64,000 nt of DNA from Ferribacterium limneticum (GTDB lineage: Bacteria; Pseudomonadota; Gammaproteobacteria; Burkholderiales; Rhodocyclaceae), in assembly GCF_020510585.1 (NCBI RefSeq), contig NZ_CP075190.1, forward strand, positions 2,726,001 through 2,790,000, written 5' to 3'. Below the pieces are notes generated by a model. That model made no database searches. It worked only from the letters and a program-made list of their open reading frames with translations, and was not told the DNA's origin. Positions within the stretch are counted from its first letter, which is position 1, and every line of letters begins with the position of its first letter. Positions 1 to 64,000 of this stretch are shown here, piece after piece. The translations under genes were made by a program, and so were the position numbers.

Positions 1-1781
1 AGATACAACACGTAAGAATGCAGTTGCTGGTATTCCTCTAGCTCCGCAACATCGCCCGGTCCTTTGAGTTCAACCACGAGTATTTCCCGATCCTCGGCCG
101 TGCCGAAGAAAACGAAGTCAGGCAACGTACGATCAGCTGGAATGGGAGGAAACGGATTACGCTTTGCAATCAACTCGGCCTCGTCTTTGACGATGTTGGC
201 AAGCGATTTCCGATAGACGAAGCGTTCATACTTCGAATGAAGTATCCAGGGAAAATTTTCGATGAGTTGCTGGAGTTGCGTTTCCTGGCCTTTGAGTATG
301 TGCCCATGGAGCTGCGTTAGGGCAAAAACACGCAAAGAGAACGCCACTGCAAGTGACAAGCTCTCTGGTACCAATTCGTCGCTGAGCCTGTTTACTGACG
401 ACACGAAGGCTGATGGTTCAAATGTTGTGACTTGAGTCCACAGTTCTTTGATTAATTTTCGAGCAGGCTCGTGCACCCATGCCTTCGCAGCGGCCTCGAT
501 GAGGCGAACTTTGGCGTCTTGATCCTTCCCGAGGCGCGGCGTCACATCGCTAATTAAGTCCACCAAATGGCTCTTCTCGGAGGTCCGCAACTTGATGTCT
601 GGGGAGTTGTTCAGAAAACCTTCGATCAGCGCGGTGTCTTCAATTTTTGATATCTCCTTTCTTCGCAGCTCATAGGAACTAATCCATGCAACTACGGACT
701 GAGCCCCCCATGTGTAAAGGGATTCAAGATCTGAGTCTTCCCAATTCACGCTTGTCCGATCAGTGGAGATCGTATCTTGTTGCAACTCGTCAATCCAATC
801 TGCTTCAACAACGGCATACATGTAGCGTGAGAAAATTTCACGTCCTTTGACGCCGAAAAAGAAGGGACGGTCCTGCCCAATCTTACCGTGAGCATAAACA
901 CCAACACCGGCCTCCTCTTGTGACCAACTCGCAGCCTTAACGAAGCCAACCCAGAACTTTACCGATCTATTACCTACCGGCGTGGCAATAACGTGTTCCG
1001 ACATGCCTTGGCTCGGTATCCGAAGCTCCCACTCAGGAAATGCGTCGGTTTCAGTTAGCAAGCCACCATTGACGTGGACATTAAAATCAGATCGAGCCAA
1101 AGTGACAGTAAATCGACGCCCGAGCGATTCACGAAGCTGCACAGTCGAAATTGGCTTCCTTATTGTTAGTGAATTTGCATAAATCAACGTTCCAGCACCT
1201 GATTTTGCAATGGCTCCTTTGAATTTCTCGAGAATCCCCTGCATGGCAGGCTCTTGAGCAGACGTGACATCGCCAATGGGAATATCATCTGCCAAAACTT
1301 TTGGCGTATAAATAGCCGTGGCTGAGGCATCTTGACTTTCAGTCGCCAGCATCGCCGAATAGTCGAATCGGAGCCACATAGCGGCTCCATTGCGAACAGT
1401 CACTACATGGACGATTCGCGCAATTCCGAACGGCGCTAACTTGCCGATTCCCTTTCGCCCCATTGGATATCGAGCCCCTGAAGCGCCTGTGGTGGGCGCA
1501 GGCCTCGCTTTCGGCTGACCGACCACCAAATAATTGGTGACGAGATCTTGCTTACTCATGCCTCGACCATCGTCGTACACGCTGATGCCTTCTGGCGTAC
1601 CTTGGGCGGATACGTCTAGATCAATAAAGACATTGGACGCCATTGCATCCCATGAGTTTGATACTAGCTCTGCCAAAACATTCGTGGGTTTGTTCTGATA
1701 TAGCTTCAGGCCTAGATGTTCGATGACGTTGTGTGCAAACCGGAGAGTCAATGGTTGTGCATCTGAAGCAGGCTGATTCAT
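1..1781 (-). CDS. GHKL (HSP90/MORC-like) ATPase fused to a PD-(D/E)xK nuclease-like domain, partial
   Basis: I translated the complement from an ATG at 1781 to base 1 and found no stop, so about 593 residues are present and the C-terminus is cut by the window edge. Near the N-terminus are the Bergerat-fold signatures: an N-box ELVSNSWDA (about residues 41-49), DDGRGMS (about 71-77) and the glycine-rich lid GRKGIGKLAPF (about 109-119). These are those of HSP90/MORC/sacsin-like ATPases. About 350 residues of unrecognised, mostly helical-looking sequence follow. Then comes a restriction-endonuclease-like core: LPDFVFF, a short turn, then ILVVELKGPGD, i.e. D...ExK, as in Shedu/DUF4263-type nucleases. 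Family knowledge suggests an ATP-gated nuclease, most likely anti-phage; that is inference. The gene reads away from the Tn7-like module. Confidence 0.72.
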   Translation of the reverse strand, partial: MNQPASDAQPLTLRFAHNVIEHLGLKLYQNKPTNVLAELVSNSWDAMASNVFIDLDVSAQGTPEGISVYDDGRGMSKQDLVTNYLVVGQPKARPAPTTGASGARYPMGRKGIGKLAPFGIARIVHVVTVRNGAAMWLRFDYSAMLATESQDASATAIYTPKVLADDIPIGDVTSAQEPAMQGILEKFKGAIAKSGAGTLIYANSLTIRKPISTVQLRESLGRRFTVTLARSDFNVHVNGGLLTETDAFPEWELRIPSQGMSEHVIATPVGNRSVKFWVGFVKAASWSQEEAGVGVYAHGKIGQDRPFFFGVKGREIFSRYMYAVVEADWIDELQQDTISTDRTSVNWEDSDLESLYTWGAQSVVAWISSYELRRKEISKIEDTALIEGFLNNSPDIKLRTSEKSHLVDLISDVTPRLGKDQDAKVRLIEAAAKAWVHEPARKLIKELWTQVTTFEPSAFVSSVNRLSDELVPESLSLAVAFSLRVFALTQLHGHILKGQETQLQQLIENFPWILHSKYERFVYRKSLANIVKDEAELIAKRNPFPPIPADRTLPDFVFFGTAEDREILVVELKGPGDVAELEEYQQLHSYVLY

Positions 1782-1954
1782 GTAGTCTCCCTGAACTCTT
1801 GGCTAATGCAGGCCCTAAGCGCACCTTAGCAAAATATTTTTGGCATATTGCCTTGAACCATATGGAATAACAATGTTTGAGCTTGATATAAGGGCAAAAA
1901 ACAAGCCAAGCCACAGCAAATCAAGGGTAATAAAGTTTGTGGTAACCGAGTCAG

Positions 1955-2614
1955 CTAAACCCTGGCTGACGCCCCGAAGCAATGTGCCGATAGCCTTTGC
2001 ATGCACTCTCCTAATATTGAGTCCTTCGTCAAGCAGCGAACGTATTCATGTGCCATCTGCATGCAGATTTCGTTCTGACGTTTCAGTTGAGCGCTTTCAG
2101 TTTCCCTGAGCACGGCGATCAATGCTGTAAACCCGTCTAGGTCTTCAAACCGAAGGAGCAACTCTCCATCCTTCTTACAGTTCAGTTCACGTGGCCGCCA
2201 AAACACACTTGATTCCGTCACATTAGGGAGTATAAACATCGCCCGCATTGGCCGCGGCAAGCTCTCATAGCACCGCCGAATCTCGCTCATCTCCATCGGA
2301 GCCTTATCCAACAGGCGCCACAACGGCAGCGTCAGCCACTTCGCCGTCCCCGGATAAACCGCTTCTACCCGGTCGACTAGATTCACTCCCCCATCCGGCC
2401 GTAACCCGCTCCGCGGCACCACCTCACCCCGGCGATATTTATTCCAGACGCAGGAGCGCTTAACTTTTTTTTCGGTTTCCGACTCGCTGAATTTCCTCTC
2501 TAGTTCACGCGGTGTCAGTCCACTTTCCAACGAAACCGCACGAAACCACGCCTGGACGCGCATCTTGCGAATCTCGGGATCCTCTTTGTACGGGTATATC
2601 GCGATCGGATTCAT
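1955..2614 (-). CDS. Uncharacterised protein, possible DNA-binding N-terminus
   Basis: 219 residues if started at the ATG at 2614; a TTG at 2629 is also in frame. I do not recognise the family. The N-terminal third is basic and contains a segment reading SCVWNKYRRGEVVPR followed by a YPGTAKWL motif, which has the look of a cryptic Cro/XRE-type helix-turn-helix region. The remainder carries no catalytic motif that I can name. It lies 173 bp upstream of the GHKL-nuclease gene in the same direction and diverges from tnsAB. A 14-bp inverted repeat about 60 bp upstream of its start (2673-2707) could be its operator. It may be a regulator of either flanking unit, or transposon cargo. Confidence 0.55.
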   Translation of the reverse strand: MNPIAIYPYKEDPEIRKMRVQAWFRAVSLESGLTPRELERKFSESETEKKVKRSCVWNKYRRGEVVPRSGLRPDGGVNLVDRVEAVYPGTAKWLTLPLWRLLDKAPMEMSEIRRCYESLPRPMRAMFILPNVTESSVFWRPRELNCKKDGELLLRFEDLDGFTALIAVLRETESAQLKRQNEICMQMAHEYVRCLTKDSILGECMQRLSAHCFGASARV

Positions 2615-2672
2615 CAATTTCCCGCGCAATGGAAAAGTTGCACAAATTCTCTCACCGAAGGGGAATCTTTGC

Positions 2673-2707
2673 CTATAGTCAAATTCCGTTCTAGAACTTG
2701 ACTATGG
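2673..2707. repeat. Inverted repeat, candidate operator
   Basis: Arms 2673-2686 and 2694-2707 are inverted copies matching at 12 of 14 positions, separated by 7 bp. Each arm carries TTGACTAT reading outward, which also resembles a -35 hexamer. It lies in the divergent gap between the 1955-2614 gene and tnsAB. A regulator binding site is the simplest reading. A transposon-end binding site is an alternative. Confidence 0.4.
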
Positions 2708-2866
2708 CTAGAAATTCGAACGTCTTCTGAAAAAATCGTTTTCAGTGACGCCGCAGTGGCGCCACAGGCCGGCTGCGCCGAGGCAGCCAAACGACGAACG
2801 AGGAGAGAGACCGAACCCGAAAATCGCGCAATCCGGATTCCTGTTACAAGGACCCAGAAACGGAAA

Positions 2867-2934
2867 CGGCCCGGAGCTTGTCGAGAGCCCGGGCCGCAGA
2901 TGAAGTGATCTAGTCGCGTAACCAGATGACTTCA
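2867..2934. repeat. Two inverted repeats upstream of tnsAB
   Basis: The 480 bp between the divergent genes holds no convincing ORF but has two strong dyads. One is a perfect 8-bp GC stem (2867-2874 with 2889-2896). The second has 14-bp arms at 2901-2914 and 2921-2934 (12 of 14 paired, 6-bp centre). No run of T follows, so terminator function is unlikely. The position just outside tnsAB is where the end and TnsB sites of a Tn7-like element would lie, but I could not define a terminal TGT/ACA pair. Confidence 0.35.
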
Positions 2935-3094
2935 TTCTAGGCTCGAGAGGCCGTTAGTCAAGCGCCTTTCGCCGTTCCCGCTCCGTCCGAATTTCATCTG
3001 CCCGACGACCACCGGCCGTCGGCACAGGGACCGCTTTTCCCCGATTTTCGCAAAGGTCGATTGATTCGTTCCGGATGTTCGAAAGGAAACGATC

Positions 3095-5746
3095 ATGCTG
3101 GACACATCTCAACTCGATGCCTACTGCGAACGGCACGGCATCACCCCGAAGGCACGCTTGGTCATCGACCTGGTGCGCGCCTCCGAACCCACCCGCCGGG
3201 TGCAGAGCGGCACCCACAACGTGGCTTGCCGATTCTCCAGCCGAAAAATGGGCTCGGTCATCCAGGCGGAGAGCCACAAGAACGAATTGCCGGCAGTCAT
3301 TGGCTGGGAACACGACAAGCAGACCTACGAGTTTTACGACCAACCGCCCAAGGTGAAGCTGCGCTATAGCGGCCGCAACGGGAAGCCTATCAGCCATCTG
3401 GCGACGCCTGACTTCTTCCTGCTTCAGGAAGGTTTTGCCGGCTGGGTCGAATGCAAGACAGAGGAATGGCTGCAAACCCGGGCAGCCGAAGGATCAACCC
3501 TCTACGTCCGGGACGGCACCCAGGGCTGGCGCTGCCCGGCCGGCGAGGAATACGCGGCCTCAGTCGATCTCGGATTCCGGGTTCGGTCTTCGTCGGCCAC
3601 GCACTGGATAACGATCCGCAATCTGGAGTTCCTGGCTGACTACCTGGACGAGCGTTGCCCGATGCCGTCGCCGGAAGCAATACAACGCGTCCGGGATGCA
3701 ATGGTCGGACAGGCCTGGGTCGTGCTGAAGTGTCTGCTGGATGCGCTTCCGGTCGACGACGCCGATGCCATCTACAAGATGATCGCCGATGGCGTTCTCT
3801 ACACCCGACTGGAAAAGGATCTCCTCACCGAACCGGAACGTGCCATCGTTTTCCGCGACAAGGTATCTGCCGATGCTTACGGCCTGCACCTCGCCTCGCA
3901 AACCGAGACGACGCTGCCGTCGCTACGGACCCTGACCATTGCCGCCGGCCAGTCACTGCTGTGGGATGGCCGTGCCTGGCGAATTCTGAACGTCGGCGAC
4001 CAGGACGTGTTCCTTGAGGATGAAGAGCGGGTCATCACCAGCATTGGCCTGAAGATTTTCGAGCAGATGGTCAAGGATGGCGTGATCACCGGTATCCCTG
4101 TCGGCGCCACATTGGAGCGCGACAAAGCCGAGGAAATCGTTCGCCGGGCGAGCCCAGAAGACCTCGAACACGCGATGTATCGATACCGTTGCCTATTCCC
4201 CGAGCGATCCGAGGGCGTGCCGGCCGAGTCGTGCGACCGCGCCCAGCGCAAGTGGCGAGCTCTCTACAAGCGCGGCCAGGAACTGTATGGCTCAGGGTTG
4301 CTCGGTCTGATTCCCAAGATCAGCCAGCGCGGAAATCGCGAGCGTCGCCTCGACGAGGCCGTCATCAAGATCATGGACGATGTGATCGACGAACACTATG
4401 CCGTGGTGGATGGTTGGTCGATCACTGCATGCTCAGGGGAAGTCACCAATCGTTGCAATGAGCACGGATTGCTGCCACCGAGCGAAGTTGCACTCCGCGA
4501 GCAGATCAAACGGCGTCGCCAGCACGACCTGGTCGTCATCCGCGAAGGCGAGAAGGCCGCCTACAGCGATTCCGAGTTCTACTGGCGCATCGATGGGGCA
4601 ACGCCACGCCACGGTGAGCGGCCTTTCGAGATCGGCCATACCGACCATACTGAACTCGATCTCCAGTTCCGGGGCAGCCGCAATGGCAAAAAAATGGGCA
4701 AGGCTTGGCTGTCCGTGCTCATCGACGCCTGGAGCCGTATGATCCTGGCCTGGGTCATCATGTTCGATGCGCCAAGCTACCGCACCTGCATGGCGCTGAT
4801 CCGATCCTGCATCGAACGCCACGGCCGCGTCCCAAAAACCATCGTCGTCGACAAGGGACCCGAGTTCCAGAGCATCTACTTCGAAACGCTGTTGGCGCGG
4901 CTCGAGTGCCACAAGAAAACGCGTCCCGGCAGCAAGCCACGCTTCGGCAGCATCAACGAGCGCTTCTTCGGCATGAACAATGAACAGTTCGTGCATTGCC
5001 TGCGTGGCAATAACGTTGCCCTGCAGAAGCCACGGTCGATGTCGAAGTCGCACGATCCTCGGGAACTGTCGGTCTGGACCTTGCCGGATTTCCGGGAAGC
5101 CTTCGACGGTTATCTCGATCAGGTCTACGGCGAAATGGAACACTCGGCGATCGGCATGTCGCCGAAGGCAGCGATTGCTATCGGCCTTGCTCAGTCAGGC
5201 TTGCGTCGGCACACCCTAATCCCCAACACCCGCGACCTGTTGATCCTGTGCCTGCCATCGACGCCTCAGGGAACCGCCAAGATCGATCCCAGCCGCGGCG
5301 TGAAGATCGGCTACATCTATTACTGGTGCCCTGCGTTCCGCGCCCCGAAACTCGCCCGTACAGACGTTCCCGTCCGCTATAACCCGAACGACAAATCGAT
5401 GGCCATGGTCTGGCTCAAGGACCATTGGGAAACCTGCCAATCGGAGTACGCCGACACCTTCCGCGGTCGCACCGAGAAGGAAATCGAGGTCATCACGCAG
5501 GAGATCACAGCGCAGAACAAACTCACCGGGAAGCGTCGCACGATCAACGCGTCGCTGATCGCCAAATACCTGAGTGAAACGCGCGTCACCGAAAAGCTCC
5601 TACAGCAGCGCCTGCGCGACCAGGAAACCCACTTCACCCCATTGGCCGAGTCAGGCCTCTCTGCCAGCGAACCAACCCGTTCCGACCTAGATGCGCTGGA
5701 AGAATCCATCTGGGGCGACCTTGAAAACCACGTCTTTGGAGATTGA
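3095..5746 (+). CDS. tnsAB: TnsA-TnsB fusion transposase of a Tn7-like element
   Basis: 883 residues joining the two catalytic subunits of heteromeric Tn7-type transposase. Residues 1 to about 200 are a TnsA-like endonuclease: HLATPDFFLL supplies D106 and GWVECKTEEW supplies E119 and K121, the D...ExK core that nicks the 5' ends. The rest is TnsB-like: an HTH region, then an RNase H-fold DDE core. Its first Asp is in HTDHTELDL (about 516), the second in VVDKGPEF (about 585) and the Glu in SINERFF (about 621). A C-terminal Mu-type beta-barrel and a helical tail for contacting TnsC follow. Natural TnsAB fusions are known in some Tn7-like families. The stop is 1 bp before tnsC. The start ATG is preceded by GAAAGGAAACG. 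Confidence 0.9.
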   Translation: MLDTSQLDAYCERHGITPKARLVIDLVRASEPTRRVQSGTHNVACRFSSRKMGSVIQAESHKNELPAVIGWEHDKQTYEFYDQPPKVKLRYSGRNGKPISHLATPDFFLLQEGFAGWVECKTEEWLQTRAAEGSTLYVRDGTQGWRCPAGEEYAASVDLGFRVRSSSATHWITIRNLEFLADYLDERCPMPSPEAIQRVRDAMVGQAWVVLKCLLDALPVDDADAIYKMIADGVLYTRLEKDLLTEPERAIVFRDKVSADAYGLHLASQTETTLPSLRTLTIAAGQSLLWDGRAWRILNVGDQDVFLEDEERVITSIGLKIFEQMVKDGVITGIPVGATLERDKAEEIVRRASPEDLEHAMYRYRCLFPERSEGVPAESCDRAQRKWRALYKRGQELYGSGLLGLIPKISQRGNRERRLDEAVIKIMDDVIDEHYAVVDGWSITACSGEVTNRCNEHGLLPPSEVALREQIKRRRQHDLVVIREGEKAAYSDSEFYWRIDGATPRHGERPFEIGHTDHTELDLQFRGSRNGKKMGKAWLSVLIDAWSRMILAWVIMFDAPSYRTCMALIRSCIERHGRVPKTIVVDKGPEFQSIYFETLLARLECHKKTRPGSKPRFGSINERFFGMNNEQFVHCLRGNNVALQKPRSMSKSHDPRELSVWTLPDFREAFDGYLDQVYGEMEHSAIGMSPKAAIAIGLAQSGLRRHTLIPNTRDLLILCLPSTPQGTAKIDPSRGVKIGYIYYWCPAFRAPKLARTDVPVRYNPNDKSMAMVWLKDHWETCQSEYADTFRGRTEKEIEVITQEITAQNKLTGKRRTINASLIAKYLSETRVTEKLLQQRLRDQETHFTPLAESGLSASEPTRSDLDALEESIWGDLENHVFGD

Positions 5747-5747
5747 C

Positions 5748-6902
5748 ATGAAAAACGTTCATACCCGTCCATTCCCGATCGAACTGCTCAACGCCACCGC
5801 CGAAAAGCGTGTCGAATATTTCCGCAAATGCAGGATCGCCCATCCCAACCTGACACGCAGTTTCGAGCAGGCCATGTCGGCGATCAACAGCGCCTGCGGC
5901 CCGAAGGTCGTGCTCGTCACCGGCCCAACCGGCGCCGGCAAGACTACCTTGGCCCGCATGATCTACAAGGCTCTGGTTCATCAGTATCGCGACCTGATCG
6001 CCCAGGATCCCGGCGCCGTACCGGTCGCCGGCTTCAATGCCATCCCGCCCAACGGGAGTTCGTTCAACTGGAAGGACTTCTACATCCGGCTTCTGGAACG
6101 GCACGGCGACGTTCTCATCAACCGGAAGATGCTCCTGCCACGTCAGCACGATCTCTTCGAAGGGATGTCGGCGCCACTGCCGATCGAGCGCTCGACGACA
6201 GAGGCGCTACGCCGCGCCTCTGAGAAAACGCTGCAGAACCGCAAGACCAAGGTTCTGATCATCGACGAAGGGCACCATATCCTGATGGTCAACGATCCCA
6301 AGCGCCTCGAATTCCAATTCGAGGCACTGAAGTCGCTGACCATTGAATCCAACGTAGTGATCGTTCTGGTCGGCACCTACAAGTTGCTGGCCATTCGCGA
6401 TCAGAGTGGGCAGTTGGTCCGCCGTAGCGAGATCGTTCACTTTCCGCGCTATCGCTTGCAAACCCTCGAGGAGCGCGACGATTTCGCCCATACCCTCGAA
6501 CAACTCGTTCTCCAATTGCCGCTACCAAAGGCACCAGTTATTACCAAAGAAGAGGCTAAATACTATTTTGTTAAATCCGGCGGAAGCATTGGTATTCTCA
6601 AGGATTGGCTGTCGCGCTGCCTGGAACACGCCATCCTTCGTGGCATGGATACTTTCGATATGGCATTTGCCAATAAATTCGCGCTCTCGAACAAGAGCTT
6701 GATCACTATCCTCGACGAAGCGATCGAAGGCGAGATCGCACTTGAGGATGCCAATGTAAATGAAGTCAAGGCGCTGCTGTACCGCGTAGCTTCCCGCACA
6801 AAATCCTTGCCGGCCGAGAAACGAGTGCCGAAACATACAACCAAGGTCGGGGAGCGAAAGCCGGTTCGGGACAAGACGGGGCACGATCATGAAAAAAAGT
6901 GA
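5748..6902 (+). CDS. tnsC: TnsC/TniB-like AAA+ ATPase, transposition regulator
   Basis: 384 residues from the ATG at 5748, with GGAGA seven bases upstream; an in-frame earlier start lies inside tnsAB and is not preferred. Walker A is GPTGAGKT (about residues 60-67). Walker B is VLIIDEGHH (about 170). The sensor region reads VLVGTYKL, as in TnsC, TniB and MuB relatives. In Tn7-like systems this ATPase assembles on target DNA marked by TniQ/TnsD and recruits and activates TnsAB. The gene sits 1 bp after tnsAB, and its last 14 bp overlap the start of tniQ. The three genes are therefore one translationally coupled operon. Confidence 0.88.
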   Translation: MKNVHTRPFPIELLNATAEKRVEYFRKCRIAHPNLTRSFEQAMSAINSACGPKVVLVTGPTGAGKTTLARMIYKALVHQYRDLIAQDPGAVPVAGFNAIPPNGSSFNWKDFYIRLLERHGDVLINRKMLLPRQHDLFEGMSAPLPIERSTTEALRRASEKTLQNRKTKVLIIDEGHHILMVNDPKRLEFQFEALKSLTIESNVVIVLVGTYKLLAIRDQSGQLVRRSEIVHFPRYRLQTLEERDDFAHTLEQLVLQLPLPKAPVITKEEAKYYFVKSGGSIGILKDWLSRCLEHAILRGMDTFDMAFANKFALSNKSLITILDEAIEGEIALEDANVNEVKALLYRVASRTKSLPAEKRVPKHTTKVGERKPVRDKTGHDHEKK

Positions 6903-8289
6903 CTTGAACCACTTCCCAGAATTAAGCGCACCCCTGTCGTACGATGGACTGCCTGCGCGGAGCCGGCTGTATGCCCTGGCGCCAATCGGTTTGAACACCG
7001 CCCGGACGGAAGGACTGCTTTCCTATCTGGTTCGTCTGGCCGGGGCGCACTCAGTCAATCCGCGCCGGCTTATCCGGACGGAGTTCATCGCCGTGCAACC
7101 GGAGATCGCCCACCTGAACCGCCTATCCTTTTTCCGAAACAACGCCAGAACCGTCAACGGCCTAGGGGCATATGCCCGAAAAATCTGCGACGCAACCAGC
7201 GCGCTTACCGGAGTAGCCGATCTTCGCTATTCGACCCTGCTTCCGCTCCAAAACCTGCTGCCAAGCATCTGCGAGGGGCTACTCTCGCGCCACCTCAAGT
7301 GGTGTCCGAGTTGTTTTGCCGGCATGACAAAATCTGGAGACGAGCCCTATCGCCCCTTGATCTGGTCGTTCCTTCATTATCGCTACTGCAGCGTCCACCG
7401 GCAGCTGCTCATGGAGCGTTGTCCTGATTGCGGGAAGTTTCAGGATTTCATTCCCCAGTATCCCAGCGTTAGCCATTGCAGCCACTGTGGAAGCTGGCTC
7501 GGTCACGATACGAACCAGGATCGACCTTCGGCGGACGATTTGTGGGTATCCGCCGCGATCGAGGACATCGTGCTCAACCTCCGAAGCCTGGAGAAAACTG
7601 CGACACTGGACAACTTGCTTCAGACTGCCGGGATAGCAGCCCAGCGGAATACGTCCGGGAAGCGACGAGCGCTCTGCCGAACAATCGGGATAGAGCGTTC
7701 GGCCATCGGACATTGGCTCGCCGGCCATCGACCATCCATACACCGATGGCTTGCCCTCGCATACGCGTTGGATACCCAGCCAAGTTCCCTATTGCTGCAT
7801 CCATATCAAGACATTGAGCCCCCCCTGGAGGGGTTGCGTAAGGCGCCAAACTTCCTTTGCATTCACCGACCCAAAGTAGCAATGTCGGAGATTGAGCGGA
7901 AACAAATAGAGGATGTGCTCCGTGAAATTGCCGACGCCTCGAACGACCATCACAGCCTGTCTAGCATCGCCAAACGCTTTAATTGGGATGCCGCTGGCCT
8001 GAGGCGCCTCGCACCGGAGGCATGCAATGTGATCCGCGACAAGTACGTTCTCCACCGAAAGCTTGCCGGCGAACGGAACCACGCGAATCACCGTGAAACG
8101 CTGCTTCGGATCTTCGACGAACTTGTCCAAAGCGGCGAGTATCCCGGCGGGCAAAGATTAAAGAGAATGCTCACCCAGAAAAGGATGGTGCTGATTCCGC
8201 GATATCTAAAATCGGCATATTCCGAGGCACTACGGGAATGGATGAGAGGCAAAGCGGAGCCGGCCCCGAAAATTCGGACAGTCGGATAG
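6889..8289 (+). CDS. tniQ: TniQ/TnsD-family target-selection protein
   Basis: 466 residues. The N-terminal TniQ domain begins with EGLLSYLVRLA. Zinc-finger pairs follow: CPSC (about 139-142), CPDC (about 177-180) and CSHC (about 197-200), with HRQLLMERCPDCGK typical of the family. The C-terminal half contains several helix-turn-helix-like stretches (for example IAKRFNWDAAGLRRLAPE), as in TnsD proteins that bind a fixed attachment site. It overlaps tnsC by 14 bp. It is the only TniQ protein here and no Cascade, Cas12k or CRISPR repeat is visible, so sequence-specific targeting by this protein is the likelier mode. The target is not visible. Confidence 0.85.
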   Translation: MKKSDLNHFPELSAPLSYDGLPARSRLYALAPIGLNTARTEGLLSYLVRLAGAHSVNPRRLIRTEFIAVQPEIAHLNRLSFFRNNARTVNGLGAYARKICDATSALTGVADLRYSTLLPLQNLLPSICEGLLSRHLKWCPSCFAGMTKSGDEPYRPLIWSFLHYRYCSVHRQLLMERCPDCGKFQDFIPQYPSVSHCSHCGSWLGHDTNQDRPSADDLWVSAAIEDIVLNLRSLEKTATLDNLLQTAGIAAQRNTSGKRRALCRTIGIERSAIGHWLAGHRPSIHRWLALAYALDTQPSSLLLHPYQDIEPPLEGLRKAPNFLCIHRPKVAMSEIERKQIEDVLREIADASNDHHSLSSIAKRFNWDAAGLRRLAPEACNVIRDKYVLHRKLAGERNHANHRETLLRIFDELVQSGEYPGGQRLKRMLTQKRMVLIPRYLKSAYSEALREWMRGKAEPAPKIRTVG

Positions 8290-8486
8290 GTGATAGCCAG
8301 GGTCAACCGATGGCCGCATAGCGACCGAGAAGAGGAGCAAGAAAATGACAAGAAGGAAGAGGCGGAACCACTCGGCTATCAACCGACCTTCCCCCATTGT
8401 TGCATAACCATCTTGACCGTAAATGCTGCCAATTCATGGTCGTTCTCAACCAAAGAACGCAAGGCTAGCCCCTTTGCAACAAGGAA

Positions 8487-8714
8487 TCATCTGTCAAGTT
8501 CTGCGAGCTTCCTCCCATCCTCAATCAACTCTCGAAGCCGATCCCATTCAATAAGAACACCCGATATTTCAGTATTGAAGGCGACCTCAAAGACCCCAGC
8601 CTCTGAGAACCCCGCGTCGAGAATTGCCTTTTCACCCACCAGTAATTCGAACACCGCGTATTCCCGATTGATATCCGTTGTCTTTCTCCAGCGATAGCTC
8701 TTGGGCATCAACAT
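8487..8714 (-). CDS. Probable immunity protein for the adjacent toxin fragment
   Basis: 75 residues from the ATG at 8714, which is preceded by an excellent GAGGAG site formed within the 11-bp gap after the toxin gene. The protein is small and acidic, with no signal peptide or membrane segment. I do not recognise the family. The assignment rests on context: polymorphic toxin C-termini are typically followed, in the same direction and at this spacing, by a small acidic immunity gene. The 200 bp between this gene and tniQ carry no gene. Confidence 0.5.
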   Translation of the reverse strand: MLMPKSYRWRKTTDINREYAVFELLVGEKAILDAGFSEAGVFEVAFNTEISGVLIEWDRLRELIEDGRKLAELDR

Positions 8715-8725
8715 ACTTGCACTCC

Positions 8726-9349
8726 TCACGGGTTAATAAAGCCGATGAAGCCTCCATCTGCTCCCCACCTCGCACCGAACCCTCCAGGAATCTGAATCTG
8801 CGTCACAGTTCCATATCTACCAAGCGACGGAGTCGTCGTAACGCCGTTACGCATGATGTTCTTGAGCGCATCATGTGCTGTGTCATTGATAGCGCTATCC
8901 GTTCGCAATGACTGTCGGAGGGTATCTTTCGTCTCCCCAACGAGTTCTGGATGTTTGGTCAAAGCCCGCCCCGCATTCGAGAGTTCGGAATTCTTGAACG
9001 GCTCAACAGCAGCCTTGAACAGAGGGTTTTGGTTACCCAATCCCTTTGCCACCAGCACCTCCGTCAAATCCCGAGACGCCTCACCGGCCAAGGACTTGAT
9101 GATATCGCCAACCGCAAATATACCCTTAACGCCACCTAATAGCACATCCTCGACCGGCGTGGTAACGCCCTCCAGCCCCGGCTCCGGCCGCGAGGCGTCG
9201 AAGGGCTGGTAACCAGCCGGCTTGGACATCCCAGGGGTATTGGCCGTCATGCTCAGGCGTGGCGCCACGCCGCGGATCGCGTCGTAGCCCTGCGAAGTCG
9301 CACTGTAATAACTGGCCAGCGCCGCGCCACAGCCGCCATTGCACGCCAT
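8726..9349 (-). CDS. Orphan C-terminal fragment of a polymorphic toxin (CdiA/Rhs-like)
   Basis: 207 residues from an internal ATG. The frame remains open upstream to about 9430 without another ATG, so this is most likely the tail of a once longer exported protein. The segment GYDAIRGVAPRLSMTANTPG resembles the linker preceding toxin domains in large hemagglutinin/Rhs-type proteins. The last residues (QIQIPGGFGARW, then GFINP at the terminus) are the recurrent ending of contact-dependent toxin C-termini. No signal peptide and no N-terminal delivery domain are present. It could be a displaced toxin cassette used for recombination with a full-length toxin gene elsewhere, or a dead remnant. The toxin's enzymatic type is not identified. 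Confidence 0.6.
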   Translation of the reverse strand: MACNGGCGAALASYYSATSQGYDAIRGVAPRLSMTANTPGMSKPAGYQPFDASRPEPGLEGVTTPVEDVLLGGVKGIFAVGDIIKSLAGEASRDLTEVLVAKGLGNQNPLFKAAVEPFKNSELSNAGRALTKHPELVGETKDTLRQSLRTDSAINDTAHDALKNIMRNGVTTTPSLGRYGTVTQIQIPGGFGARWGADGGFIGFINP

Positions 9350-9489
9350 CAGACGCTGAACGGCAGGTGATCGCCAGATTGCTGTCTGACACCGACCGAT
9401 GGGCCAACGGCCGGAATGGCTGATCTTCAGACTTAAGGGCGTTGGAATGTTAAACGAAGGTGGTAGGCTCTCAGCTTATTGTTCAGCGC

Positions 9490-9744
9490 ATGGAGGGGAC
9501 ATTGGCTAAAAAGCACAGTAATCGCGCCCAAGCTGAGGCAGACCTTCTGCGATTGGTTGAGAAAGTAATTCAGGAATCTGGAGACGTCGAGAGTTTCAAC
9601 GCGAATGCCTGGCTAAAAAGATGGTTGGCTGCGCCCAACCCCGCATTGAACTCCGCTACCCCAAATAGCTATTTGGGCACCAAAGAAGGTAGAAGCCTGG
9701 TTGCTGGCCTTCTTGAGAAAATGCAGTCAGGGGCATTTGCTTAG
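9490..9744 (+). CDS. MbcA/ParS-type (DUF2384) antitoxin-like protein, no toxin partner
   Basis: 84 residues from the ATG at 9490. The second half, from WLKRWLAAPNPALNSATP on, with YLGTKEGRSLVAGLLEKM, closely follows the DUF2384 pattern (W, then PNPAL, then a TxEG..V..LL helix). This pattern is found at the C-terminus of ParS/MbcA/Xre antitoxins that neutralise RES-domain toxins. The usual N-terminal DNA-binding part is short or missing and no RES gene follows, so this is an orphan, possibly a stand-alone decoy or relic. Its last codons begin an 84-bp repeat that recurs at 36018. Confidence 0.55.
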   Translation: MEGTLAKKHSNRAQAEADLLRLVEKVIQESGDVESFNANAWLKRWLAAPNPALNSATPNSYLGTKEGRSLVAGLLEKMQSGAFA

Positions 9745-9806
9745 CCGGTGTTAATGCTGATTGGCTCAACCTCCACTTATACGGATGTCCGTAGCGAATT
9801 TGTAGC
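9723..9806 (+). repeat. 84-bp repeat, copy 1 (DUF2384 3' end and flank)
   Basis: From the final seven codons of the DUF2384-like gene through about 60 bp beyond its stop, this segment matches 36018-36101 without gaps in my alignment, with about nine mismatches. Both copies read in the same direction. Confidence 0.8.
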
Positions 9807-9956
9807 AGACTGAATCAGTTCAAACATTGCATTCCCCGTACTTTGAAGAGCAACAACCTGTTAGCTCTCGCCAGTGGGCAATTGAGAAACTGAAATGGTT
9901 GGCGTGCTGAATGTCAGCCGAAGCTGGGCGATGCCTTGCCCTGTTCAGGCATGGGG

Positions 9957-10088
9957 CTACCGGACCTGCTCTTTGGTCAGCGACTCTGTAACCTCGACGA
10001 GCAACCGCCAGACGGCGATTGCCGGCGCGAAATACCCCTTCGGGGTCTCCTTCGCTCCCTTGATGAAGCCTTGAACGAATTCATTCAT
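9957..10088 (-). CDS. Small conserved-looking protein (43 aa)
   Basis: 43 codons starting at an ATG at 10088 that overlaps the stop of the upstream gene by 4 bp (ATGA), a strong sign of translational coupling. The peptide begins MNEFVQGFIKGAKETPKGYF and contains one amphipathic or membrane-skirting helix (APAIAVWRLLVEV). I do not recognise a family. It could be a membrane-active small protein or an accessory peptide of the gene before it. Confidence 0.5.
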   Translation of the reverse strand: MNEFVQGFIKGAKETPKGYFAPAIAVWRLLVEVTESLTKEQVR

Positions 10089-10339
10089 GGTTCGTCATCT
10101 CCTTGATAGTTTTGCGGGTTGAAGAATTCGACTGGCAACCGAACAAGACCGTATCTGCCTGCAGTATGAAATCTTCGACAAACTGTATCAAGCCCGCCAA
10201 GTACGAGCCATTCAGGTGTGTTGTGTTTTTCAATTGCCGCAGTACTTTCGTATGCTACCAACTGCAGACTCAAGTCCTTGAAATCTGCCGGATATGAACC
10301 CATATAACGAAGCGATTCACCACTATGTTCGTTACCCAA
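10085..10339 (-). CDS. Uncharacterised small protein (84 aa)
   Basis: The frame opens at a TTG at 10339; an ATG at 10303 (MGSYPADFKDL) is the alternative start. No signal peptide or membrane segment is visible and I recognise no family. The 4-bp ATGA overlap with the 43-aa gene downstream argues that both are real and form a two-gene unit. A 31-codon ORF on the other strand overlaps its 5' end and was not accepted. Confidence 0.45.
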   Translation of the reverse strand: MGNEHSGESLRYMGSYPADFKDLSLQLVAYESTAAIEKHNTPEWLVLGGLDTVCRRFHTAGRYGLVRLPVEFFNPQNYQGDDEP

Positions 10340-10409
10340 CAGATCAGAATGGCAACCGTATTACCATCATGGTAAGACTCTTCCCGTAATACCTTCTTTG
10401 CGACTTGTA

Positions 10410-10826
10410 ATGATCTACGATTCCATCTGGAAACCCGCAGGTGTTTATAAAAAGCTATCAGGTTTTGTAACTGCTATCGATTTCATTCGGGCTGCCGTTG
10501 AAGTTCAGTCCGATCAGCGTTTTGAAGATGTGCGCTATATCGTCAAGGATTTATCCGAGGTTACTGGACATACACTCACCCCAGAGTCCATGACTGATCT
10601 TGCTGTAATCCATTGTGGTTTTCAGTCTATCAATCCAAATTGTCGGATCGTGTTTGTCTGCCTCGACGAAAATCTAGCCAATGTCATTAAGAGCACTCTG
10701 ACATCCCAAAAACTTGCATCGTATCCGGTTGAAGTTATGGGAACTGTTTCAGAAGCCAAGGATTGGCTTGGCCGCCAATTTGATTTACAAAGTACAGGAC
10801 TAGTTAAGAGGCTAGTAAGGTATTAG
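10410..10826 (+). CDS. Uncharacterised protein, possible SpoIIAA/STAS-like fold
   Basis: 138 residues from the ATG at 10410; TTG at 10398 is also possible, and no clear ribosome site precedes either. The sequence shows alternating strands and helices: a central CRIVFVCLDENLANVI stretch and a C-terminal helix EAKDWLGRQF. This layout resembles SpoIIAA-like/STAS-type single-domain proteins. No catalytic motif is evident. Base use is AT-richer than in the flanking signalling genes, in keeping with accessory DNA. The family assignment is a guess from pattern; the ORF itself looks genuine. Confidence 0.4.
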   Translation: MIYDSIWKPAGVYKKLSGFVTAIDFIRAAVEVQSDQRFEDVRYIVKDLSEVTGHTLTPESMTDLAVIHCGFQSINPNCRIVFVCLDENLANVIKSTLTSQKLASYPVEVMGTVSEAKDWLGRQFDLQSTGLVKRLVRY

Positions 10827-10829
10827 TGA

Positions 10830-11010
10830 CCAGAATAGTTCTGAGTTACTTCACCCCAACGTCGGCAAACAGCGGTGAATCGGCCATTCGACTTAGGACC
10901 CGCCACCGACAGCTCTGCACCGAGTACTCATTTGCGGGTGTAGGAAGCTGCCCTTCTGGTGGCGTGGCGACTCAACGTCGGCAAGCCATTCGTGCTTTGC
11001 GTGCGGCATC
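10830..11010. repeat. Degenerate intergenic repeat tract
   Basis: Non-coding stretch with two imperfect copies of an AACGTCGGCAA...GGCCATTCG-like unit (near 10859-10885 and 10974-10990). Related short units (CGGCCATTcG, and GCATGAGGCCG with CGGCC) appear near 8300, 9400, 18930-19030 and 25290-25440. This looks like a dispersed, decayed intergenic repeat family. Confidence 0.4.
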
Positions 11011-11035
11011 CACGATCATAAGTGTGCGGTTACCT

Positions 11036-11224
11036 TTATTTTTCATCCCAGACTATGGCAATGTCTGATTCAGCCAAGGGCCGCCGCGGAATATATTCAG
11101 AACAGGTTGCAGGATGATCTACCGCCCTGTATTCCAAGTGCGCGCTACAAGCGACTACCGCCGCGTCGTCGTGTAATTCGAAAGCATGATCGCAATCGAT
11201 ACAGACTGGCTCGGGTTTCTGCAT
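11036..11224 (-). CDS. Small cysteine-rich protein (62 aa)
   Basis: The peptide carries CIDC near the N-terminus, then ACSAH and later TCSEYIPR. This gives a C-x2-C...C...C arrangement like small zinc-knuckle proteins common in prophage and accessory regions. No family is assigned. It reads toward ihfB's side and has no obvious operon partner. The cysteine spacing is the only support beyond the open frame. Confidence 0.35.
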   Translation of the reverse strand: MQKPEPVCIDCDHAFELHDDAAVVACSAHLEYRAVDHPATCSEYIPRRPLAESDIAIVWDEK

Positions 11225-11327
11225 TCTCCATCCCCCACTAACTTTGTTTACTGACTGGCCCGACAGCTTTCGGATACCGGAAATTCATGAAACGGGTATC
11301 AAGTAATGAGCGCACTGATTGTATCGA

Positions 11328-11609
11328 TCACGCGGCATTGACCAGTTCTCGCAGTTCCTTCCCTGGCTTGAAATGTGGCGCCCATTTCTCCGGAATGTTG
11401 ACTTGTTCGCCAGTCCTTGGATTTCTGCCAATGCGCGGCGGCCGGTAATTCAGGCTGAAACTCCCGAAGCCGCGAATCTCGACGCGGCCACCACGGCTGA
11501 TCGCACTCCCTAGCGCACCAAGAATTTCCGCAACGGAAAGTTCGGCATCCTTCAGGACGAGTTGCGGGAAACGCTGGCTAAGTGATGCAATCAGTTCTGA
11601 TCGGGTCAT
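11328..11609 (-). CDS. ihfB: Integration host factor beta-subunit-like protein
   Basis: 93 residues, the normal IhfB length. It has the start [10 protein letters not shown], the helix pair, and the DNA-clamp region [23 protein letters not shown], then [13 protein letters not shown]. The Pro in GRNPRTG is the one that intercalates between base pairs. IHF is a heterodimer with IhfA and bends DNA by a sharp U-turn. It assists sigma-54 promoters, site-specific recombination and some transposons. The canonical ihfB follows rpsA; here it stands alone amid accessory genes, so it may be a second, mobile copy. Confidence 0.85.
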
Positions 11610-11723
11610 GATTCAGTAGCTAGTCGACTATTTCGAAGTCCGGGCTTAAGCCAAGAGGGAAAACATTTTGAATGCTAGTGGCGGTGGATTCGCGTGATAT
11701 TGGTCACGATTTCGCACAATATT

Positions 11724-11770
11724 TTTTGCAAACAGCGTCATTTAAGCTGTTGATCGTTTGCAATATTTCT
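11724..11770. repeat. Dyad in the ihfB/GGDEF-EAL gap
   Basis: The gap between the two minus-strand genes (11610-11828) contains a 6-bp stem AACAGC/GCTGTT (11731-11736, 11746-11751). It is flanked by TTTGCAA-type inverted words. No T-run follows directly. It may be a weak terminator for the GGDEF-EAL gene or an operator for ihfB. Confidence 0.25.
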
Positions 11771-11828
11771 TGGCGCCAGTGACACCTTTGGGGCATCGCT
11801 TTTCCGCTCGATCGTCTATCAACACAAA

Positions 11829-14800
11829 CTATTCGATTCCCGGACGGCTAAAATTCGCAACCCAGCGCTGAAATTCTTCGGCGGGCATCGGCCTAGCGAT
11901 GAAATAACCTTGCGCAATGTCGCAGCCCAAGTCTGAGAGCTGTTCCCAGTGCTCCCGCGTTTCCACGCCTTCGGCCACCGTCTTGCGGCCCAGGTCGTGT
12001 ACCAGATCGATGGTCGATCGCACGATCATGGCGGAGTCCCGGTTGTCGGACATGGCGGCAACGAATGATTGGTCAATCTTGATGTAGTCGACCGGGAGTT
12101 TTTGCAGGTAACTCAGCGACGAGTAACCTGTGCCGAAGTCATCCACGTAGAGGGGGATGCCTTCGCTGCGCAAGGCGTGCAGAACACGCAACGCGTACTC
12201 TGCATCCTCCATGACGGCGCTCTCGGTAATCTCCACCTCCAGTAAGCCGCGGCTTACGCCTCGCTCGGACTGCCAGTGATGGAACTTGTCGAACAGGTGT
12301 TCGTCGCGGAAATTGCGCGTCGAAAGATTGATGGCGATCGGTAAGGCACAGTTATTTGCCTGCCAGTCTCGCAGTAGGTCGAGCACGGTGACGATCAGCC
12401 ATTCCGTCAGCGGCTTGATCAGCCCCGTCTGTTCCGCCAGGCCGATGAACAGAGCCGGTGGTAGCAGACCGCGGCGCGGGTGCTGCCAGCGTACCAGGGC
12501 CTCCGAGCCGCATACCTGTCCGCTCGCAAAGCTGACTTTAGGTTGCAGATAGACCCTCAGTTGGCCGCCGTCGATGGCCCGGCGAAGCTCGCCAGCCAGG
12601 TTTAATCGCTCGACCTGATCTTGATATTGGGCAGGCTCGAAGAGACACCGGTTCACGCCTCGCGATTTGGCCTGATAGAGAGCCTTGCCCATCCGGCGCA
12701 GCAATTCCTGGGCAGTCGATCCGTGGGCGGGGTACAGTGCGATGCCGGTTTTGGCGGTGACCTCGAGCTCGATATCGGCAACTTGGAACGGGCGGGCCAG
12801 GCCCAGTTCCAAGCTGTCAGCAACGGCCATTGCCGCAGCAGCATCTTGGGCCGGTGCCAGGACGCCAAATTCATCACCACGCAGTCGGGCGACGACGGCG
12901 GAGGCAGGAGCGCTTTCGCGCAAGCGTTGCCCAAAGTCGCACACGATCTGATCGCCGTGGACGGAGCCAAGCACGTCGTTGATCTCGCCGAGACGTTCGA
13001 TGTTGAGCTGCAGCGCAACCAAGGGCACCTTGGGCGATGAACTGTCTTCAACGGCAGCGACGAGGGCTTCCGTGAACTCGACGACGTTGGGAAGACCGGT
13101 GAGTGCGTCGTGGCGCATCATGTGGTGCATCGCCGCCTGGACGCGCTCCTGTTCCGCCCGGGTGCGCAAGGTGGCAAGCCCGAAGGCCAGATCGTCGGCG
13201 GATTCCGTCAGCAGCGCGATCTCGTCATCATCGAACGAATCGGGTTCAGGATCATAGATGGACAAGGCGCCGATGGTTTCCCCGCCGACGCGCAAAGGAC
13301 AGGACAAGCCGGACGTCGCGCCATGGAGTTTGTCCTGCCAGGGGGCATAGTTTGGATCGGATCGCATGTTGCGAACCAGGCGGACTTCCCCGTGGCGGAT
13401 GGCGGCTGACGTCACGCCTTGGCCCAGCGCGCTATCAGTCAGGCTCAGACCAAACAGGCGGAGAGCCGCCATCCCGCCTGGGTAGCCGGATTCAGCCATG
13501 GGACGCAAGGCCGGGTCGGCATTTTCGCCGCGATACCAGACGACGGCCATGCCGTAGCCGCCGGCGGTGACGATGGCGTGACACATGCTTTCCAGCAGGC
13601 TCTGCTCCTCGTTGGCGCGCAACATGGTGCGATTCCCCGCACTCAAGGTACGCAGGGCGCGACTGACGTGCTCCAGTTCCCGAACGCGCTGTTCGAGCTC
13701 GCTGTTGAGCGTCTGGATACGTTCTTCGAAGTGCTTGCGTTCGGTGATATCCGTACCCAGTACGTAGTAACCCGCAATTGTTCCGTCGGCGTTGTACTTG
13801 GGCATGTAGCGAATGGTTTGCCAGACCCCGGGAAAGGGTTGCCAGTCGTAGCCTTGGGCCTGGCCTGCCAGCACCTTGCTGATCAGCGGGCAGGCCACGG
13901 CATAGCGCTCTTCACCAAGAATTTCCTCGACCGTGCAGCCTGTGATGTCCTCGCAACCGGGCGCGAAGCGCGCACGGTACTGGTCGTTGACGTAGACATA
14001 GCGCCGCTCTGCATTGACAAAGGCAATCAGGGCCGGTACGGCACTGATCACGCTATGCAGGTGGTCTTCACTTTCCTGCAATCGCGCGGTGCGCTCCCGT
14101 ACATCAGCTTCCAGCAGGGCGTTTTGTTCGTGAATAATGCGTTCGGCCTTGCGTTCGGTGGAGACGTCGCGGAAGACAAGCACCACGCCGCGCAACCTCC
14201 CCTGGGTGTCCCGGATCGGGGCGGCGCTGTCGGCGATGGGATGCTCGGTGCCGTCACGCGCGATCAGCGCGGTGTGGTTGGCAAGGCCCTGGGTTTCCCC
14301 TGTGGACAGTACCTTGGCGACCGGTACTTCGGCAGGCTCGCGGGTCCGTTCGCTGATAATGCGGAACACCTCGTCCACCGGGCGCCCCTGCGCCAGGGAG
14401 ATCGGCCAACCGGAGAGTTGCTCGGCGACCGGATTCATGCGTGTAATGCACCCCGCGGTGTCGGTTGCCATCACCGCATCACCGATCGAGTGCAGGGTGG
14501 TGGACAGGTTTTCCTCGCTGTCGGCCAGTGCGCGTTGGCTGGCTTCGGTCTCGCGCAGTTGTTGGCGGATCAAGGCATAGGTCGCACTGAGCAGGGCGGC
14601 CAGCAACGCCGCCACCAAGGTACCGGCAACCACCAGCATCCGGCGCGCCTGCGCATACCCTGCTTCGCGCTCGGTCAGCAGTCGCCGCTCCTCCGCATCC
14701 ATCTCGCTGAGCAACTCGTAGGTGCGGGTTCGCGTGGCACGCAGCGGTACGGTGGCCACGTAGGCATTGGCGGCATCCTGACCCTGGGTCTTGCGCAGGA

Positions 14801-15185
14801 TTTCGATCTGCCGCGAGATGGCCAGGCGCTGATTCATGATCTCACGCAACTCTACCCAGCGTTGTTGTTGGCGGGCGTTGTCGACCGTCAACTGCCGGAT
14901 ATGCTCCAGTGTGCTTTCTCGTTCCGCAATGGCTGCGTTGCGTTCGACGAGATTAGCCGGATCGCCGGTCAATCGGAAGTTTTGGGTCGTCAGCTCGATC
15001 TGCAGCGTGTAGCCGCGAGTACGAGCTAGATTGTTGAGTACCGCATGGGTGTGCTCGACCGTCTGCGCCGCGCTAGCGGCGTCGTCCGCCACTTTCCAAG
15101 TCATCGTTGCCAAGGCGATCACCACCAGCATTGCTGCAATGAATGCGACGAGTACCTTGGTTTCGAAACGACGCTGCAGTGTCAT
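11829..15185 (-). CDS. Membrane sensor with CHASE3, PAS, GAF, degenerate GGDEF and EAL domains
   Basis: 1118 residues from the ATG at 15185 (GGAAAG upstream; a TTG at 15206 is in frame). The order is: TM helix (about 8-28), a periplasmic helical CHASE3-like region, a second TM (about 183-205), PAS (about 220-340), PAS (about 370-485), GAF (about 520-665), GGDEF and EAL. The cyclase signature is RGDEF instead of GGDEF. The EAL domain keeps EALVRW, the metal and catalytic residues in EITES, DDFGTGYS, KIDQSFV and VAEGVET. It therefore most likely hydrolyses c-di-GMP, with GGDEF as a GTP-sensing or structural module. No operon partner is present. Confidence 0.88.
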   Translation of the reverse strand: MTLQRRFETKVLVAFIAAMLVVIALATMTWKVADDAASAAQTVEHTHAVLNNLARTRGYTLQIELTTQNFRLTGDPANLVERNAAIAERESTLEHIRQLTVDNARQQQRWVELREIMNQRLAISRQIEILRKTQGQDAANAYVATVPLRATRTRTYELLSEMDAEERRLLTEREAGYAQARRMLVVAGTLVAALLAALLSATYALIRQQLRETEASQRALADSEENLSTTLHSIGDAVMATDTAGCITRMNPVAEQLSGWPISLAQGRPVDEVFRIISERTREPAEVPVAKVLSTGETQGLANHTALIARDGTEHPIADSAAPIRDTQGRLRGVVLVFRDVSTERKAERIIHEQNALLEADVRERTARLQESEDHLHSVISAVPALIAFVNAERRYVYVNDQYRARFAPGCEDITGCTVEEILGEERYAVACPLISKVLAGQAQGYDWQPFPGVWQTIRYMPKYNADGTIAGYYVLGTDITERKHFEERIQTLNSELEQRVRELEHVSRALRTLSAGNRTMLRANEEQSLLESMCHAIVTAGGYGMAVVWYRGENADPALRPMAESGYPGGMAALRLFGLSLTDSALGQGVTSAAIRHGEVRLVRNMRSDPNYAPWQDKLHGATSGLSCPLRVGGETIGALSIYDPEPDSFDDDEIALLTESADDLAFGLATLRTRAEQERVQAAMHHMMRHDALTGLPNVVEFTEALVAAVEDSSSPKVPLVALQLNIERLGEINDVLGSVHGDQIVCDFGQRLRESAPASAVVARLRGDEFGVLAPAQDAAAAMAVADSLELGLARPFQVADIELEVTAKTGIALYPAHGSTAQELLRRMGKALYQAKSRGVNRCLFEPAQYQDQVERLNLAGELRRAIDGGQLRVYLQPKVSFASGQVCGSEALVRWQHPRRGLLPPALFIGLAEQTGLIKPLTEWLIVTVLDLLRDWQANNCALPIAINLSTRNFRDEHLFDKFHHWQSERGVSRGLLEVEITESAVMEDAEYALRVLHALRSEGIPLYVDDFGTGYSSLSYLQKLPVDYIKIDQSFVAAMSDNRDSAMIVRSTIDLVHDLGRKTVAEGVETREHWEQLSDLGCDIAQGYFIARPMPAEEFQRWVANFSRPGIE

Positions 15186-15857
15186 GAGACTTTCCGTTTT
15201 GCGCAATGGGACAGCCGGATCGCAAAAATAGCTTCAATCCGTGTACTGGACCGACCAGGAGATTTGCTTCGTGAGGCAACAACGGTTATCTGTTCGGTCA
15301 AGGATGCTTGACACCGGACCCCTGAGCGCGGGCTGGCAGTTGCCGGAAGCAACCCGGACTGCACCCGGCGGCCCGCCAACCTATCCGGTACGAAGTTGAA
15401 TGATCGGATGCACCCACATTTTCTCTCCTCATCAAATAAGCTGCACGGTGGCGCATGGAGGCCTGGTTTCAAGGAAGAAAGGGGGAAGTACATGCCATTG
15501 CCGTTACAGTAGGTCTGACTAAGAGTGTATTCCAAATCGTAAGTTGCAATGACAAGTGGAAAGTTGTGGAGCCGCACCTTTGATCTGGCAGTGTTGCCTT
15601 TATCCACAAATTTGGGCACCGGTCACGGCCGTCCTGGGGCAACTCTGCACAACGAAAGTTGAGGCGGCTAGGCACAACTTTTGGCCGAGAAGTTGCAGGT
15701 CAACCTGATTAGGGTAAATGAGCAAGGTTTTGGCATTCCAGTCGCTCGGACTGAGACGGCCATCTCTCTATTGGTGGCCCAGGTTTCTCGGCCTATGATT
15801 GATGGAACGTGCCGGCCCACATTGGCTGGCGGCCGGAATTAGTCTAAGGATAACGAC
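15186..15857. other. Intergenic, nothing recognised
   Basis: About 670 bp between two divergent c-di-GMP genes. I see no convincing coding sequence, RNA or repeat. It must hold both promoters. The upstream part near 15700-15857 is AT-richer and ends with AAGGATAACGAC before the next start. Confidence 0.4.
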
Positions 15858-18491
15858 ATGGACGATGCGCTGTTCGAAGGCCTTCTGGAAGCGGCACCTG
15901 ATGGAATCATCATCGTCGATGCCGATGGGCGCATCATGATCGCGAACGCGCAAATCGAAACACTGTTCGGCTATACCCGGCAAGAACTGATCGGACAACT
16001 GGTCGACCTCCTGGTTCCCGAGGCGCTGCGCGCCGGACACCCGACGCATCGCCAAGACTTCCACCGCCAGCCCCGCACGCGCCGGATGGGGATTACTCGC
16101 GGCCTCCACGCACGGCGCAAGGACGGTTCGGAGTTTGCCGCCGACATCAGTCTCTCCGCTCACGCAACCCCGCAGGGCGTCCTCGTGACCGCAGTCGTTC
16201 GCGACATCTCCGACATCATCCAGACCGAGAAGGAATTGCGGCGCATCAATCGGATGCTGCGGGTTCTCTCGCTGTGCAACGAGACCTTGGTGCACGCGCA
16301 CGACGAGACCGAGCTGTTGGAAGCTATCTGTCGACATCTCGTGGACGTGGGCGGTTATCGCCTTGCCTGGGTGGGCTTCGCGCTTCACGACGACAAGCGG
16401 ACGGTGCAACCGGTCGCGCAGGCCGGTACCGGCGAGGGCTTGGTCGATCAAACTCGTTTTACCTGGGGCGACGATGCGTTGGGACACGGGCCGGTCGGTG
16501 ACGCTATCCGCCAGGGCCAGCCGTCGGTGGCGCATCATTTGGCCGAGCACCCCGATTTCCAAACCTGCCGGGCAACGTTGGCGACCCATGGCATCTCGAC
16601 GATCCTGGCCCTGCCGCTGCACAACAAGGGGATTAGCTTTGGCGTGCTCAACCTCTATGCGGCAGACCCCGATGCCTTCGACGCGGAAGAAATAAAACTC
16701 CTCCAGGAGCTCTCGAGCGATCTGGGATACGGCATCCGCAGCCTGCGCGAGACCGAAGCGCGCGAGCGCTTCGAGCGCGAACTGGAATTCCGGGACAACT
16801 TCGACACCCTGACCGGACTGCCCAATGCCAAGCTGTGCCTTGAGCGGCTGCGTCAGGCGATCGTCGACGCCGGACGCAGTGGTCGGATGGCTGCGGTCCT
16901 GGTCGTGAACCTGGATCGCTTCAAGCTCGTCAAGGAAAGCCTCGGTCACCTCGCCAGCCGCGAGCTCCTCAAATGCGTCGGGCAGCAGTTGTCTATCTGC
17001 CTGCGCGATGGCGATACGGTCGCCCGGCTGTCCGGCGACGAATTCACCGTGGTGATGTGCGAAGTGGGCAAGATCGAGGATGTCGAGCAGGTCGCCGGCC
17101 GCTTGCTCGACGCGGTGGCGCAGCCGCTGCTGCTCAGCGGGCACACCCTGCGCATGACCGCCAGCGTCGGCATCAGCCTCTATCCGACGGACGCCGCGAC
17201 CGCGGAAACGCTGCTCGGCCACGCCGAAGCCGCCAGCTACAGTACCCAAGCGCTCGACAGCAACACCTATCGCTTCTATGACCCGGAAATGAACGCCCAC
17301 TTATCCGCCCGGCTTGATATGGAAAACGATCTGCGGCGCGCTATCGAGCACGGCGAACTGGTGCTGCATTTCCAGCCCAAGGTCAATCTGGCGCGCGGCC
17401 AGATGGAAGGGGCGGAGGCGTTGGTGCGCTGGCAACATCCCAGCAAGGGCTTGGTGCCACCGGTCGAATTCATCCCGCTGGCGGAAGAAAGCGGGCTTAT
17501 CCTTCCCTTGGGGGAGTGGGTGATCGACCAAACCTGCCGTCAGATTCGCATCTGGCTCGATGCCGGGCTGGCCGTGCCGGTCATCGCAGTCAATCTGTCG
17601 CCGCGGCAGTTCCGCCAGGAGCATCTGGCGCGGACCATCGTCCGCGCGCTCAATGCGTACGAACTGGAAGCCAAGTACCTTGAGTTCGAGATCACCGAGA
17701 GCGCCGCCATGCATGATCTGGAGGCGACGCTTGCGATCCTGCGCGAGCTCAAGGGGCTTGGCCTCAAGCTGTCGCTCGACGACTTCGGCACCGGTTACTC
17801 GAGTCTGGCGTATCTAAAGCGCTTCCCGATCGATCACCTCAAGATCGATCGTGCCTTCGTGCGCGACCTGATCAGCGATCCCGACGATGCGGCGATCTGC
17901 CTCGCGATCATCAACCTGGCCCACAGCCTCAAGCTGATCGTCATCGCCGAAGGCGTCGAAAGCGAGGCCCAAATGAACTATCTGCGGCGCCACGGCTGTG
18001 ACGATATCCAAGGCTATTTTTTCAGCCGCCCGGTACCGGCGGTGGAATTTGCGCAGCTCCTGGGCGAGTGGATGCCCTTGCCCGCCGACGTGCCAGAAGA
18101 CGAGCGGCCGACGCTCCTGATCGTGGACGACGAGGTCGGCATGATCAGTGCCCTGCAGCGTCTGCTGCGCCGCGAGGGCTATCGGATTCTGACCGCCGGC
18201 AGCGCGCAGAAGGGGTTCGAGTTGCTGGCCACCCACGACGTGCATGTAATCCTCTCCGACCAACGGATGCCCCAGATGAGCGGGACCGAATTCCTCTCCC
18301 GGGTCCGGGAACTCTATCCGGACACCATCCGCATCGTACTTTCCGGCTACACCGACCTCGACACCGTCACCGGGGCAGTTAACCGCGGCGCAATCTACAA
18401 GTTCTTGACCAAACCGTGGGACGACGACCAATTGCGCGACCAACTGCGCGAGGCGTTTCGGCACCAGGGCGGGGCGAGCCGTCGGAACTGA
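15858..18491 (+). CDS. PAS-GAF-GGDEF-EAL protein with a C-terminal receiver domain
   Basis: 877 residues, cytoplasmic (no TM). PAS occupies about 1-120, GAF about 140-290, GGDEF about 310-470, EAL about 480-735 and a receiver domain about 750-870. The cyclase signature is SGDEF, so synthesis is possible. The EAL domain retains EALVRW, EITES, DDFGTGYS, KIDRAF and AEGVES, so hydrolysis is possible too. The receiver has DDE near its start, phospho-acceptor Asp in ILSDQRMP and Lys in LTKPW. It most resembles receivers of HD-GYP regulators. A receiver at the C-terminus is the reverse of the usual order, suggesting phosphorylation-controlled EAL output. It stands alone; the cognate kinase is unknown. 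Confidence 0.9.
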   Translation: MDDALFEGLLEAAPDGIIIVDADGRIMIANAQIETLFGYTRQELIGQLVDLLVPEALRAGHPTHRQDFHRQPRTRRMGITRGLHARRKDGSEFAADISLSAHATPQGVLVTAVVRDISDIIQTEKELRRINRMLRVLSLCNETLVHAHDETELLEAICRHLVDVGGYRLAWVGFALHDDKRTVQPVAQAGTGEGLVDQTRFTWGDDALGHGPVGDAIRQGQPSVAHHLAEHPDFQTCRATLATHGISTILALPLHNKGISFGVLNLYAADPDAFDAEEIKLLQELSSDLGYGIRSLRETEARERFERELEFRDNFDTLTGLPNAKLCLERLRQAIVDAGRSGRMAAVLVVNLDRFKLVKESLGHLASRELLKCVGQQLSICLRDGDTVARLSGDEFTVVMCEVGKIEDVEQVAGRLLDAVAQPLLLSGHTLRMTASVGISLYPTDAATAETLLGHAEAASYSTQALDSNTYRFYDPEMNAHLSARLDMENDLRRAIEHGELVLHFQPKVNLARGQMEGAEALVRWQHPSKGLVPPVEFIPLAEESGLILPLGEWVIDQTCRQIRIWLDAGLAVPVIAVNLSPRQFRQEHLARTIVRALNAYELEAKYLEFEITESAAMHDLEATLAILRELKGLGLKLSLDDFGTGYSSLAYLKRFPIDHLKIDRAFVRDLISDPDDAAICLAIINLAHSLKLIVIAEGVESEAQMNYLRRHGCDDIQGYFFSRPVPAVEFAQLLGEWMPLPADVPEDERPTLLIVDDEVGMISALQRLLRREGYRILTAGSAQKGFELLATHDVHVILSDQRMPQMSGTEFLSRVRELYPDTIRIVLSGYTDLDTVTGAVNRGAIYKFLTKPWDDDQLRDQLREAFRHQGGASRRN

Positions 18492-18705
18492 GGCACATCA
18501 TCGTAGTTTCAACGTTGAGGTGTAATGGCAGATATATGCCCTAACGCAACTACGGGTGGAGCTATCAACTCACGCAGCCCTTGCCAACCTCTGTGCTTTA
18601 CGTCATCGCTTTCCCGCTTGGCAACTCGCCGTGACGGCCGATACCATTTAACTTAAACCAACCGGCCTCCATGAAAACCGGGGCGATTCATTCTTCTCTG
18701 CAGTA

Positions 18706-18799
18706 GATGAACAGAGTAACGAGGTACATTGCTCGTTTTACGATCAATTATTTTCACGTTAGTAATTTATGCCGCGCAAAATAATTGCTCGTAATCGCC
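18706..18799 (+). repeat. AT-rich palindromic repeat, copy A
   Basis: A 94-bp segment alignable to the reverse complement of 36721-36813 (roughly three quarters identical). Its core is an inverted repeat: arms 18740-18754 and 18778-18792 match at 14 of 15 positions around a 23-bp centre. The AT-rich sequence contrasts with the GC-rich surroundings. Confidence 0.7.
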
Positions 18800-19260
18800 G
18801 AGGTGGCTACCCCGCCGCCAGGCGCTAAGGAGTTACGCGGAAAAACAGTCGGCTGCGATGATTGATGCTGGCTGGTTGCTGGTCTTGGGTACGTCAGCGG
18901 CCATAGCCGGCTGCTTCCGCCGACTTTCTGCCAGTTGTCATAGGAATGAGGCCGTTGTTCGGCCAGAACGGTCATCGGGGATCTTCCCCAATTTGGTCCG
19001 TAATGCACCGCTTATCGGCCATTGAGCTCCGACTCATGTTGAACAGCGGCCTCCTTCCTTTTTCGCGACCTCATGCGCCGGGCCCTATCCTGCTTTTCGT
19101 AGCATTAACGACCCAAGGGCCGGCGACAAAGTACAGCGGCGATGCGCGACTACCAGCCTCTGACACCGCCTTGGCCAGTACTAACCACGGAATCAGTTCA
19201 CGGAACCAACATGTATTGAACACGTCCGGCCGCGTAAAAGCTCGGCTGAACCCTCTTGGA
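18800..19260. other. Intergenic with decayed repeats
   Basis: No gene is supported between the receiver-containing protein and the WYL regulator. The stretch contains repeat-like words shared with 25290-25440 (GCCGACT...ATGAGGCCG...CGGCC) and a CGGCCATTgag unit near 19017. Small ORFs on both strands here have no recognisable features. Confidence 0.4.
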
Positions 19261-19276
19261 GTTTGACAAAATATAC

Positions 19277-19308
19277 GTCGTGTTTTACGATTAAACTGAT
19301 TTCACGAC
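19277..19308. promoter_or_regulatory. Candidate operator upstream of the WYL regulator
   Basis: GTCGTG (19277-19282) and CACGAC (19303-19308) form a dyad about 27-58 bp before the regulator's ATG. Its left part, GTTTTACGAT, repeats the start of the AT-rich element at 18735. Position and symmetry suit autoregulation by the WYL protein; this is inference. Confidence 0.4.
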
Positions 19309-19334
19309 CAATCATATTTTAAGCCGAATAACCA

Positions 19335-20243
19335 ATGAGCGAATTGACGCTTGCCGATGACGATGTAGGGGGCAATTCCGATGATCGGCAGCCCCGCCAC
19401 GGCCGCTGGGGGCTAGATCGGCGTCTGGAGTTCATAGAATTTCGCCTGCTCTGGGAAGGCAAAATCAATCGCGGCGAATTGGCAGACTTCTTTGGCGTGT
19501 CCATCCAGCAAGCTTCTCTGGATTTCGCCAAGTACATGGTTCTGGCCGAGCGCAACATGGAATACGACCGGAGCGAGAAGGTGTATCGCGCCACCCAAGA
19601 ATTCACCCCCCGATTCCTCGCACCAAATACACAGACGTTCCTTAATCAGCTGGCCAACTTAACCACCGGCACTCTCTCTCCGGCCATGGGCTTCATCGGT
19701 TCGCGGCCACCATGTGATGTGGTCGCGCTGCCTACACGCCACGTCCGCACCGACGTGCTGCTGGCAGTTCTTTGGGCCATTCGGGATGGTGCTGAGATCG
19801 AGGTGACCTACCAGTCCATGCGCCGGCCATCGGCAACCAGACGCTGGATCACTCCTCATTCACTCGCTTTTGACGGCGCTAGATGGCATGCGCGCGCCTG
19901 GTGTCACGATGCCAATGCGTTTCGTGACTTCGTGCTCACTCGAATTCAGGAAATTCATGCACGTCGGAAGAGCGATGTCAACTCATTGGCGGATTCTGAC
20001 TGGCATACGCAAGTGGTGGTAATCATAGAGCCGAAGCCCGACCTTACCCTCGCTCAGCGGGATTCGGTCATCACCGATTACGGAATGCAGAACGGTAAAC
20101 TCTTCCGGACACTCCGCCGAGCCCTTGTTCAATATTTTGTTCGACATCTGCGGATCGACGGCCCCGAACCGACCGGGCAACCAATCATCTGGGCGAATCG
20201 CGACGAACTGAAGGACTTAGTGGACTTACGCAGGTTGTATTAG
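19335..20243 (+). CDS. WYL-domain transcriptional regulator, CapW/BrxR type
   Basis: 302 residues. A winged helix-turn-helix lies at about 25-95 (RRLEFIEFRLLWEG, then RGELADFFGVSIQQASLDF). The WYL domain at about 135-210 includes HSLAFDGARWHARAWC followed by FRDFVLTRI, and a C-terminal WCX-like extension follows. This architecture matches CapW and BrxR, dimeric repressors that sit at the 5' end of CBASS, BREX and other phage-defence loci and are thought to derepress on infection. It lies 53 bp before the ubiquitin-like operon in the same direction, so control of that operon is likely. The upstream dyad 19277-19308 is a plausible operator. Confidence 0.85.
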   Translation: MSELTLADDDVGGNSDDRQPRHGRWGLDRRLEFIEFRLLWEGKINRGELADFFGVSIQQASLDFAKYMVLAERNMEYDRSEKVYRATQEFTPRFLAPNTQTFLNQLANLTTGTLSPAMGFIGSRPPCDVVALPTRHVRTDVLLAVLWAIRDGAEIEVTYQSMRRPSATRRWITPHSLAFDGARWHARAWCHDANAFRDFVLTRIQEIHARRKSDVNSLADSDWHTQVVVIIEPKPDLTLAQRDSVITDYGMQNGKLFRTLRRALVQYFVRHLRIDGPEPTGQPIIWANRDELKDLVDLRRLY

Positions 20244-20296
20244 GCAATAAGTGGCTCTCTTGATTAACATCGTTGCATATTACGGAGGTAACTGAA

Positions 20297-20572
20297 ATGA
20301 CCGACGGCAAAGAAGGTAAAGAAGGTAAAGAAGGTAAAGACAAGGTGAAACTCAATCATTTCTTCGTCGATGCCAAGAAGTATGAAACTGCTCAAACGGC
20401 GCTTACGGGAGCGGAAATCAAGGCTATCGCAGGAGTCGCGGCGAACTACCAGCTCTTCCTCGAAGAACAAGGAGATGATCCGGACAAAGCCATCGGCGAT
20501 GGCGAGGCGGTGAACCTTGCCGAGCGGGTGAAGCACTTCTTCGCTGTTCCGCCAGCGACCTTTGGTGCGTAA
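20297..20572 (+). CDS. Ubiquitin-like modifier (multiubiquitin family), single-domain form
   Basis: 91 residues from the ATG at 20297, with GGAGG eight bases upstream. The N-terminus is a low-complexity GKE repeat encoded by a near-perfect 9-bp DNA repeat. The remainder is one beta-grasp domain (KLNHFFVDAKKYETAQ, helix, then ERVKHFFAVPPATFGA). The strand-helix pattern and PPATFG ending are those of the bacterial multiubiquitin family. The chain ends Phe-Gly-Ala, so a JAB peptidase removing Ala would expose a C-terminal Gly for E1 activation. It is adjacent to the E2 gene with no gap. It is presumably the protein conjugated by this system; targets are unknown. Confidence 0.8.
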   Translation: MTDGKEGKEGKEGKDKVKLNHFFVDAKKYETAQTALTGAEIKAIAGVAANYQLFLEEQGDDPDKAIGDGEAVNLAERVKHFFAVPPATFGA

Positions 20573-20971
20573 ATGATTGACGAACAGTTTGCCCAAATCC
20601 AGGGCTACCTCCGGGACGAAAAAGGGCTCGATGCAAGCATCGAGCGCCTGAGCACCGGCGGCCATCTTGTCACCATCAAGGATGTACCCGTCAGAGGTGG
20701 TTGGGATCGTGAGAAGGTCGGCGTCATGTTCGTCGCACCACCCGGTTACCCGGCCGCAAAACCGGACTGTTTTTGGGTGACACCAAACCTACGGCTTGCC
20801 AACGGCGCACCTCCGCAAAGTGCCAACGACGGCACTCCCATACCGGGTGATCCGTCGCCCGGCCGACCGCTCACATGGTTCTCCTGGCATCTGCAAAGTT
20901 GGGACCCCAACCTCGACAAGCTGATGACGTTCTATAGCGCCATAATGCAGCGCCTAATCCCAGCGCGATGA
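20573..20971 (+). CDS. E2-like conjugation protein (prokaryotic E2 family E)
   Basis: 132 residues with the E2 fold pattern: VPVRGGWDREKVGVMFVAPP, then YPAAKPDCFWVTPNLRLANG, then PLTWFSWHLQSWDPNLDKL. It matches the Prok-E2_E group that sits beside multiubiquitin and JAB-E1 genes. It would accept the modifier from E1 and pass it to a target. The only Cys is residue 66, in PDCFWV. That lies before the position of the classical E2 catalytic Cys, so the thioester site is unclear. The start follows the modifier's stop directly, and its stop overlaps the E1 start by 4 bp. Confidence 0.8.
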   Translation: MIDEQFAQIQGYLRDEKGLDASIERLSTGGHLVTIKDVPVRGGWDREKVGVMFVAPPGYPAAKPDCFWVTPNLRLANGAPPQSANDGTPIPGDPSPGRPLTWFSWHLQSWDPNLDKLMTFYSAIMQRLIPAR

Positions 20972-22305
20972 TTCAGATCGGCATCTCCAGGGCTCACGCA
21001 GAGGAAGTCGCCCGCGCTGTTCTTGGGGGCGACGTCGAGCGTTGCGCAGTGCTTTATGCTTCTCGGGCATTACCAGAGAGCGGTGGCTTGCGCCTCGTTG
21101 TCAAGGAAGTCGAGGTCCCCGAGCCGGATAGTTACTCGCAGCAGAGCAAATTTGCGAGCGAACTCAATCCGGCGTTGGTTGCAAAGATTAGCAAGAGAGC
21201 AAAGTTGCGCGGTGAGTCGATCGTGTTCGTCCACTCGCACCCTGGGGACGAACGACCGCAATTTTCACGAGTCGACAACATGGGCGAGCGCCGCTTGGCG
21301 GAGTTTTTGGCGACGAGGACGCCTGATATTCCGCATGCTTCGATAGTAATTAGCGCGGGAGGATGGCGTGCGCGCAAGCTCGGCACATCCATTCCCGTGA
21401 AGGTCGTTTCGATTGGGGAGCAACGCCGAGTACTCTTCGATCCCGACGATTGCGGCGGTTCGATTACCACTGCCCTATTCGACCGCCAGGTAAGGGCGTT
21501 TGGCGAGGCCGGACAGCGTGTCATTAGCTCACTTACGGTTGCAATCGTCGGCTTGGGTGGCACAGGATCGGTGGCCGCCGAACAGCTTGCTCACTTGGGA
21601 GTGCGCCGATTCATCCTCATCGATCCCGACGCTATAGAGCAAACCAACCTGAATCGCGTCGTAGGCGCGTGCCATGCCGACATTGATCGTCCGAAAGTTG
21701 ATGTCGCAGCGGAGCATATTTGCTCGATAGCCCCGGACATCGAGATAACGCGAGTTCAAGGCGATGTGACCCGCACTCATACCGCGAGAGCGTTACTGCC
21801 GGCCGACTTTATTTTTTCTTGTACAGATTCTCATGGCAGCCGTGCTGTCATTCAGCAGGTCGCCTATCAGTACCTAATCCCATGCATTGATGTCGGTTCG
21901 GTGCTCACTGCTACCGCGGGCCAGGTAACGGGTATACACGGACGTGTCCAGGCACTGGCTCCGGGACTGCCGTGTTTCACCTGTAGCGGGCTCATTGACG
22001 CGGAACAGGTTCGGCGAGACATGATGAATGACGACGAGCGGCGTCTCGATCCGTATATTCAGGGAGGGCGCGAACCCGCGCCGGCAGTCATCTCCATCAA
22101 TGCCACCATTACCTCCTTGGCTGTAACCATGTTTATGGCGATCACAGTCGGTGTTCCCAGTGACGGGCGCTATATCCTCTACAACGCGAAGGGGCCATCG
22201 CTTAGATCGGTAAGGGCCACTCAGAATCCAGCATGCTACATCTGTTCGCCTCGCGGGGTGCTTGCCCGAGGTGATTCTCAGTCGTTGTTCACCAGGGACG
22301 AATAA
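20968..22305 (+). CDS. JAB peptidase-E1 (ThiF) fusion
   Basis: 445 residues. Residues 1 to about 150 are a JAB/MPN metalloprotease with VHSHPGDERPQFSRVD (H-x-H...S-x2-D, near residues 88-101). This zinc-dependent fold trims or removes ubiquitin-like proteins. Residues about 170-440 are an E1-type adenylyltransferase: GLGGTGSVAAEQLAHLG (about 194-210), then LIDPDAIEQTNLNR, and zinc-type cysteines at CFTC (about 336) and CYIC (about 422). E1 adenylates the modifier C-terminus using ATP. Fusion of the two activities is typical of the multiubiquitin/E2-E operons. It overlaps the E2 gene by 4 bp and is 1 bp from the kinase gene. Confidence 0.9.
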   Translation: MIQIGISRAHAEEVARAVLGGDVERCAVLYASRALPESGGLRLVVKEVEVPEPDSYSQQSKFASELNPALVAKISKRAKLRGESIVFVHSHPGDERPQFSRVDNMGERRLAEFLATRTPDIPHASIVISAGGWRARKLGTSIPVKVVSIGEQRRVLFDPDDCGGSITTALFDRQVRAFGEAGQRVISSLTVAIVGLGGTGSVAAEQLAHLGVRRFILIDPDAIEQTNLNRVVGACHADIDRPKVDVAAEHICSIAPDIEITRVQGDVTRTHTARALLPADFIFSCTDSHGSRAVIQQVAYQYLIPCIDVGSVLTATAGQVTGIHGRVQALAPGLPCFTCSGLIDAEQVRRDMMNDDERRLDPYIQGGREPAPAVISINATITSLAVTMFMAITVGVPSDGRYILYNAKGPSLRSVRATQNPACYICSPRGVLARGDSQSLFTRDE

Positions 22306-22306
22306 C

Positions 22307-23992
22307 GTGGCTATTCGAGAATTCTCACCCGAAGGTGTACATCGCCTGAAAGTTGCGTTCTTCAACGAATTGCCGGAAGAGTCAATCGAGTCCCGATTCA
22401 AGGAGCGGGGCTTTGTATGCATAAAGTGCACCGAATCCGAACTCACCGATCCAAGCTTTGTCTCATTTCTTGATGCCGTCGTATTCTCCCAACGTCCGGA
22501 AAAGCGGACCGGCTTGAACAAGGTACTGGAGACGGTGCCGCTGCTCCTGAACAATGACGTCCGCGTCTACATCCGCATGGCATCGGACCCTGAAAGGACT
22601 TCTGGTGCTCGCGACAAGGTTGTCGATACCTTGCTGCGCTTGCAGCTTCCGATGGCAAATATCACGCCCGAAGAATGGAGTCGGATCCCGGACCAAAGAC
22701 GCGAGCGTGAGAAGGCATTCCTCGCTCCTTATGTCTACCTCGTCGATGCATCCGCCGACTGGAGCAAGATTACTCACGTCATTTGCGACCGACCGGCTGG
22801 AGGCACGCCCAATACGGCAATAAAGATCAATGGATCGGACTACCTAGCGAACGGCGACCTGGCGATTCACCGAGAGCGCCTCCTGCTCATCCAACGAGCC
22901 TTCCATGATTGCGACGAATTGCACGTCGAACCTATGATCGACGGGTTGTCAGGGGCACCCGTATTTAAGGTGTACGCGAAGCTACAACACGCACAAGGAG
23001 CCCTGCCGAGCAACTGGCCGTACCTGTACTTCGTCAAGTTGGGCCCGCGCAAGACGATAGCGGATGAGTATGACAAATATGTTGGAAGGGCGATCCATCA
23101 CGTACCGTTCCACCTCGGCCCAAGGCTGCGTCTGGGACGATGCAATCTCGGGACGTCGCAGGGTATTTTGGTTGGGGATTTTGTCGAAGGTGCGGAGTCC
23201 ATCCGCGATTGTGCGTCCGCTGGACGTGCAGGACATGCGATTGCAAACTTGTTCGATAAGACGCTAGGGCCTTGGCGGAAGCAGGCACACCACACGAAAC
23301 GCTCCCTCAAAGAGTACCTTGGGAAGAAATGGCTGACGAAAGACGGACAGGAGATTGCGCTTCCGCCTAAACGTGCGGAAATAGTTAGGCAACTTGGCGG
23401 CATTCCTGACGTCGCGCCCCTACGGAAGGTATTTGAGCAGATCGGCGACCACGCCGGAGCCATCTGCGGCCCCGCTCACGGAGACTTGCATGCGGCGAAT
23501 GTTCTCGTCCGCAATGGCGACGCCATCATTATCGACTTCGAGAAGATGGAGGATGAGTTTCCGATGCTCTACGACCCAGCGTCCCTGGAATCCGGGTTGG
23601 TCATGGATGGATTCGTGCGTGATAAACGAGCCAAAAACGCACCGGAAGAGTTATTGGAATTGATCCGTCCGCTGTATACAGGAAACGCGCTAATCGCACT
23701 CACCGTCCCGTATCACGCGGCGAATCCTGCCTCCTGGCTTTTTGATTGCGCCGCCCAGATTCGGACTCTGTCTCGGCATGCGGAGAGTACCGCTGGACAA
23801 TATGCCCTTGTGCTTGCACTGTGCCTCATTCGAAAGGGCTGCAATCCGGATCCTTTCGAACCGATTAACGAAAACCTTCGTGCAATATCCTTTGTCCTAG
23901 GGCAAAGCATTCTGCTGGACCTCGCCTCCATGCTCACTGTGCAAGCGCGTACTGTTTGCCGAAATGAGACTTGTAGCGAGCGCATTGCCTAA
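22307..23992 (+). CDS. APH-like protein kinase of the ubiquitin-like operon
   Basis: 561 residues from a GTG at 22307, 1 bp after the E1 stop and preceded by AGGGACG; an upstream ATG inside the E1 gene gives 15 extra residues and is less likely. The N-terminal about 150 residues show a strand-helix alternation like a receiver or flavodoxin fold. From about 230 is a phosphotransferase fold: YFVKLG supplies the ATP Lys (about 243), GPAHGDLHAANVLV is the catalytic loop (about 390) and IIIDFEKMEDEF holds the metal Asp (about 408). It resembles kinase-like domains seen in predicted conflict systems (TCAD9-like) more than drug kinases. Role and substrate are unknown; location suggests regulation of conjugation or an effector. 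Confidence 0.7.
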   Translation: MAIREFSPEGVHRLKVAFFNELPEESIESRFKERGFVCIKCTESELTDPSFVSFLDAVVFSQRPEKRTGLNKVLETVPLLLNNDVRVYIRMASDPERTSGARDKVVDTLLRLQLPMANITPEEWSRIPDQRREREKAFLAPYVYLVDASADWSKITHVICDRPAGGTPNTAIKINGSDYLANGDLAIHRERLLLIQRAFHDCDELHVEPMIDGLSGAPVFKVYAKLQHAQGALPSNWPYLYFVKLGPRKTIADEYDKYVGRAIHHVPFHLGPRLRLGRCNLGTSQGILVGDFVEGAESIRDCASAGRAGHAIANLFDKTLGPWRKQAHHTKRSLKEYLGKKWLTKDGQEIALPPKRAEIVRQLGGIPDVAPLRKVFEQIGDHAGAICGPAHGDLHAANVLVRNGDAIIIDFEKMEDEFPMLYDPASLESGLVMDGFVRDKRAKNAPEELLELIRPLYTGNALIALTVPYHAANPASWLFDCAAQIRTLSRHAESTAGQYALVLALCLIRKGCNPDPFEPINENLRAISFVLGQSILLDLASMLTVQARTVCRNETCSERIA

Positions 23993-24000
23993 TCGACTCA

Positions 24001-24519
24001 ATGCCGAAGCTCAGCCTTAAAGCGACTATTTCGTCCCGAAGTTCCGCTGAAGCGTTCCTGACGGCACCGGGCGACGCAGTCATAGTTGATCGAGACGGGC
24101 TTCGCTGGCTCTTTCTGAGTTGCCCATGTGGTTGCGGAGCCGCCATACCCGTTAACCTTGATCCGCGAGCCGGTCCGGCATGGCGCTTGTATCAAGGAAT
24201 GGGCGGGATAAGTCTTTATCCGTCCGTAGTGCGGCGCACGGATTGTAGGAGCCACTTCATCGTCCATCGAGGCTCCATCCTGATGTTAGGAACCCGCTAC
24301 GATAGCCACGATTTTTACGTAGACAGGAACCTGGCCAGCTTGGAGGAGGAGACGTTCACTCATCTTTCGTGGCTTCACACCAAGAGTACCGAAGAAATAG
24401 CCGATAGCATCGCTGGCAGCATCCCATGGGACATATTGCAATGCTGTCGACGGCTTGTTCGTAGGGGCCTCGCTGTGGAAGGACGAGGTCGTAACAGAGG
24501 ACGATTCAAAAGAGCTTGA
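24001..24519 (+). CDS. DUF6527 putative metal-binding protein, operon copy
   Basis: 172 residues. The diagnostic region is SCPCGCGAAIPVNLD, then SLYPSVVRRTDCRSHFIV: C-x-C-x-C followed by C-x2-H, which I take as a zinc site. The C-terminal part has IPWDILQCCRRLVRRG, a helical tail shared with the neighbour gene. DUF6527 proteins regularly accompany multiubiquitin, E2-E and JAB-E1 genes; their biochemical role is not established as far as I know. It lies 8 bp after the kinase gene, completing a five-gene operon. A ligase or specificity factor is a possible but unproven role. Confidence 0.75.
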   Translation: MPKLSLKATISSRSSAEAFLTAPGDAVIVDRDGLRWLFLSCPCGCGAAIPVNLDPRAGPAWRLYQGMGGISLYPSVVRRTDCRSHFIVHRGSILMLGTRYDSHDFYVDRNLASLEEETFTHLSWLHTKSTEEIADSIAGSIPWDILQCCRRLVRRGLAVEGRGRNRGRFKRA

Positions 24520-24572
24520 AAGTGTGAGCGTGGAAGTTTGTTTCCTGGCGCACCGGTTTGAGCGATTGACCG

Positions 24573-25160
24573 CTACGCCAAAATGTCTATCTTTCCTGCT
24601 TGGGGTGGCGTTCCGCCCGCTAGGTCATATCTGCAGAAAAACCCCTGCTTTCCCTCAATGGCGCGGCGTTGACGAACAAGTGCATTGCACGCCCAGAGGA
24701 CTTCCCATGGAATCATACGAAGGTCTTCTGCGATGGTTTCAAAGCTCGTAAAGCCACTGCTGCTTAACCTAGCTAGTACCGACGATAAAAAGCTCTCATC
24801 GAAGACTGGCTCCGCAGTTGTGCGGGTATCGGGCCAAAGAATCTTGTCCCTCCAGACAATGAAGTGCGCGCGACACCCGGTGTCCCTCCAGACGGATGGG
24901 AAAATCGTAAGGTCTTGTCCGGTATCGTACGTCCGCCACGCCTTCCCCACACGCCGATCGAGATTGATCGGAAGAATTTCTCCGCAACCGTCAGGGCATG
25001 CCATTACGATGGAGCGCGGGACCCCACGTACCACGAGAACGTAGTCCCCTGGGGAATGAAGCTTCGGAATAGCTTCCGAAAACCTCGAAGTGCTTCCTCT
25101 TGAATTAATTCGATGAGCTAGTCCCAATGCAATTGCTCCAAATTGTCGGCTTGGCGACAT
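24573..25160 (-). CDS. Second, divergent DUF6527 protein facing the operon
   Basis: 195 residues from the ATG at 25160. The core aligns with the operon copy: ACPDGCGEILPINLD, then FPSVWRDTGCRAHFIVW, then IPWEVLWACNALVRQRR. C-x3-C and C-x2-H are kept, but the middle Cys of the operon copy's C-x-C-x-C is Asp here. It has about 20 extra N-terminal residues. It converges on the operon copy with 53 bp between stops and has its own promoter. It is a paralogue rather than a duplicate: identity is only moderate. It could be a second specificity factor or belong to a lost second operon. Confidence 0.7.
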   Translation of the reverse strand: MSPSRQFGAIALGLAHRINSRGSTSRFSEAIPKLHSPGDYVLVVRGVPRSIVMACPDGCGEILPINLDRRVGKAWRTYDTGQDLTIFPSVWRDTGCRAHFIVWRDKILWPDTRTTAEPVFDESFLSSVLARLSSSGFTSFETIAEDLRMIPWEVLWACNALVRQRRAIEGKQGFFCRYDLAGGTPPQAGKIDILA

Positions 25161-25628
25161 TCTAAGACCTATGCCCCCAGCTCAATCACAAACCGACCCA
25201 TAACAATCATGGCTGTAGCCTGAAGTGACAAGCAATCTTTCGGAAGGGGCTCTTGGTCTACGGCGGCTGGTCTATTCATTGCGGACGTCGGAGGCTCTGA
25301 CCGCCGAAGTCCGCTTCGGCCGAGCTGCCGACTGTTGTCGGTAGCATGAGGCCGGATCTCGGCCTTAACGGACGTTGGTCTTCAGATAAAGCAAAGGCCC
25401 GTAAGTTGTCTTCACCGGCCATTCGCTAGCCGCTGCCGGAGCGGCCGCATTGCCTATACCGTTACGGCAGATTGGTGACCTTTGCGGGCGGTCAGGCTTT
25501 GGGGTTACGGACAATCAATGCCTGAACTCACCTGCCTAGCGCTGCTTATCGCGACAGGCGGGGGGAAGGACTGCTCAGAAGTGAATGCCGGACATCCGGA
25601 AAACACGAATTCCAACCAAGTTCGTTTG
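25161..25628. repeat. Intergenic tract with degenerate repeats
   Basis: No gene is supported. 25290-25440 carries the dispersed intergenic repeat words (GCCGACTGTTGTCGGTAGC, ATGAGGCCG...CGGCC, CGGCCATTCGC) also seen near 9400, 10880 and 18930. The tract separates the ubiquitin-like locus from the signalling cluster. Confidence 0.4.
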
Positions 25629-27653
25629 TCAGGCAGGCGATTCATCTTGATCCCGAAATTGCTCCAGCGCGCAATCAATGGCTTTGTTCAGTTCTTCAAT
25701 GTTGATCGGTTTAGTGATGTAGCGGAAAAAGCCGATGTGCAGTCCCGCTGTGACATCTCGGGGCATCGCATTAGCCGTAACGGCGATTACAGGTATATGC
25801 GCGGTTTCAGGCGTTTCCCGCAGAATCTTCAGGGCGTCAATGCCATTCATGCCGGGTAGATTGATGTCCATAAGGATCACCTCTGGCAAATGGATGCAAG
25901 CCAGTTCAATGCCAAGATGGGCATCAGGTGCCGACAGCATGCGAAGGCCAGGGCGGAAGCGAATGATTTCTTCCACCAGCTTCAGATTGGCTGGGTTGTC
26001 TTCCACGTAGAGCAGTGTTTGCACCGTGTCATCATGTTGAATCACCGGGGATTGGGCGCGGGCTGGGAGGATATCCTCATCTGGCTTGGCGGCTGTGGGA
26101 GACACAGACCTCAATTCGATCCAGAACACACTGCCAATTCCGGGCGTGCTGCTGACACCGATCTCTCCACCCATCAGGTCCACCAGGCGCTTTGTCACGA
26201 CCAAACCAATTCCGGTTCCTTCCACTGCCCCGGCTTCCTGCCCCAGACGATTGAAGGGCTTAAACAAGCCCTCAAGCTGAATCGGGCTCAGACCGACTCC
26301 GGTGTCCCTGACCGAAATACGAATCCGTTCGGCGTCGATCGGCTCGTACTCGATGGCCACTGCGCCCGAGGAACGATTGTATTTGACTGCGTTGGAAAGA
26401 AGATTGAGGAGAACTTGCTTTAGGCGAGTGCGATCGGCTAAGACATTCAGCCCGAGATCATCGGGAAATATCGTTTGAATATTGTATTGATGCCCCATTG
26501 GTTCAATCATGGCCCGGCATTCCTGCATCACCTCGGCGATGGCGACGGGTTCCAGCGAGAGCGTCATGGCACCCGATTCGACCTTGGCCAGATCAAGGAT
26601 CTCGTTAATCAGGGTCAGTAGATGTCGGCCCGCCTTGAGGATGTGATTGGTAAAGTCCTTCTTCTGTGCCAGCGTGGTTGGCATCGTATCTGTGACCAAG
26701 ATTTCCGCAAAACCGAGGATGGCGTTGAGGGGGGTGCGTAGTTCATGGCTCATGCTGGAGAGGAATGTCGACTTGGCACGATTGGCTTCCTCCGCGGCGG
26801 TAGTCGCCAACTCCAGTTCCCGGTTCGATCGCTCAAGCGCTGCCGTCCGTTCGCGAACCCGCATTTCGAGGCCCGCATTTAGGCGCATCACCTCCTGCTG
26901 GGCAATCTTCCGCTCTTCGGCTTCGCGCGCTATTTCCTGGCTTGACACCTCCAGAGCTGCCGTGCGCCGTTCGATCTCGGCCAGCATGTCGTTGAACGAG
27001 TTGACCAGCATTCCAATCTCGTCATCGCTCATTTTTTCGGCACGACGCGAGTAATCGCGCTGCTCGACAACCTCGCGGGCGACGTTGGCAATCGCAAATA
27101 TCGGCTGAGTTACCACGCGTTCAAGACGCGAAATCAAGAAAAATGCAATCACCATGGCCATGATGGATAGAAGCGCCGTCAGGCTCGCATTGTTGAGGAT
27201 TGTTCCGAGCAAGTCGTAGTCGACGCGTAAATAGACCGTGCCCAGAATGACGCCATCCTTGATGATGCGCTTGAAGAGAATCAGGCTATTACCTTCAACA
27301 CGAATGTTGTCGGCTTCAGGCAGTGTTGGGAATGGACTCGAATTTTCGGCTGCGGAATAGCTGGCGAACAGGTTGCCGCGTTCATTGTAGATAGCTGCGG
27401 CACGAACCTGCGACCGGAACTCGAGCAATTTCAGATTTTCTGCAGCGAGTCGCTGGTCATCGAAAATGAGCGCCGGCGAGGTCATGCGCCCCAGCAGTTC
27501 AGACTGCGTGCTCATGTCGGCGATCAGATTGCGGTGAAACGTCCAGAGTTGGATAGCGACCGTCCCTAGAAAAGCGACAAACAGCGCCGTAAAAGTGCTA
27601 ACCAGCACGATTCCCAGCAGCTTTTCGCGAATGGAAAGGGGCCGGAGTTTCAT
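25629..27653 (-). CDS. Hybrid histidine kinase (CHASE8-like, HAMP, HisKA, HATPase, REC)
   Basis: 674 residues. TM1 is at about 12-34, a periplasmic CHASE8-like sensor at about 40-150, TM2 at about 155-178, HAMP at about 180-235 (DEIGMLVNSFNDML) and a coiled coil to about 300. HisKA has SSMSHELRTPL (His about 312) and HATPase has NLLSNAVKYN, DTGVGL and GTGIGL. The C-terminal receiver has Asp in ILMDINLPG and Lys in ITKP. The start overlaps the YfiR stop by 4 bp (ATGA). With YfiR and the TonB receptor upstream it forms a three-gene unit common in related bacteria; the periplasmic YfiR probably gates the CHASE domain. Output is phosphotransfer to an unlinked regulator. Confidence 0.88.
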   Translation of the reverse strand: MKLRPLSIREKLLGIVLVSTFTALFVAFLGTVAIQLWTFHRNLIADMSTQSELLGRMTSPALIFDDQRLAAENLKLLEFRSQVRAAAIYNERGNLFASYSAAENSSPFPTLPEADNIRVEGNSLILFKRIIKDGVILGTVYLRVDYDLLGTILNNASLTALLSIMAMVIAFFLISRLERVVTQPIFAIANVAREVVEQRDYSRRAEKMSDDEIGMLVNSFNDMLAEIERRTAALEVSSQEIAREAEERKIAQQEVMRLNAGLEMRVRERTAALERSNRELELATTAAEEANRAKSTFLSSMSHELRTPLNAILGFAEILVTDTMPTTLAQKKDFTNHILKAGRHLLTLINEILDLAKVESGAMTLSLEPVAIAEVMQECRAMIEPMGHQYNIQTIFPDDLGLNVLADRTRLKQVLLNLLSNAVKYNRSSGAVAIEYEPIDAERIRISVRDTGVGLSPIQLEGLFKPFNRLGQEAGAVEGTGIGLVVTKRLVDLMGGEIGVSSTPGIGSVFWIELRSVSPTAAKPDEDILPARAQSPVIQHDDTVQTLLYVEDNPANLKLVEEIIRFRPGLRMLSAPDAHLGIELACIHLPEVILMDINLPGMNGIDALKILRETPETAHIPVIAVTANAMPRDVTAGLHIGFFRYITKPINIEELNKAIDCALEQFRDQDESPA

Positions 27654-28243
27654 AGCGCTTCTTTCACAACCTTGTACGCAGCCGCCAGCATCAGCGCACT
27701 GATCTTCAGGCGTCCAGCCTCTACCGGTGCGAGGGCGACCTCGAAACGCAAGCGGTCTTGGGTGACCACGAAATTGACCATACTGCCTAATGCGTAGGCA
27801 CCATCTGAGTCGGTTACGGTCAACACCGGGCGCCCCTTCAAGGCAGCATAAATCTCAATCAACCTGTTTCTTTCCAGCCGACCAAGAAACAGCACATGGA
27901 TGTCAGTCGGGGAGTCGCTGCGCTGCAGCTTGCGTACCCTGAGTGATCTGCCGTTGACTGTCCTGCCTGCGACAAGATTGACCAGTTCATCGGCCAAGTC
28001 ATCCTCGCCCATCACGCCGATGATGATCGGGCTGTCGGCACCGGTAAATGCCCCGGGTGGCCATTCAACAAAACCGGTGAATTTGTGGAGATACGCGGCT
28101 TTGACCTGGCGTTCGATTTCCGTGATGCGCTGTGCCGTCTGGGCCATCGCCTCCGATGAAAGCTGAAACGGCCCCACCAGCAAACCTCCTAGCGCCAGCC
28201 AGGTAGCGCAACAACAGGCCGAAAGGGAGATTGATCGGTTCAT
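27650..28243 (-). CDS. YfiR-family periplasmic protein (DUF4154)
   Basis: 197 residues with a signal peptide-like N-terminus (CCCATWLALGGLLVGPF then an AMAQ-type cleavage site). The mature part fits YfiR/DUF4154: VKAAYLHKFTGFVEWPP near the start, IIIGVMGEDDL, HVLFLGRLE, DSDGAYALGSMVNFVV, and the end KISALMLAAAYKVV. In Pseudomonas, YfiR is a periplasmic inhibitor of the diguanylate cyclase YfiN. Here the partner in that position is a CHASE8-like histidine kinase. It overlaps the kinase start by 4 bp and follows the TonB receptor gene by about 70 bp. Confidence 0.85.
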   Translation of the reverse strand: MNRSISLSACCCATWLALGGLLVGPFQLSSEAMAQTAQRITEIERQVKAAYLHKFTGFVEWPPGAFTGADSPIIIGVMGEDDLADELVNLVAGRTVNGRSLRVRKLQRSDSPTDIHVLFLGRLERNRLIEIYAALKGRPVLTVTDSDGAYALGSMVNFVVTQDRLRFEVALAPVEAGRLKISALMLAAAYKVVKEAL

Positions 28244-28315
28244 CTTGGTCGGGAATCGAGAGTTTTCAGCACGAGTCTGCGAATGTTTTCGGATATGGTC
28301 TCGCTATTGCATCGA

Positions 28316-30316
28316 TCAGAAACGGGTTAGCACCTTAAAGAATGCGCTGGGTTCCAACTCGGTGCGGGTCAATATATTGGTGAACTCCCCGTGTCCCTTG
28401 CTGCCCAGGTTTTGCGCCGTCACTGAAAATTCCAGATTGGGGCTGGGACTCCAGCCATAACGAATGTCCACGGCGGTGTATGCCGGTACCTCAGGATTCG
28501 ACAAACCAGCAACATGACGTACGGCGATGTCCACTTCGCTGTGCTCGGACAGGTTGAGCGATGAACGCAGTATCCACTTGTGGGCTGGATCCTTGTCACG
28601 ACTGAGAAGGGCAGCCTGATCGTTGCTCCCCGACTTGAGTTTGAGGCTTTCCTTCTGCACGGTATAGCCTGCGCTCAGTCGCCAAATCGGCGTGGCCTGA
28701 AAGGTGCTCCACATTTCGATGCCACTGGTTTTGCCCTCCATGTTGTTGGCAAAAACGACGGAAAGTGGGCTGAAATTCACCTCTTGCGTCCGTAGCCGAT
28801 CATAGTCCGCATGAAAGATGGTCGCCGCAAAGGACAGGCGTGAATTCGGCTGACCCCGATAACCCAGTTCATAGACGTTGGCGATCTCGGAGCGGACGTC
28901 GGGACCGCCGATCAGCAGAAACGGTGGTTTGCCCGGCACAAAGACATCACGGTCGAGCCGCGATGGCGCCCGTACGGTGCGCGAAACGGCCCCCCACAGC
29001 AGGTGGTCGGGCGCCACTTTCCAAGCCAGCCGGGCATTGGGGAGAAATTCGACGCCGGTATAGTCATTCTTCTCGAAGCGTGCGCCAAGAGTGAACCGCA
29101 GATCATCGCGTAAAGTCATCTCGTCTTGGGCAAACAGGCTCACCCATCGCTGATCGACATGAGCCGGCAGGAAGGCGATGATGGGGCTGTTGGTCACCCG
29201 ATCCATCCCGTAGCGATATTCGGCACCCCAGACCAAGGAGTGCCTGCCGAAGCGAGGCAAGGTGTGTTGCATCTGGAGGTCGAAAATATCGAGCGTTTCA
29301 CTGAAAAACGGGGGGACGTCCCGTTTCGTGCCATCGTAGTAAAACTGCAGGCTCAATCTGCCCTCGCGGTCTAGGACGCGCTCCCAGCGCGTGAGCAAAT
29401 TCACCCCGGAAAGCTGAATCGGGCCCAGCGCAAACGTTGGGCCAGTGACGATGGCGCCAGGTGCCGGTTGCCGTTCGCCGCCATCGTAGACATTGCCTTG
29501 CATCATCAGTTGGTCGCCCGCTCGGCCCCAGTCGATGCGAAAACCTGCCTGGGCCATGTGGGAGGCGTCATCCACGGCCGATCCGCGAGCGGTTTCCGTA
29601 TGCTTGCGCTCGCCATATTTCCCATAAACCCGGTAACTTCCATCAGCCCCCATCGGCCCGCCGTAACGTAGTGCTGTGATGGACTCCTGGTTTCCGGCAC
29701 CGACGGTTGCCAAGCCGCCTTGCGTATTCGCCGCTGAGCGCGTGATCACATTGATCACGCCATTGACCGCATTGGTGCCCCACAGCGTGCCACCGGGGCC
29801 GCTGATCACTTCAATGCGGTCGACGTCTTCAAGCATCACATTTTGCACATCCCAGAAAACCCCGGAGAACAAAGGCGTGTAGACGGACCGACCATCGATC
29901 AAGACCAGTAGTTTGTTGGCCGAACTACCGTTGAAGCCGCGGGCGCTAATCGCATAGGCGTTGGCACTGACCTGCGCCACGTGCAGATTGGGCGCCAGGC
30001 GCAAGGCTTCGGGGAGGCTGGTGACGCCCGAGCGCCGAATGTCATCGTGGGTAATGACGAAAACCGATGCAGCCGCGTCGGCCAGACTCTCGTCGCGCTT
30101 TGACACCGAGGTGACGCGAATTTCCGCCAATTCGTCGAATGACAGGCTGGCAAGGTCGGCCGCCGGCGATGCTGTCTGGAAAGACAATGCGCCCAGACTC
30201 AATGCTATGGCGGAAGCGCGCGACCACGACATGGGAAGCCAATGCCCTGATGGCGGTCTGCGAATGACTGAAGAGGAAATTCTTTCACACTTTCCCTCTA
30301 GTTGCGGTCCAGGCAT
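28316..30316 (-). CDS. TonB-dependent outer-membrane receptor
   Basis: 666 residues from the ATG at 30316, chosen for GGGAGGGG five bases upstream; starts at 30355 or 30229 are also in frame. A late signal sequence (SRASAIALSLGALSF) leads to the plug domain: DLASLSFDELAEIRVTSV, SVFVITHDDIRRSG, LPEALRLAPNLHVA, GTLWGTNAVNGVINV. The beta-barrel follows. The last residue is Phe, as required for barrel assembly. The ligand is not evident. Linkage to YfiR and a sensor kinase suggests it senses or imports something that controls them; receptors of this type are recurrent in YfiR operons. Confidence 0.88.
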   Translation of the reverse strand: MPGPQLEGKCERISSSVIRRPPSGHWLPMSWSRASAIALSLGALSFQTASPAADLASLSFDELAEIRVTSVSKRDESLADAAASVFVITHDDIRRSGVTSLPEALRLAPNLHVAQVSANAYAISARGFNGSSANKLLVLIDGRSVYTPLFSGVFWDVQNVMLEDVDRIEVISGPGGTLWGTNAVNGVINVITRSAANTQGGLATVGAGNQESITALRYGGPMGADGSYRVYGKYGERKHTETARGSAVDDASHMAQAGFRIDWGRAGDQLMMQGNVYDGGERQPAPGAIVTGPTFALGPIQLSGVNLLTRWERVLDREGRLSLQFYYDGTKRDVPPFFSETLDIFDLQMQHTLPRFGRHSLVWGAEYRYGMDRVTNSPIIAFLPAHVDQRWVSLFAQDEMTLRDDLRFTLGARFEKNDYTGVEFLPNARLAWKVAPDHLLWGAVSRTVRAPSRLDRDVFVPGKPPFLLIGGPDVRSEIANVYELGYRGQPNSRLSFAATIFHADYDRLRTQEVNFSPLSVVFANNMEGKTSGIEMWSTFQATPIWRLSAGYTVQKESLKLKSGSNDQAALLSRDKDPAHKWILRSSLNLSEHSEVDIAVRHVAGLSNPEVPAYTAVDIRYGWSPSPNLEFSVTAQNLGSKGHGEFTNILTRTELEPSAFFKVLTRF

Positions 30317-30577
30317 CTTGACCCCTCCCGACACTGAACTACTGTCACTTGGCATTGGTTACCCCGCGGCAATCCCGGTATCCCAGTGATACTAGACTCC
30401 GATATGACCAACGAGTTCAGTGGTTTGAAATCGATTGAGTCGGCGAATCGCCAATAGCCAATAAGGACTAGCCAAGATGGCAAGCAACATAATCGTCTAG
30501 CCGGTGTCGAATGCAATGTGCCGATATGCCCAACGCTTTTCGGACGTTTTCTTATTAAAGGGGAAGGTGGCGACGGT

Positions 30578-33500
30578 ATGGCCTCCATTCTGGTCGTTGA
30601 CGACCGACCAATTAACCGCGAATTTCTCATTACTTTGCTGGGCTTTGTCGGCCATGAGACGCTGCAGGCAGCCGATGGCGCCGAAGCGCTTGCTCTGGTC
30701 ATCGAGCATCGCCCTGACCTGATCATCACCGACGTGCTGATGCCGGTGATGGATGGTATTGAATTCGTCCGTCGCTTGCATGCCGATCCGGCCATCGCCG
30801 ACATCCCGGTGATTTTCTACACGGCCACCTATCGCCTTGCCGAGGCATTGCCAATGGCACAGAGCTGTGGCGTGGACACGGTGATCGGCAAACCGGCATC
30901 GCCGCAGGTCATTCTCGACGCGGTCGCTGCCAAGCTCGGTGCGCAGGCGACGCCTAAATCGGCCGAAACGAAGGGTGTGGCAGGCATGGTGAGGGACAGG
31001 CCGGCACCGGCGATGATCGCCGGTCTGCCCGATCTGCAGCAGCGCCTGAATGACCTGCATATCGAGCAGGGGCCGCTGAGCGCCTCGGGTCCGGCCTCGC
31101 TGGAGGTCGCGACGACGCTCGGTCTACGCCTTGCTGCGGTACTCGAACTGGGCCTGGAACTTGGGCCAGAACGGGACATCGATCGCCTCCTCGATATCTT
31201 TGTCAGTGCGGCGCGCGACATCATGAAAGCGCAATTTTCTGCCGCCGGCCTGGTCAACCGCAGCGGTGACGTCAGCTACCTGGTTGTACGTGGCCTGCCG
31301 GAAGAATTACAGCCGCAACTCGCGGCGAAGAGCCTGGCCGGCACTTTCGCAACGCTCGTTGCCGATGGCCAGGTCCAGCGCCTGATCGGTGCGGATGCCA
31401 TGGCGGCTCTGCCGCCCGCTCACCCCCCGGTGCACGATTTTCTGCTCTTGCCGATCCGCTCGCTGACATGCGATCTTGGTTGGCTGTATTTTGCCGACAA
31501 GCAGGGCGCAACGGCCTTTGCCGATGAAGATGTACAAATCGCCACGCTCCTCGTCACCAAGCTGGCGCTAGCCTGCGAAAACCTGCGCTTGTTCGCGGAA
31601 GCCCAAAACCACGCCCGCGAACTGGAGATCGAGGTGGCTGCGCGACTGGAAAAAGAAGGGCGTTTCCGTCTCGCGGTGGACGCTGTCGGCATGGGCATCT
31701 GGATCTGGCATCTGAAAACCGATGCCCTGACCTTGGACGACCGGGTGTTTGAATTATTCGGCTTGCCGTTAATGCAGCCCAATAATGGGTCGGTCGATTA
31801 CGATTACTGGACATCGCATATTCACCCGGACGACATCGGTTTTGTCGATGCGCAGCTACGCCAATTCGTTGCCGGCGATGGTCGCTATGCCCCGAGCTTT
31901 CGCATCGTGCACGACAATGGCGACGTGCGCTGGTTGCGGGCGGCAGCCATCATCGAATACGACACGCTGGGCGCCCCGCTGCAGGTCGTCGGGACCAGCC
32001 TCGACATCACCGAGGAAACCCTGGCGAAGAACGAAATTGTCGAACTCAACACCACCCTGGAGGCGCAGGTTGCCGCGCGCACTACCGATCTGCAGGCGGC
32101 AATCGAATCCCTGAACGACCGGGAAAATTTTATTCACACCGTGACGGATGCGCTGCCCATTCTGATTGGCTACTGGGATGCCGATCTGTGCCTCCGCTTT
32201 GCCAACATCGCCTACCGTGACTGGTTTGGCAGGCCCGATGAAATCATTGGCATTCAGATGTGCGAACTGCTGGGCGCTGACTTCTTTGCCGATATCGAGC
32301 CGTATATCCGAGGCGCACTCCGTGGCCAGGAACAGAGCTTTGAGCGAGCACTGATCCGGCGCGATGGCTCCACCAGACAAACACTGGCCACCTACATACC
32401 GGACATCCTCGACGATCACGTGCGCGGCTTTTATGTCATGGTGGCTGATGTTACCAAGCTGAAGGAGGCTGAACTTCAACTGGCTGAGCTTAATGTCGAA
32501 TTGGCAGCTCGCGCCTCTGCTGCCGAAGGCGCCACCCGTGCCAAGAGCGAATTTCTGGCCAATATGAGTCACGAAATAAGGACGCCGATGAACGGCATCC
32601 TCGGTTTGTGCTATTTGATGGAGAAACAGGACTTGTCGCCAGCCGCGCGCGAGATGTTGCGGCGGATCAATGGTGCCGGTCGGGCTTTGCTAGGCATCAT
32701 CAACGACATACTCGATTTCTCGAAAATCGAGGCCCGCCAGCTGGTGATCGAACAAGTGCCATTCCGGCTCAGCGATGTCCTGGATAACCTCGCCACCAGC
32801 ATGTCCGCTGCTGTGGGTAGCAAACCGGTCGAGTTGCTGGTCGGACCGGCCCCGGCCGGCGCCGATTTCCTCACCGGGGATCCCTTGCGACTGGGACAGG
32901 TCTTGATCAATCTGGTCGGTAATGCCATCAAATTTACTGAGCAGGGCGAAGTCGTGGTTCGTATCGCGCGCCTGGATGACGCGATGAACAGTGCTCGGGC
33001 GACCCTGCTTTTCACGGTACGCGACACCGGAATCGGTATCCCCGAAAACAAGCAGGAGGCCATCTTCCATGCTTTCAGCCAGGCGGATACGTCTACTACG
33101 CGCAACTTTGGCGGCACCGGTCTCGGACTTACCATCAGCAATCGCCTGGTCGAACTGATGGGCGGATCGCTCCGCGTGAAGAGCGCACCGGGCAAGGGCA
33201 GCGAGTTCAGCTTCGAGATCACCTTCGCTTTAAGCGAACCGGGTAACAATGTCATTCCGGACATGACCCATCAGCGGGTTCTGGTGGCTGACGATCAGGA
33301 TTCGGCAAGGGCCGTGCTGGCCGAGACGGTAGCCAGCCTGGGCTGGCATGCCGAAACCGTGGCGTCCGGCGAACAGGCGATCGACCGGGTACGCGCTGAC
33401 CCGGCCTACGATATTCTCTTGCTCGATTGGCGCATGCCCGGCCTCGATGGCGTCCAGACAGCCGCCCGGATTCGCTCAAGCTTCAGTCAACTGAACGATC

Positions 33501-34711
33501 CGATCATCGTCATGGTCACCGCCCATGATCGGGAGCAGTTGCTGCAAGAAGGCGCTAGCGAGGTTGTGGACGCGATCCTCACCAAACCCGTTACCGCTTC
33601 TTCGTTGTATTACGCGGTGATGGAAGCCAAGCATCGTCGCGGCCAGCTGCGGCTGTCCCCTGTTGTCCCGAGTACTACCCAGCAGCTGGGGGGCGTCAAG
33701 GTGCTCGTCGTCGATGACAGCGAACTCAATCGTGAGGTGGCAGCGAGCATTCTGTGCGGCGAAGGAGCTATCGTGGAATTGGCCGAAGACGGCAACGTTG
33801 CTCTGGGCCTCCTTAACCTCCAGCCGGATTTCTACGATGTGGTTCTGATGGATATCCAAATGCCAGTCATGGACGGTTACACCGCGACCCGGCAGATTCG
33901 CGCCAGCGCCAGCCCCAGCCTTGCCCATTTGCCGGTCGTCGCCCTCTCGGCAGGCGCCTTCAACGAGCAGCGCGATCTTGCCCTGGCCGCCGGAGTCGAT
34001 GAATTCGTCGCCAAGCCGTTCGATGTCAAGCAACTGGTGGCAACCGTCTTGCGCCTGGCGAAGCCATCAACGGCGGCCAGCAGCGTCGCGGCGACCAGCT
34101 TGCCCGCGGAAATGCCTGACACCACCGATCGCCCAAAAGGCCAAATCGACCTGAAGCGCGGCATGCAAATCTGGAAGAGTGACGACATCTATCGCAGCTT
34201 CCTGCGCAAATTCGTTAATGACTACGCCCAGGTAGTGGAGCAGATCACTGTGGCCGGCGAGGAGGAGCGTAGACACCTTGCCCATAAACTGAAAGGCACG
34301 TCGGGCAACCTGGGATTGCTGGCGGTGGCGGCGGCCGCCGCCGAACTGGATTGTCCGGCCAACCTACTGCCCAACCCGGCCGCCGCGATCGCCCGGTTGC
34401 AGGAGGCGCTGATCGCCGCTCAGACGGCGATTGCCGCCTTCGCCCCAGCGACGGCCGAAAAGGAGTCAGCTGCCCTTGCTGCTCCGGACTTTGACCCGAC
34501 CACGCTGCGTTCCTTGATACAACATGCCCTGCAAGCGCTGGCCGAAGCCAACCCGGATGCTGCGGAACCATTCCTCGCTACCTTGGCCCAATCACTTCCC
34601 AGCGAGCGACTCCAACCCATATTCGATGCCTTGGATAATTTTGATTTCCGCGCCGCTTCTAATGCGCTGCGTCAGTTATCAGCTGATCTGGGCATCGCCG
34701 TGGAGGGTTAA
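30578..34711 (+). CDS. Giant hybrid histidine kinase (REC-GAF-PAS-PAS-HK-REC-REC-HPt)
   Basis: 1377 residues if started at MASILVVDD (30578); an ATG at 30518 adds 20 unlikely residues. The order is: receiver (about 1-120, Asp in ITDVLMP), GAF (about 190-345), PAS (about 365-480), PAS (about 510-640), HisKA with NMSHEIRTPMN (His about 664), HATPase (GTGLGLTIS), receiver 2 (LLDWRMP, about 948), receiver 3 (LMDIQMP, about 1090) and an HPt domain (HKLKGTSGNLG, about 1235). No TM segment, so it is cytosolic. It therefore has a complete BarA-like phosphorelay plus an N-terminal receiver input. The stop is 2 bp before the HD-GYP gene, the probable phosphoryl target. Confidence 0.9.
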   Translation: MASILVVDDRPINREFLITLLGFVGHETLQAADGAEALALVIEHRPDLIITDVLMPVMDGIEFVRRLHADPAIADIPVIFYTATYRLAEALPMAQSCGVDTVIGKPASPQVILDAVAAKLGAQATPKSAETKGVAGMVRDRPAPAMIAGLPDLQQRLNDLHIEQGPLSASGPASLEVATTLGLRLAAVLELGLELGPERDIDRLLDIFVSAARDIMKAQFSAAGLVNRSGDVSYLVVRGLPEELQPQLAAKSLAGTFATLVADGQVQRLIGADAMAALPPAHPPVHDFLLLPIRSLTCDLGWLYFADKQGATAFADEDVQIATLLVTKLALACENLRLFAEAQNHARELEIEVAARLEKEGRFRLAVDAVGMGIWIWHLKTDALTLDDRVFELFGLPLMQPNNGSVDYDYWTSHIHPDDIGFVDAQLRQFVAGDGRYAPSFRIVHDNGDVRWLRAAAIIEYDTLGAPLQVVGTSLDITEETLAKNEIVELNTTLEAQVAARTTDLQAAIESLNDRENFIHTVTDALPILIGYWDADLCLRFANIAYRDWFGRPDEIIGIQMCELLGADFFADIEPYIRGALRGQEQSFERALIRRDGSTRQTLATYIPDILDDHVRGFYVMVADVTKLKEAELQLAELNVELAARASAAEGATRAKSEFLANMSHEIRTPMNGILGLCYLMEKQDLSPAAREMLRRINGAGRALLGIINDILDFSKIEARQLVIEQVPFRLSDVLDNLATSMSAAVGSKPVELLVGPAPAGADFLTGDPLRLGQVLINLVGNAIKFTEQGEVVVRIARLDDAMNSARATLLFTVRDTGIGIPENKQEAIFHAFSQADTSTTRNFGGTGLGLTISNRLVELMGGSLRVKSAPGKGSEFSFEITFALSEPGNNVIPDMTHQRVLVADDQDSARAVLAETVASLGWHAETVASGEQAIDRVRADPAYDILLLDWRMPGLDGVQTAARIRSSFSQLNDPIIVMVTAHDREQLLQEGASEVVDAILTKPVTASSLYYAVMEAKHRRGQLRLSPVVPSTTQQLGGVKVLVVDDSELNREVAASILCGEGAIVELAEDGNVALGLLNLQPDFYDVVLMDIQMPVMDGYTATRQIRASASPSLAHLPVVALSAGAFNEQRDLALAAGVDEFVAKPFDVKQLVATVLRLAKPSTAASSVAATSLPAEMPDTTDRPKGQIDLKRGMQIWKSDDIYRSFLRKFVNDYAQVVEQITVAGEEERRHLAHKLKGTSGNLGLLAVAAAAAELDCPANLLPNPAAAIARLQEALIAAQTAIAAFAPATAEKESAALAAPDFDPTTLRSLIQHALQALAEANPDAAEPFLATLAQSLPSERLQPIFDALDNFDFRAASNALRQLSADLGIAVEG

Positions 34712-34713
34712 CT

Positions 34714-35709
34714 ATGTCCAGCAGTCCTATTCTTATTGTTGACGACGAACCTACCAATTTGGCTATTTTGCGCAACATTCTCGGTCCGGACTATCCACTG
34801 ATCTTCGCCACCAACGGTCAGGATGCTCTGGATTTGGCCAAGAAACAGAAACCCGTCATGGTCTTGCTCGACATCCAGATGCCGGAGATGAGCGGATATG
34901 AGGTCTGCAAACGTTTGCGTTCCCAACCGGAAACCGAGAACATCCCGGTGATCTTTGTCACCACTTTAGCAGAGGTCAGTGACGAGACAACCGGGCTGCA
35001 AATAGGCGGCGTAGATTACCTGACCAAACCGGTCGTACCGGCCCTGGTCAGGGCTCGCGTGCGCAACCATCTGAGTCTGGTGCGGAACACACAACTGGAG
35101 AAAAGCTACCGGGATGCCATTTACATGCTCGGTGAAGCGGGCCATTACAACGACACCGACACGGGAACACACATCTGGCGCATGGCAGCGATGGCGCAGG
35201 CGCTTGCCCGGTCTGCCGGCTGGGATGACGAAGCTTGCCACTTGATCGAATTGGCCGCCCCTATGCACGATACGGGGAAGATTGGCATCCCCAATGCAAT
35301 TCTTCGCAAGCCAGGGCCACTCGATGCCAACGAGTGGAAAATCATGAAGACCCATACGGTGATTGGCTATGACATCCTGCACAAGAGCGATGCCCCGGTT
35401 TTTTGTCTGGCGGCCGATATTGCGCTCCATCATCATGAGAAATGGGATGGCAGCGGCTACCCGGAGGGCCTAGTTGGCCAGGCGATCCCCGAGGTAGCGC
35501 GTATTGTGGCAGTCGCCGATGTCTTTGACGCGCTGACCATGAAGCGCCCTTACAAGGATGCATGGCCGGTAGAACAGGCCATGCAATCGCTTCACAATGA
35601 TGCGGGCACGCATCTCGAACCGCGGATGGTTGACCTGTTCGAAAGTATCCTTCCGAAAATTCTGGAGATCAAGACCAACTGGGATGAGCACGGGACACAA
35701 ACCCGTTAA
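34714..35709 (+). CDS. HD-GYP response regulator, c-di-GMP phosphodiesterase
   Basis: 331 residues. The receiver domain (about 1-120) has VDDEP, Asp in VLLDIQMPEMSG and Lys in LTKPV. The HD-GYP domain (about 140-320) has APMHDTGKIG with the HD metal pair (about 183), HHEKWDGSGYPEGL (the GYP signature, about 240) and VADVFDALTMKRPYK. Such RpfG-like proteins hydrolyse c-di-GMP to pGpG/GMP when phosphorylated. It starts 2 bp after the giant hybrid kinase, so the kinase and phosphodiesterase form a dedicated pathway. Confidence 0.92.
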   Translation: MSSSPILIVDDEPTNLAILRNILGPDYPLIFATNGQDALDLAKKQKPVMVLLDIQMPEMSGYEVCKRLRSQPETENIPVIFVTTLAEVSDETTGLQIGGVDYLTKPVVPALVRARVRNHLSLVRNTQLEKSYRDAIYMLGEAGHYNDTDTGTHIWRMAAMAQALARSAGWDDEACHLIELAAPMHDTGKIGIPNAILRKPGPLDANEWKIMKTHTVIGYDILHKSDAPVFCLAADIALHHHEKWDGSGYPEGLVGQAIPEVARIVAVADVFDALTMKRPYKDAWPVEQAMQSLHNDAGTHLEPRMVDLFESILPKILEIKTNWDEHGTQTR

Positions 35710-36198
35710 TGTGTTGGCGCTTCTAGGTTAAGGAATATCTGATTGGCTGACACTACCTCTATGTGATTTTTCATTGAACGGACGGCAGCCAGCCCACTAA
35801 GGTCCGTTGCCCCCTCGGCAAATTTACTTGCTACAGCAAAATAAATTAGTCGTTTTATTCAATGCATTATTTCTTGCATGTAGCCGTTGAGTAGGTCATG
35901 CGGTCAAGCGACGAGCCAAACCGCAATCACTCCTCACTCAACCCCGCCATATCCTCAAGGTTGCACTCATGAAACAACACCAGATGCTTCATGACGAAGC
36001 CTTAAGGTAGTGCCATTGCAGTCAGGGGCATTTGCTTAGCCGGCGTAAATGCTGATTTGCTCAACCTGCACTTTTACGAATGTCCGAAGAGAATTTGTAA
36101 CTAGGTGCCCAATCTCGCCGAAGGGTTCTTCGGGGCCCCAACGGCAGGTAACTCAGTCAGGATATTAATAGTAGGCTGGCCAACTTGGATTTCGACGT
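35710..36198. other. Intergenic accessory debris
   Basis: No gene is supported. It contains the second copy of the 84-bp repeat (36018-36101) and AT-rich sequence near 35830-35880. The final part precedes the MNT gene and should hold its promoter. Confidence 0.4.
36018..36101 (+). repeat. 84-bp repeat, copy 2 (ghost of a DUF2384 3' end)
   Basis: About 89% identical by eye to 9723-9806. It encodes the same final codons (QSGAFA then stop) but the DUF2384-coding part upstream is absent, so this copy is a fragment left by deletion or recombination. Confidence 0.8.
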
Positions 36199-36489
36199 AT
36201 GAAGCCTTCCTCAGCTCTTGCCGCCCATCGGGTAGAGATTCGACGCATCGTAGCGTCCCATCGCGCCAGCAATCCGCGTGTTTTCGGCTCCGTCGCCCGT
36301 GGCGACGATAACGAGAGTAGCGACTTGGACATCCTGATCGATCCGACCCCGGAAACGGCATTGTTCGACATCGGTGCTATCAAGCACGAACTGCTTCAAT
36401 TGCTCGGCGTGCCAGTGGACGTCGTGACGCCGAAGGCACTGCCGGAGAAATTCCGGGCCAAGGTGCTTGCCGAAGCAGTACCGGTATGA
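36199..36489 (+). CDS. MNT-type nucleotidyltransferase antitoxin (MntA-like), orphan
   Basis: 96 residues. The signature GSVARGDDNESSDLDILID (GS...D-x-D) is the catalytic motif of minimal nucleotidyltransferases. In MntA/HepT modules this protein AMPylates and inactivates the HEPN ribonuclease encoded immediately downstream. Here the stop TGA overlaps an ATG at 36486 exactly where HepT should start, but that frame ends after 12 codons. The gene is intact, the partner is not. Confidence 0.8.
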   Translation: MKPSSALAAHRVEIRRIVASHRASNPRVFGSVARGDDNESSDLDILIDPTPETALFDIGAIKHELLQLLGVPVDVVTPKALPEKFRAKVLAEAVPV

Positions 36490-36524
36490 GCCGGTCAAGA
36501 AAAGCCCGGCAAGGTCGCATGTAA
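36486..36524 (+). pseudogene. Remnant start of the missing HEPN (HepT) toxin gene
   Basis: ATG overlapping the MNT stop by 4 bp (ATGA) followed by MSRSRKARQGRM and a TAA. The position and MSR start fit HepT-family proteins; nothing HEPN-like follows in any frame that I can see. The coding region has probably been deleted or replaced. Confidence 0.35.
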
Positions 36525-36720
36525 TGGGTGTGGACAAAACTGCCACAGTTTGGCGGCAGAATCCCCGTGTGCATGGACAAATTTTAAAGTTATGCATTGC
36601 CGCACCCTAGTTGGCTCTTGAGCAATGTCCACACCATATAAACTCTCCGGTTCTCGGATATCGCCTCCTTCTCTGGAGGGCAACATAAGGCTGAACAGCG
36701 CTCGTTGGGATAGCTAACCT

Positions 36721-36813
36721 GGCGAGTACGAGAAATTATTTTGTGCCAAGTAAATTGCTAACGAAAAATAATTGATCATAAAAAGAGCCATACCCCTCGT
36801 CGCCCAGTTCATC
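36721..36813 (-). repeat. AT-rich palindromic repeat, copy C (inverted)
   Basis: The reverse complement aligns with 18706-18799. Arms 36728-36742 and 36765-36779 keep the palindrome (12 of 15). It lies immediately beyond the 3' end of the IS5 remnant. Confidence 0.7.
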
Positions 36814-36860
36814 ACAATAGGAAAAACTTGCCGAAGCAACGAGCTAGAGCGTATGGACAA

Positions 36861-37227
36861 TCAAGCGAGCCAAATCAGAGCGGCGGCGATGGAAATGAAA
36901 GCCTCGAACCGGATATCGAGTTTGTCGTAGCGCGTAACGATGCGGCGAAACTGTTTCAGGCAAGCAAAAACTCTCTCAATGAGATTGCGACTTTTATAGA
37001 CATGTTTGTCATAGCTTCTGGACTCCTTGCGATTGGCTCTCGGCGGAATAACGACCGTGGCATTCATTGCCTCGATGCACTCAACGAGTGCTAGTGGCGT
37101 CAAACGCTTTATCGGCGACAACCGATCCGACATTGGGCATGCCTTCGATCAGATTGGCCGCCTCGGTAATGTCGTGTCGCTCGCCACCGGTCATACGAAA
37201 TCGCGCCAGATTGCCCACTTTAGCCAT
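36861..37227 (-). mobile_element. IS5-family transposase remnant, truncated and frameshifted
   Basis: The C-terminal third of an IS5-type DDE transposase. The upstream frame reads MTGGERHDITEAANLIEGMP and VVADKAFDA, then hits a stop at 37081-37083. The homologous reading continues in another frame with LVECIEAMNATVVIPPRANR, YDKHVYKSRNLIERVF and RRIVTRYDKLD, ending WLA at 36861. An indel near 37085-37100 therefore breaks the gene. Everything 5' of about 37227 is missing. The DDE Glu is in NLIERVF. Terminal repeats were not found. Confidence 0.8.
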
Positions 37228-37295
37228 TGGATGGAATAATCTATTACTGGGTCATGGGGAAATCAAAACCGTGTGGCTTTTTCGGAGAATGATAT

Positions 37296-37493
37296 ATGTA
37301 TAACTTTGATAGACGTGACCAGGTTCCGCCGGATACACCGGTGGCCTGCCTGGAATGTGGCTGGTCTGGCCGTGCAGATGAGACAAATCACCTCGCCGGC
37401 GAACCATGTTGCCCAGGAGTGGTTGAAGAAAACCCGTGCAACTCTGGGTTGGTCGTTCTTGAACAAGGCGACGAAGGGGTGGTCGACCAGTAG
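37296..37493 (+). CDS. Small zinc-ribbon-like protein (65 aa)
   Basis: 65 residues with ATG preceded by CGGAGAATGATAT. The Cys pattern is CLECGWSG, then EPCCPG and NPCNSG, resembling a small zinc ribbon. No family is assigned and it has no partner. It is the last intact gene of the accessory stretch. Confidence 0.45.
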   Translation: MYNFDRRDQVPPDTPVACLECGWSGRADETNHLAGEPCCPGVVEENPCNSGLVVLEQGDEGVVDQ

Positions 37494-37635
37494 ATCATCG
37501 TTGATAGGTGCACCTTGGCTCTCTCGATAGTCGGCACGCTTGTCTGGGCTTACGATGACAAAGTCTTCGGGATGGTGTGCATATGACGCATAAGCTTTGG
37601 CACCGAAGGGCAGACGAAGTGATCATTTCTTATCG

Positions 37636-37652
37636 TCTCCAAAATTTGGAGA
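37636..37652. repeat. Short palindrome TCTCCAAA/TTTGGAGA
   Basis: Perfect 8-bp arms around one central base. The shape is that of a dimeric regulator site, but no gene start lies nearby on either strand. Confidence 0.4.
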
Positions 37653-37690
37653 AATGGCCCTAAGGCATTTCTGTGCCATCCTCGCCCGGA

Positions 37691-37723
37691 GGCGTAACCG
37701 TTCCTAACCGGAACGGTTACGCC
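37691..37723. terminator. Perfect 14-bp hairpin containing the comEC stop codon
   Basis: Arms 37691-37704 and 37710-37723 are perfectly complementary with a 5-bp loop. The comEC stop (37717-37719) lies within the right arm. No strong T-run flanks it, so it is either a terminator of intrinsic-like shape or a relic of the DNA joined here. Confidence 0.5.
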
Positions 37724-39762
37724 CTTAGAGACAGCAACGCCGCCTCGTCGGGCGCCTCGATATCTGAAGTCAGCAACATGCGCCGGCCACCAGCCTCAAC
37801 GCGCAGCACGCAGGACAGATTATTCGGCTTGCTGTCGCCGCTGTAAGCCCCGGCCGCCGGATGCAGCACTTCGAAAACGACGCCATCCCACACCCAGCGC
37901 TGGCCGGCAACGCAATGCTGACCGCCAAGGCCGGCGACCGACGAATAAACCGCATCGACCGCCAGCGCCGCCCGCACCGAAGCCGTTCCACCCGAGTGAT
38001 CGGTATCGCGATGGGTGACCATCAAGACGTCCACATGGCCAATGCCCTGCGCCCGCAAATACGGCACGACGACCCGCTGCCCGGCATCCGATTCGGCGCT
38101 GTAGAGCGGGCCGGGATCGTAGATCAGCGTGTGTTCGCGCGTCCGGATGACGCTGGCCAGCCCCTGTCCGACATCGAGCACGCTGATCCACGCCTCACCC
38201 TCGGGTGGCTTTTCCACCGGCCAGAACAAGGCCGGCACGAACAGGAAGACACCCAGCAATCGGCCAGGCAAGCCGCGTGGCAACAGGCAGATGGCGACGC
38301 CAACGCCGGCAGCCAACGCTGCCCACAACGGTGGCGCCGGGGCCAACCAGACCGGCCAGGTGGCGCACCAGTCGAGAAAAACCATGAGCCAGGCCATGAC
38401 CTGATGCGCCAGCCAGAGGATCGGCCACCACGGCACCAGCGCACCGAGCAGCGCGAGCGGCGTGACGATGAAGCTGATCACCGGAATGGCCAGCGCATTG
38501 GCCAGCGGCGAGACCAGCGAGAACTGCTGGAAGACGAGGAGCAGGATGGGCAGCGAAGCCAGCGTCGCCGCCCACTGCACGACGCCCCAAGCGTGGATTT
38601 TGGCCCAGCCGTCAGTTGCCTCGCCGACCGCGGCTGATCCGATGTAAAGCAAGGCGCCGACCGCGCCGAACGACAGCCAGAATCCAGCCGCCAATACTGC
38701 CCAGGGATCGAACAGCAGCACGACAAGCAAGGCCAGGCAAAGGATTCGACTCGGCGCCACAATGCGCCCGGAGAGCATGGCCGCGGCTGCGACCAGCAAC
38801 ATGTAGAGCGTGCGCTGGGCCGGCACGGCAAAGCCGGCGAGCAGCGCATAGGCCAAGGCACCCAGGCAGGCGGCGAGGAGCCCGGCCTTTTGCGCCGGCA
38901 GTCGCAAGGCCAGGGCCGGAACGCGTCGCCAGCCAAACGATACGAGCCAGCCGAACAGCGCGGCGACCATCGTCACGTGCAGGCCGGAAATGCTCATCAA
39001 ATGCGTCGTCCCGGTCCGGTTGAAGGTGGTCCACAGTTCGCCCTGAATCGCCTTCTGATCGCCGATAACCAGCGCAACCAGCACACCGGCCCACGGATAG
39101 GATTCTTCCGGCAGGATCCGGGCAAATGACTCACGAATGGCGTGGCGCAGCCGCTCGATGGCGTAATCCGCCTGCCACACCATGTCATCCAGCCGCTGCG
39201 GCGGATTCGGGCGGATGTAGCCAGTCGCCCGAATGTTGCGTTCGAGCAGCCAGGCTTCGTAATCGAAGCCGCCCGGATTGGCGTTGCCGTGCGGCCGTTT
39301 CAGGCGGACCGTAAAACGCCAGCGCTCGCCGGGCCGGACCTGCAGACGCTCGAATTGCTCGTCGTCGCGCCGACCCTGATACCAGGAGAGCATGATCCGC
39401 CCGGGAACGACGGGTTTGACGGTTTCCACGGTCAACCGGAAATTTACGTCAAATTCGAAACGCGTACCGTTGCTGAAATCCTGTGGCAGTCCAGCGACAA
39501 CGCCGATCACTTCGACATCGCGCCCCTCCCAGTCGGCGCCGAGCTGATCGGCCAGCCGAATCTCGGCCCGCCAGGCACCCCACGCCACACCAAGGGCCAG
39601 ACAGCCGAGCAGCGCCAGAAGACGTAGAGGCCAGCCCGACCAGCGCAACCGGGGCAGCACCAACAGCCCACCGGCAACTGCCCACAGCGCCCAGCCGGGC
39701 AGCTCCGGCTGCATCTGCACACCGAGGATACCGGCGGCGAAGGCGAGAATATTCAGGCGCAT
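37717..39762 (-). CDS. comEC: DNA-uptake channel ComEC/Rec2, C-terminally truncated
   Basis: 681 residues from the ATG at 39762 (MRLNILAFAAGIL), preferred because the in-frame ATG at 39807 lies inside a dispersed repeat. The N-terminal DUF4131 and OB-like region precede the competence domain (HLMSISGLHVTMVAAL, multiple TM helices). A metallo-beta-lactamase-like domain follows: VLDVGQGLASVI, THRDTDHSGG, NNLSCVL, LLTSDIE. ComEC moves single-stranded DNA across the inner membrane; the lactamase-like part degrades the other strand. The protein stops just after LLTSDIEAPDEAALLS, before the usual PHHGS motif and about 80-100 residues short. The break coincides with the accessory/core junction. Confidence 0.85.
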   Translation of the reverse strand: MRLNILAFAAGILGVQMQPELPGWALWAVAGGLLVLPRLRWSGWPLRLLALLGCLALGVAWGAWRAEIRLADQLGADWEGRDVEVIGVVAGLPQDFSNGTRFEFDVNFRLTVETVKPVVPGRIMLSWYQGRRDDEQFERLQVRPGERWRFTVRLKRPHGNANPGGFDYEAWLLERNIRATGYIRPNPPQRLDDMVWQADYAIERLRHAIRESFARILPEESYPWAGVLVALVIGDQKAIQGELWTTFNRTGTTHLMSISGLHVTMVAALFGWLVSFGWRRVPALALRLPAQKAGLLAACLGALAYALLAGFAVPAQRTLYMLLVAAAAMLSGRIVAPSRILCLALLVVLLFDPWAVLAAGFWLSFGAVGALLYIGSAAVGEATDGWAKIHAWGVVQWAATLASLPILLLVFQQFSLVSPLANALAIPVISFIVTPLALLGALVPWWPILWLAHQVMAWLMVFLDWCATWPVWLAPAPPLWAALAAGVGVAICLLPRGLPGRLLGVFLFVPALFWPVEKPPEGEAWISVLDVGQGLASVIRTREHTLIYDPGPLYSAESDAGQRVVVPYLRAQGIGHVDVLMVTHRDTDHSGGTASVRAALAVDAVYSSVAGLGGQHCVAGQRWVWDGVVFEVLHPAAGAYSGDSKPNNLSCVLRVEAGGRRMLLTSDIEAPDEAALLSLRA

Positions 39763-39805
39763 GCCGAAATAATAAACCGGCAACCCCTTGGGCAAGCCGC
39801 GCATC

Positions 39806-39825
39806 ATTCCCGCGTAAACGGGAAT
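39806..39825. repeat. dRS3-like dispersed repeat (ATTCCC-N8-GGGAAT)
   Basis: Matches the ATTCCC-N8-GGGAAT form widespread in Neisseria and other betaproteobacteria, with the typical following ATCGAGTTTC. It marks the intergenic gap between comEC and the DUF2062 gene and generates spurious RKRESS-like peptides on translation. Confidence 0.65.
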
Positions 39826-39894
39826 CGAGTTTCATACAGCTTCCCGACCAGCACAGGAGGCGACAAATTTGAGTACAGGGTTAATATTGAAGAC

Positions 39895-40431
39895 ATGCGC
39901 CGGACCCTGAAAAAATACCTGCCCGATCACCAGACCATCCGCAACAACCGCTGGTTGAAGCCGTTCGAATCGTCGTTGCTGCACCCACGGCTGTGGCACC
40001 TGAACCGCCACTCGGCGGCTGGCGCGGTGGCGGCCGGGCTGTTCTGCGGTCTGATTCCCGGTCCGCTGCAAATGCTCGGCGCCGCCGCCTGTGCGCTGGT
40101 CTTTCGCGTCAATCTGCCGCTGGCGCTATTGATGACGTTGTACACCAACCCGTTCACTATCGTCCCGCTCTACCTGCTGGCCTACCAGATCGGCCGGCTG
40201 ACCATTGGCGAAAGCAACGGATTCATCACGCCACCGGCCTTCAGCGCAACGGATTTCATCGGCTGGAGCACGGCGATGCAAAGCTGGATGCTGACCGTCG
40301 CCAAGCCGCTGGGCATCGGCCTGATCCTGCTCGCCAGCGGGCTGGCGATAGTCGGTTACTTCGCCATGCAGGCGGCGTGGCGGGCCTACCTGATCAGCGC
40401 CTGGCGGCGCCGGAGAAAGCTCAGGTCCTGA
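39895..40431 (+). CDS. DUF2062 inner-membrane protein
   Basis: 178 residues. DUF2062 pattern: the N-terminal [20 protein letters not shown], then [15 protein letters not shown] with [19 protein letters not shown], and a final TM before a basic tail. It has about three or four TM helices. The function is unknown; in related genomes it lies near comEC and lolCD, as here. It diverges from comEC and its last 11 bp overlap the end of the convergent chemoreceptor gene. Confidence 0.85.
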
Positions 40432-42436
40432 ACCGGGCGATAGCCGTGGTCAGGGCATGTGACAGTTTGCGCAGCGTATCCGATGTATCGGCATTACCGC
40501 TGGCTGCCGCATTGTTCTCCTCGGCCATCTGGGCGATCCGCTCGACGTTCTGGGCGATCTCCGTGCTGGCCGCGGCCTGCTCGCGCAGCGCATTGGTAAT
40601 TTCAGAAACGGCATTGAGAACCTGGCGTGACTGCGCCTGAACCTGACCAATAGCCTCGCCGGCCAGACGCGCCTGCTCGACCCCGGACGACACCCGGAGA
40701 ACGCCTTCCTTCATGCTCGACACCGCCGTCGCCGTGTCCGACTGGACGGCCGATATCATGGCGGAAATTTCATGCGTCGATTTGGTCGTACGTTCCGCCA
40801 ACTTTCTGACTTCATCAGCAACCACGGCAAATCCGCGGCCCGATTCGCCGGCCCGCGCCGCCTCGATCGCGGCATTGAGCGCCAGCAGGTTGGTCTGATC
40901 GGCAATATCCTTGATCGTGCCAACAATGGCCGAAATCTGTCCGGATTGTTGACCGAGCGCCTCGACTGCCGCCGCTGACTCATTGACGGTCAGAGCAATA
41001 CCCTGGATTTCATCGACTACCGACTGCACGATCTGCCCACCCCGCGTCGCCACCTCGTCCGACTCCCGCGAGTAGAGTTGCGCATCCTGCGCATTCCGGG
41101 AGATGTGATCGATACCGACCGTCATCTCCTCGACGGCAGCCGCCATGCTTGACGCCGAATCACTTTGCGCCGCCGTGCCGGCAGAAATCTGCTGGCTGGA
41201 CGTCGCGAGTTGTTCGGCCGCCTGGTTGAGCTGCCGAACATCGCCCTGAATGCCGCCGAGCAACTTTCGGAATGCCGCCGCCATACCGTTGAAGTCCTTG
41301 CCGGCAGCGTGCAATTCATCGACACCATGGGTGTCGAACTCGGCCGTCAGGTCACCGTCAGCCAGACGACTGGCGCCCCGGGAGAATTCACCGACGCTGT
41401 TGATGACTGAATAATAGGTACCAATGCCCAGATAGATGACGAGCAGGGCAATGCCCAAGGCCATCCCGACTTCGAACACCAGCACCTGGCGCGACCGATC
41501 TATCCGACTCTGCAGTTGGCGCTCGAATTGGGGAATCAGCGTATCAAACATGACCTTGTAACCGAGATCGATGACCTGCGTGGTCATGGCAAAATAATCC
41601 TGCGGAGCGGTCGCGTATTTTTCCCCAAAAATATCATCGCGAACCAGGGCAAAAATCTTTTCAGCCCCGGCGGTAAACTCCTTGGTCGGCCCGGCAAGCC
41701 CCGAATCAAGCGCCGGCGAATAGCGCATCACCTTTTCCAGATTGACGTTCTGGGTGCGCAGCGTGCCTTCCATTTGCGCCAGGATCGACGAAAAACCGAC
41801 CCGCTGCTCCTGCGATAATTCCTTCCTGGTCAGTACGCCAGTCCCCCGGGCCCGCGTGATCCCCAACAGTTCAAGCATCGCCGGCATCTTGGTGACCAGC
41901 GTGTCCATGAAATAGTAGGTATCCATGACCGGATCGAGGGTCATTTGAGTCTCGTCGGCCACCGTCACCATGAACTGCAGGACGTTGCCGATCATTTGCG
42001 TGTGGCGCTTGATATTCTCGGGTGGCGTCCAGGTCAGGCCTTGCCCGGCAATGCTGTCCCAGTCGCGGCGAATCGCCTTCCAGTCAGCCATTTCACGCAA
42101 TTGGGGCGAGAGTGCCGCATCGGTCACCGCGATGGCTGCGGCCACCTCCTTTTCCTTGGCGGCCCGCTTGTCCTTCATCGCCTCGTTGCCGTTGAGCACC
42201 CCTGAAGACAACCCGCGATGCTGCTGCATCACCTGCGCCAACTGGTTGATCGGCTTGATCATCTGCAACCCGGCGATTTCCTGCTCGGCCGTTTTGATAT
42301 CCCGGCTCAGGAAGGAAAAGACCGAGTAGAGGAGGACCAGCATGGCAACCGCCACCGCCGAACCGAGCAGCAGGAACTTGCTGGTGTAGCGAAGACGGTT
42401 CATCAGGGAAATAGCCGGGGAAAAAAGGAACTGCAT
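40421..42436 (-). CDS. Methyl-accepting chemotaxis protein with NIT-like sensor
   Basis: 671 residues from the ATG at 42436 (AGGAG nine bases upstream). TM1 is at about 18-42. The large periplasmic helical region (about 45-315) contains [15 protein letters not shown], the nitrate/nitrite-sensing (NIT) domain hallmark. TM2 at about 325-345 and HAMP (about 350-400) follow. The signalling domain includes the hairpin tip [21 protein letters not shown] and [15 protein letters not shown]. The ligand is inferred only from the NIT-like fold. No cheR-binding pentapeptide is seen at the C-terminus (ends AIARFRT). The stop lies within the end of the DUF2062 gene. Confidence 0.9.
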
Positions 42437-42519
42437 TTCAGGTCTCCTCGGCGTCATGCCGATAGCAATAGGCGCTATGCTATTTTAACCATATTTTTCA
42501 TTATCTGATACTTGTCAAA

Positions 42520-43197
42520 CTATTCACATAGAACGCCGTCATTCAAATGAAGGACTCGATCCGCCTGCGCCGCCAGTCGCTGATCGTGGGTCACCACAAT
42601 CAGGCTCGCCTGCTGCTCGCGCACTCGATCGATCAGCAGGCCGAACACCACTGACGCAGTATGACTGTCGAGATTGCCGGTTGGTTCATCGGCCAGCAGA
42701 CAGGATGGATCGCTGACCAGGGCACGGGCGATGGCGGCGCGCTGGCGTTCGCCACCGGAGAGTTCACCGGGGCGATGCTCTACCCGGTGGCCGAGGCCGA
42801 CGGCAGTCAGTATCTCGCCCGCCTTGGCTAGCGCCGCGCCGCGTTCCATGCGACGAATCAGCAGGGGCATGGCAACATTTTCCAGCGCCGAAAACTCGGC
42901 CAGCAGATGGTGAAACTGGTAGACGAAACCGAGGTGCCGGTTACGCCAGTCGCCCCGATCAACCTCGCCAAGCGACGAAAAATCGCGGCCCATCAAGGTC
43001 ACATCACCGGCGGTTGGCGTATCCAGCCCGCCCAGCAAATGCAGCAAAGTGCTCTTGCCGGAGCCGGAGGCGCCAACCACGGCGACCGTTTCGCCGGGAT
43101 TGACGACCAGATCGATACCGGACAGCACGGGCACCTCCAGCCCACCGCCGCGAAATACCTTGGACAGCCCGCGGGCGATCAGAATCGGTTCACTCAT
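42520..43197 (-). CDS. lolD: Lipoprotein-releasing ABC transporter ATPase LolD
   Basis: 225 residues with Walker [19 protein letters not shown], the LolD/MacB-type [19 protein letters not shown]-loop region, signature [15 protein letters not shown], Walker [13 protein letters not shown] and switch His in VVTHDQ. It powers extraction of outer-membrane lipoproteins from the inner membrane onto LolA. Its start overlaps the lolC stop by 8 bp, so the two are translated together. Confidence 0.94.
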
Positions 43198-44437
43198 AAC
43201 GCAGGGCCTCCGCCGGATTGACGCGGGAAGCCCGCCAACTGGGGTAAAGCGTCGCCAGCAAGGCGAGCACGAAGGCGATCAGTGTGACGCCCCAGACATC
43301 ACCCCATTGCAACTCGGAAGGCAGGTCGGAGATGTAATAAACCTCCTTCGACAGGAAATGCACACCAAGCATCTGCTCGATGAACGGGACGACGACATCG
43401 ATATTAAGCGCCAGCAATACGCCACCGACGATGCCCAGACCGAGCCCGATGAAGCCGACCAGCGCGCCCTGCACGACAAAGACCGCCATGATCGACAACG
43501 GCCGTGCCCCGAGCGTGCGCAGAATGGCGATGTCAGCCTGCTTGTCGGTGACCGCCATGACCAGCGTCGAGACAAGGTTGAAGGCGGCGACGGCGACGAT
43601 CAGCGAGAGGATGATGAACATCATGTTCTTCTCGATCGCCACGGCGCGGAAGAAATTGGCGTGGCTCTTCGTCCAGTCGCTCAGGTAGGCGTCGGCATCG
43701 ATGTAGCGGACCAGTTCGCGGGCGATGCGCGGCGCCTGGAACAGATCGTCGACCTTGAGCCGCACGCCGGTCACCCGGTCGTCCATCTGGTAGAGCTTCT
43801 GCGCGTCTTCGAGATTGATCAGGGCCAGCCCCGAGTCGTACTCGAACATGCCGACCTCGAAAATGCCGACCACCTTGAACGATTTCAGCCGCGGCATCAC
43901 GCCGGCCGGCGTCACCGTCCCTTGCGGCGCGATCAGCGTCAGCTTGTCGCCGGTAAAAACACGCAGCGAGCGGGCCAGATCGGAACCCAGCACGACACCG
44001 AACTCACCCGGCCGCAGATCGTCCAGGCTGCCGCTCTGGATGGTCTTGCGGAAATCGGCAACGCGGTCCTCCTGATCGGGAATGATGCCGCGGACGATGG
44101 TGCCCTTGACCGTGCCATCGACGCTGAACATCCCCTGCGACTGGACGAAGGGCGCGCTGGCGCGGACTTCCGGATGCTTGGCGGCCTGCTCGGCGACCAG
44201 TTGCCAGTTCGGCAACTCGCCGTTGATGCCGGTGATCTGGATGTGCGAGGCAACGCCGAGAATGCGCGTGCGCAACTCCTTCTGAAAGCCGTTCATGACC
44301 GACAGCACGACGATCAGCGCGGCAACGCCGAGGCCGATACCGAGCATGGAGATCAGAGAAATGAATGAAATGAAGTGATTGCGTTTCTTGGCGCGCGTGT
44401 AGCGCAGGCCGATCAACAGTTCGTAAGGCAATGCCAT
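43190..44437 (-). CDS. lolC: Lipoprotein-releasing ABC transporter permease LolC/LolE (LolF-like)
   Basis: 415 residues. The N-terminal [29 protein letters not shown] region leads to TM1 (about 25-48). A large periplasmic MacB-type domain follows (about 50-265). Three C-terminal TMs form the FtsX-like domain ending with [26 protein letters not shown]. Only one permease gene is beside lolD; together they would form a homodimeric permease with a LolD dimer unless a second permease lies elsewhere. The 70-bp gap to the divergent gene holds both promoters. Confidence 0.92.
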
Positions 44438-44506
44438 GCGGATAACACCGGGCGGAGAAAGTCGCTATGGTACACTTTTTGGTTGCCAACCCCTTGCCTG
44501 CTGCCC

Positions 44507-45556
44507 GTGCGCCTCACCCTGCTTGTCCCCGAACTGATCTGGCCCGAACCGAATGACCAACTGACCCTCGGGAAACTGACGGCCCCCGGCTTCGAATGGC
44601 TGACCGCTCACGCTGAATTTTCCCGCCTTCCACGCCGGGCTTTTGAAGACACGTTGGCCGACCACTTCGGGCTGACCGACGCACCTTTCGGCGCCCTGCG
44701 CCTGCTCGGCGAAACGGGAAAACGGCAGGTTGAAGAAGGCCACTGGCTGTGCGCCGACCCCGTACACCTGCGCTTCCACCACGAACGCATCGTCCTCGCC
44801 GATGCCGGGGCATTCGAACTCGAACTCGACGAAGCCCATGCCATCACGGCAGCCCTGAATTCGGAATTTGCCGACATCGGTCGCTTTCATGTCGCCACCG
44901 CCCGCCGCTGGTATCTGCAGTTGAATTCCACGGTCAACGAGAAATTTGCCCCGATTTCAACCATTGCCGGCCGTCGGCTCGATAGCGACCTGACCGACAA
45001 GAACGGTCCGCTCAACCGCTGGCTCAACGAAGTGCAGATGTTCCTGCATGGTCACCCGGTCAACGAGCGCCGGCAGGCCGAAGGCAAACCGGCCGTGAAC
45101 AGCATCTGGCTGTGGGGCGGCGGGCCGCTGGCCGAAGTACCGGACCCGCAATTCTCCGCCGTGTGCAGCGACAATCCGCTGGCCACCGGCCTGGCGCTCG
45201 CCGCCGGCATCGAGGCCCCACCCTGCCCGGCCAGCCTGAGCGCCCTGCTCGCCGACTCGGCGCCCAACGACTACCCGCTGGTCGTCCTCGACAGCCTGCT
45301 GCCGCCCGTCCTCTACGAAAACAGCGAAGACTGGCGCAACGCCTTCGCCGTGCTGGAAAACAACTGGTTCGTTCCACTGCGCGCCGCGCTCGGCAACAAG
45401 GTCGAAAGTCTGAGCATCGTCGCCCCGACCATCTACGGCCAGTTGACCTGGACGCTGCACGGCAAGGACCGCTGGAAATTCTGGCGCAAGGCTCGCCCGC
45501 TGCAGACCATCGCCAAGGATTTGGCCCAAGATCAGGCCGAAGGAACACCCCTGTGA
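44507..45556 (+). CDS. RPFE-type regulator (phosphoglycerate-mutase-like fold)
   Basis: 349 residues from a GTG at 44507 (VRLTLLVPELIWPEPND); the frame is open farther upstream, but that part overlaps lolC and looks non-coding. The sequence follows the conserved betaproteobacterial protein annotated as RPFE-type regulator: VNSIWLWGGGPL, YPLVVLDSL, SLSIVAPTIYGQLTW, WKFWRKARPL. The reaction is not known; similarity to cofactor-independent phosphoglycerate mutases is structural at most. Its stop overlaps the recJ start codon (GTGA), so it is co-translated with recJ, an arrangement common in this class. Confidence 0.75.
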   Translation: MRLTLLVPELIWPEPNDQLTLGKLTAPGFEWLTAHAEFSRLPRRAFEDTLADHFGLTDAPFGALRLLGETGKRQVEEGHWLCADPVHLRFHHERIVLADAGAFELELDEAHAITAALNSEFADIGRFHVATARRWYLQLNSTVNEKFAPISTIAGRRLDSDLTDKNGPLNRWLNEVQMFLHGHPVNERRQAEGKPAVNSIWLWGGGPLAEVPDPQFSAVCSDNPLATGLALAAGIEAPPCPASLSALLADSAPNDYPLVVLDSLLPPVLYENSEDWRNAFAVLENNWFVPLRAALGNKVESLSIVAPTIYGQLTWTLHGKDRWKFWRKARPLQTIAKDLAQDQAEGTPL

Positions 45557-47241
45557 CCAACATCACCACCCGCAGCGCACCGCAGCGCGTCGTCTGGCAA
45601 CTCGAACAACAGGGACTGCACCCGCTGCTCGCCCGGCTTTACGCGGCGCGCGGCATCAAGGACAAGTCCGAGCTCGACTACGAACTCAAGTCGCTGATCC
45701 CGCCGACCGCGCTGACCAACGCCACCGCCGCCGCCCATCTGCTGGCCGACGCCATCGAGGCCGAGGCGAAGATGCTGATCATCGGCGACTACGACTGCGA
45801 TGGCGCCACCGCCACGGCCGTCGGCATGCGCGCCCTGAAAGCGCTCGGCGCTGATGTCAATTTCCTGCTGCCTGACCGCTTCAAGCTCGGCTACGGCCTG
45901 TCGCCTGAAATTGTCGATGTCGCCGCCCAGCAATCGCCCGACCTCATCATCACCGTCGACAACGGCATCGCCAGCCTCGAAGGCGTCGCCCGCGCCCAGC
46001 AGCACGGCATTGCGACACTGATCACCGACCACCACCTGCCGGCTGAAACGCTGCCCGAGGCCGATTGCATCGTCAACCCGAACCAGCACGGCTGCGACTT
46101 CCCGTCAAAGTGCATAGCCGGTGTCGGCGTCATGTTCTACGTCATGCTTGCCCTGCGCGCCGAACTGCGCGAACGCGGCTACTTCGCCGAGCGCCCGGAA
46201 CCGAACTTCGCTAGCCTGCTCGACCTCGTCGCGCTGGGCACCGTTGCCGACGTCGTCAAGCTCGACCGCAACAACCGCATCCTCGTCAGCCAGGGCTTGA
46301 AGCGCATGCGCGCCGGCCAGATGCAGGCCGGCATCGCCGCCCTGTTCAAGGCCGCCGGCCGCGACCCGAAGAAGGCCACGGCGATGGACCTCGGCTTCAT
46401 CCTCGGCCCACGTCTCAACGCCGCCGGCCGCCTGGCCGACATGTGCCTCGGCGTCGAATGCCTGCTCACCGATGACGCCAGCCGCGCCCTGCAAATCGCC
46501 CAGGAACTCGACACCCTGAACCGCGAGCGCCGCGAAATCGAATCCGGCATGCAGGAACAGGCGCTGATCCTGCTCGAATCGCTCGACGCCAACGACGCCA
46601 CCCCGGGCATCGCGCTCTTCGACGAAAGCTGGCACGAAGGCGTCGTCGGCATCCTCGCCTCACGCATCAAGGACAAGCTGCACCGCCCGGTCTTCGCCTT
46701 CGCGCCCGGTGAAGGCAGCATCGTCAAGGGTTCCGGCCGCTCGATTCCCGGCCTCCACCTGCGCGACGCCCTCGACCTCGTCGCCAAGCGCGCCCCCGGC
46801 CTGCTCATCCGCTTCGGCGGCCACGCCATGGCGGCCGGTGCCACGGTCAACGCCGAAAATTTCGAAAAATTCAAATCCCTGTTTGCCGAAGTCGCCGGCG
46901 AATTACTCGCCCCGGCCGACCTGACCCGTACCCTGGAAACCGACGGCAACCTCGAAGGCAGCTACATTTCCCTGGCCACCGCCCGTCTGCTGGAAAACGA
47001 AATCTGGGGCCAGGGCTTCCCGGCACCGCTGTTCATGGACGATTTCGAGGTCGAACAGCAACGCGTGCTCAAGGACAAACACCTCAAGTTACGCCTGCGC
47101 AAAGGCGACACCCGCATCGATGCCATCCAGTTCAATTTCAGCACCCAGCCCGGCAACCGCACCCGCGTCGCCTACCGGCTGGCCATCAACGAATACATGG
47201 GCGTCGAAAGCCCGCAGCTGATGGTTGAACACCTGGAATAA
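45553..47241 (+). CDS. recJ: Single-stranded-DNA exonuclease RecJ
   Basis: 562 residues from the GTG at 45553, which overlaps the upstream stop; the frame is open further 5' but only as antisense-like sequence of the preceding gene. DHH motifs: MLIIGDYDCDGATATA (motif I), LIITVDNGI, LITDHHLP (DHH) and LDLVALGTVADVV. The DHHA1 domain has VKGSGRSIPGLHLRDAL and LLIRFGGHAMAAGAT, then an OB-fold. This 5'-3' exonuclease acts in recombination and mismatch repair. The last 454 bp of the gene are duplicated at 48146-48599. Confidence 0.93.
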   Translation: MTNITTRSAPQRVVWQLEQQGLHPLLARLYAARGIKDKSELDYELKSLIPPTALTNATAAAHLLADAIEAEAKMLIIGDYDCDGATATAVGMRALKALGADVNFLLPDRFKLGYGLSPEIVDVAAQQSPDLIITVDNGIASLEGVARAQQHGIATLITDHHLPAETLPEADCIVNPNQHGCDFPSKCIAGVGVMFYVMLALRAELRERGYFAERPEPNFASLLDLVALGTVADVVKLDRNNRILVSQGLKRMRAGQMQAGIAALFKAAGRDPKKATAMDLGFILGPRLNAAGRLADMCLGVECLLTDDASRALQIAQELDTLNRERREIESGMQEQALILLESLDANDATPGIALFDESWHEGVVGILASRIKDKLHRPVFAFAPGEGSIVKGSGRSIPGLHLRDALDLVAKRAPGLLIRFGGHAMAAGATVNAENFEKFKSLFAEVAGELLAPADLTRTLETDGNLEGSYISLATARLLENEIWGQGFPAPLFMDDFEVEQQRVLKDKHLKLRLRKGDTRIDAIQFNFSTQPGNRTRVAYRLAINEYMGVESPQLMVEHLE

Positions 47242-47462
47242 GTGCTCTTTGAAGCGGGCAGAACCGATCCACGGTCAACTGGAAAAAACGGCCAAAATTG
47301 AAATCCCTGTCCTCCACTCCGAACGTGGCTTTCAGGGAACAACGTCATGACGCGACTCATTGCGTGTGTCAACAATCTGCCAATTAGCGAGACCAAACGA
47401 AGGTTTTTCTGGCCACTTGGTCGTCGGCTTGATACTCATCCATCACCAAGCGACTTTTGACT

Positions 47463-48032
47463 ATGAACACCATGCGCGAACTATATGTGAGCACCGATAT
47501 CGAAACCGATGGGCCGATAGTCGGAAAAAACGCCATGCTCAGTCTCGGGTCAGCCGTCTTTACCGCCGACAAACAATTGTTGGCGACGTTTTCTGCCAAT
47601 CTGGAAACGCCTCCCGAGTGCCAACCGGACGAGAGCACCATGACCTGGTGGTCCACCCAGCCGGAAGCCTGGGCCGCCTGCCGAACCAATCCAGAAGCCC
47701 CCAAAGCAGCGATGACCCGATATGCGGCGTGGTTGAAAGCGCTGCCCGGAAAACCGGTATTCGTCGCCTACCCGGCGGCCTTCGACTTCCCCTTTGTGCT
47801 CTGGTATCTCAACCACTTTGCCGGCGAAAATCCATTCGGATATTCGGTTATCGACATCAAAACCTACGCCATGGCCATACTGCGCAAACCCTATTACCAA
47901 TGCGGCAGAGCTTCTATGCCCACGGAATGGTTCGACCCGTCCCCACATACGCATATCGCCCTGGACGACGCGATCGAACAGGGTCGTTTGTTTTGCAACA
48001 TGCTGAAAAAAAATCTAACAATTGAGCACTAA
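47463..48032 (+). CDS. DEDDh 3'-5' exonuclease-like protein
   Basis: 189 residues from the ATG at 47463. Exo I contains [10 protein letters not shown] (D, E), Exo II is [14 protein letters not shown] (D) and Exo III is [12 protein letters not shown] (H, D). It therefore carries the full DEDDh set of RNase T/DnaQ-type exonucleases. The substrate is unknown. It lies between recJ and the recJ fragment, which suggests it arrived by, or was trapped in, a rearrangement there. No partner gene is present. Confidence 0.8.
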
Positions 48033-48145
48033 TTCGCATCACCCTTGGTGCCTCAAACCAAGCTGCCAGGAGGAGTATCGCTTTGTCTCAATGACCTCCG
48101 AATGAAGTGAAGCGAGGGATCGGATCACCATGTCAGCGCGCCGCG

Positions 48146-48599
48146 CTCGACCTCGTCGCCAAGCGCGCGCCCGGCCTGCTCATCCGCTTCGGCGGCCACG
48201 TCATGGCGGCCGGTGCCACGGTCAACGCCGAAAACTTCGAAAAATTCAAATCCCTGTTCGCAGAAGTCGCCGGCGAACTGTTCGCCCCGACCGACCTGAC
48301 CCGCACGCTGGAAACTGACGGCAACCTCGAAGGCAGCTACATTTCCCTCGCCACCGCCCGCCTGCTCGAAAACGAAATCTGGGGTCAGGGCTTCCCGGCG
48401 CCGCTGTTCATGGATTATTTCGAGGTCGGACAGCAACGGGTGCGCAAGGACGAACTCCTCAAGTTGCGCCTGTGCACAAGCGACACCCGCATCGACGCAA
48501 TTCAGTTCAATTTCAGCACCCAGCCCGGCAACCATAGCCGGGTCGCCTATCGGCTGGCGATCAATGAATAACTGGGTGTCGAAAACCAGAAACTGATTG
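48146..48599 (+). pseudogene. Duplicate 3' fragment of recJ
   Basis: Alignable without net length change to recJ 46771-47224. It preserves LIRFGGHVMAAGATVNAE, GSYISLATARLLENEIWG and RIDAIQFNFSTQP. The Tyr codon in recJ's NEYMGVE is TAA here, so the frame stops at 48571; reading through gives LGVENQKL. It lacks the DHH catalytic domain and cannot be a nuclease. Several substitutions (for example DDFEVEQQ to DYFEVGQQ) show it has diverged. Confidence 0.9.
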
Positions 48600-48691
48600 A
48601 GCTGATTGAAACGCCGAAAAATGACAGTCATATTTTTTTACAAAATTTCTTGCAATTAAAAATATAAGCTTTAAATACAATGAATTAAAAA

Positions 48692-48708
48692 TTGGCATAG
48701 AGTTTGCT
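48692..48708 (+). promoter_or_regulatory. Sigma-54 (-24/-12) promoter of the PEP-CTERM gene
   Basis: TTGGCAT-N5-TTGCT with the invariant GG (48694-48695) and GC (48706-48707) exactly 12 bp apart. It would start transcription near 48719, about 30 bp before the ATG. The surrounding AT-rich region suits activator and IHF binding. Confidence 0.7.
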
Positions 48709-48748
48709 GAATATTTATCATCACCAATAAAAAATATAGGCATTGATC

Positions 48749-49735
48749 ATGAAAAACATCAAAAAACTCATTAGCGCCTCGTTGATTCTGGGATCTTCAA
48801 GTGTTTTCGCGGCACCAGTACCAGTGCTGAATTTTCCGACGGCTTCAGCATATGCCATTCAATATGGCGATTTTTATTCCTACTCGATGCCAATCATGGA
48901 TTGGGTTTCGACATCAAATGGTGGCAGCCCGTATTCGTTCAACACTGCGAACACCATCCAGGATGCGCTGGTAATCGGAAATGGTTCAGGACAAACAAAC
49001 AATCAGGATTTGATTGGCGCCAACAAAGCCATCGCCAGCGGCCCCGTGCCAAATGGCTTTGACTTCCCGAACAAACCGCCTAACGAAGCCCCTGAAAACT
49101 GGTCAACGACAACAGCAGAGCCTGGCATCCGGACATCATGGAATATTTCTTTGCAGGCGCTACAGGATTACCTGACTTTTGATGGTATCCAGCACGACAT
49201 GGTTGCTTATTTCAACAACAACCAGACTGGCGCCAGTCCCAACTTGTGGGCTTGGGCTCAAGTTTCCATGATCAAAAGCGATGGAAGTGCAACCGAGTAT
49301 TACTTCAGGAATACAACCTCAGGCTCCGCTGAAGCTTATGGCCATGGTGACTACGTATTTAGCGGTCACGATATAACTCTCTGTTTCAACTCGACAACTC
49401 AGATCCCCGTCAATCAAGTTGCATGTGATGGAAACGAGTTGAGCAGCAAGACTTTTGTACACAACCTTGGACAGAACGATGTTGGCTATGCCATTTTTTC
49501 GGAGACCGTGAATGATCTGATTTGGGATAGCAACTACACAGAAATGCGTGTTCGCGTTGACTTCATGGGCCTGAACAATGGCTACGAGAATCTTTTCATC
49601 GGTGCAGCTTGTGTTAATGGCGGCAACTGTGAGTCCACTAGTGTTCCTGAGCCCGGTACGATTACCCTGATTGGTTTGGCCATGCTTGGTGTAGTAGCAC
49701 TTGGAAGAAAACAGCGCGGCAAGCCAAATAGTTGA
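48749..49735 (+). CDS. PEP-CTERM exported protein
   Basis: 328 residues from the ATG at 48749. The signal peptide is MKNIKKLISASLILGSSSVF with cleavage near AAPVP. The body is Asn/Ser/Gly-rich, strand-like and contains few Cys. The C-terminal sorting tripartite signal is SVPEPGTITLIGLAML with the TM stretch and basic RKQRGK tail, processed by exosortase (EpsH/XrtA type, not in this window). Such proteins contribute to extracellular matrix and floc formation. The gene is monocistronic, with a sigma-54-type promoter and a strong terminator. Confidence 0.9.
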   Translation: MKNIKKLISASLILGSSSVFAAPVPVLNFPTASAYAIQYGDFYSYSMPIMDWVSTSNGGSPYSFNTANTIQDALVIGNGSGQTNNQDLIGANKAIASGPVPNGFDFPNKPPNEAPENWSTTTAEPGIRTSWNISLQALQDYLTFDGIQHDMVAYFNNNQTGASPNLWAWAQVSMIKSDGSATEYYFRNTTSGSAEAYGHGDYVFSGHDITLCFNSTTQIPVNQVACDGNELSSKTFVHNLGQNDVGYAIFSETVNDLIWDSNYTEMRVRVDFMGLNNGYENLFIGAACVNGGNCESTSVPEPGTITLIGLAMLGVVALGRKQRGKPNS

Positions 49736-49765
49736 TACGTCGCCAAATCAAGTTAAGTATTTTTT

Positions 49766-49798
49766 ATAGCCCTGAACAATGTTCAGGGCTATATTTTT
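49766..49798. terminator. Bidirectional intrinsic terminator
   Basis: Perfect 12-bp stem (49766-49777 with 49781-49792), 3-base loop, T-run after it on the plus strand and a T-run before it that serves the opposite strand. It separates the PEP-CTERM gene from the convergent DHODH-like gene. Confidence 0.9.
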
Positions 49799-49803
49799 GG
49801 CAC

Positions 49804-50814
49804 TCAATACCGCACTCCGGCCGGCGGCACAAACGAATTCAGGACATGCAGATAAGAGGCCCGGGCGAAGGTGCTTGGGTTGGGGGAATTCTGCTGGCTC
49901 ATCGAGCCTTTCATTTGGGCAACCGAGGTGTATTCGCGCTCGCGCAGCCAACTAGTCACGCCTTGCAGCATTTCGCTAAGGGCTTGCGGGCCTTGTTTGA
50001 GCAGGGCGCTGGCCATATGCACGACGTCGGCGCCGGCGAGCAACATTTTGAGGGCGTCTTGCGCCGTGTGCACGCCGCCGGTGGCAGCCAGCGACAGCCT
50101 CGTGCTGCCGCGCAGGATGGCGATCCAGCGCATGGCGAGCAGGGTATCGGCCGAGGACGACAGTTGCACGCGGTCGACGACGCTCAGGGTTTCCAGATCG
50201 ATGTCGGGCTGGAAGAAGCGATTGAACAGCGAGATGCCCGCTGCCCCTGCCGCTTCGGCCTGATGGACGAAATGCGGCAGCGAGGAGAAGAAGGGCGACA
50301 GTTTCATGCCGACCGGAATACTCACCACGGTCTTCAGTTCCTGCAGCAAGGAAAGATGGTGGTCCTCGATGGCGGCACCGGACACCCTGGGGTCGCTCGG
50401 CATGTACCAGGCGTTGAGTTCGAGCGCATCGGCGCCGGCCGATTCCAGCTCCTTGCCCAGCTCGACCCAGCCATTCAGGGTTGAGCCGTTGAGGCTGGCG
50501 ACGACGGGGATGGAGAGGCGCGATTTGAGGCGCAGCATTTTTTCGAGATAGCTGTCGAGCCGGCTCTGGTAATCGTGACCGAAAGGCAGGTGGCCGGCCG
50601 ATTCGCCGAAGGTGTCGGGATGGACCAGGAAGCGGTCGATCATCCGCTCGTCGTGGCGCACATCCTCCTCAAACAGCGAATGCATGACGATGGCTGCCGC
50701 ACCGGCATCTTCGAGGTGGAGCACGGCATCGAGGTCATGGCTGAGCGGACTCGATGAGGGCACCAGCGGATTTTTGAGGTGCAGGCCGAGGTAGGTCGTG
50801 GACAGATCAGGCAT
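49804..50814 (-). CDS. Dihydroorotate-dehydrogenase-like FMN protein
   Basis: 336 residues from the ATG at 50814 (MPDLSTTYLGLHLKNPLV); longer frames run into nifJ. A TIM-barrel of the DHODH/PreA superfamily: NPLVPSSSPLSHDLD, VVASLNGSTLNGWVE, ALELNAWYMP, IPVGMKLSP, SLAATGGVHTAQDALKMLLAGADVV (FMN phosphate site). The usual PreA ferredoxin domain is absent. Its start overlaps the nifJ stop by 8 bp. In many bacteria a protein of this type is coupled with nifJ, implying a role in electron transfer or metabolism linked to ferredoxin rather than pyrimidine synthesis. Confidence 0.85.
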   Translation of the reverse strand: MPDLSTTYLGLHLKNPLVPSSSPLSHDLDAVLHLEDAGAAAIVMHSLFEEDVRHDERMIDRFLVHPDTFGESAGHLPFGHDYQSRLDSYLEKMLRLKSRLSIPVVASLNGSTLNGWVELGKELESAGADALELNAWYMPSDPRVSGAAIEDHHLSLLQELKTVVSIPVGMKLSPFFSSLPHFVHQAEAAGAAGISLFNRFFQPDIDLETLSVVDRVQLSSSADTLLAMRWIAILRGSTRLSLAATGGVHTAQDALKMLLAGADVVHMASALLKQGPQALSEMLQGVTSWLREREYTSVAQMKGSMSQQNSPNPSTFARASYLHVLNSFVPPAGVRY

Positions 50815-53800
50815 TGGGCTCTTCCTTCTTCTCTGCGGCCGCCTGGGCCTCTTTGACTTTCTCGTCGATGGCGGCTTCGGGCAGCACCATTTCCGACAGT
50901 TCGACATATTCCTGATGACGCAGGCGGGCATCCTTGCCGGCTTGCGCCATGAAGTACACCGAAGCATCCGGCTTCAGTCGTTCGAGGATGGTAAAACGCG
51001 CCTCGTTACCGGCGAAATCGCTGAACGGGATGCTCGGTGCGGCGCTGTCGACTGACAGCGGATTCTTGCCCTGGCTGCGCAGGCGCGGGTCGTAGCGGAG
51101 CAACGGCCAGTGCCCGGATTTCACGGCCAGATCCTGCTGGCGATGGTTGTTCGACAGATCGACACCATGGGCGATACACGGGCTGTAGGCGATGATGATC
51201 GAAACTCCGGGATAACTCTCGGCATCGAGGAAAGCCTTCAGCGTATGGACATCCTTGGCGCCGTAGGCGACCTGGGCGACATAGACGTTCTCGTAATCCA
51301 TGGCAATGCGCGCCAGATCCTTCTTGCGGTTTGGCTGGCCACCGGCGGCGAACTTGGCAACCGCGCCGCGCGGCGTGGCCTTGGAATTCTGGCCGCCGGT
51401 GTTGGAATAGACCTCAGTATCGAGCACCAGAATATTGACGTCCTCGCCGGAGGACAACACGTGGTCGAGGCCGCCGAAACCGATGTCGTAGGCCCAGCCA
51501 TCGCCGCCGATGATCCACACGCTGCGCCGGATCAGGTATTCGGCGACGGCGGCAAGCTGATCGGCGGCGGGTGAGCCAATCGCCGACAGTTTTGCCTGCA
51601 GTTGAGACACCCGTTGACGCTGGTCATGTATGCCGGCTTCGCTGGTCTGATCGGCGTTCAACAAGGCCTGAACCTGGGCATCGCCGATTTCCAGCGCCAT
51701 GGCGCGCAATTGCACGCGCGCCGTTTCGGCCAACTGGTTGGTGGCCAGACGCATGCCGAGGCCGAACTCGGCGTTGTCCTCGAACAGCGAATTGCTCCAG
51801 GCCGGGCCGCGGCCGTGGGCGTCGGTGGTGTATGGCGTGGTCGGCAGGTTGCCGCCGTAGATCGATGAACAGCCGGTGGCGTTGGCGACCAGCATGCGAT
51901 CGCCGAAGAGCTGCGTGGCCAGTCGGATGTACGGCGTTTCGCCGCAACCGACGCAGGCGCCGGAAAACTCGAACATCGGCTGCAGCAGCATCGAACCGGG
52001 AATCGTGTTGCGCTTGGCAACGGTGCGGTCGTAATCCGGCAGTTTGAGGAAGAAGTCCCAGTTTTCAGCTTCCGGCGCCCGCAGCGGGGCCTGATCGGCC
52101 ATGTTTAGCGCCTTGCGCGAAACGTTCGACTTGTCGCGAATCGGGCAAACCTCGACGCACAGCGTGCAGCCGGTGCAATCCTCAGGCGCCACCTGATAGC
52201 TCATCTTCCAGCCGGCCGGGTAATCCTTGCTGCGGATGGCCATGGTCTTGAACGTCGCCGGCGCCTCGGCAGTCAGCTCAGGCGGGTAAGCCTTGGCGCG
52301 GATGGCCGAATGCGGGCAGACAAAAACGCATTTGCCGCACTGGGTGCACAAGTCGGTTTCGAGGACCGGGATTTGCAGCGCCAGATTGCGCTTTTCGTAC
52401 TTGGCCGTACCGGTCGGGAAAGTGCCGTCGACAGGGAAGACCGACACCGGCAGGCTGTCGCCCTTGCCGGCAATCATCGGCAGCGTCAGCTTGCGGACGA
52501 ATTCCGAGGCTTGCTGAACAGTGCGTTGAGGGATGCAAAGTTCGGAAGCGGCGAATTCAGCCGGCACCGGTACTTCATGCAGGCAGACCAGGGTCTTATC
52601 GATGGCCTTGTAATTCAGCTCGGCGATACGCCGCCCCTTGCGGCCGTAGGTCTTTTCGACGGCATGCTTGATCGCGGCGATGGCCTCGTCCTGCGGCAGG
52701 ATGCCGGAAATGGCGAAGAAGCAGGTCTGCATGACCGTGTTGATGCGCCGGCCCATGTCGGCTTCGAGGGCGACCTGGTAGGCGTCGATGATGTGAAAGC
52801 GGATACGTTTGGCGATCATCTGCTGCTGCATGGCAGCCGGCAGCGTGGCCCACACCTTGTCGGCCGACACCGACGTGTTGAGCAGAAAGACGGCGCCCGG
52901 CGCGGCGTAGGCCAGCAAGTCATGCGTTTCGATGAAAAGCGCTTGGTGGCAGGCGATGAATTTGGCGTCACCCTCGCCGGTCAGGTAGGTGGCGCGGATT
53001 GGCTGCGAGCCAAAACGCAGGTGCGAGACGGTCATTGCGCCCGACTTCTTCGAGTCGTAAACAAAATAGCCCTGGGCGTGCAGGTCGGTTTCGTCGCCGA
53101 TGATCTTGATCGAATTCTTGTTGGCCGAGACGGTGCCGTCCGAACCCAGGCCGTAGAACACGGCGCCGAAGGTTTCGCGCACGGCGTCCGTGCGGAAAGC
53201 CGGATCGGTGGGCAGAGAAAGGTGCGTCACGTCGTCGTTGATGCCGACCGTGAAGCGTTTGTTGCCAATTCCTACGGTCAACCGGAAAAAAACGGCAAAA
53301 ACCATAGCCGGCGTGAATTCCTTCGAGGCCAGCCCGTAGCGCCCGCCGAGCACTTTCGGCATGCGGGCAAAGTGCGGCGACTCGCCGGCGCTATCTTCGG
53401 CCAGCGCGACCAGCACATCCTTGAACAGCGGCTCGCCGTCGGCACCCGGCTCCTTGCAGCGGTCGAGCACGGCGATGGCCTTGGTCGTCACCGGCAAGGC
53501 CGCCAACAGCGCTTCCGGCGCCCACGGCCGGTAGAGGCGGACCTTGAGCAGGCCGACCTTCTCGCCCTGGCGGTTGAGGTGTTCGACGGTTTCCTGCGCC
53601 GTTTCCGCCCCCGAGCCCATCATGACGATGACGCGCTCGGCGTCGGGCGCGCCAACGTAATCGAACAGCCTGTAGTGCCGCCCGGTCAGTTCGCCATACT
53701 GGTCCATGGCCTGCTGGACGACGCCCGGGAAGGCGTCGAACCACGGGTTCTGCGCTTCGCGGGCCTGGAAAAAGACATCGGGATTCTGCGAACTCCCGCG

Positions 53801-54442
53801 CAGGACAGGGTGTTCCGGCGACAGCGAGCGGTGACGCAAGGCGGCGATCAGTTCCTGCGGCAGCATTTTGCGCAGGACGTCGTCGTCAACGCCGGTAATC
53901 TTCGCCACCTCGTGCGAGGTGCGGAAACCATCGAAGAAATGCAGCACTGGCAGGCGGCCGGCCAGCGTCGCGGCCGAAGCGATGGCCGCCATGTCCTGAG
54001 CCTCCTGCACCGAGTTCGACGAGAGCAGCGCGAAGCCGGTGCCGCGCGTCGCCATCACGTCGGAGTGGTCGCCGAAAATCGACAGCGCGTGCGTCGCGAT
54101 GGCCCGAGCGGCGACGTGAAAGACTGTCGGCGTCAGTTCGCCGGCGATCTTGTACATATTGGGGATCATCAGCAGCAGGCCCTGCGACGCAGTGAAGGTT
54201 GTCGCCAGCGAGCCGGCCTGCAAAGCGCCGTGGACAGTGCCGGCGGCACCGCCTTCGGACTGAAGCTCGACAACGCGCGGGACGCAGTCCCAGACATTGG
54301 TTTTGCCTTGGGCGGCCCATTCGTCCGACAGTTCGCCCATGCCGGACGAGGGGGTGATCGGGTAAATCGCGATCACTTCGGAAACGCGGTAAGCCACGTT
54401 GGCGACGGCTTCGTTACCGTCGATGGTCAGCATCTTGTTCAT
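50807..54442 (-). CDS. nifJ: Pyruvate:ferredoxin (flavodoxin) oxidoreductase
   Basis: 1211 residues, full length for the single-chain enzyme. Order: pyrimidine-binding domain (GNEAVANVAYRVSEVIAIYP), domain II/III, and gamma domain. Two [4Fe-4S] ferredoxin motifs follow: CTQCGKCVFVCPHSA and CTGCTLCVEVCPIRD. The TPP domain contains a Cys motif (CVGCGETPY) and GGDGWAYDIGFGGLDHVL. The enzyme converts pyruvate and CoA to acetyl-CoA and CO2, reducing ferredoxin or flavodoxin for nitrogenase or anaerobic metabolism. The gene is followed with an 8-bp overlap by the DHODH-like gene. Confidence 0.95.
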   Translation of the reverse strand: MNKMLTIDGNEAVANVAYRVSEVIAIYPITPSSGMGELSDEWAAQGKTNVWDCVPRVVELQSEGGAAGTVHGALQAGSLATTFTASQGLLLMIPNMYKIAGELTPTVFHVAARAIATHALSIFGDHSDVMATRGTGFALLSSNSVQEAQDMAAIASAATLAGRLPVLHFFDGFRTSHEVAKITGVDDDVLRKMLPQELIAALRHRSLSPEHPVLRGSSQNPDVFFQAREAQNPWFDAFPGVVQQAMDQYGELTGRHYRLFDYVGAPDAERVIVMMGSGAETAQETVEHLNRQGEKVGLLKVRLYRPWAPEALLAALPVTTKAIAVLDRCKEPGADGEPLFKDVLVALAEDSAGESPHFARMPKVLGGRYGLASKEFTPAMVFAVFFRLTVGIGNKRFTVGINDDVTHLSLPTDPAFRTDAVRETFGAVFYGLGSDGTVSANKNSIKIIGDETDLHAQGYFVYDSKKSGAMTVSHLRFGSQPIRATYLTGEGDAKFIACHQALFIETHDLLAYAAPGAVFLLNTSVSADKVWATLPAAMQQQMIAKRIRFHIIDAYQVALEADMGRRINTVMQTCFFAISGILPQDEAIAAIKHAVEKTYGRKGRRIAELNYKAIDKTLVCLHEVPVPAEFAASELCIPQRTVQQASEFVRKLTLPMIAGKGDSLPVSVFPVDGTFPTGTAKYEKRNLALQIPVLETDLCTQCGKCVFVCPHSAIRAKAYPPELTAEAPATFKTMAIRSKDYPAGWKMSYQVAPEDCTGCTLCVEVCPIRDKSNVSRKALNMADQAPLRAPEAENWDFFLKLPDYDRTVAKRNTIPGSMLLQPMFEFSGACVGCGETPYIRLATQLFGDRMLVANATGCSSIYGGNLPTTPYTTDAHGRGPAWSNSLFEDNAEFGLGMRLATNQLAETARVQLRAMALEIGDAQVQALLNADQTSEAGIHDQRQRVSQLQAKLSAIGSPAADQLAAVAEYLIRRSVWIIGGDGWAYDIGFGGLDHVLSSGEDVNILVLDTEVYSNTGGQNSKATPRGAVAKFAAGGQPNRKKDLARIAMDYENVYVAQVAYGAKDVHTLKAFLDAESYPGVSIIIAYSPCIAHGVDLSNNHRQQDLAVKSGHWPLLRYDPRLRSQGKNPLSVDSAAPSIPFSDFAGNEARFTILERLKPDASVYFMAQAGKDARLRHQEYVELSEMVLPEAAIDEKVKEAQAAAEKKEEPNA

Positions 54443-54612
54443 GTTCAGTCCAGCCCTGAAAATGCCCCGCCCCCGGAGAGTAGCTTCCTCTCATTCTATT
54501 TGTTGCGACGCAGCAAGCCCATTCTACGCCGACTTGGCGAGAATATATGCCAGACAAAAACAGCCACCCCGCGCACCGGCCAACCATCGCGCGACACAAG
54601 CGCTGGCCACCA

Positions 54613-56661
54613 TCACCGCAATCTTGCCTGCAGGTAGTCACCTACCGAGGCCATCTGCATCGGCCGCGAGAACAAATAGCCCTGAAACTCGTTGCAGCCG
54701 CAAACCGCCAGCGCATCCTTTTCAGCCTCGGTTTCGACCCCCTCGGCAACGATATGCAGATTCAGAGTCTTGCCCAGGAAGATGATGGCGTGCGGAATCG
54801 CCATCGCCTTGCCGCCACGGTCGCAACCGGAGACAAAGGAGCGGTCTATCTTCAGGGTATCGATCGGCAAACGTTGCAGATAGCTCAGTGAGGAATAGCC
54901 AGTGCCGAAGTCATCGACGGCAATCCGCACGCCCAGCGCCTTGATCGACTTGAGCATGCGGATGGTGTGCTCGACATCGCCCATGATCATGCTCTCGGTG
55001 ATCTCCAGCTCCAGGCATTCCGGCGGCAGGCCGGAAACTGCCAAGGCATCGGCCACCATCGCCGGCAGCCCGGGTTCCGTCAACTGCCGCGCCGACAGAT
55101 TGACCGCGACGCTCAGGGCCAGACCATCGATCAACGGCCAGTTGGCCGCCGCCCGGCAAGCGGCATAGAGCACCTGCTCGCCAATCGCCAGGATCTGGCC
55201 GGTTTCCTCGGCCAGTGGAATGAAACGGTCGGGCGTCACCAGCCCATGCCCGGCACTGTTCCAGCGCACCAGCGCCTCGAAGCCCCTGACCCGCGCCGCG
55301 GCATCGACTTTCGGCTGGTAGACCACGGTCAGTTCGTTGTGCTCGATGGCGCTCTGCAAGCTGCTTTCCAGGACAAAACGATCCTGCGCGACCTGGTTCA
55401 GGTCGCGGGTATAAAAATGGTATTGGCCCTTGCCGCTTTTCTTGGCGTGATACATCGCGACATCGGCAACCCGCAGCAGGCTGTCGAGATCCTGAGCATC
55501 GTCTGGATAGACGCTGACCCCGATGCTGCAATTCATGCGCAGGGCGTGCCCGGCCAGCGTCAAAGGGGCCTGGATGGAGGCCAGCACGCGCTCCAGCAGA
55601 TGCCGGGTGTCCTCGCTCGAAGCCTGCTCGCCCATGATCAGCACGAATTCGTCGCCACCGTAGCGGGCGACGGTATCGATCCCGCGCAAGGCCTGGCGCA
55701 GGCGGCCGGCGATTTCGATCAGCAACTCGTCGCCGGCGGCATGGCCGAGGCTGTCGTTGATCACCTTGAAGTTATCGAGATCGACGAAAGCCAGCACGAC
55801 CTTGCTCATCTGGCGCTGGGCCAACTGCACGGCCTGTTCCAGACGATCCTGCAGCAGATTGCGATTGGGCAGACCGGTCAGCGGATCGTGCGTCGCCTGA
55901 TGTTGCAGCACCGACTGGTAGCGATGGCGTTCGGTAATGTCCTCGACCGTGCCCTCGTAATAGAGCAGCGCGCCATCCGGGGCGCAAACGGCATGGGCGT
56001 TCTCGGAAATCCAGATCCGGCTGCTGTCGTGACAGATCACCTCGGACTCGAAATCGCTGACCCGGCCATCGCGCTGGATCATGCGTTTGAAATCGGCGCG
56101 CCGCCGCTGGTCGACATAAAGCCCGGTGGCGATATCGGCCAGGCTGCTGATCAGCGCCTCCGGCGTCGGGTAACGATAAAGCATCGCCAAGGCCTGGTTA
56201 GCCGCCAGATATCGCCCGTTTTCGGTGCTCTGGAACATGCCGATAACCGAATTCTCGAAAATGCTGCGATAACGTAACTCGGTTTCCGCCAACTGGATCT
56301 GGGCCAGGACGCGGTCGGTGATATCTTCCAGATAACCTTCGATAATCCGCCGCCCGGCCTCGTCGTGCAGGCCGATGCCACGCTCCAGCACCCACTTCTC
56401 CTCGCCGTCCCGGCAAACGATGCGGTACTCGATGCGGTAGCGCGCCCCGGTGTCGAGCGCCGCCAGTATGGTGCCGCGCACGGCAGCCCGATCTTCCGGG
56501 TGGGTCAGGGACGCCAGCGAGTGAGTCGCACTCCCGACCAGATCCTCGGCTGCATAGCCAGTCAGATCGCGGCAGCCGGGACTGACCGACAGCAAATGCC
56601 AGCAACCGTCCACCAGGCAGCGGAAAAGCATGCCGTCCAGGCTGGAAAACAAGGTACTCAT
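54613..56661 (-). CDS. PAS-PAS-GGDEF-EAL c-di-GMP protein
   Basis: 682 residues from the ATG at 56661 (MSTLFSSLDG); the frame is open to 56790 but that overlaps the upstream gene. There are two PAS domains (about 5-120, 130-255), GGDEF (about 260-425) with intact RYGGDEFVLIMGE, and EAL (about 435-680) with FEALVRW, EITESMIM, DDFGTGYSS, KIDRSFV and VAEGVETE. Both activities could be functional. No TM segment. It is the third gene after a chemoreceptor signalling protein and a NIT-like sensor, so the three may form one sensory unit. Confidence 0.9.
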   Translation of the reverse strand: MSTLFSSLDGMLFRCLVDGCWHLLSVSPGCRDLTGYAAEDLVGSATHSLASLTHPEDRAAVRGTILAALDTGARYRIEYRIVCRDGEEKWVLERGIGLHDEAGRRIIEGYLEDITDRVLAQIQLAETELRYRSIFENSVIGMFQSTENGRYLAANQALAMLYRYPTPEALISSLADIATGLYVDQRRRADFKRMIQRDGRVSDFESEVICHDSSRIWISENAHAVCAPDGALLYYEGTVEDITERHRYQSVLQHQATHDPLTGLPNRNLLQDRLEQAVQLAQRQMSKVVLAFVDLDNFKVINDSLGHAAGDELLIEIAGRLRQALRGIDTVARYGGDEFVLIMGEQASSEDTRHLLERVLASIQAPLTLAGHALRMNCSIGVSVYPDDAQDLDSLLRVADVAMYHAKKSGKGQYHFYTRDLNQVAQDRFVLESSLQSAIEHNELTVVYQPKVDAAARVRGFEALVRWNSAGHGLVTPDRFIPLAEETGQILAIGEQVLYAACRAAANWPLIDGLALSVAVNLSARQLTEPGLPAMVADALAVSGLPPECLELEITESMIMGDVEHTIRMLKSIKALGVRIAVDDFGTGYSSLSYLQRLPIDTLKIDRSFVSGCDRGGKAMAIPHAIIFLGKTLNLHIVAEGVETEAEKDALAVCGCNEFQGYLFSRPMQMASVGDYLQARLR

Positions 56662-56755
56662 GGCCGGCAGACTCCGGGCGCCGCCCCCCCCAACACCACA
56701 GGCCGGCCCGAAGCCGAAACCCATGCGCTGGACCGGCCTGGTCAAAAAGCCGAAC

Positions 56756-57655
56756 CTAGACACGCTGCAATCGAGTTGATGCTCTAACATCAGCCTTCCC
56801 GGTTCCTGCCTGCATCAATTCGCCGCCGCACTCGCCTATCCAGGCGAACACACTGTCCACGGCGGCGGTAGCGATAGCGAAATACTCCTCGGCAGCCACG
56901 CTGATGCCGGAACTCAGCAGCATCTGTGTGCGGATCACCCGCGCCATCTGTTGCACCGCGATCGCCGCCTTCTCCGCCTTTGGCCCCCGCCCGCCCACCT
57001 CATTCGCCTGGTTGAGCAGTGTCTCGGCGCGCGCCACCAGGAACATCAGGCGGACCCGCGCCACCGCAGAGCAACCACGCCGGGCAGCAACACTCATTCC
57101 CAGGGCTCGGGCCTGACCAAGGCACTCGGTGAGGGCTGGCAAACGGCTGGCATAGTTGCGAACCAGGCCGCGGGCGGAACGATCCCCCAGCAGCAACTCG
57201 ACCCGGGATTCGCCCAAAGCGGCCAGCCACTGCAGCAGTTGATCGATGAGAAAACTGTGCTGGGCGATGCTTTGCTCGACGGAAAGCCCGGCCAGCTTTT
57301 CCCGCAACTGGCCCCAGTTGTACTGGAACAGAGAAAGATCGTTCAGCGTCAGGCAGGGATGCGCCCGGGCGCTTTCCGCTCTGGCCACCTCCCGCAATGA
57401 AGGAATCAGCCCTTCGATCTCGCGCCCCTTGCCATCGAGCCGCGCCCTGAAACCTTGGTCGCCGGAAAGCAAGGCGGAACTCATGCCGCGGTGCTGCTGA
57501 AAATGCCCGACCAGGGCGAGCAGCGAACGGCAGGCGGCCAAGGTGTTGTCCAGCGACTTTTCGGCATCGACCCAGCGGCGACGGCGATAGAGCATTGTCG
57601 ACACCGCCAGGATGAGGATGGCCAGCGCCAGCATCGTGTAAATGATCCAGTTCAT
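56756..57655 (-). CDS. Membrane protein with NIT-like sensor helices, chemoreceptor partner
   Basis: 299 residues from the ATG at 57655 (GAGG eight bases upstream, 7 bp after the MCP stop). A single N-terminal TM (about 3-23) is followed by a helical domain containing LVGHFQQHRGMSSALLSGD, the same QQHRG-S-LL hallmark as the NIT region of the chemoreceptor at 40.4 kb. Another helical half ends IRTQMLLSSGISVAAEEYF. There is no HAMP or signalling domain, so it cannot signal alone. The adjacent MCP lacks a sensor; the two probably act together. Confidence 0.65.
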   Translation of the reverse strand: MNWIIYTMLALAILILAVSTMLYRRRRWVDAEKSLDNTLAACRSLLALVGHFQQHRGMSSALLSGDQGFRARLDGKGREIEGLIPSLREVARAESARAHPCLTLNDLSLFQYNWGQLREKLAGLSVEQSIAQHSFLIDQLLQWLAALGESRVELLLGDRSARGLVRNYASRLPALTECLGQARALGMSVAARRGCSAVARVRLMFLVARAETLLNQANEVGGRGPKAEKAAIAVQQMARVIRTQMLLSSGISVAAEEYFAIATAAVDSVFAWIGECGGELMQAGTGKADVRASTRLQRV

Positions 57656-57662
57656 GACAACC

Positions 57663-58856
57663 TCACTCATATTGGTATTTTTTCAGGGCCCCAGTCAGCT
57701 GAACGGACAAATCGTTCAGGTAACGGGACAGTTCGCTGTTCTCGCGGACCAGATGCTCGTTGGCATCAGCCAACTGGGCGACCTGCTCGATATCGCGGGC
57801 GATGTTCTGACCGGCCTCGCTCTGCTCCTGGCTGGCGGCAGCAATATCGCGGATCAGCGCCAGCGTCTGGCGGGCGTTGTCTTCGACCCGGCGAAGGTCG
57901 GCGACCGCGTCGCCGGCGTCGCTCAGGCTCTTGGCAGCCTGGCTGCTCGTCGCCGCCATGGCATCGATCATGCCACCGACCTCATTCCGCACTCCTTCGA
58001 TGCGCTCGCCAATATCGCGAGTGGCATTGCTGGTCCGCTCGGCCAGCTTGCGCACCTCGTCGGCAACCACGGCAAAACCACGCCCCTGTTCGCCGGCCCG
58101 GGCGGCCTCGATGGCGGCATTTAGCGCCAGCAGGTTGGTCTGCGCAGCAATTTCCGCGATCAGCTCGACAATGACATCGATCTCCCGCGAGCGCTGACCG
58201 AGGCGACTGGCGCTCTCCGAAGTCTGCTGTACGGTCGCGGCGAGATTTTCCAGGCTGGAGGCCAGGCCACTGACCCGTTCGGCTCCCGCCATCGCCATCT
58301 GCCCGGAAGCCTCGGCTACTGAGGCAGCCCCCTGGGCGCTTTCGCTGGTCATGCCGAGGCTGACGGTCAATTGCTCCAGCGTCGCCGAGGAAGACAGGGT
58401 GATGTCGCGCTGCCGGCGGACACCGTCGTCGCCGCCAGTGGCATTGACACTGCTCTCGCCAGCGACACTGGAAATTTCCTGCGACATCCGGGCAAAGGTC
58501 AGGAACAGACCGGACAACGAACGGGCCATGCCGTTCAGGCGTTCAGCCAGCGGTGCCAAGGCACCGCAATGCCGGGCATCGAGGCGGCTGACCAGACGCC
58601 CGGCCGCCAGTTCTAGAGCAAAACCGTCGATCAGGGCCAGTGCCGCTTCCAGTCCATACTGCAGCCTGAAGGCGACCAGCAGCGAAACGCCGAGCATGGC
58701 CACGGCAGCACTGGCCCAAAGTTCGACCTGATTTGTCAGCACCAGACCGGCCAGGGCCGCACCGCCGCCTACCGCCAGCAGCCAGGCCCCAAACAAACGC
58801 AGCCGCAAGGAATTCATGCAGGAGCGCAAGGCAGATACCGATTCGTTGCTTGTCAT
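57663..58856 (-). CDS. Methyl-accepting chemotaxis protein without a periplasmic sensor
   Basis: 397 residues. Two closely spaced TM helices (about 20-40 and 46-66) leave almost no periplasmic loop. A HAMP-like linker and the MCP signalling domain follow. The hairpin tip reads [21 protein letters not shown] with [16 protein letters not shown]. No ligand domain is present. The next gene, 7 bp downstream, encodes a membrane-anchored NIT-like helical domain, suggesting a split receptor. Confidence 0.88.
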
Positions 58857-59149
58857 ATCAGTCGGGCACAGAGTTATTGGATTGTTAGGACAAAAGCAAG
58901 TCTCTTGCCATCCAATGCACCGAAATGATTATCCATTTGTAATCAATAAACTAAACTAAAAATTAGCGTTGATTAATACGCAAAAGTATCAAATGATAGT
59001 TATACGTCATCGCACCTTCGGCATATTGCACCAATAAAGTGCCATGACTTCCCGACTGCTTAGTCGACAACGCACTCAATAAGTGCAGCCAAATCCTGCC
59101 TTGCCCAGCAGCTATAATTGCGCTTTTGCCACGCAACGAGACGAACATC

Positions 59150-60254
59150 ATGGAAGCCGAACACATCAACAGCATCTCCAACAAGCTCGACGATCTGGCG
59201 CAGCGCGCCGCCGAGCTGCGGAGGTATCTTTGACTACGATCAGAAACGCGAGCGCCTGACCCTCCTCACCCAGGAGATGGAAGACCCGAAGATCTGGGAC
59301 GACGCCAAGCGAGCCCAGGAACTCGGGCGCGAGAAGAAATCGCTGGAAAACATCGTGCTGGTGCTGGAAGAAGTCCAGTCCGGCCTCGACGACGGCCGCG
59401 AATTGTTCGACATGGGCAAGGAAGATGGCGACGAAGAAACCCTGCTGTCCGTCGAGGCCGACAACGCCGCCCTCGAAGCCAAGGTCGCCGCCCTCGAATT
59501 CCGCCGCATGTTCAACAACCCGATGGACCCCAGCCCCTGCTTCCTGGAAATCCAGGCTGGCGCCGGCGGTACCGAAGCCCAGGACTGGGCCTCGATGCTG
59601 TTGCGCATGTATTTGAAATATGGCGAGAAAAAAGGGTTCACCGTCGAAGTCATGGAAGAATCCGAAGGTGAAGTCGCCGGCATCAAGGGCGCCACCGTCA
59701 AGTTCACGGGCGATTACGCCTACGGCACGCTGCGCACCGAAACCGGCATCCACCGGCTGGTCCGCAAGTCGCCGTTCGACTCGGCCGCCCGCCGCCACAC
59801 GTCGTTTACCAGCGTCTTCGTTTTCCCGGAAGTTGATGATTCGATCGAGATCAACATCAACCCGTCCGACGTGCGTACCGACACCTACCGCGCCTCCGGC
59901 GCCGGCGGCCAGCACATCAACAAGACCGACTCCGCCGTCCGTTTGACCCACGTCCCGACCGGCATCGTCGTCCAGTGCCAGAATGACCGTTCGCAGCACC
60001 GCAACCGCGACGAAGCCTGGCAAATGCTGCGCGCCCGCATCTACGAGCACGAGTTGCGCAAGCAGCAGGCCGAGCAGCAGAAGCTGGAAGATGCCAAGTC
60101 CGACATCGGCTGGGGCCACCAGATCCGCTCCTACGTGCTCGACCAGAGCCGGATCAAGGATCTGCGCACCAACCACGAAACCGGCAACACCCAGGGTGTA
60201 CTCGACGGCGACCTCGATCCGTTCATCGAGGCCAGCCTGAAACAGGGCGTTTAG
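59150..60254 (+). CDS. prfB: Peptide chain release factor 2, with programmed +1 frameshift
   Basis: The ATG at 59150 begins [16 protein letters not shown] and reaches an in-frame TGA at 59231. A +1 shift at CTT-TGA joins the frame that continues [13 protein letters not shown] to the stop at 60254, giving about 367 residues. The stop-recognition tripeptide is SPF (VRKSPFDSA) and the catalytic GGQ is in [14 protein letters not shown]2 recognises UGA and UAA. Low RF2 favours the shift, giving autoregulation. The frame starting at 59118 is not the real N-terminus. Confidence 0.96.
59221..59233 (+). promoter_or_regulatory. prfB programmed frameshift site
   Basis: Shine-Dalgarno-like GGAGG just upstream of TAT CTT TGA C. 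The slippery CTT (59228-59230) and in-frame TGA (59231-59233) match the classical prfB signal, in which an internal anti-SD pairing promotes the +1 slip. Confidence 0.95.
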
Positions 60255-60273
60255 TCAGGTCGGTGAGTCAGCC

Positions 60274-61521
60274 ATGACTCGCCTCCTCGGCTGGCTGGCC
60301 GGCGCGCTGCTTTTGCTCGTGTTGGCGGCTGGCGGACTGTTGCTGGCGGCACTAGACAGCAAACCGCTGGTCGAGCGTAGCGAAACCATTTCGCAGGCCG
60401 CCGTCAATCAGGCGCGCTGGCTGTTTCACACCAATGACCCGCGCCGCCTGCAATCCGGCGAGGCCCGCCGAACGGCCGTCCCCGCCGCGCTGATCGACGA
60501 AGGCATCAACGCCCTGGCCAGCCGCAGCCTGCATGGCCGTGGTGCGCTGGTGCTTGGCGAGGAAACGGCCGAAATCCGCCTCACTCGTCGCGTGCCGCTG
60601 CTGCCGGGGGAACACTATTTCAATTTTCGCGCCACGCTGCGCGAGGGCAAGGGCGAACCGAAAATCTTCGCTGCCGCCCTCGGCCAGTTGCCGATTCCGC
60701 CGCAACTACTTGAATTCCTGCTCGCCACTGCCGTTCAGGGCGCCGGCTACGACGCGGAATGGACGCTCGCCCGCCAGGCCATCCGCGAACTGATCTTCGA
60801 CCCGCAGCGCCAACGCATCGTCGTCGCCTACGTCTGGGAGCCGGCCCTGCTCGACCGCGCCCGTTCCATCGCCTTCAAGCCGGACGATCTGGTCCGCATC
60901 CGTTCCGCCCAGGAATCGCTGGCTGCACTGTTCGACCACCACGCGCCGGGCCGACCGGTGCCGCTGGCCAGCGTCCTGCGTACCGTGCTCGACATCGATG
61001 GCACCGATCAGCACGAAAACCGCCGCGCTGCCCTGCTCGTGCTCGGTGTTTACCTCGCCGAGAAAAACATCGCCTCGCTCATTCCCGAAGCCCGCAACTG
61101 GCCGCAGCTTCGCCCGGTCACCCTGATGCTGGCCGGGCGCAACGACAGCGCCCAGCACTTTGTCGTTTCCGCCACCCTCGCTGCCTGGGCCGGCGAACCG
61201 GTGGCCGACGCCATCGGCGTTTACAAGGAAATGGCCGATTCCCGCCACGGCAGCGGCTTTTCGTTTGCCGACCTCGCCGCCGACCGGGCCGGCACCCGTT
61301 TCGGCGAGCTGCTGAGCCGCCGCGATGCGCGCCTCGATGCGCTGCTCGAAAAGGAATTGACTGACGGCGACCTGATCCCCGTCATCAACGACCTGCCGGA
61401 ATCAATCAGCGCCACCAACTTCCAGCGCCAGTTCGGCAACACGAGCAGCCCGGCCTATCGGCAGCTGACCGCAGAAATCGAACGCCGCCTCGACGCCGTG
61501 CCGCTCTACAAACCGGAGTGA
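60274..61521 (+). CDS. Uncharacterised membrane-anchored protein
   Basis: 415 residues. An N-terminal TM or signal anchor (LLGWLAGALLLLVLAAGGLL) is followed by a large, mostly helical extracytoplasmic domain with ALIDEGINALASR, YFNFRATLREG and FRRQFGN-like segments (NFQRQFGNTSS near the end). I recognise no catalytic motif; similar proteins occur in related betaproteobacteria without known function. It starts 19 bp after prfB and 2 bp before the cupin gene, so the three are probably co-transcribed. Confidence 0.75.
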   Translation: MTRLLGWLAGALLLLVLAAGGLLLAALDSKPLVERSETISQAAVNQARWLFHTNDPRRLQSGEARRTAVPAALIDEGINALASRSLHGRGALVLGEETAEIRLTRRVPLLPGEHYFNFRATLREGKGEPKIFAAALGQLPIPPQLLEFLLATAVQGAGYDAEWTLARQAIRELIFDPQRQRIVVAYVWEPALLDRARSIAFKPDDLVRIRSAQESLAALFDHHAPGRPVPLASVLRTVLDIDGTDQHENRRAALLVLGVYLAEKNIASLIPEARNWPQLRPVTLMLAGRNDSAQHFVVSATLAAWAGEPVADAIGVYKEMADSRHGSGFSFADLAADRAGTRFGELLSRRDARLDALLEKELTDGDLIPVINDLPESISATNFQRQFGNTSSPAYRQLTAEIERRLDAVPLYKPE

Positions 61522-61523
61522 CG

Positions 61524-61856
61524 ATGACGGACAACCTGTTTGCCGATCTTCCGCGGTCAACCGGAAATATTGAGCAATTTTCAAATCTGCTCGACCGCCC
61601 CGGCCTGCGCATCGAACGCATTGTTTCCACTGGCCAGTGCAGCCCGGAGGGCTTCTGGTACGACCAGCCCGAGGGCGAATGGGTGGCAGTTTTGCAAGGT
61701 CAGGCAACGCTACGTTTCGCAGACACGCCGGAACCTGTCCGGCTCAACCCCGGCGACTTCATCGACATCGCCCCGCATCGCCGGCATCGGGTGGAATGGA
61801 CAGACCCGGAGCAGCCAACGGTCTGGCTGGCCGTTCATTACGCGGCCGTGAAATAA
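61524..61856 (+). CDS. Cupin-domain protein
   Basis: 110 residues from the ATG at 61524 with GGAG upstream. Small single cupin: GEWVAVLQGQATLRFAD (first motif, with E replacing part of the usual H-x-H) and LNPGDFIDIAPHRRHRV (second motif with His). The N-terminal extension contains CSPEGFWYDQPEGEW, typical of short cupins of unknown substrate. Two bp after the membrane protein gene. Confidence 0.8.
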   Translation: MTDNLFADLPRSTGNIEQFSNLLDRPGLRIERIVSTGQCSPEGFWYDQPEGEWVAVLQGQATLRFADTPEPVRLNPGDFIDIAPHRRHRVEWTDPEQPTVWLAVHYAAVK

Positions 61857-61901
61857 GTATCCGGAAATCAAACCTCGTCGTGGCTGTTCGCTAGGCCACG
61901 G

Positions 61902-62006
61902 TCAAGGCTTCCGCGCGGAGATCGCGGCGAAATCGAGCATCTCCGAGATGGCGCCGCCCCGCCCGAGCGCCCGCTCCAGATGTTCCGGGGTCGCGGGCTG
62001 GCTCAT
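61902..62006 (-). CDS. Possible short ORF after the aminotransferase gene (34 aa)
   Basis: 34 codons starting MSQPATPEHLERALGRGG, 4 bp after the aminotransferase stop. No family is recognised. It may be the remnant of a longer gene. Confidence 0.25.
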   Translation of the reverse strand: MSQPATPEHLERALGRGGAISEMLDFAAISARKP

Positions 62007-62009
62007 GTT

Positions 62010-63191
62010 TCAGCCCTGCAGCAGGCCGTCGAGCATGGCAATCATCTGGTCGATCTCGGCTTCGGTCACATTCAGCGCCGGCATGAAGCGCAGCAGATTG
62101 GGGCGCGGCGAGTTGAGGAGCAGGCCTGTCGGTCCGCCCTCAAGCGCCCGGCGGACGATGTCGGGACCGCGCTCGTCGGCCAGCACCAAGGCGCGCAACA
62201 GGCCGGAACCGCGTTCACCCGACAAGCCATGCTTGGCGGAAAGTTCGAGCAGGCGCTTCGACAGATATTGCCCACGCGCCTCGACGCCGGCCAGGAAGCC
62301 CGGCGCCAGCAGGCGCTTGAGCACCGCCGCGCCAACCGCCGTCATGAGCGGATTGCCGTTATAGGTGCCGCCCTGGTCGCCCGGCTCGAAACAGCAGATT
62401 TCCTCGCGCGCCAGCAGCGCCGCCAGCGGCACGCCGCCGCCGATGCCCTTGGCCAGCGTCATGATGTCCGGCGTGATGCCGGCGTGTTCGTAGGCGAACA
62501 GCTTGCCGGTGCGGCCCATGCCGGTCTGCACTTCATCGACGATGAGCAGGATGCCGCGCGCCGTGGTCAGTTCGCGCAGCGCCTTGAGGAATTCGATATC
62601 GGCCGGGATCACCCCGCCCTCGCCCTGCACCGGTTCGAGCATGACGGCTACCGTTTTTGGCCCGATTTTCTCGTTGACCGTAGCGATGTCGTTGTAAGTC
62701 GCTTTCGGGAAGCCCGCCACCTGCGGCGCGTAGATCGTGTCCCAGCCCGCCTTGCCGGAAGCCGACATGGTGGCCAGCGTGCGGCCGTGGAAGGAATGGC
62801 CGAAAGTGATGATCTCGTAGGCGCCGTCCTTGTGCAGTCGCCCCCACTTGCGCGCCAGCTTGATCGCCCCCTCGTTGGCTTCGGCGCCGGTATTGGCGAA
62901 GAAGACGCGGTCGAAAACAGAGTTGGCGGTGAGCAGGCCGGCCAGTTCGATCATCGGCCCGTTGTAGAAAGCCGGGCTCGGGTTGATCAGCTTGCCGGCC
63001 TGGGCGGCCAGCGCCGCAGCGATTTCCGGCGGACAATGACCAAGCGTATTCACCGCCCAGCCCTGGATGAAGTCGAGATAGGCCTTGCCCTGATGGTCGT
63101 ACAGCCACGATCCTTCGCCGCGCTCGAAAACGAGGTCGGGACGGTTGGTAATGCTCATCAGGGAATCGGTATTGGCGGCGTGGTATTGCAT
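62010..63191 (-). CDS. argD: Class III aminotransferase, acetylornithine aminotransferase-like
   Basis: 393 residues, normal for ArgD. PLP features: [17 protein letters not shown] (phosphate loop), [39 protein letters not shown] and the Lys in [14 protein letters not shown] that binds PLP. It would convert N-acetylglutamate semialdehyde to N-acetylornithine in arginine synthesis (often also succinyl-diaminopimelate). A related GABA/ornithine aminotransferase cannot be excluded. The start is preceded by CCACGGAAATCCGACC, with only a weak ribosome site. Confidence 0.85.
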
Positions 63192-63376
63192 GGTCGGATT
63201 TCCGTGGAAGGGAGCTGGAATGCTAAGCCCGCGATATTACCGAATTACGCGAGGCTGTAGCGAGCTCGCGAATCGGCCAGGAGCGCCGCCCCGCCAGTTA
63301 AATGACATGAACCCATAGCGGCGCGGCACTACGCCTCGCATCAGCCCAGCGGAATTGAAATCCGCGTGAGCGCCCG

Positions 63377-63730
63377 TTATTTCTTGATCGGCTGATTGCG
63401 CCCCGAAAGCTCATCGCTCATGCGCATCGCGGCATCGCTGATCTGACCTGTCGGATTTCGGCTGCAGTATTGATTCAGTTTCAGCTCCAGCGTGCTGCTG
63501 GAAAAACTCGAAACCTGCTGGTTCGGCAAAGCGTAGTTGTGTCCGGTCAAAAAACCGCGCACCCAGACGACGTAGGCGGCGCGCTGGTCGGGGTCGTCCT
63601 TCGATTTGCTCCATGCGGCGCAGGACATGTCTTCGAAGCCGAGCAGATTCAAGGAGGCCGCGGAGGCGCTGGTGACCATCAGGCCAGCGCTGGCAGCCAG
63701 GATCAAGCGGGTCAATTTTGGTCGGTTCAT
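63377..63730 (-). CDS. Small secreted HdeA/Rap1a-like protein
   Basis: 117 residues from the ATG at 63730, whose first bases overlap the upstream stop (ATGA). The signal peptide is LTRLILAASAGLMVTSASA. The mature part has two Cys (DMSCAAW and QYCSRN) and YVVWVRGFLTGHN, the pattern of short periplasmic HdeA/Rap1a-like domains with a disulfide. The function is unknown. Translation is probably coupled to the membrane protein upstream. Confidence 0.55.
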   Translation of the reverse strand: MNRPKLTRLILAASAGLMVTSASAASLNLLGFEDMSCAAWSKSKDDPDQRAAYVVWVRGFLTGHNYALPNQQVSSFSSSTLELKLNQYCSRNPTGQISDAAMRMSDELSGRNQPIKK

Positions 63731-64000
63731 ACAGCGAGTATATGTCCGACGGTGCGTACAGCGATACCGATACAAGCACCGAGGGCAGCCGGTTTCCATA
63801 CTGCCGCGATGCGCGGCCCGGCCGAAATCAGCACGGCCACGCCGGGCAGGTCGAAGGGGGAAATCAGGAAGCCGGCGCTGGCATTGAGCAGTTCGACGCT
63901 GATCTGGCCGGCTTTGCGCATTTCGTCCATGACCCCCATCATCGCCGTGCCGCCGGCCATGTACTTGGTCAACGTCGGCAGGATCAGGGCGCTGTCGATC
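63727..64000 (-). CDS. C-terminal part of a nucleoside-recognition (Gate)-type membrane protein, cut by window edge
   Basis: The frame is open to the right edge, so only about 90 C-terminal residues are seen. They contain LILPTLTKYMAGGTAMMGVM and FLISPFDLPGVAVLISAGPR, then PAALGACIGIAVRTVGHI, hydrophobic segments like those ending Gate/nucleoside recognition-domain proteins. The identity is tentative because the defining N-terminal region is missing. Confidence 0.5.
   Translation of the reverse strand, partial: IDSALILPTLTKYMAGGTAMMGVMDEMRKAGQISVELLNASAGFLISPFDLPGVAVLISAGPRIAAVWKPAALGACIGIAVRTVGHILAV

What the first reader, a model, noticed from the sequence alone, without database searches (positions are those of the whole stretch)
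19335..25160. Ubiquitin-like conjugation locus with an added APH-like kinase and two DUF6527 proteins
Seen: tightly packed modifier, E2-E, JAB-E1, 561-aa kinase and DUF6527 genes (gaps or overlaps of -4 to 8 bp), headed by a WYL regulator. Known: modifier/E2-E/JAB-E1/DUF6527 sets and CapW/BrxR regulators are associated with phage defence. I do not know a described version with this large APH-like kinase inside the operon. The kinase could switch conjugation on or be a toxic effector. This is my best candidate for an undescribed system.
Basis: partly seen in the sequence, partly recalled or inferred. Interest (0 to 1): 0.9.

Follow-up and report, generated by a model that had tools for sequence, protein, structure and literature searches.

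The report
Bacterial ubiquitin-like operon with built-in kinase
This is a set of bacterial genes resembling the ubiquitin protein-tagging machinery, in a recurrent version that carries an extra kinase gene, which suggests that protein tagging and phosphorylation may work together in a bacterial stress or defence response.

Summary
Window 19335-25160 holds a CapW-like WYL regulator, a ubiquitin-like modifier, an E2 (Prok-E2_E), a JAB-E1 fusion, a 561-aa APH/TCAD9-type kinase and two DUF6527 genes, the last on the opposite strand. The core is a Bub (bacterial ubiquitination-like) operon: nearest solved proteins are Citrobacter BubCD and BubB.

The kinase is not a chance neighbour. I found its core in 11 distinct loci (Pseudomonadota, Deinococcus), all inside the same Ubl-E2-JAB/E1-DUF6527 operon, 10 with the kinase between E1 and DUF6527. 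Only two other finds, both fragments. The E1s of these operons form one clade (support 100/99 and 94/98). Kinase catalytic residues are intact in 11 of 11. Sixteen other Bub-like loci opened showed no kinase.

I read it as a kinase-bearing subtype of Bub operon, probably damage-induced, whose kinase most likely phosphorylates a pathway component or tagged target. That last step is inference. Nothing I could read describes this kinase, but the two main Bub papers were not held. Anatomy and linkage were right; phage defence is undemonstrated even for ordinary Bub operons.

The parts
19262..19320 (+). Promoter-like site and candidate CapW operator: TTGACA-17-TACGAT overlapping GTCGTGTTTTACGATTAA (19277-19294)
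   Evidence: Promoter-like site 19263-19291, 10 of 12 matches (the scan found 4 sites against a mean of 3.8 in shuffles). The 18-mer is identical upstream of WYL in L002 at 6984-7001, one site in each, 0.01 expected in the window at up to 3 mismatches. In L002 it lies in a 21-bp inverted repeat; the same scan reported no such repeat at this place in the window. Function inferred.
19335..20243 (+). CapW/BrxR-like WYL regulator
   Evidence: PF13280; PDB 7tb5 'WYL domain-containing protein' 5e-65, S. maltophilia CapW 7tb6 1e-62, CapW 9c5g 3e-51, BrxR 7t8k 2e-39
20297..20572 (+). Ubiquitin-like modifier (BubA-like, one beta-grasp, C-terminus ...PPATFGA)
   Evidence: PF14452; aligned with 7 relatives; FG followed by 0-4 residues at the C-terminus in 11 of 11 kinase-operon modifiers
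20573..20971 (+). E2-like conjugating protein (BubB-like), WFSWH motif with Ser104 at the proposed nucleophile position
   Evidence: PF14462; profile against Citrobacter BubB 1.3e-8; alignment
20968..22305 (+). JAB peptidase fused to E1 (BubCD-like)
   Evidence: PF14464 and PF00899; Citrobacter BubCD 9ea4 1.7e-35; H89, H91, S100, D103 (JAMM positions, motif recalled) invariant in 8 of 8
22307..23992 (+). APH/TCAD9-type kinase with a divergent N-terminal region of about 165 residues
   Evidence: PF19974 and PF01636; K244, E254, H391, D393, N398, D410 conserved in 11 of 11
24001..24519 (+). DUF6527 protein a (CPCGCG type)
   Evidence: PF20137 1.6e-17; alignment
24573..25160 (-). DUF6527 protein b (CPDGCG type), inverted relative to L002 and L045
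   Evidence: PF20137 2.5e-13; 49% and 52% identical to the b copies of L002 and L004 (= L045), 38% to its neighbour a

Best explanation
This is a Bub-type bacterial ubiquitin-like conjugation operon of a distinct kinase-bearing subtype. Proposed working: (1) the CapW-like regulator represses its own promoter and is released by DNA damage (inferred from its family); (2) the JAB domain trims the modifier tail to ...FG and E1 activates it (inferred from motifs and the BubCD match); (3) the E2 carries it on Ser104 rather than on a cysteine, and hands it to a target (inferred from alignment); (4) the kinase is a standing working part of this subtype, most likely phosphorylating a pathway component or the tagged target so as to switch or complete the response (inference, the weakest step); (5) the DUF6527 proteins are the Cys/His-rich accessory shared with most ordinary Bub operons (role unknown). 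Shown here: gene content, conservation, linkage and conserved active-site residues. No biochemistry was tested.
For: Bub identity. Regulator. Kinase linkage: 11 distinct kinase-core loci, all in Ubl-E2-E1-DUF6527 operons. One clade of E1s: 10 kinase rows plus one IS-flanked remnant against 9 kinase-less rows, 100/99, and against 14, 94/98. The kinase tree keeps the same well-supported groups. Catalytic residues kept in 11 of 11. Marks in the partners: E2 'DCFW' in 11 of 11 against 0 of 11 kinase-less; modifier FG end in 11 of 11 against 0 of 5. The kinase is less conserved than E1, E2 and modifier in every pair compared, and its N-terminal region is the least conserved part in 6 of 8 pairs.
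Against: No substrate and no structure: the two-sequence AlphaFold model of the kinase failed (pLDDT 35). Bub-like operons without a kinase are more numerous (8 of 12 in the genome samples), so it is not needed for conjugation as such. One clade member without it exists (Roseomonas L014), though no modifier or E2 was found there either and insertion sequences flank it. In a first, wider tree with three long or partial rows, the Deinococcus and G522 kinase rows lay in an unresolved fork. L047 departs at G213, S215, V219 and R525, L046 at S215 and E428. A small-molecule substrate or a toxic role is not excluded.
Confidence: 0.55

Rival explanations
1. The kinase is a toxic effector: it inactivates a host or phage factor (protein, RNA or metabolite) and the conjugation genes restrain or trigger it, giving abortive infection.
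For: A CapW-like regulator; Pfam places the kinase in TCAD9, linked to vWA-MoxR-VMAP conflict systems; Kaur et al. 2020 report a few active APH-type kinases among effectors of such systems (PMC7159879, passages seen); little conservation of the N-terminal region; CBASS genes close by on one plasmid.
Against: In the 13 kinase-less loci with a DUF6527 gene it follows E1 directly, so no other gene fills that slot. Genes further downstream were not surveyed, so effectors elsewhere are not excluded. No toxicity data.
Confidence: 0.28
2. The kinase is an accessory small-molecule phosphotransferase that hitch-hikes in the operon and acts independently of conjugation.
For: APH superfamily enzymes often act on small molecules (recalled); the only PDB sequence matches are weak, three of four of them maltokinases.
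Against: No full-length copy was found outside such operons; E1 and kinase trees agree in their supported groups; marks specific to the subtype in E2 and modifier.
Confidence: 0.12
3. The kinase fold has another catalytic job in the pathway, such as AMPylation or glutamylation, or serves as a target-recognising E3-like subunit.
For: Kinase-fold enzymes with other reactions are known (recalled, not searched); none of the window's seven proteins matched a RING-type E3.
Against: The canonical phosphotransfer residues are kept, which favours ordinary kinase chemistry.
Confidence: 0.05

Closest known systems
Bub (bacterial ubiquitination-like) operons (Ye et al. 2026 NSMB and Gong et al. 2025 Structure: titles only, seen in a reference list; CapK/CapS paper PMC13373217: passages seen)
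   Same: BubB-type E2, BubCD-type JAB-E1 fusion, ubiquitin-like modifier; CapW or CapH+CapP-like regulators; DUF6527 (its place in Bub is recalled)
   Different: Adds a 482-564 aa APH/TCAD9-type kinase; E2 has DCFW and WFSWH; modifier ends in FG plus 0-4 residues; DUF6527 is doubled in three of 11 loci
Iyer, Burroughs and Aravind 2006 operon type 6e (PMC1779556: the section on these gene clusters read whole, other passages seen; the table row was not seen)
   Same: Ubl repeats, E2/RWD-like protein, JAB-E1 fusion, Cys/His metal-binding protein; sporadic distribution
   Different: No kinase in that section's 6e description; they judged the E2 likely inactive for lack of Cys
TCAD9 (PF19974), linked to vWA-MoxR-VMAP ternary systems (PMC10910872, one figure-legend passage seen)
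   Same: Over the gathering score in the window kinase and in 5 of 6 relatives scanned
   Different: Best-matching stretch is the C-terminal part of the profile; none of the seven window proteins is vWA, MoxR or VMAP
CapW/BrxR WYL repressors
   Same: Near full-length match to solved CapW and BrxR
   Different: DNA binding and damage response not tested here
CapK (GHKL kinase upstream of Bub, CBASS and other operons, PMC13373217, passages seen)
   Same: A kinase gene next to Bub operons
   Different: CapK is a GHKL-type kinase upstream that controls transcription; this one is APH-type and sits inside the operon

Membership tests
Bub operon | Beta-grasp modifier of the Multi_ubiq type | tested here: met
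   PF14452 38.5 bits against cut-off 24.5
Bub operon | E2 related to BubB | tested here: met
   A2 profile against Citrobacter BubB 1.3e-8. The Ser-x-His column is shared by 20 of 22 E2s aligned; the archaeal L068 has Cys there and L066 has Ser-x-Lys. That this Ser is catalytic is inferred
Bub operon | JAB-E1 fusion related to BubCD | tested here: met
   Citrobacter BubCD 1.7e-35 over residues 21-391
Bub operon | DUF6527 gene downstream | tested here: met
   PF20137 in two genes. That DUF6527 belongs to Bub is from memory and from 13 of 16 kinase-less loci here
Bub operon | Covalent conjugation of the modifier to targets | not testable with these tools
   Needs biochemistry
Bub operon | Gene content as published (whether a kinase is ever included) | tested here: inconclusive
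   Kinase at 22307-23992; the published gene lists could not be read
CapW/BrxR | WYL regulator of CapW length and sequence, upstream of the operon | tested here: met
   S. maltophilia CapW 7tb6 1e-62 over residues 23-294; position
CapW/BrxR | Damage- or ssDNA-responsive repression | not testable with these tools
   Only a conserved candidate operator was seen
APH-type kinase | Lys, alpha-C Glu, HGDxxxxN and ID residues (motif recalled) | tested here: met
   Invariant in 11 of 11; PF01636 just over its cut-off in the window protein
TCAD9 in vWA-MoxR-VMAP ternary systems | vWA, MoxR and VMAP partners | tested here: not met
   None among the seven locus proteins scanned by Pfam
Type II CBASS | CD-NTase in the operon | tested here: not met
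   No such match; CBASS genes seen only as neighbours in L007
Anti-phage defence system | Protection against phage | not testable with these tools
   PADLOC matched only the WYL and E1 proteins, not modifier, E2, kinase or DUF6527

The most novel reading that the evidence does not exclude
A bacterial ubiquitin-like pathway that is obligatorily coupled to phosphorylation: the built-in kinase phosphorylates the modifier, the E2/E1 or the tagged protein, and the DUF6527 proteins read or reverse the double mark, a bacterial parallel to kinase-ubiquitin coupling in eukaryotes that arose once in the Bub lineage.
Probability: 0.25. Interest if true: 0.85.

Novelty: new variant of a known kind. Interest (0 to 1): 0.62.

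Why it matters
Bub pathways are recently defined and, by the one paper I could read in part, not yet shown to protect against phage; what they do is open. A clade in which one extra enzyme has become a standing member of the operon gives a direct handle: kinase-dead mutants ask what the pathway does and to what. If the kinase acts on the modifier or its targets, this would be a bacterial coupling of ubiquitin-like tagging and phosphorylation.

Tried and rejected

Phage-borne copies: no kinase match among 50,697 phage records and none in viral contigs by narrow peptide patterns (E1 profile). The pattern searches are weak tests.

Close kin: in 60 relatives (35 of the same genus, 24 of the same order, own genome) only the own genome has the kinase.

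Empty-site comparison in the genus: flanking DNA is too diverged and too rich in GGDEF-EAL paralogues to find the insertion point; dropped.

Generic APH hits: in the phylum sample 105 of 108 matching genomes gave only weak local matches (best 3e-10) and were not counted as relatives. Two weak class matches (6e-5, 2e-4) were treated the same way. Four Prok-E2_E matches under the cut-off (three, one) were not opened.

Rows dropped: L002's second E1, Mycolicibacterium L066 and Salinigranum L068 were in the first tree and left out of the later ones for partial length or long branches. In that first tree the Deinococcus and G522 kinase rows lay in an unresolved fork with kinase-less rows. Rhizobium C104 (L012) E1 is split over two frames and was never put in the E1 trees; its kinase end is also out of frame. 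For L007 E1 I translated from inside the open frame, upstream of the annotated start. With five more kinase-less rows the clade support went from 100/99 to 94/98.

Against a clean motif: FSWH also occurs in one kinase-less locus, L081, placed just outside the clade; its other motif there is DMFW, not DCFW.

Literature: seven searches were answered. None of their listings shows a paper on a kinase inside such an operon, but the library lacks the two defining Bub papers.
Full report
What is there. Gaps from modifier to the first DUF6527 are 0, -4, 1 and 8 bp. The kinase start is a GTG at 22307 (561 aa). The second DUF6527 gene is on the minus strand and convergent. In L002 and L045, which also have two copies, both run with the operon. 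Each copy is closer to its counterpart in those genomes (47-52% identity) than to its neighbour (38%). So the window shows a local inversion or replacement of the last gene rather than a fresh duplication (inference).

What family it belongs to. By sequence against solved structures, the JAB-E1 protein is closest to Citrobacter BubCD (1.7e-35), the E2 profile to Citrobacter BubB (1.3e-8), and the modifier profile to multi-ubiquitin domain proteins and a BilA Ubl. The regulator is closest to an unnamed WYL protein (7tb5, 5e-65), then S. maltophilia CapW (1e-62) and BrxR (2e-39). This is a Bub-type operon and fits the '6e' type of Iyer et al. 2006, whose description (section read whole; table row not seen) lists Ubl, E2/RWD-like, JAB-E1 and a Cys/His metal-binding protein, and no kinase. 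[quoted passage not shown]

The kinase. Pfam gives TCAD9 (74.5 bits, cut-off 40, best stretch in profile positions 293-372 of 429) and APH just over its cut-off. TCAD9 passes its cut-off in 5 of 6 relatives scanned. NCBIfam gave only sub-cut-off matches and PADLOC none. The catalytic Lys, Glu, HGD...N and ID residues are invariant in 11 of 11 homologues. The N-terminal region matched no Pfam family in three of four proteins tested and a weak sub-cut-off one in the fourth. Its identity to the window is 12-56%, against 27-68% for the core.

Linkage. Homologues were sought as follows. (a) GTDB contigs by peptide patterns: one relative, Sideroxydans L002, with the same seven genes. (b) Plasmids by tblastn: 13 of 72,556 records. 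Twelve of the 13 also hold an E1 match next to the kinase by coordinates; seven of the 12 are near-identical Bradyrhizobium plasmids, of which I opened one. The 13th (Bradyrhizobium 187, L013) is a kinase and DUF6527 remnant. (c) 60 relatives: own genome only. (d) Class sample of 369: own genome and G363, plus two weak generic matches. (e) Phylum sample of 398 with a profile: own, G786 and G522; the other 105 matching genomes are weak generic APH matches. (f) 198 genomes of the family of G522: the same two and one lone kinase fragment, G889. (g) Phages and viral contigs: none. In all, 11 distinct loci carry the kinase core (window, L002, L007-L012, L045-L047), all inside Ubl-E2-E1-DUF6527 sets. 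Order is E1-kinase-DUF6527 in 10 of 11 and E1-DUF6527-kinase in G786. One of the 11, L012, has E1 and the kinase end out of frame.

How common. Prok-E2_E over its cut-off was found in 6 of 398 genomes (phylum) and 7 of 369 (class). The union is 12 loci: 4 carry the kinase (own, G363, G522, G786) and 8 do not in the 9.7-16 kb opened around each. With 8 plasmid loci picked from lower down the E1 list, 16 kinase-less loci were opened; 13 of them have a DUF6527 gene, directly after E1. Their further downstream genes were not surveyed.

One clade. A maximum-likelihood tree of E1 puts 10 kinase rows and the Roseomonas row on one side of a branch: 100/99 against 9 kinase-less rows and 94/98 against 14. 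In the first tree, with three long or partial rows still in, Deinococcus and G522 lay in an unresolved fork. In each tree the fewest label changes is two, which fits one gain and one loss. The loss is Roseomonas L014, where E1 is followed directly by DUF6527, no modifier or E2 was found in the stretch, and insertion sequences flank both sides, so it looks like a damaged remnant. The kinase tree shows the same supported groups. Of the 40 plasmid records listed of 204 with an E1 match, 13 have E1 at 40% identity or more and 12 of these have the kinase; the other 27 listed lie at 34.5% or less and none is in the kinase list; 164 were not listed.

Marks on the partners. E2 proteins of kinase operons have DCFW and WFSWH in 11 of 11. 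Of 11 kinase-less ones, 9 have WSRH and none DCFW; the archaeal one has Cys where the others have Ser. This agrees with Ser104 taking the place of the E2 cysteine. That Bub enzymes work through serine esters is my recollection, not read here. Modifiers of kinase operons end in FG plus 0-4 residues in 11 of 11; none of five kinase-less separate modifiers does. One further kinase-less locus, L081, has FSWH (with DMFW) and branches just outside the clade.

Regulation. Upstream of WYL an 18-base stretch overlapping the -10-like hexamer is identical in the window and L002, one site in each. In L002 it lies in a 21-bp inverted repeat; no matching repeat was reported at that place in the window. In other loci the regulator differs: XRE plus ImmA (L010, L047), XRE (L011), a divergent Xre-RES pair (L009), a small XRE-like ORF (L045). 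WYL and XRE plus ImmA match the damage-responsive CapW and CapH+CapP described for Bub operons; the others do not obviously.

How it probably works. DNA damage lifts CapW; JAB trims the modifier; E1 and a serine E2 attach it to targets; the kinase acts in the same response. I favour phosphorylation of a pathway member or tagged target over a free toxic effector, because in kinase-less Bub operons no other gene fills the kinase's slot and because E2 and modifier carry marks specific to the kinase clade. The margin is modest and no step after gene content was tested.

Verdict. A real, recurrent, kinase-bearing variant of Bub operons, most simply of one origin; function of the kinase open; anti-phage role unproven.

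Noticed in passing
L002:12961-20168: The Sideroxydans locus has a second Bub-like set (modifier, partial E1 match, DUF6527) just downstream, preceded by a protein that reads like an ImmA plus UvrD/RecB-type helicase (my reading of the sequence). Helicase genes also lie beside Bub-like sets in L012, L067 (annotated) and L081 (my reading), a possible recurrent partner.
   Followed up: partly
L007:11910-13518: CBASS genes (cGAMP-activated phospholipase and DncV-like enzyme) lie about 4 kb from the kinase-bearing operon on a Bradyrhizobium plasmid.
   Followed up: no
window 24573-25160: DUF6527b is inverted in the window but co-directional in L002 and L045; a 30-nt, 70% inverted repeat at 24454-24483 and 24651-24680 lies near one end and may be chance or the two homologous genes themselves.
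   Followed up: partly
[not shown]
   Followed up: no
window 11829-18491: Two very large proteins precede the locus; the second is PAS-GAF-GGDEF-EAL by Pfam, the first looks alike, and the genus is full of DNA matches to the second.
   Followed up: no
L009:2367-3457: A RES-Xre toxin-antitoxin-like pair sits divergently upstream of the Mesorhizobium kinase operon in the usual regulator position.
   Followed up: no
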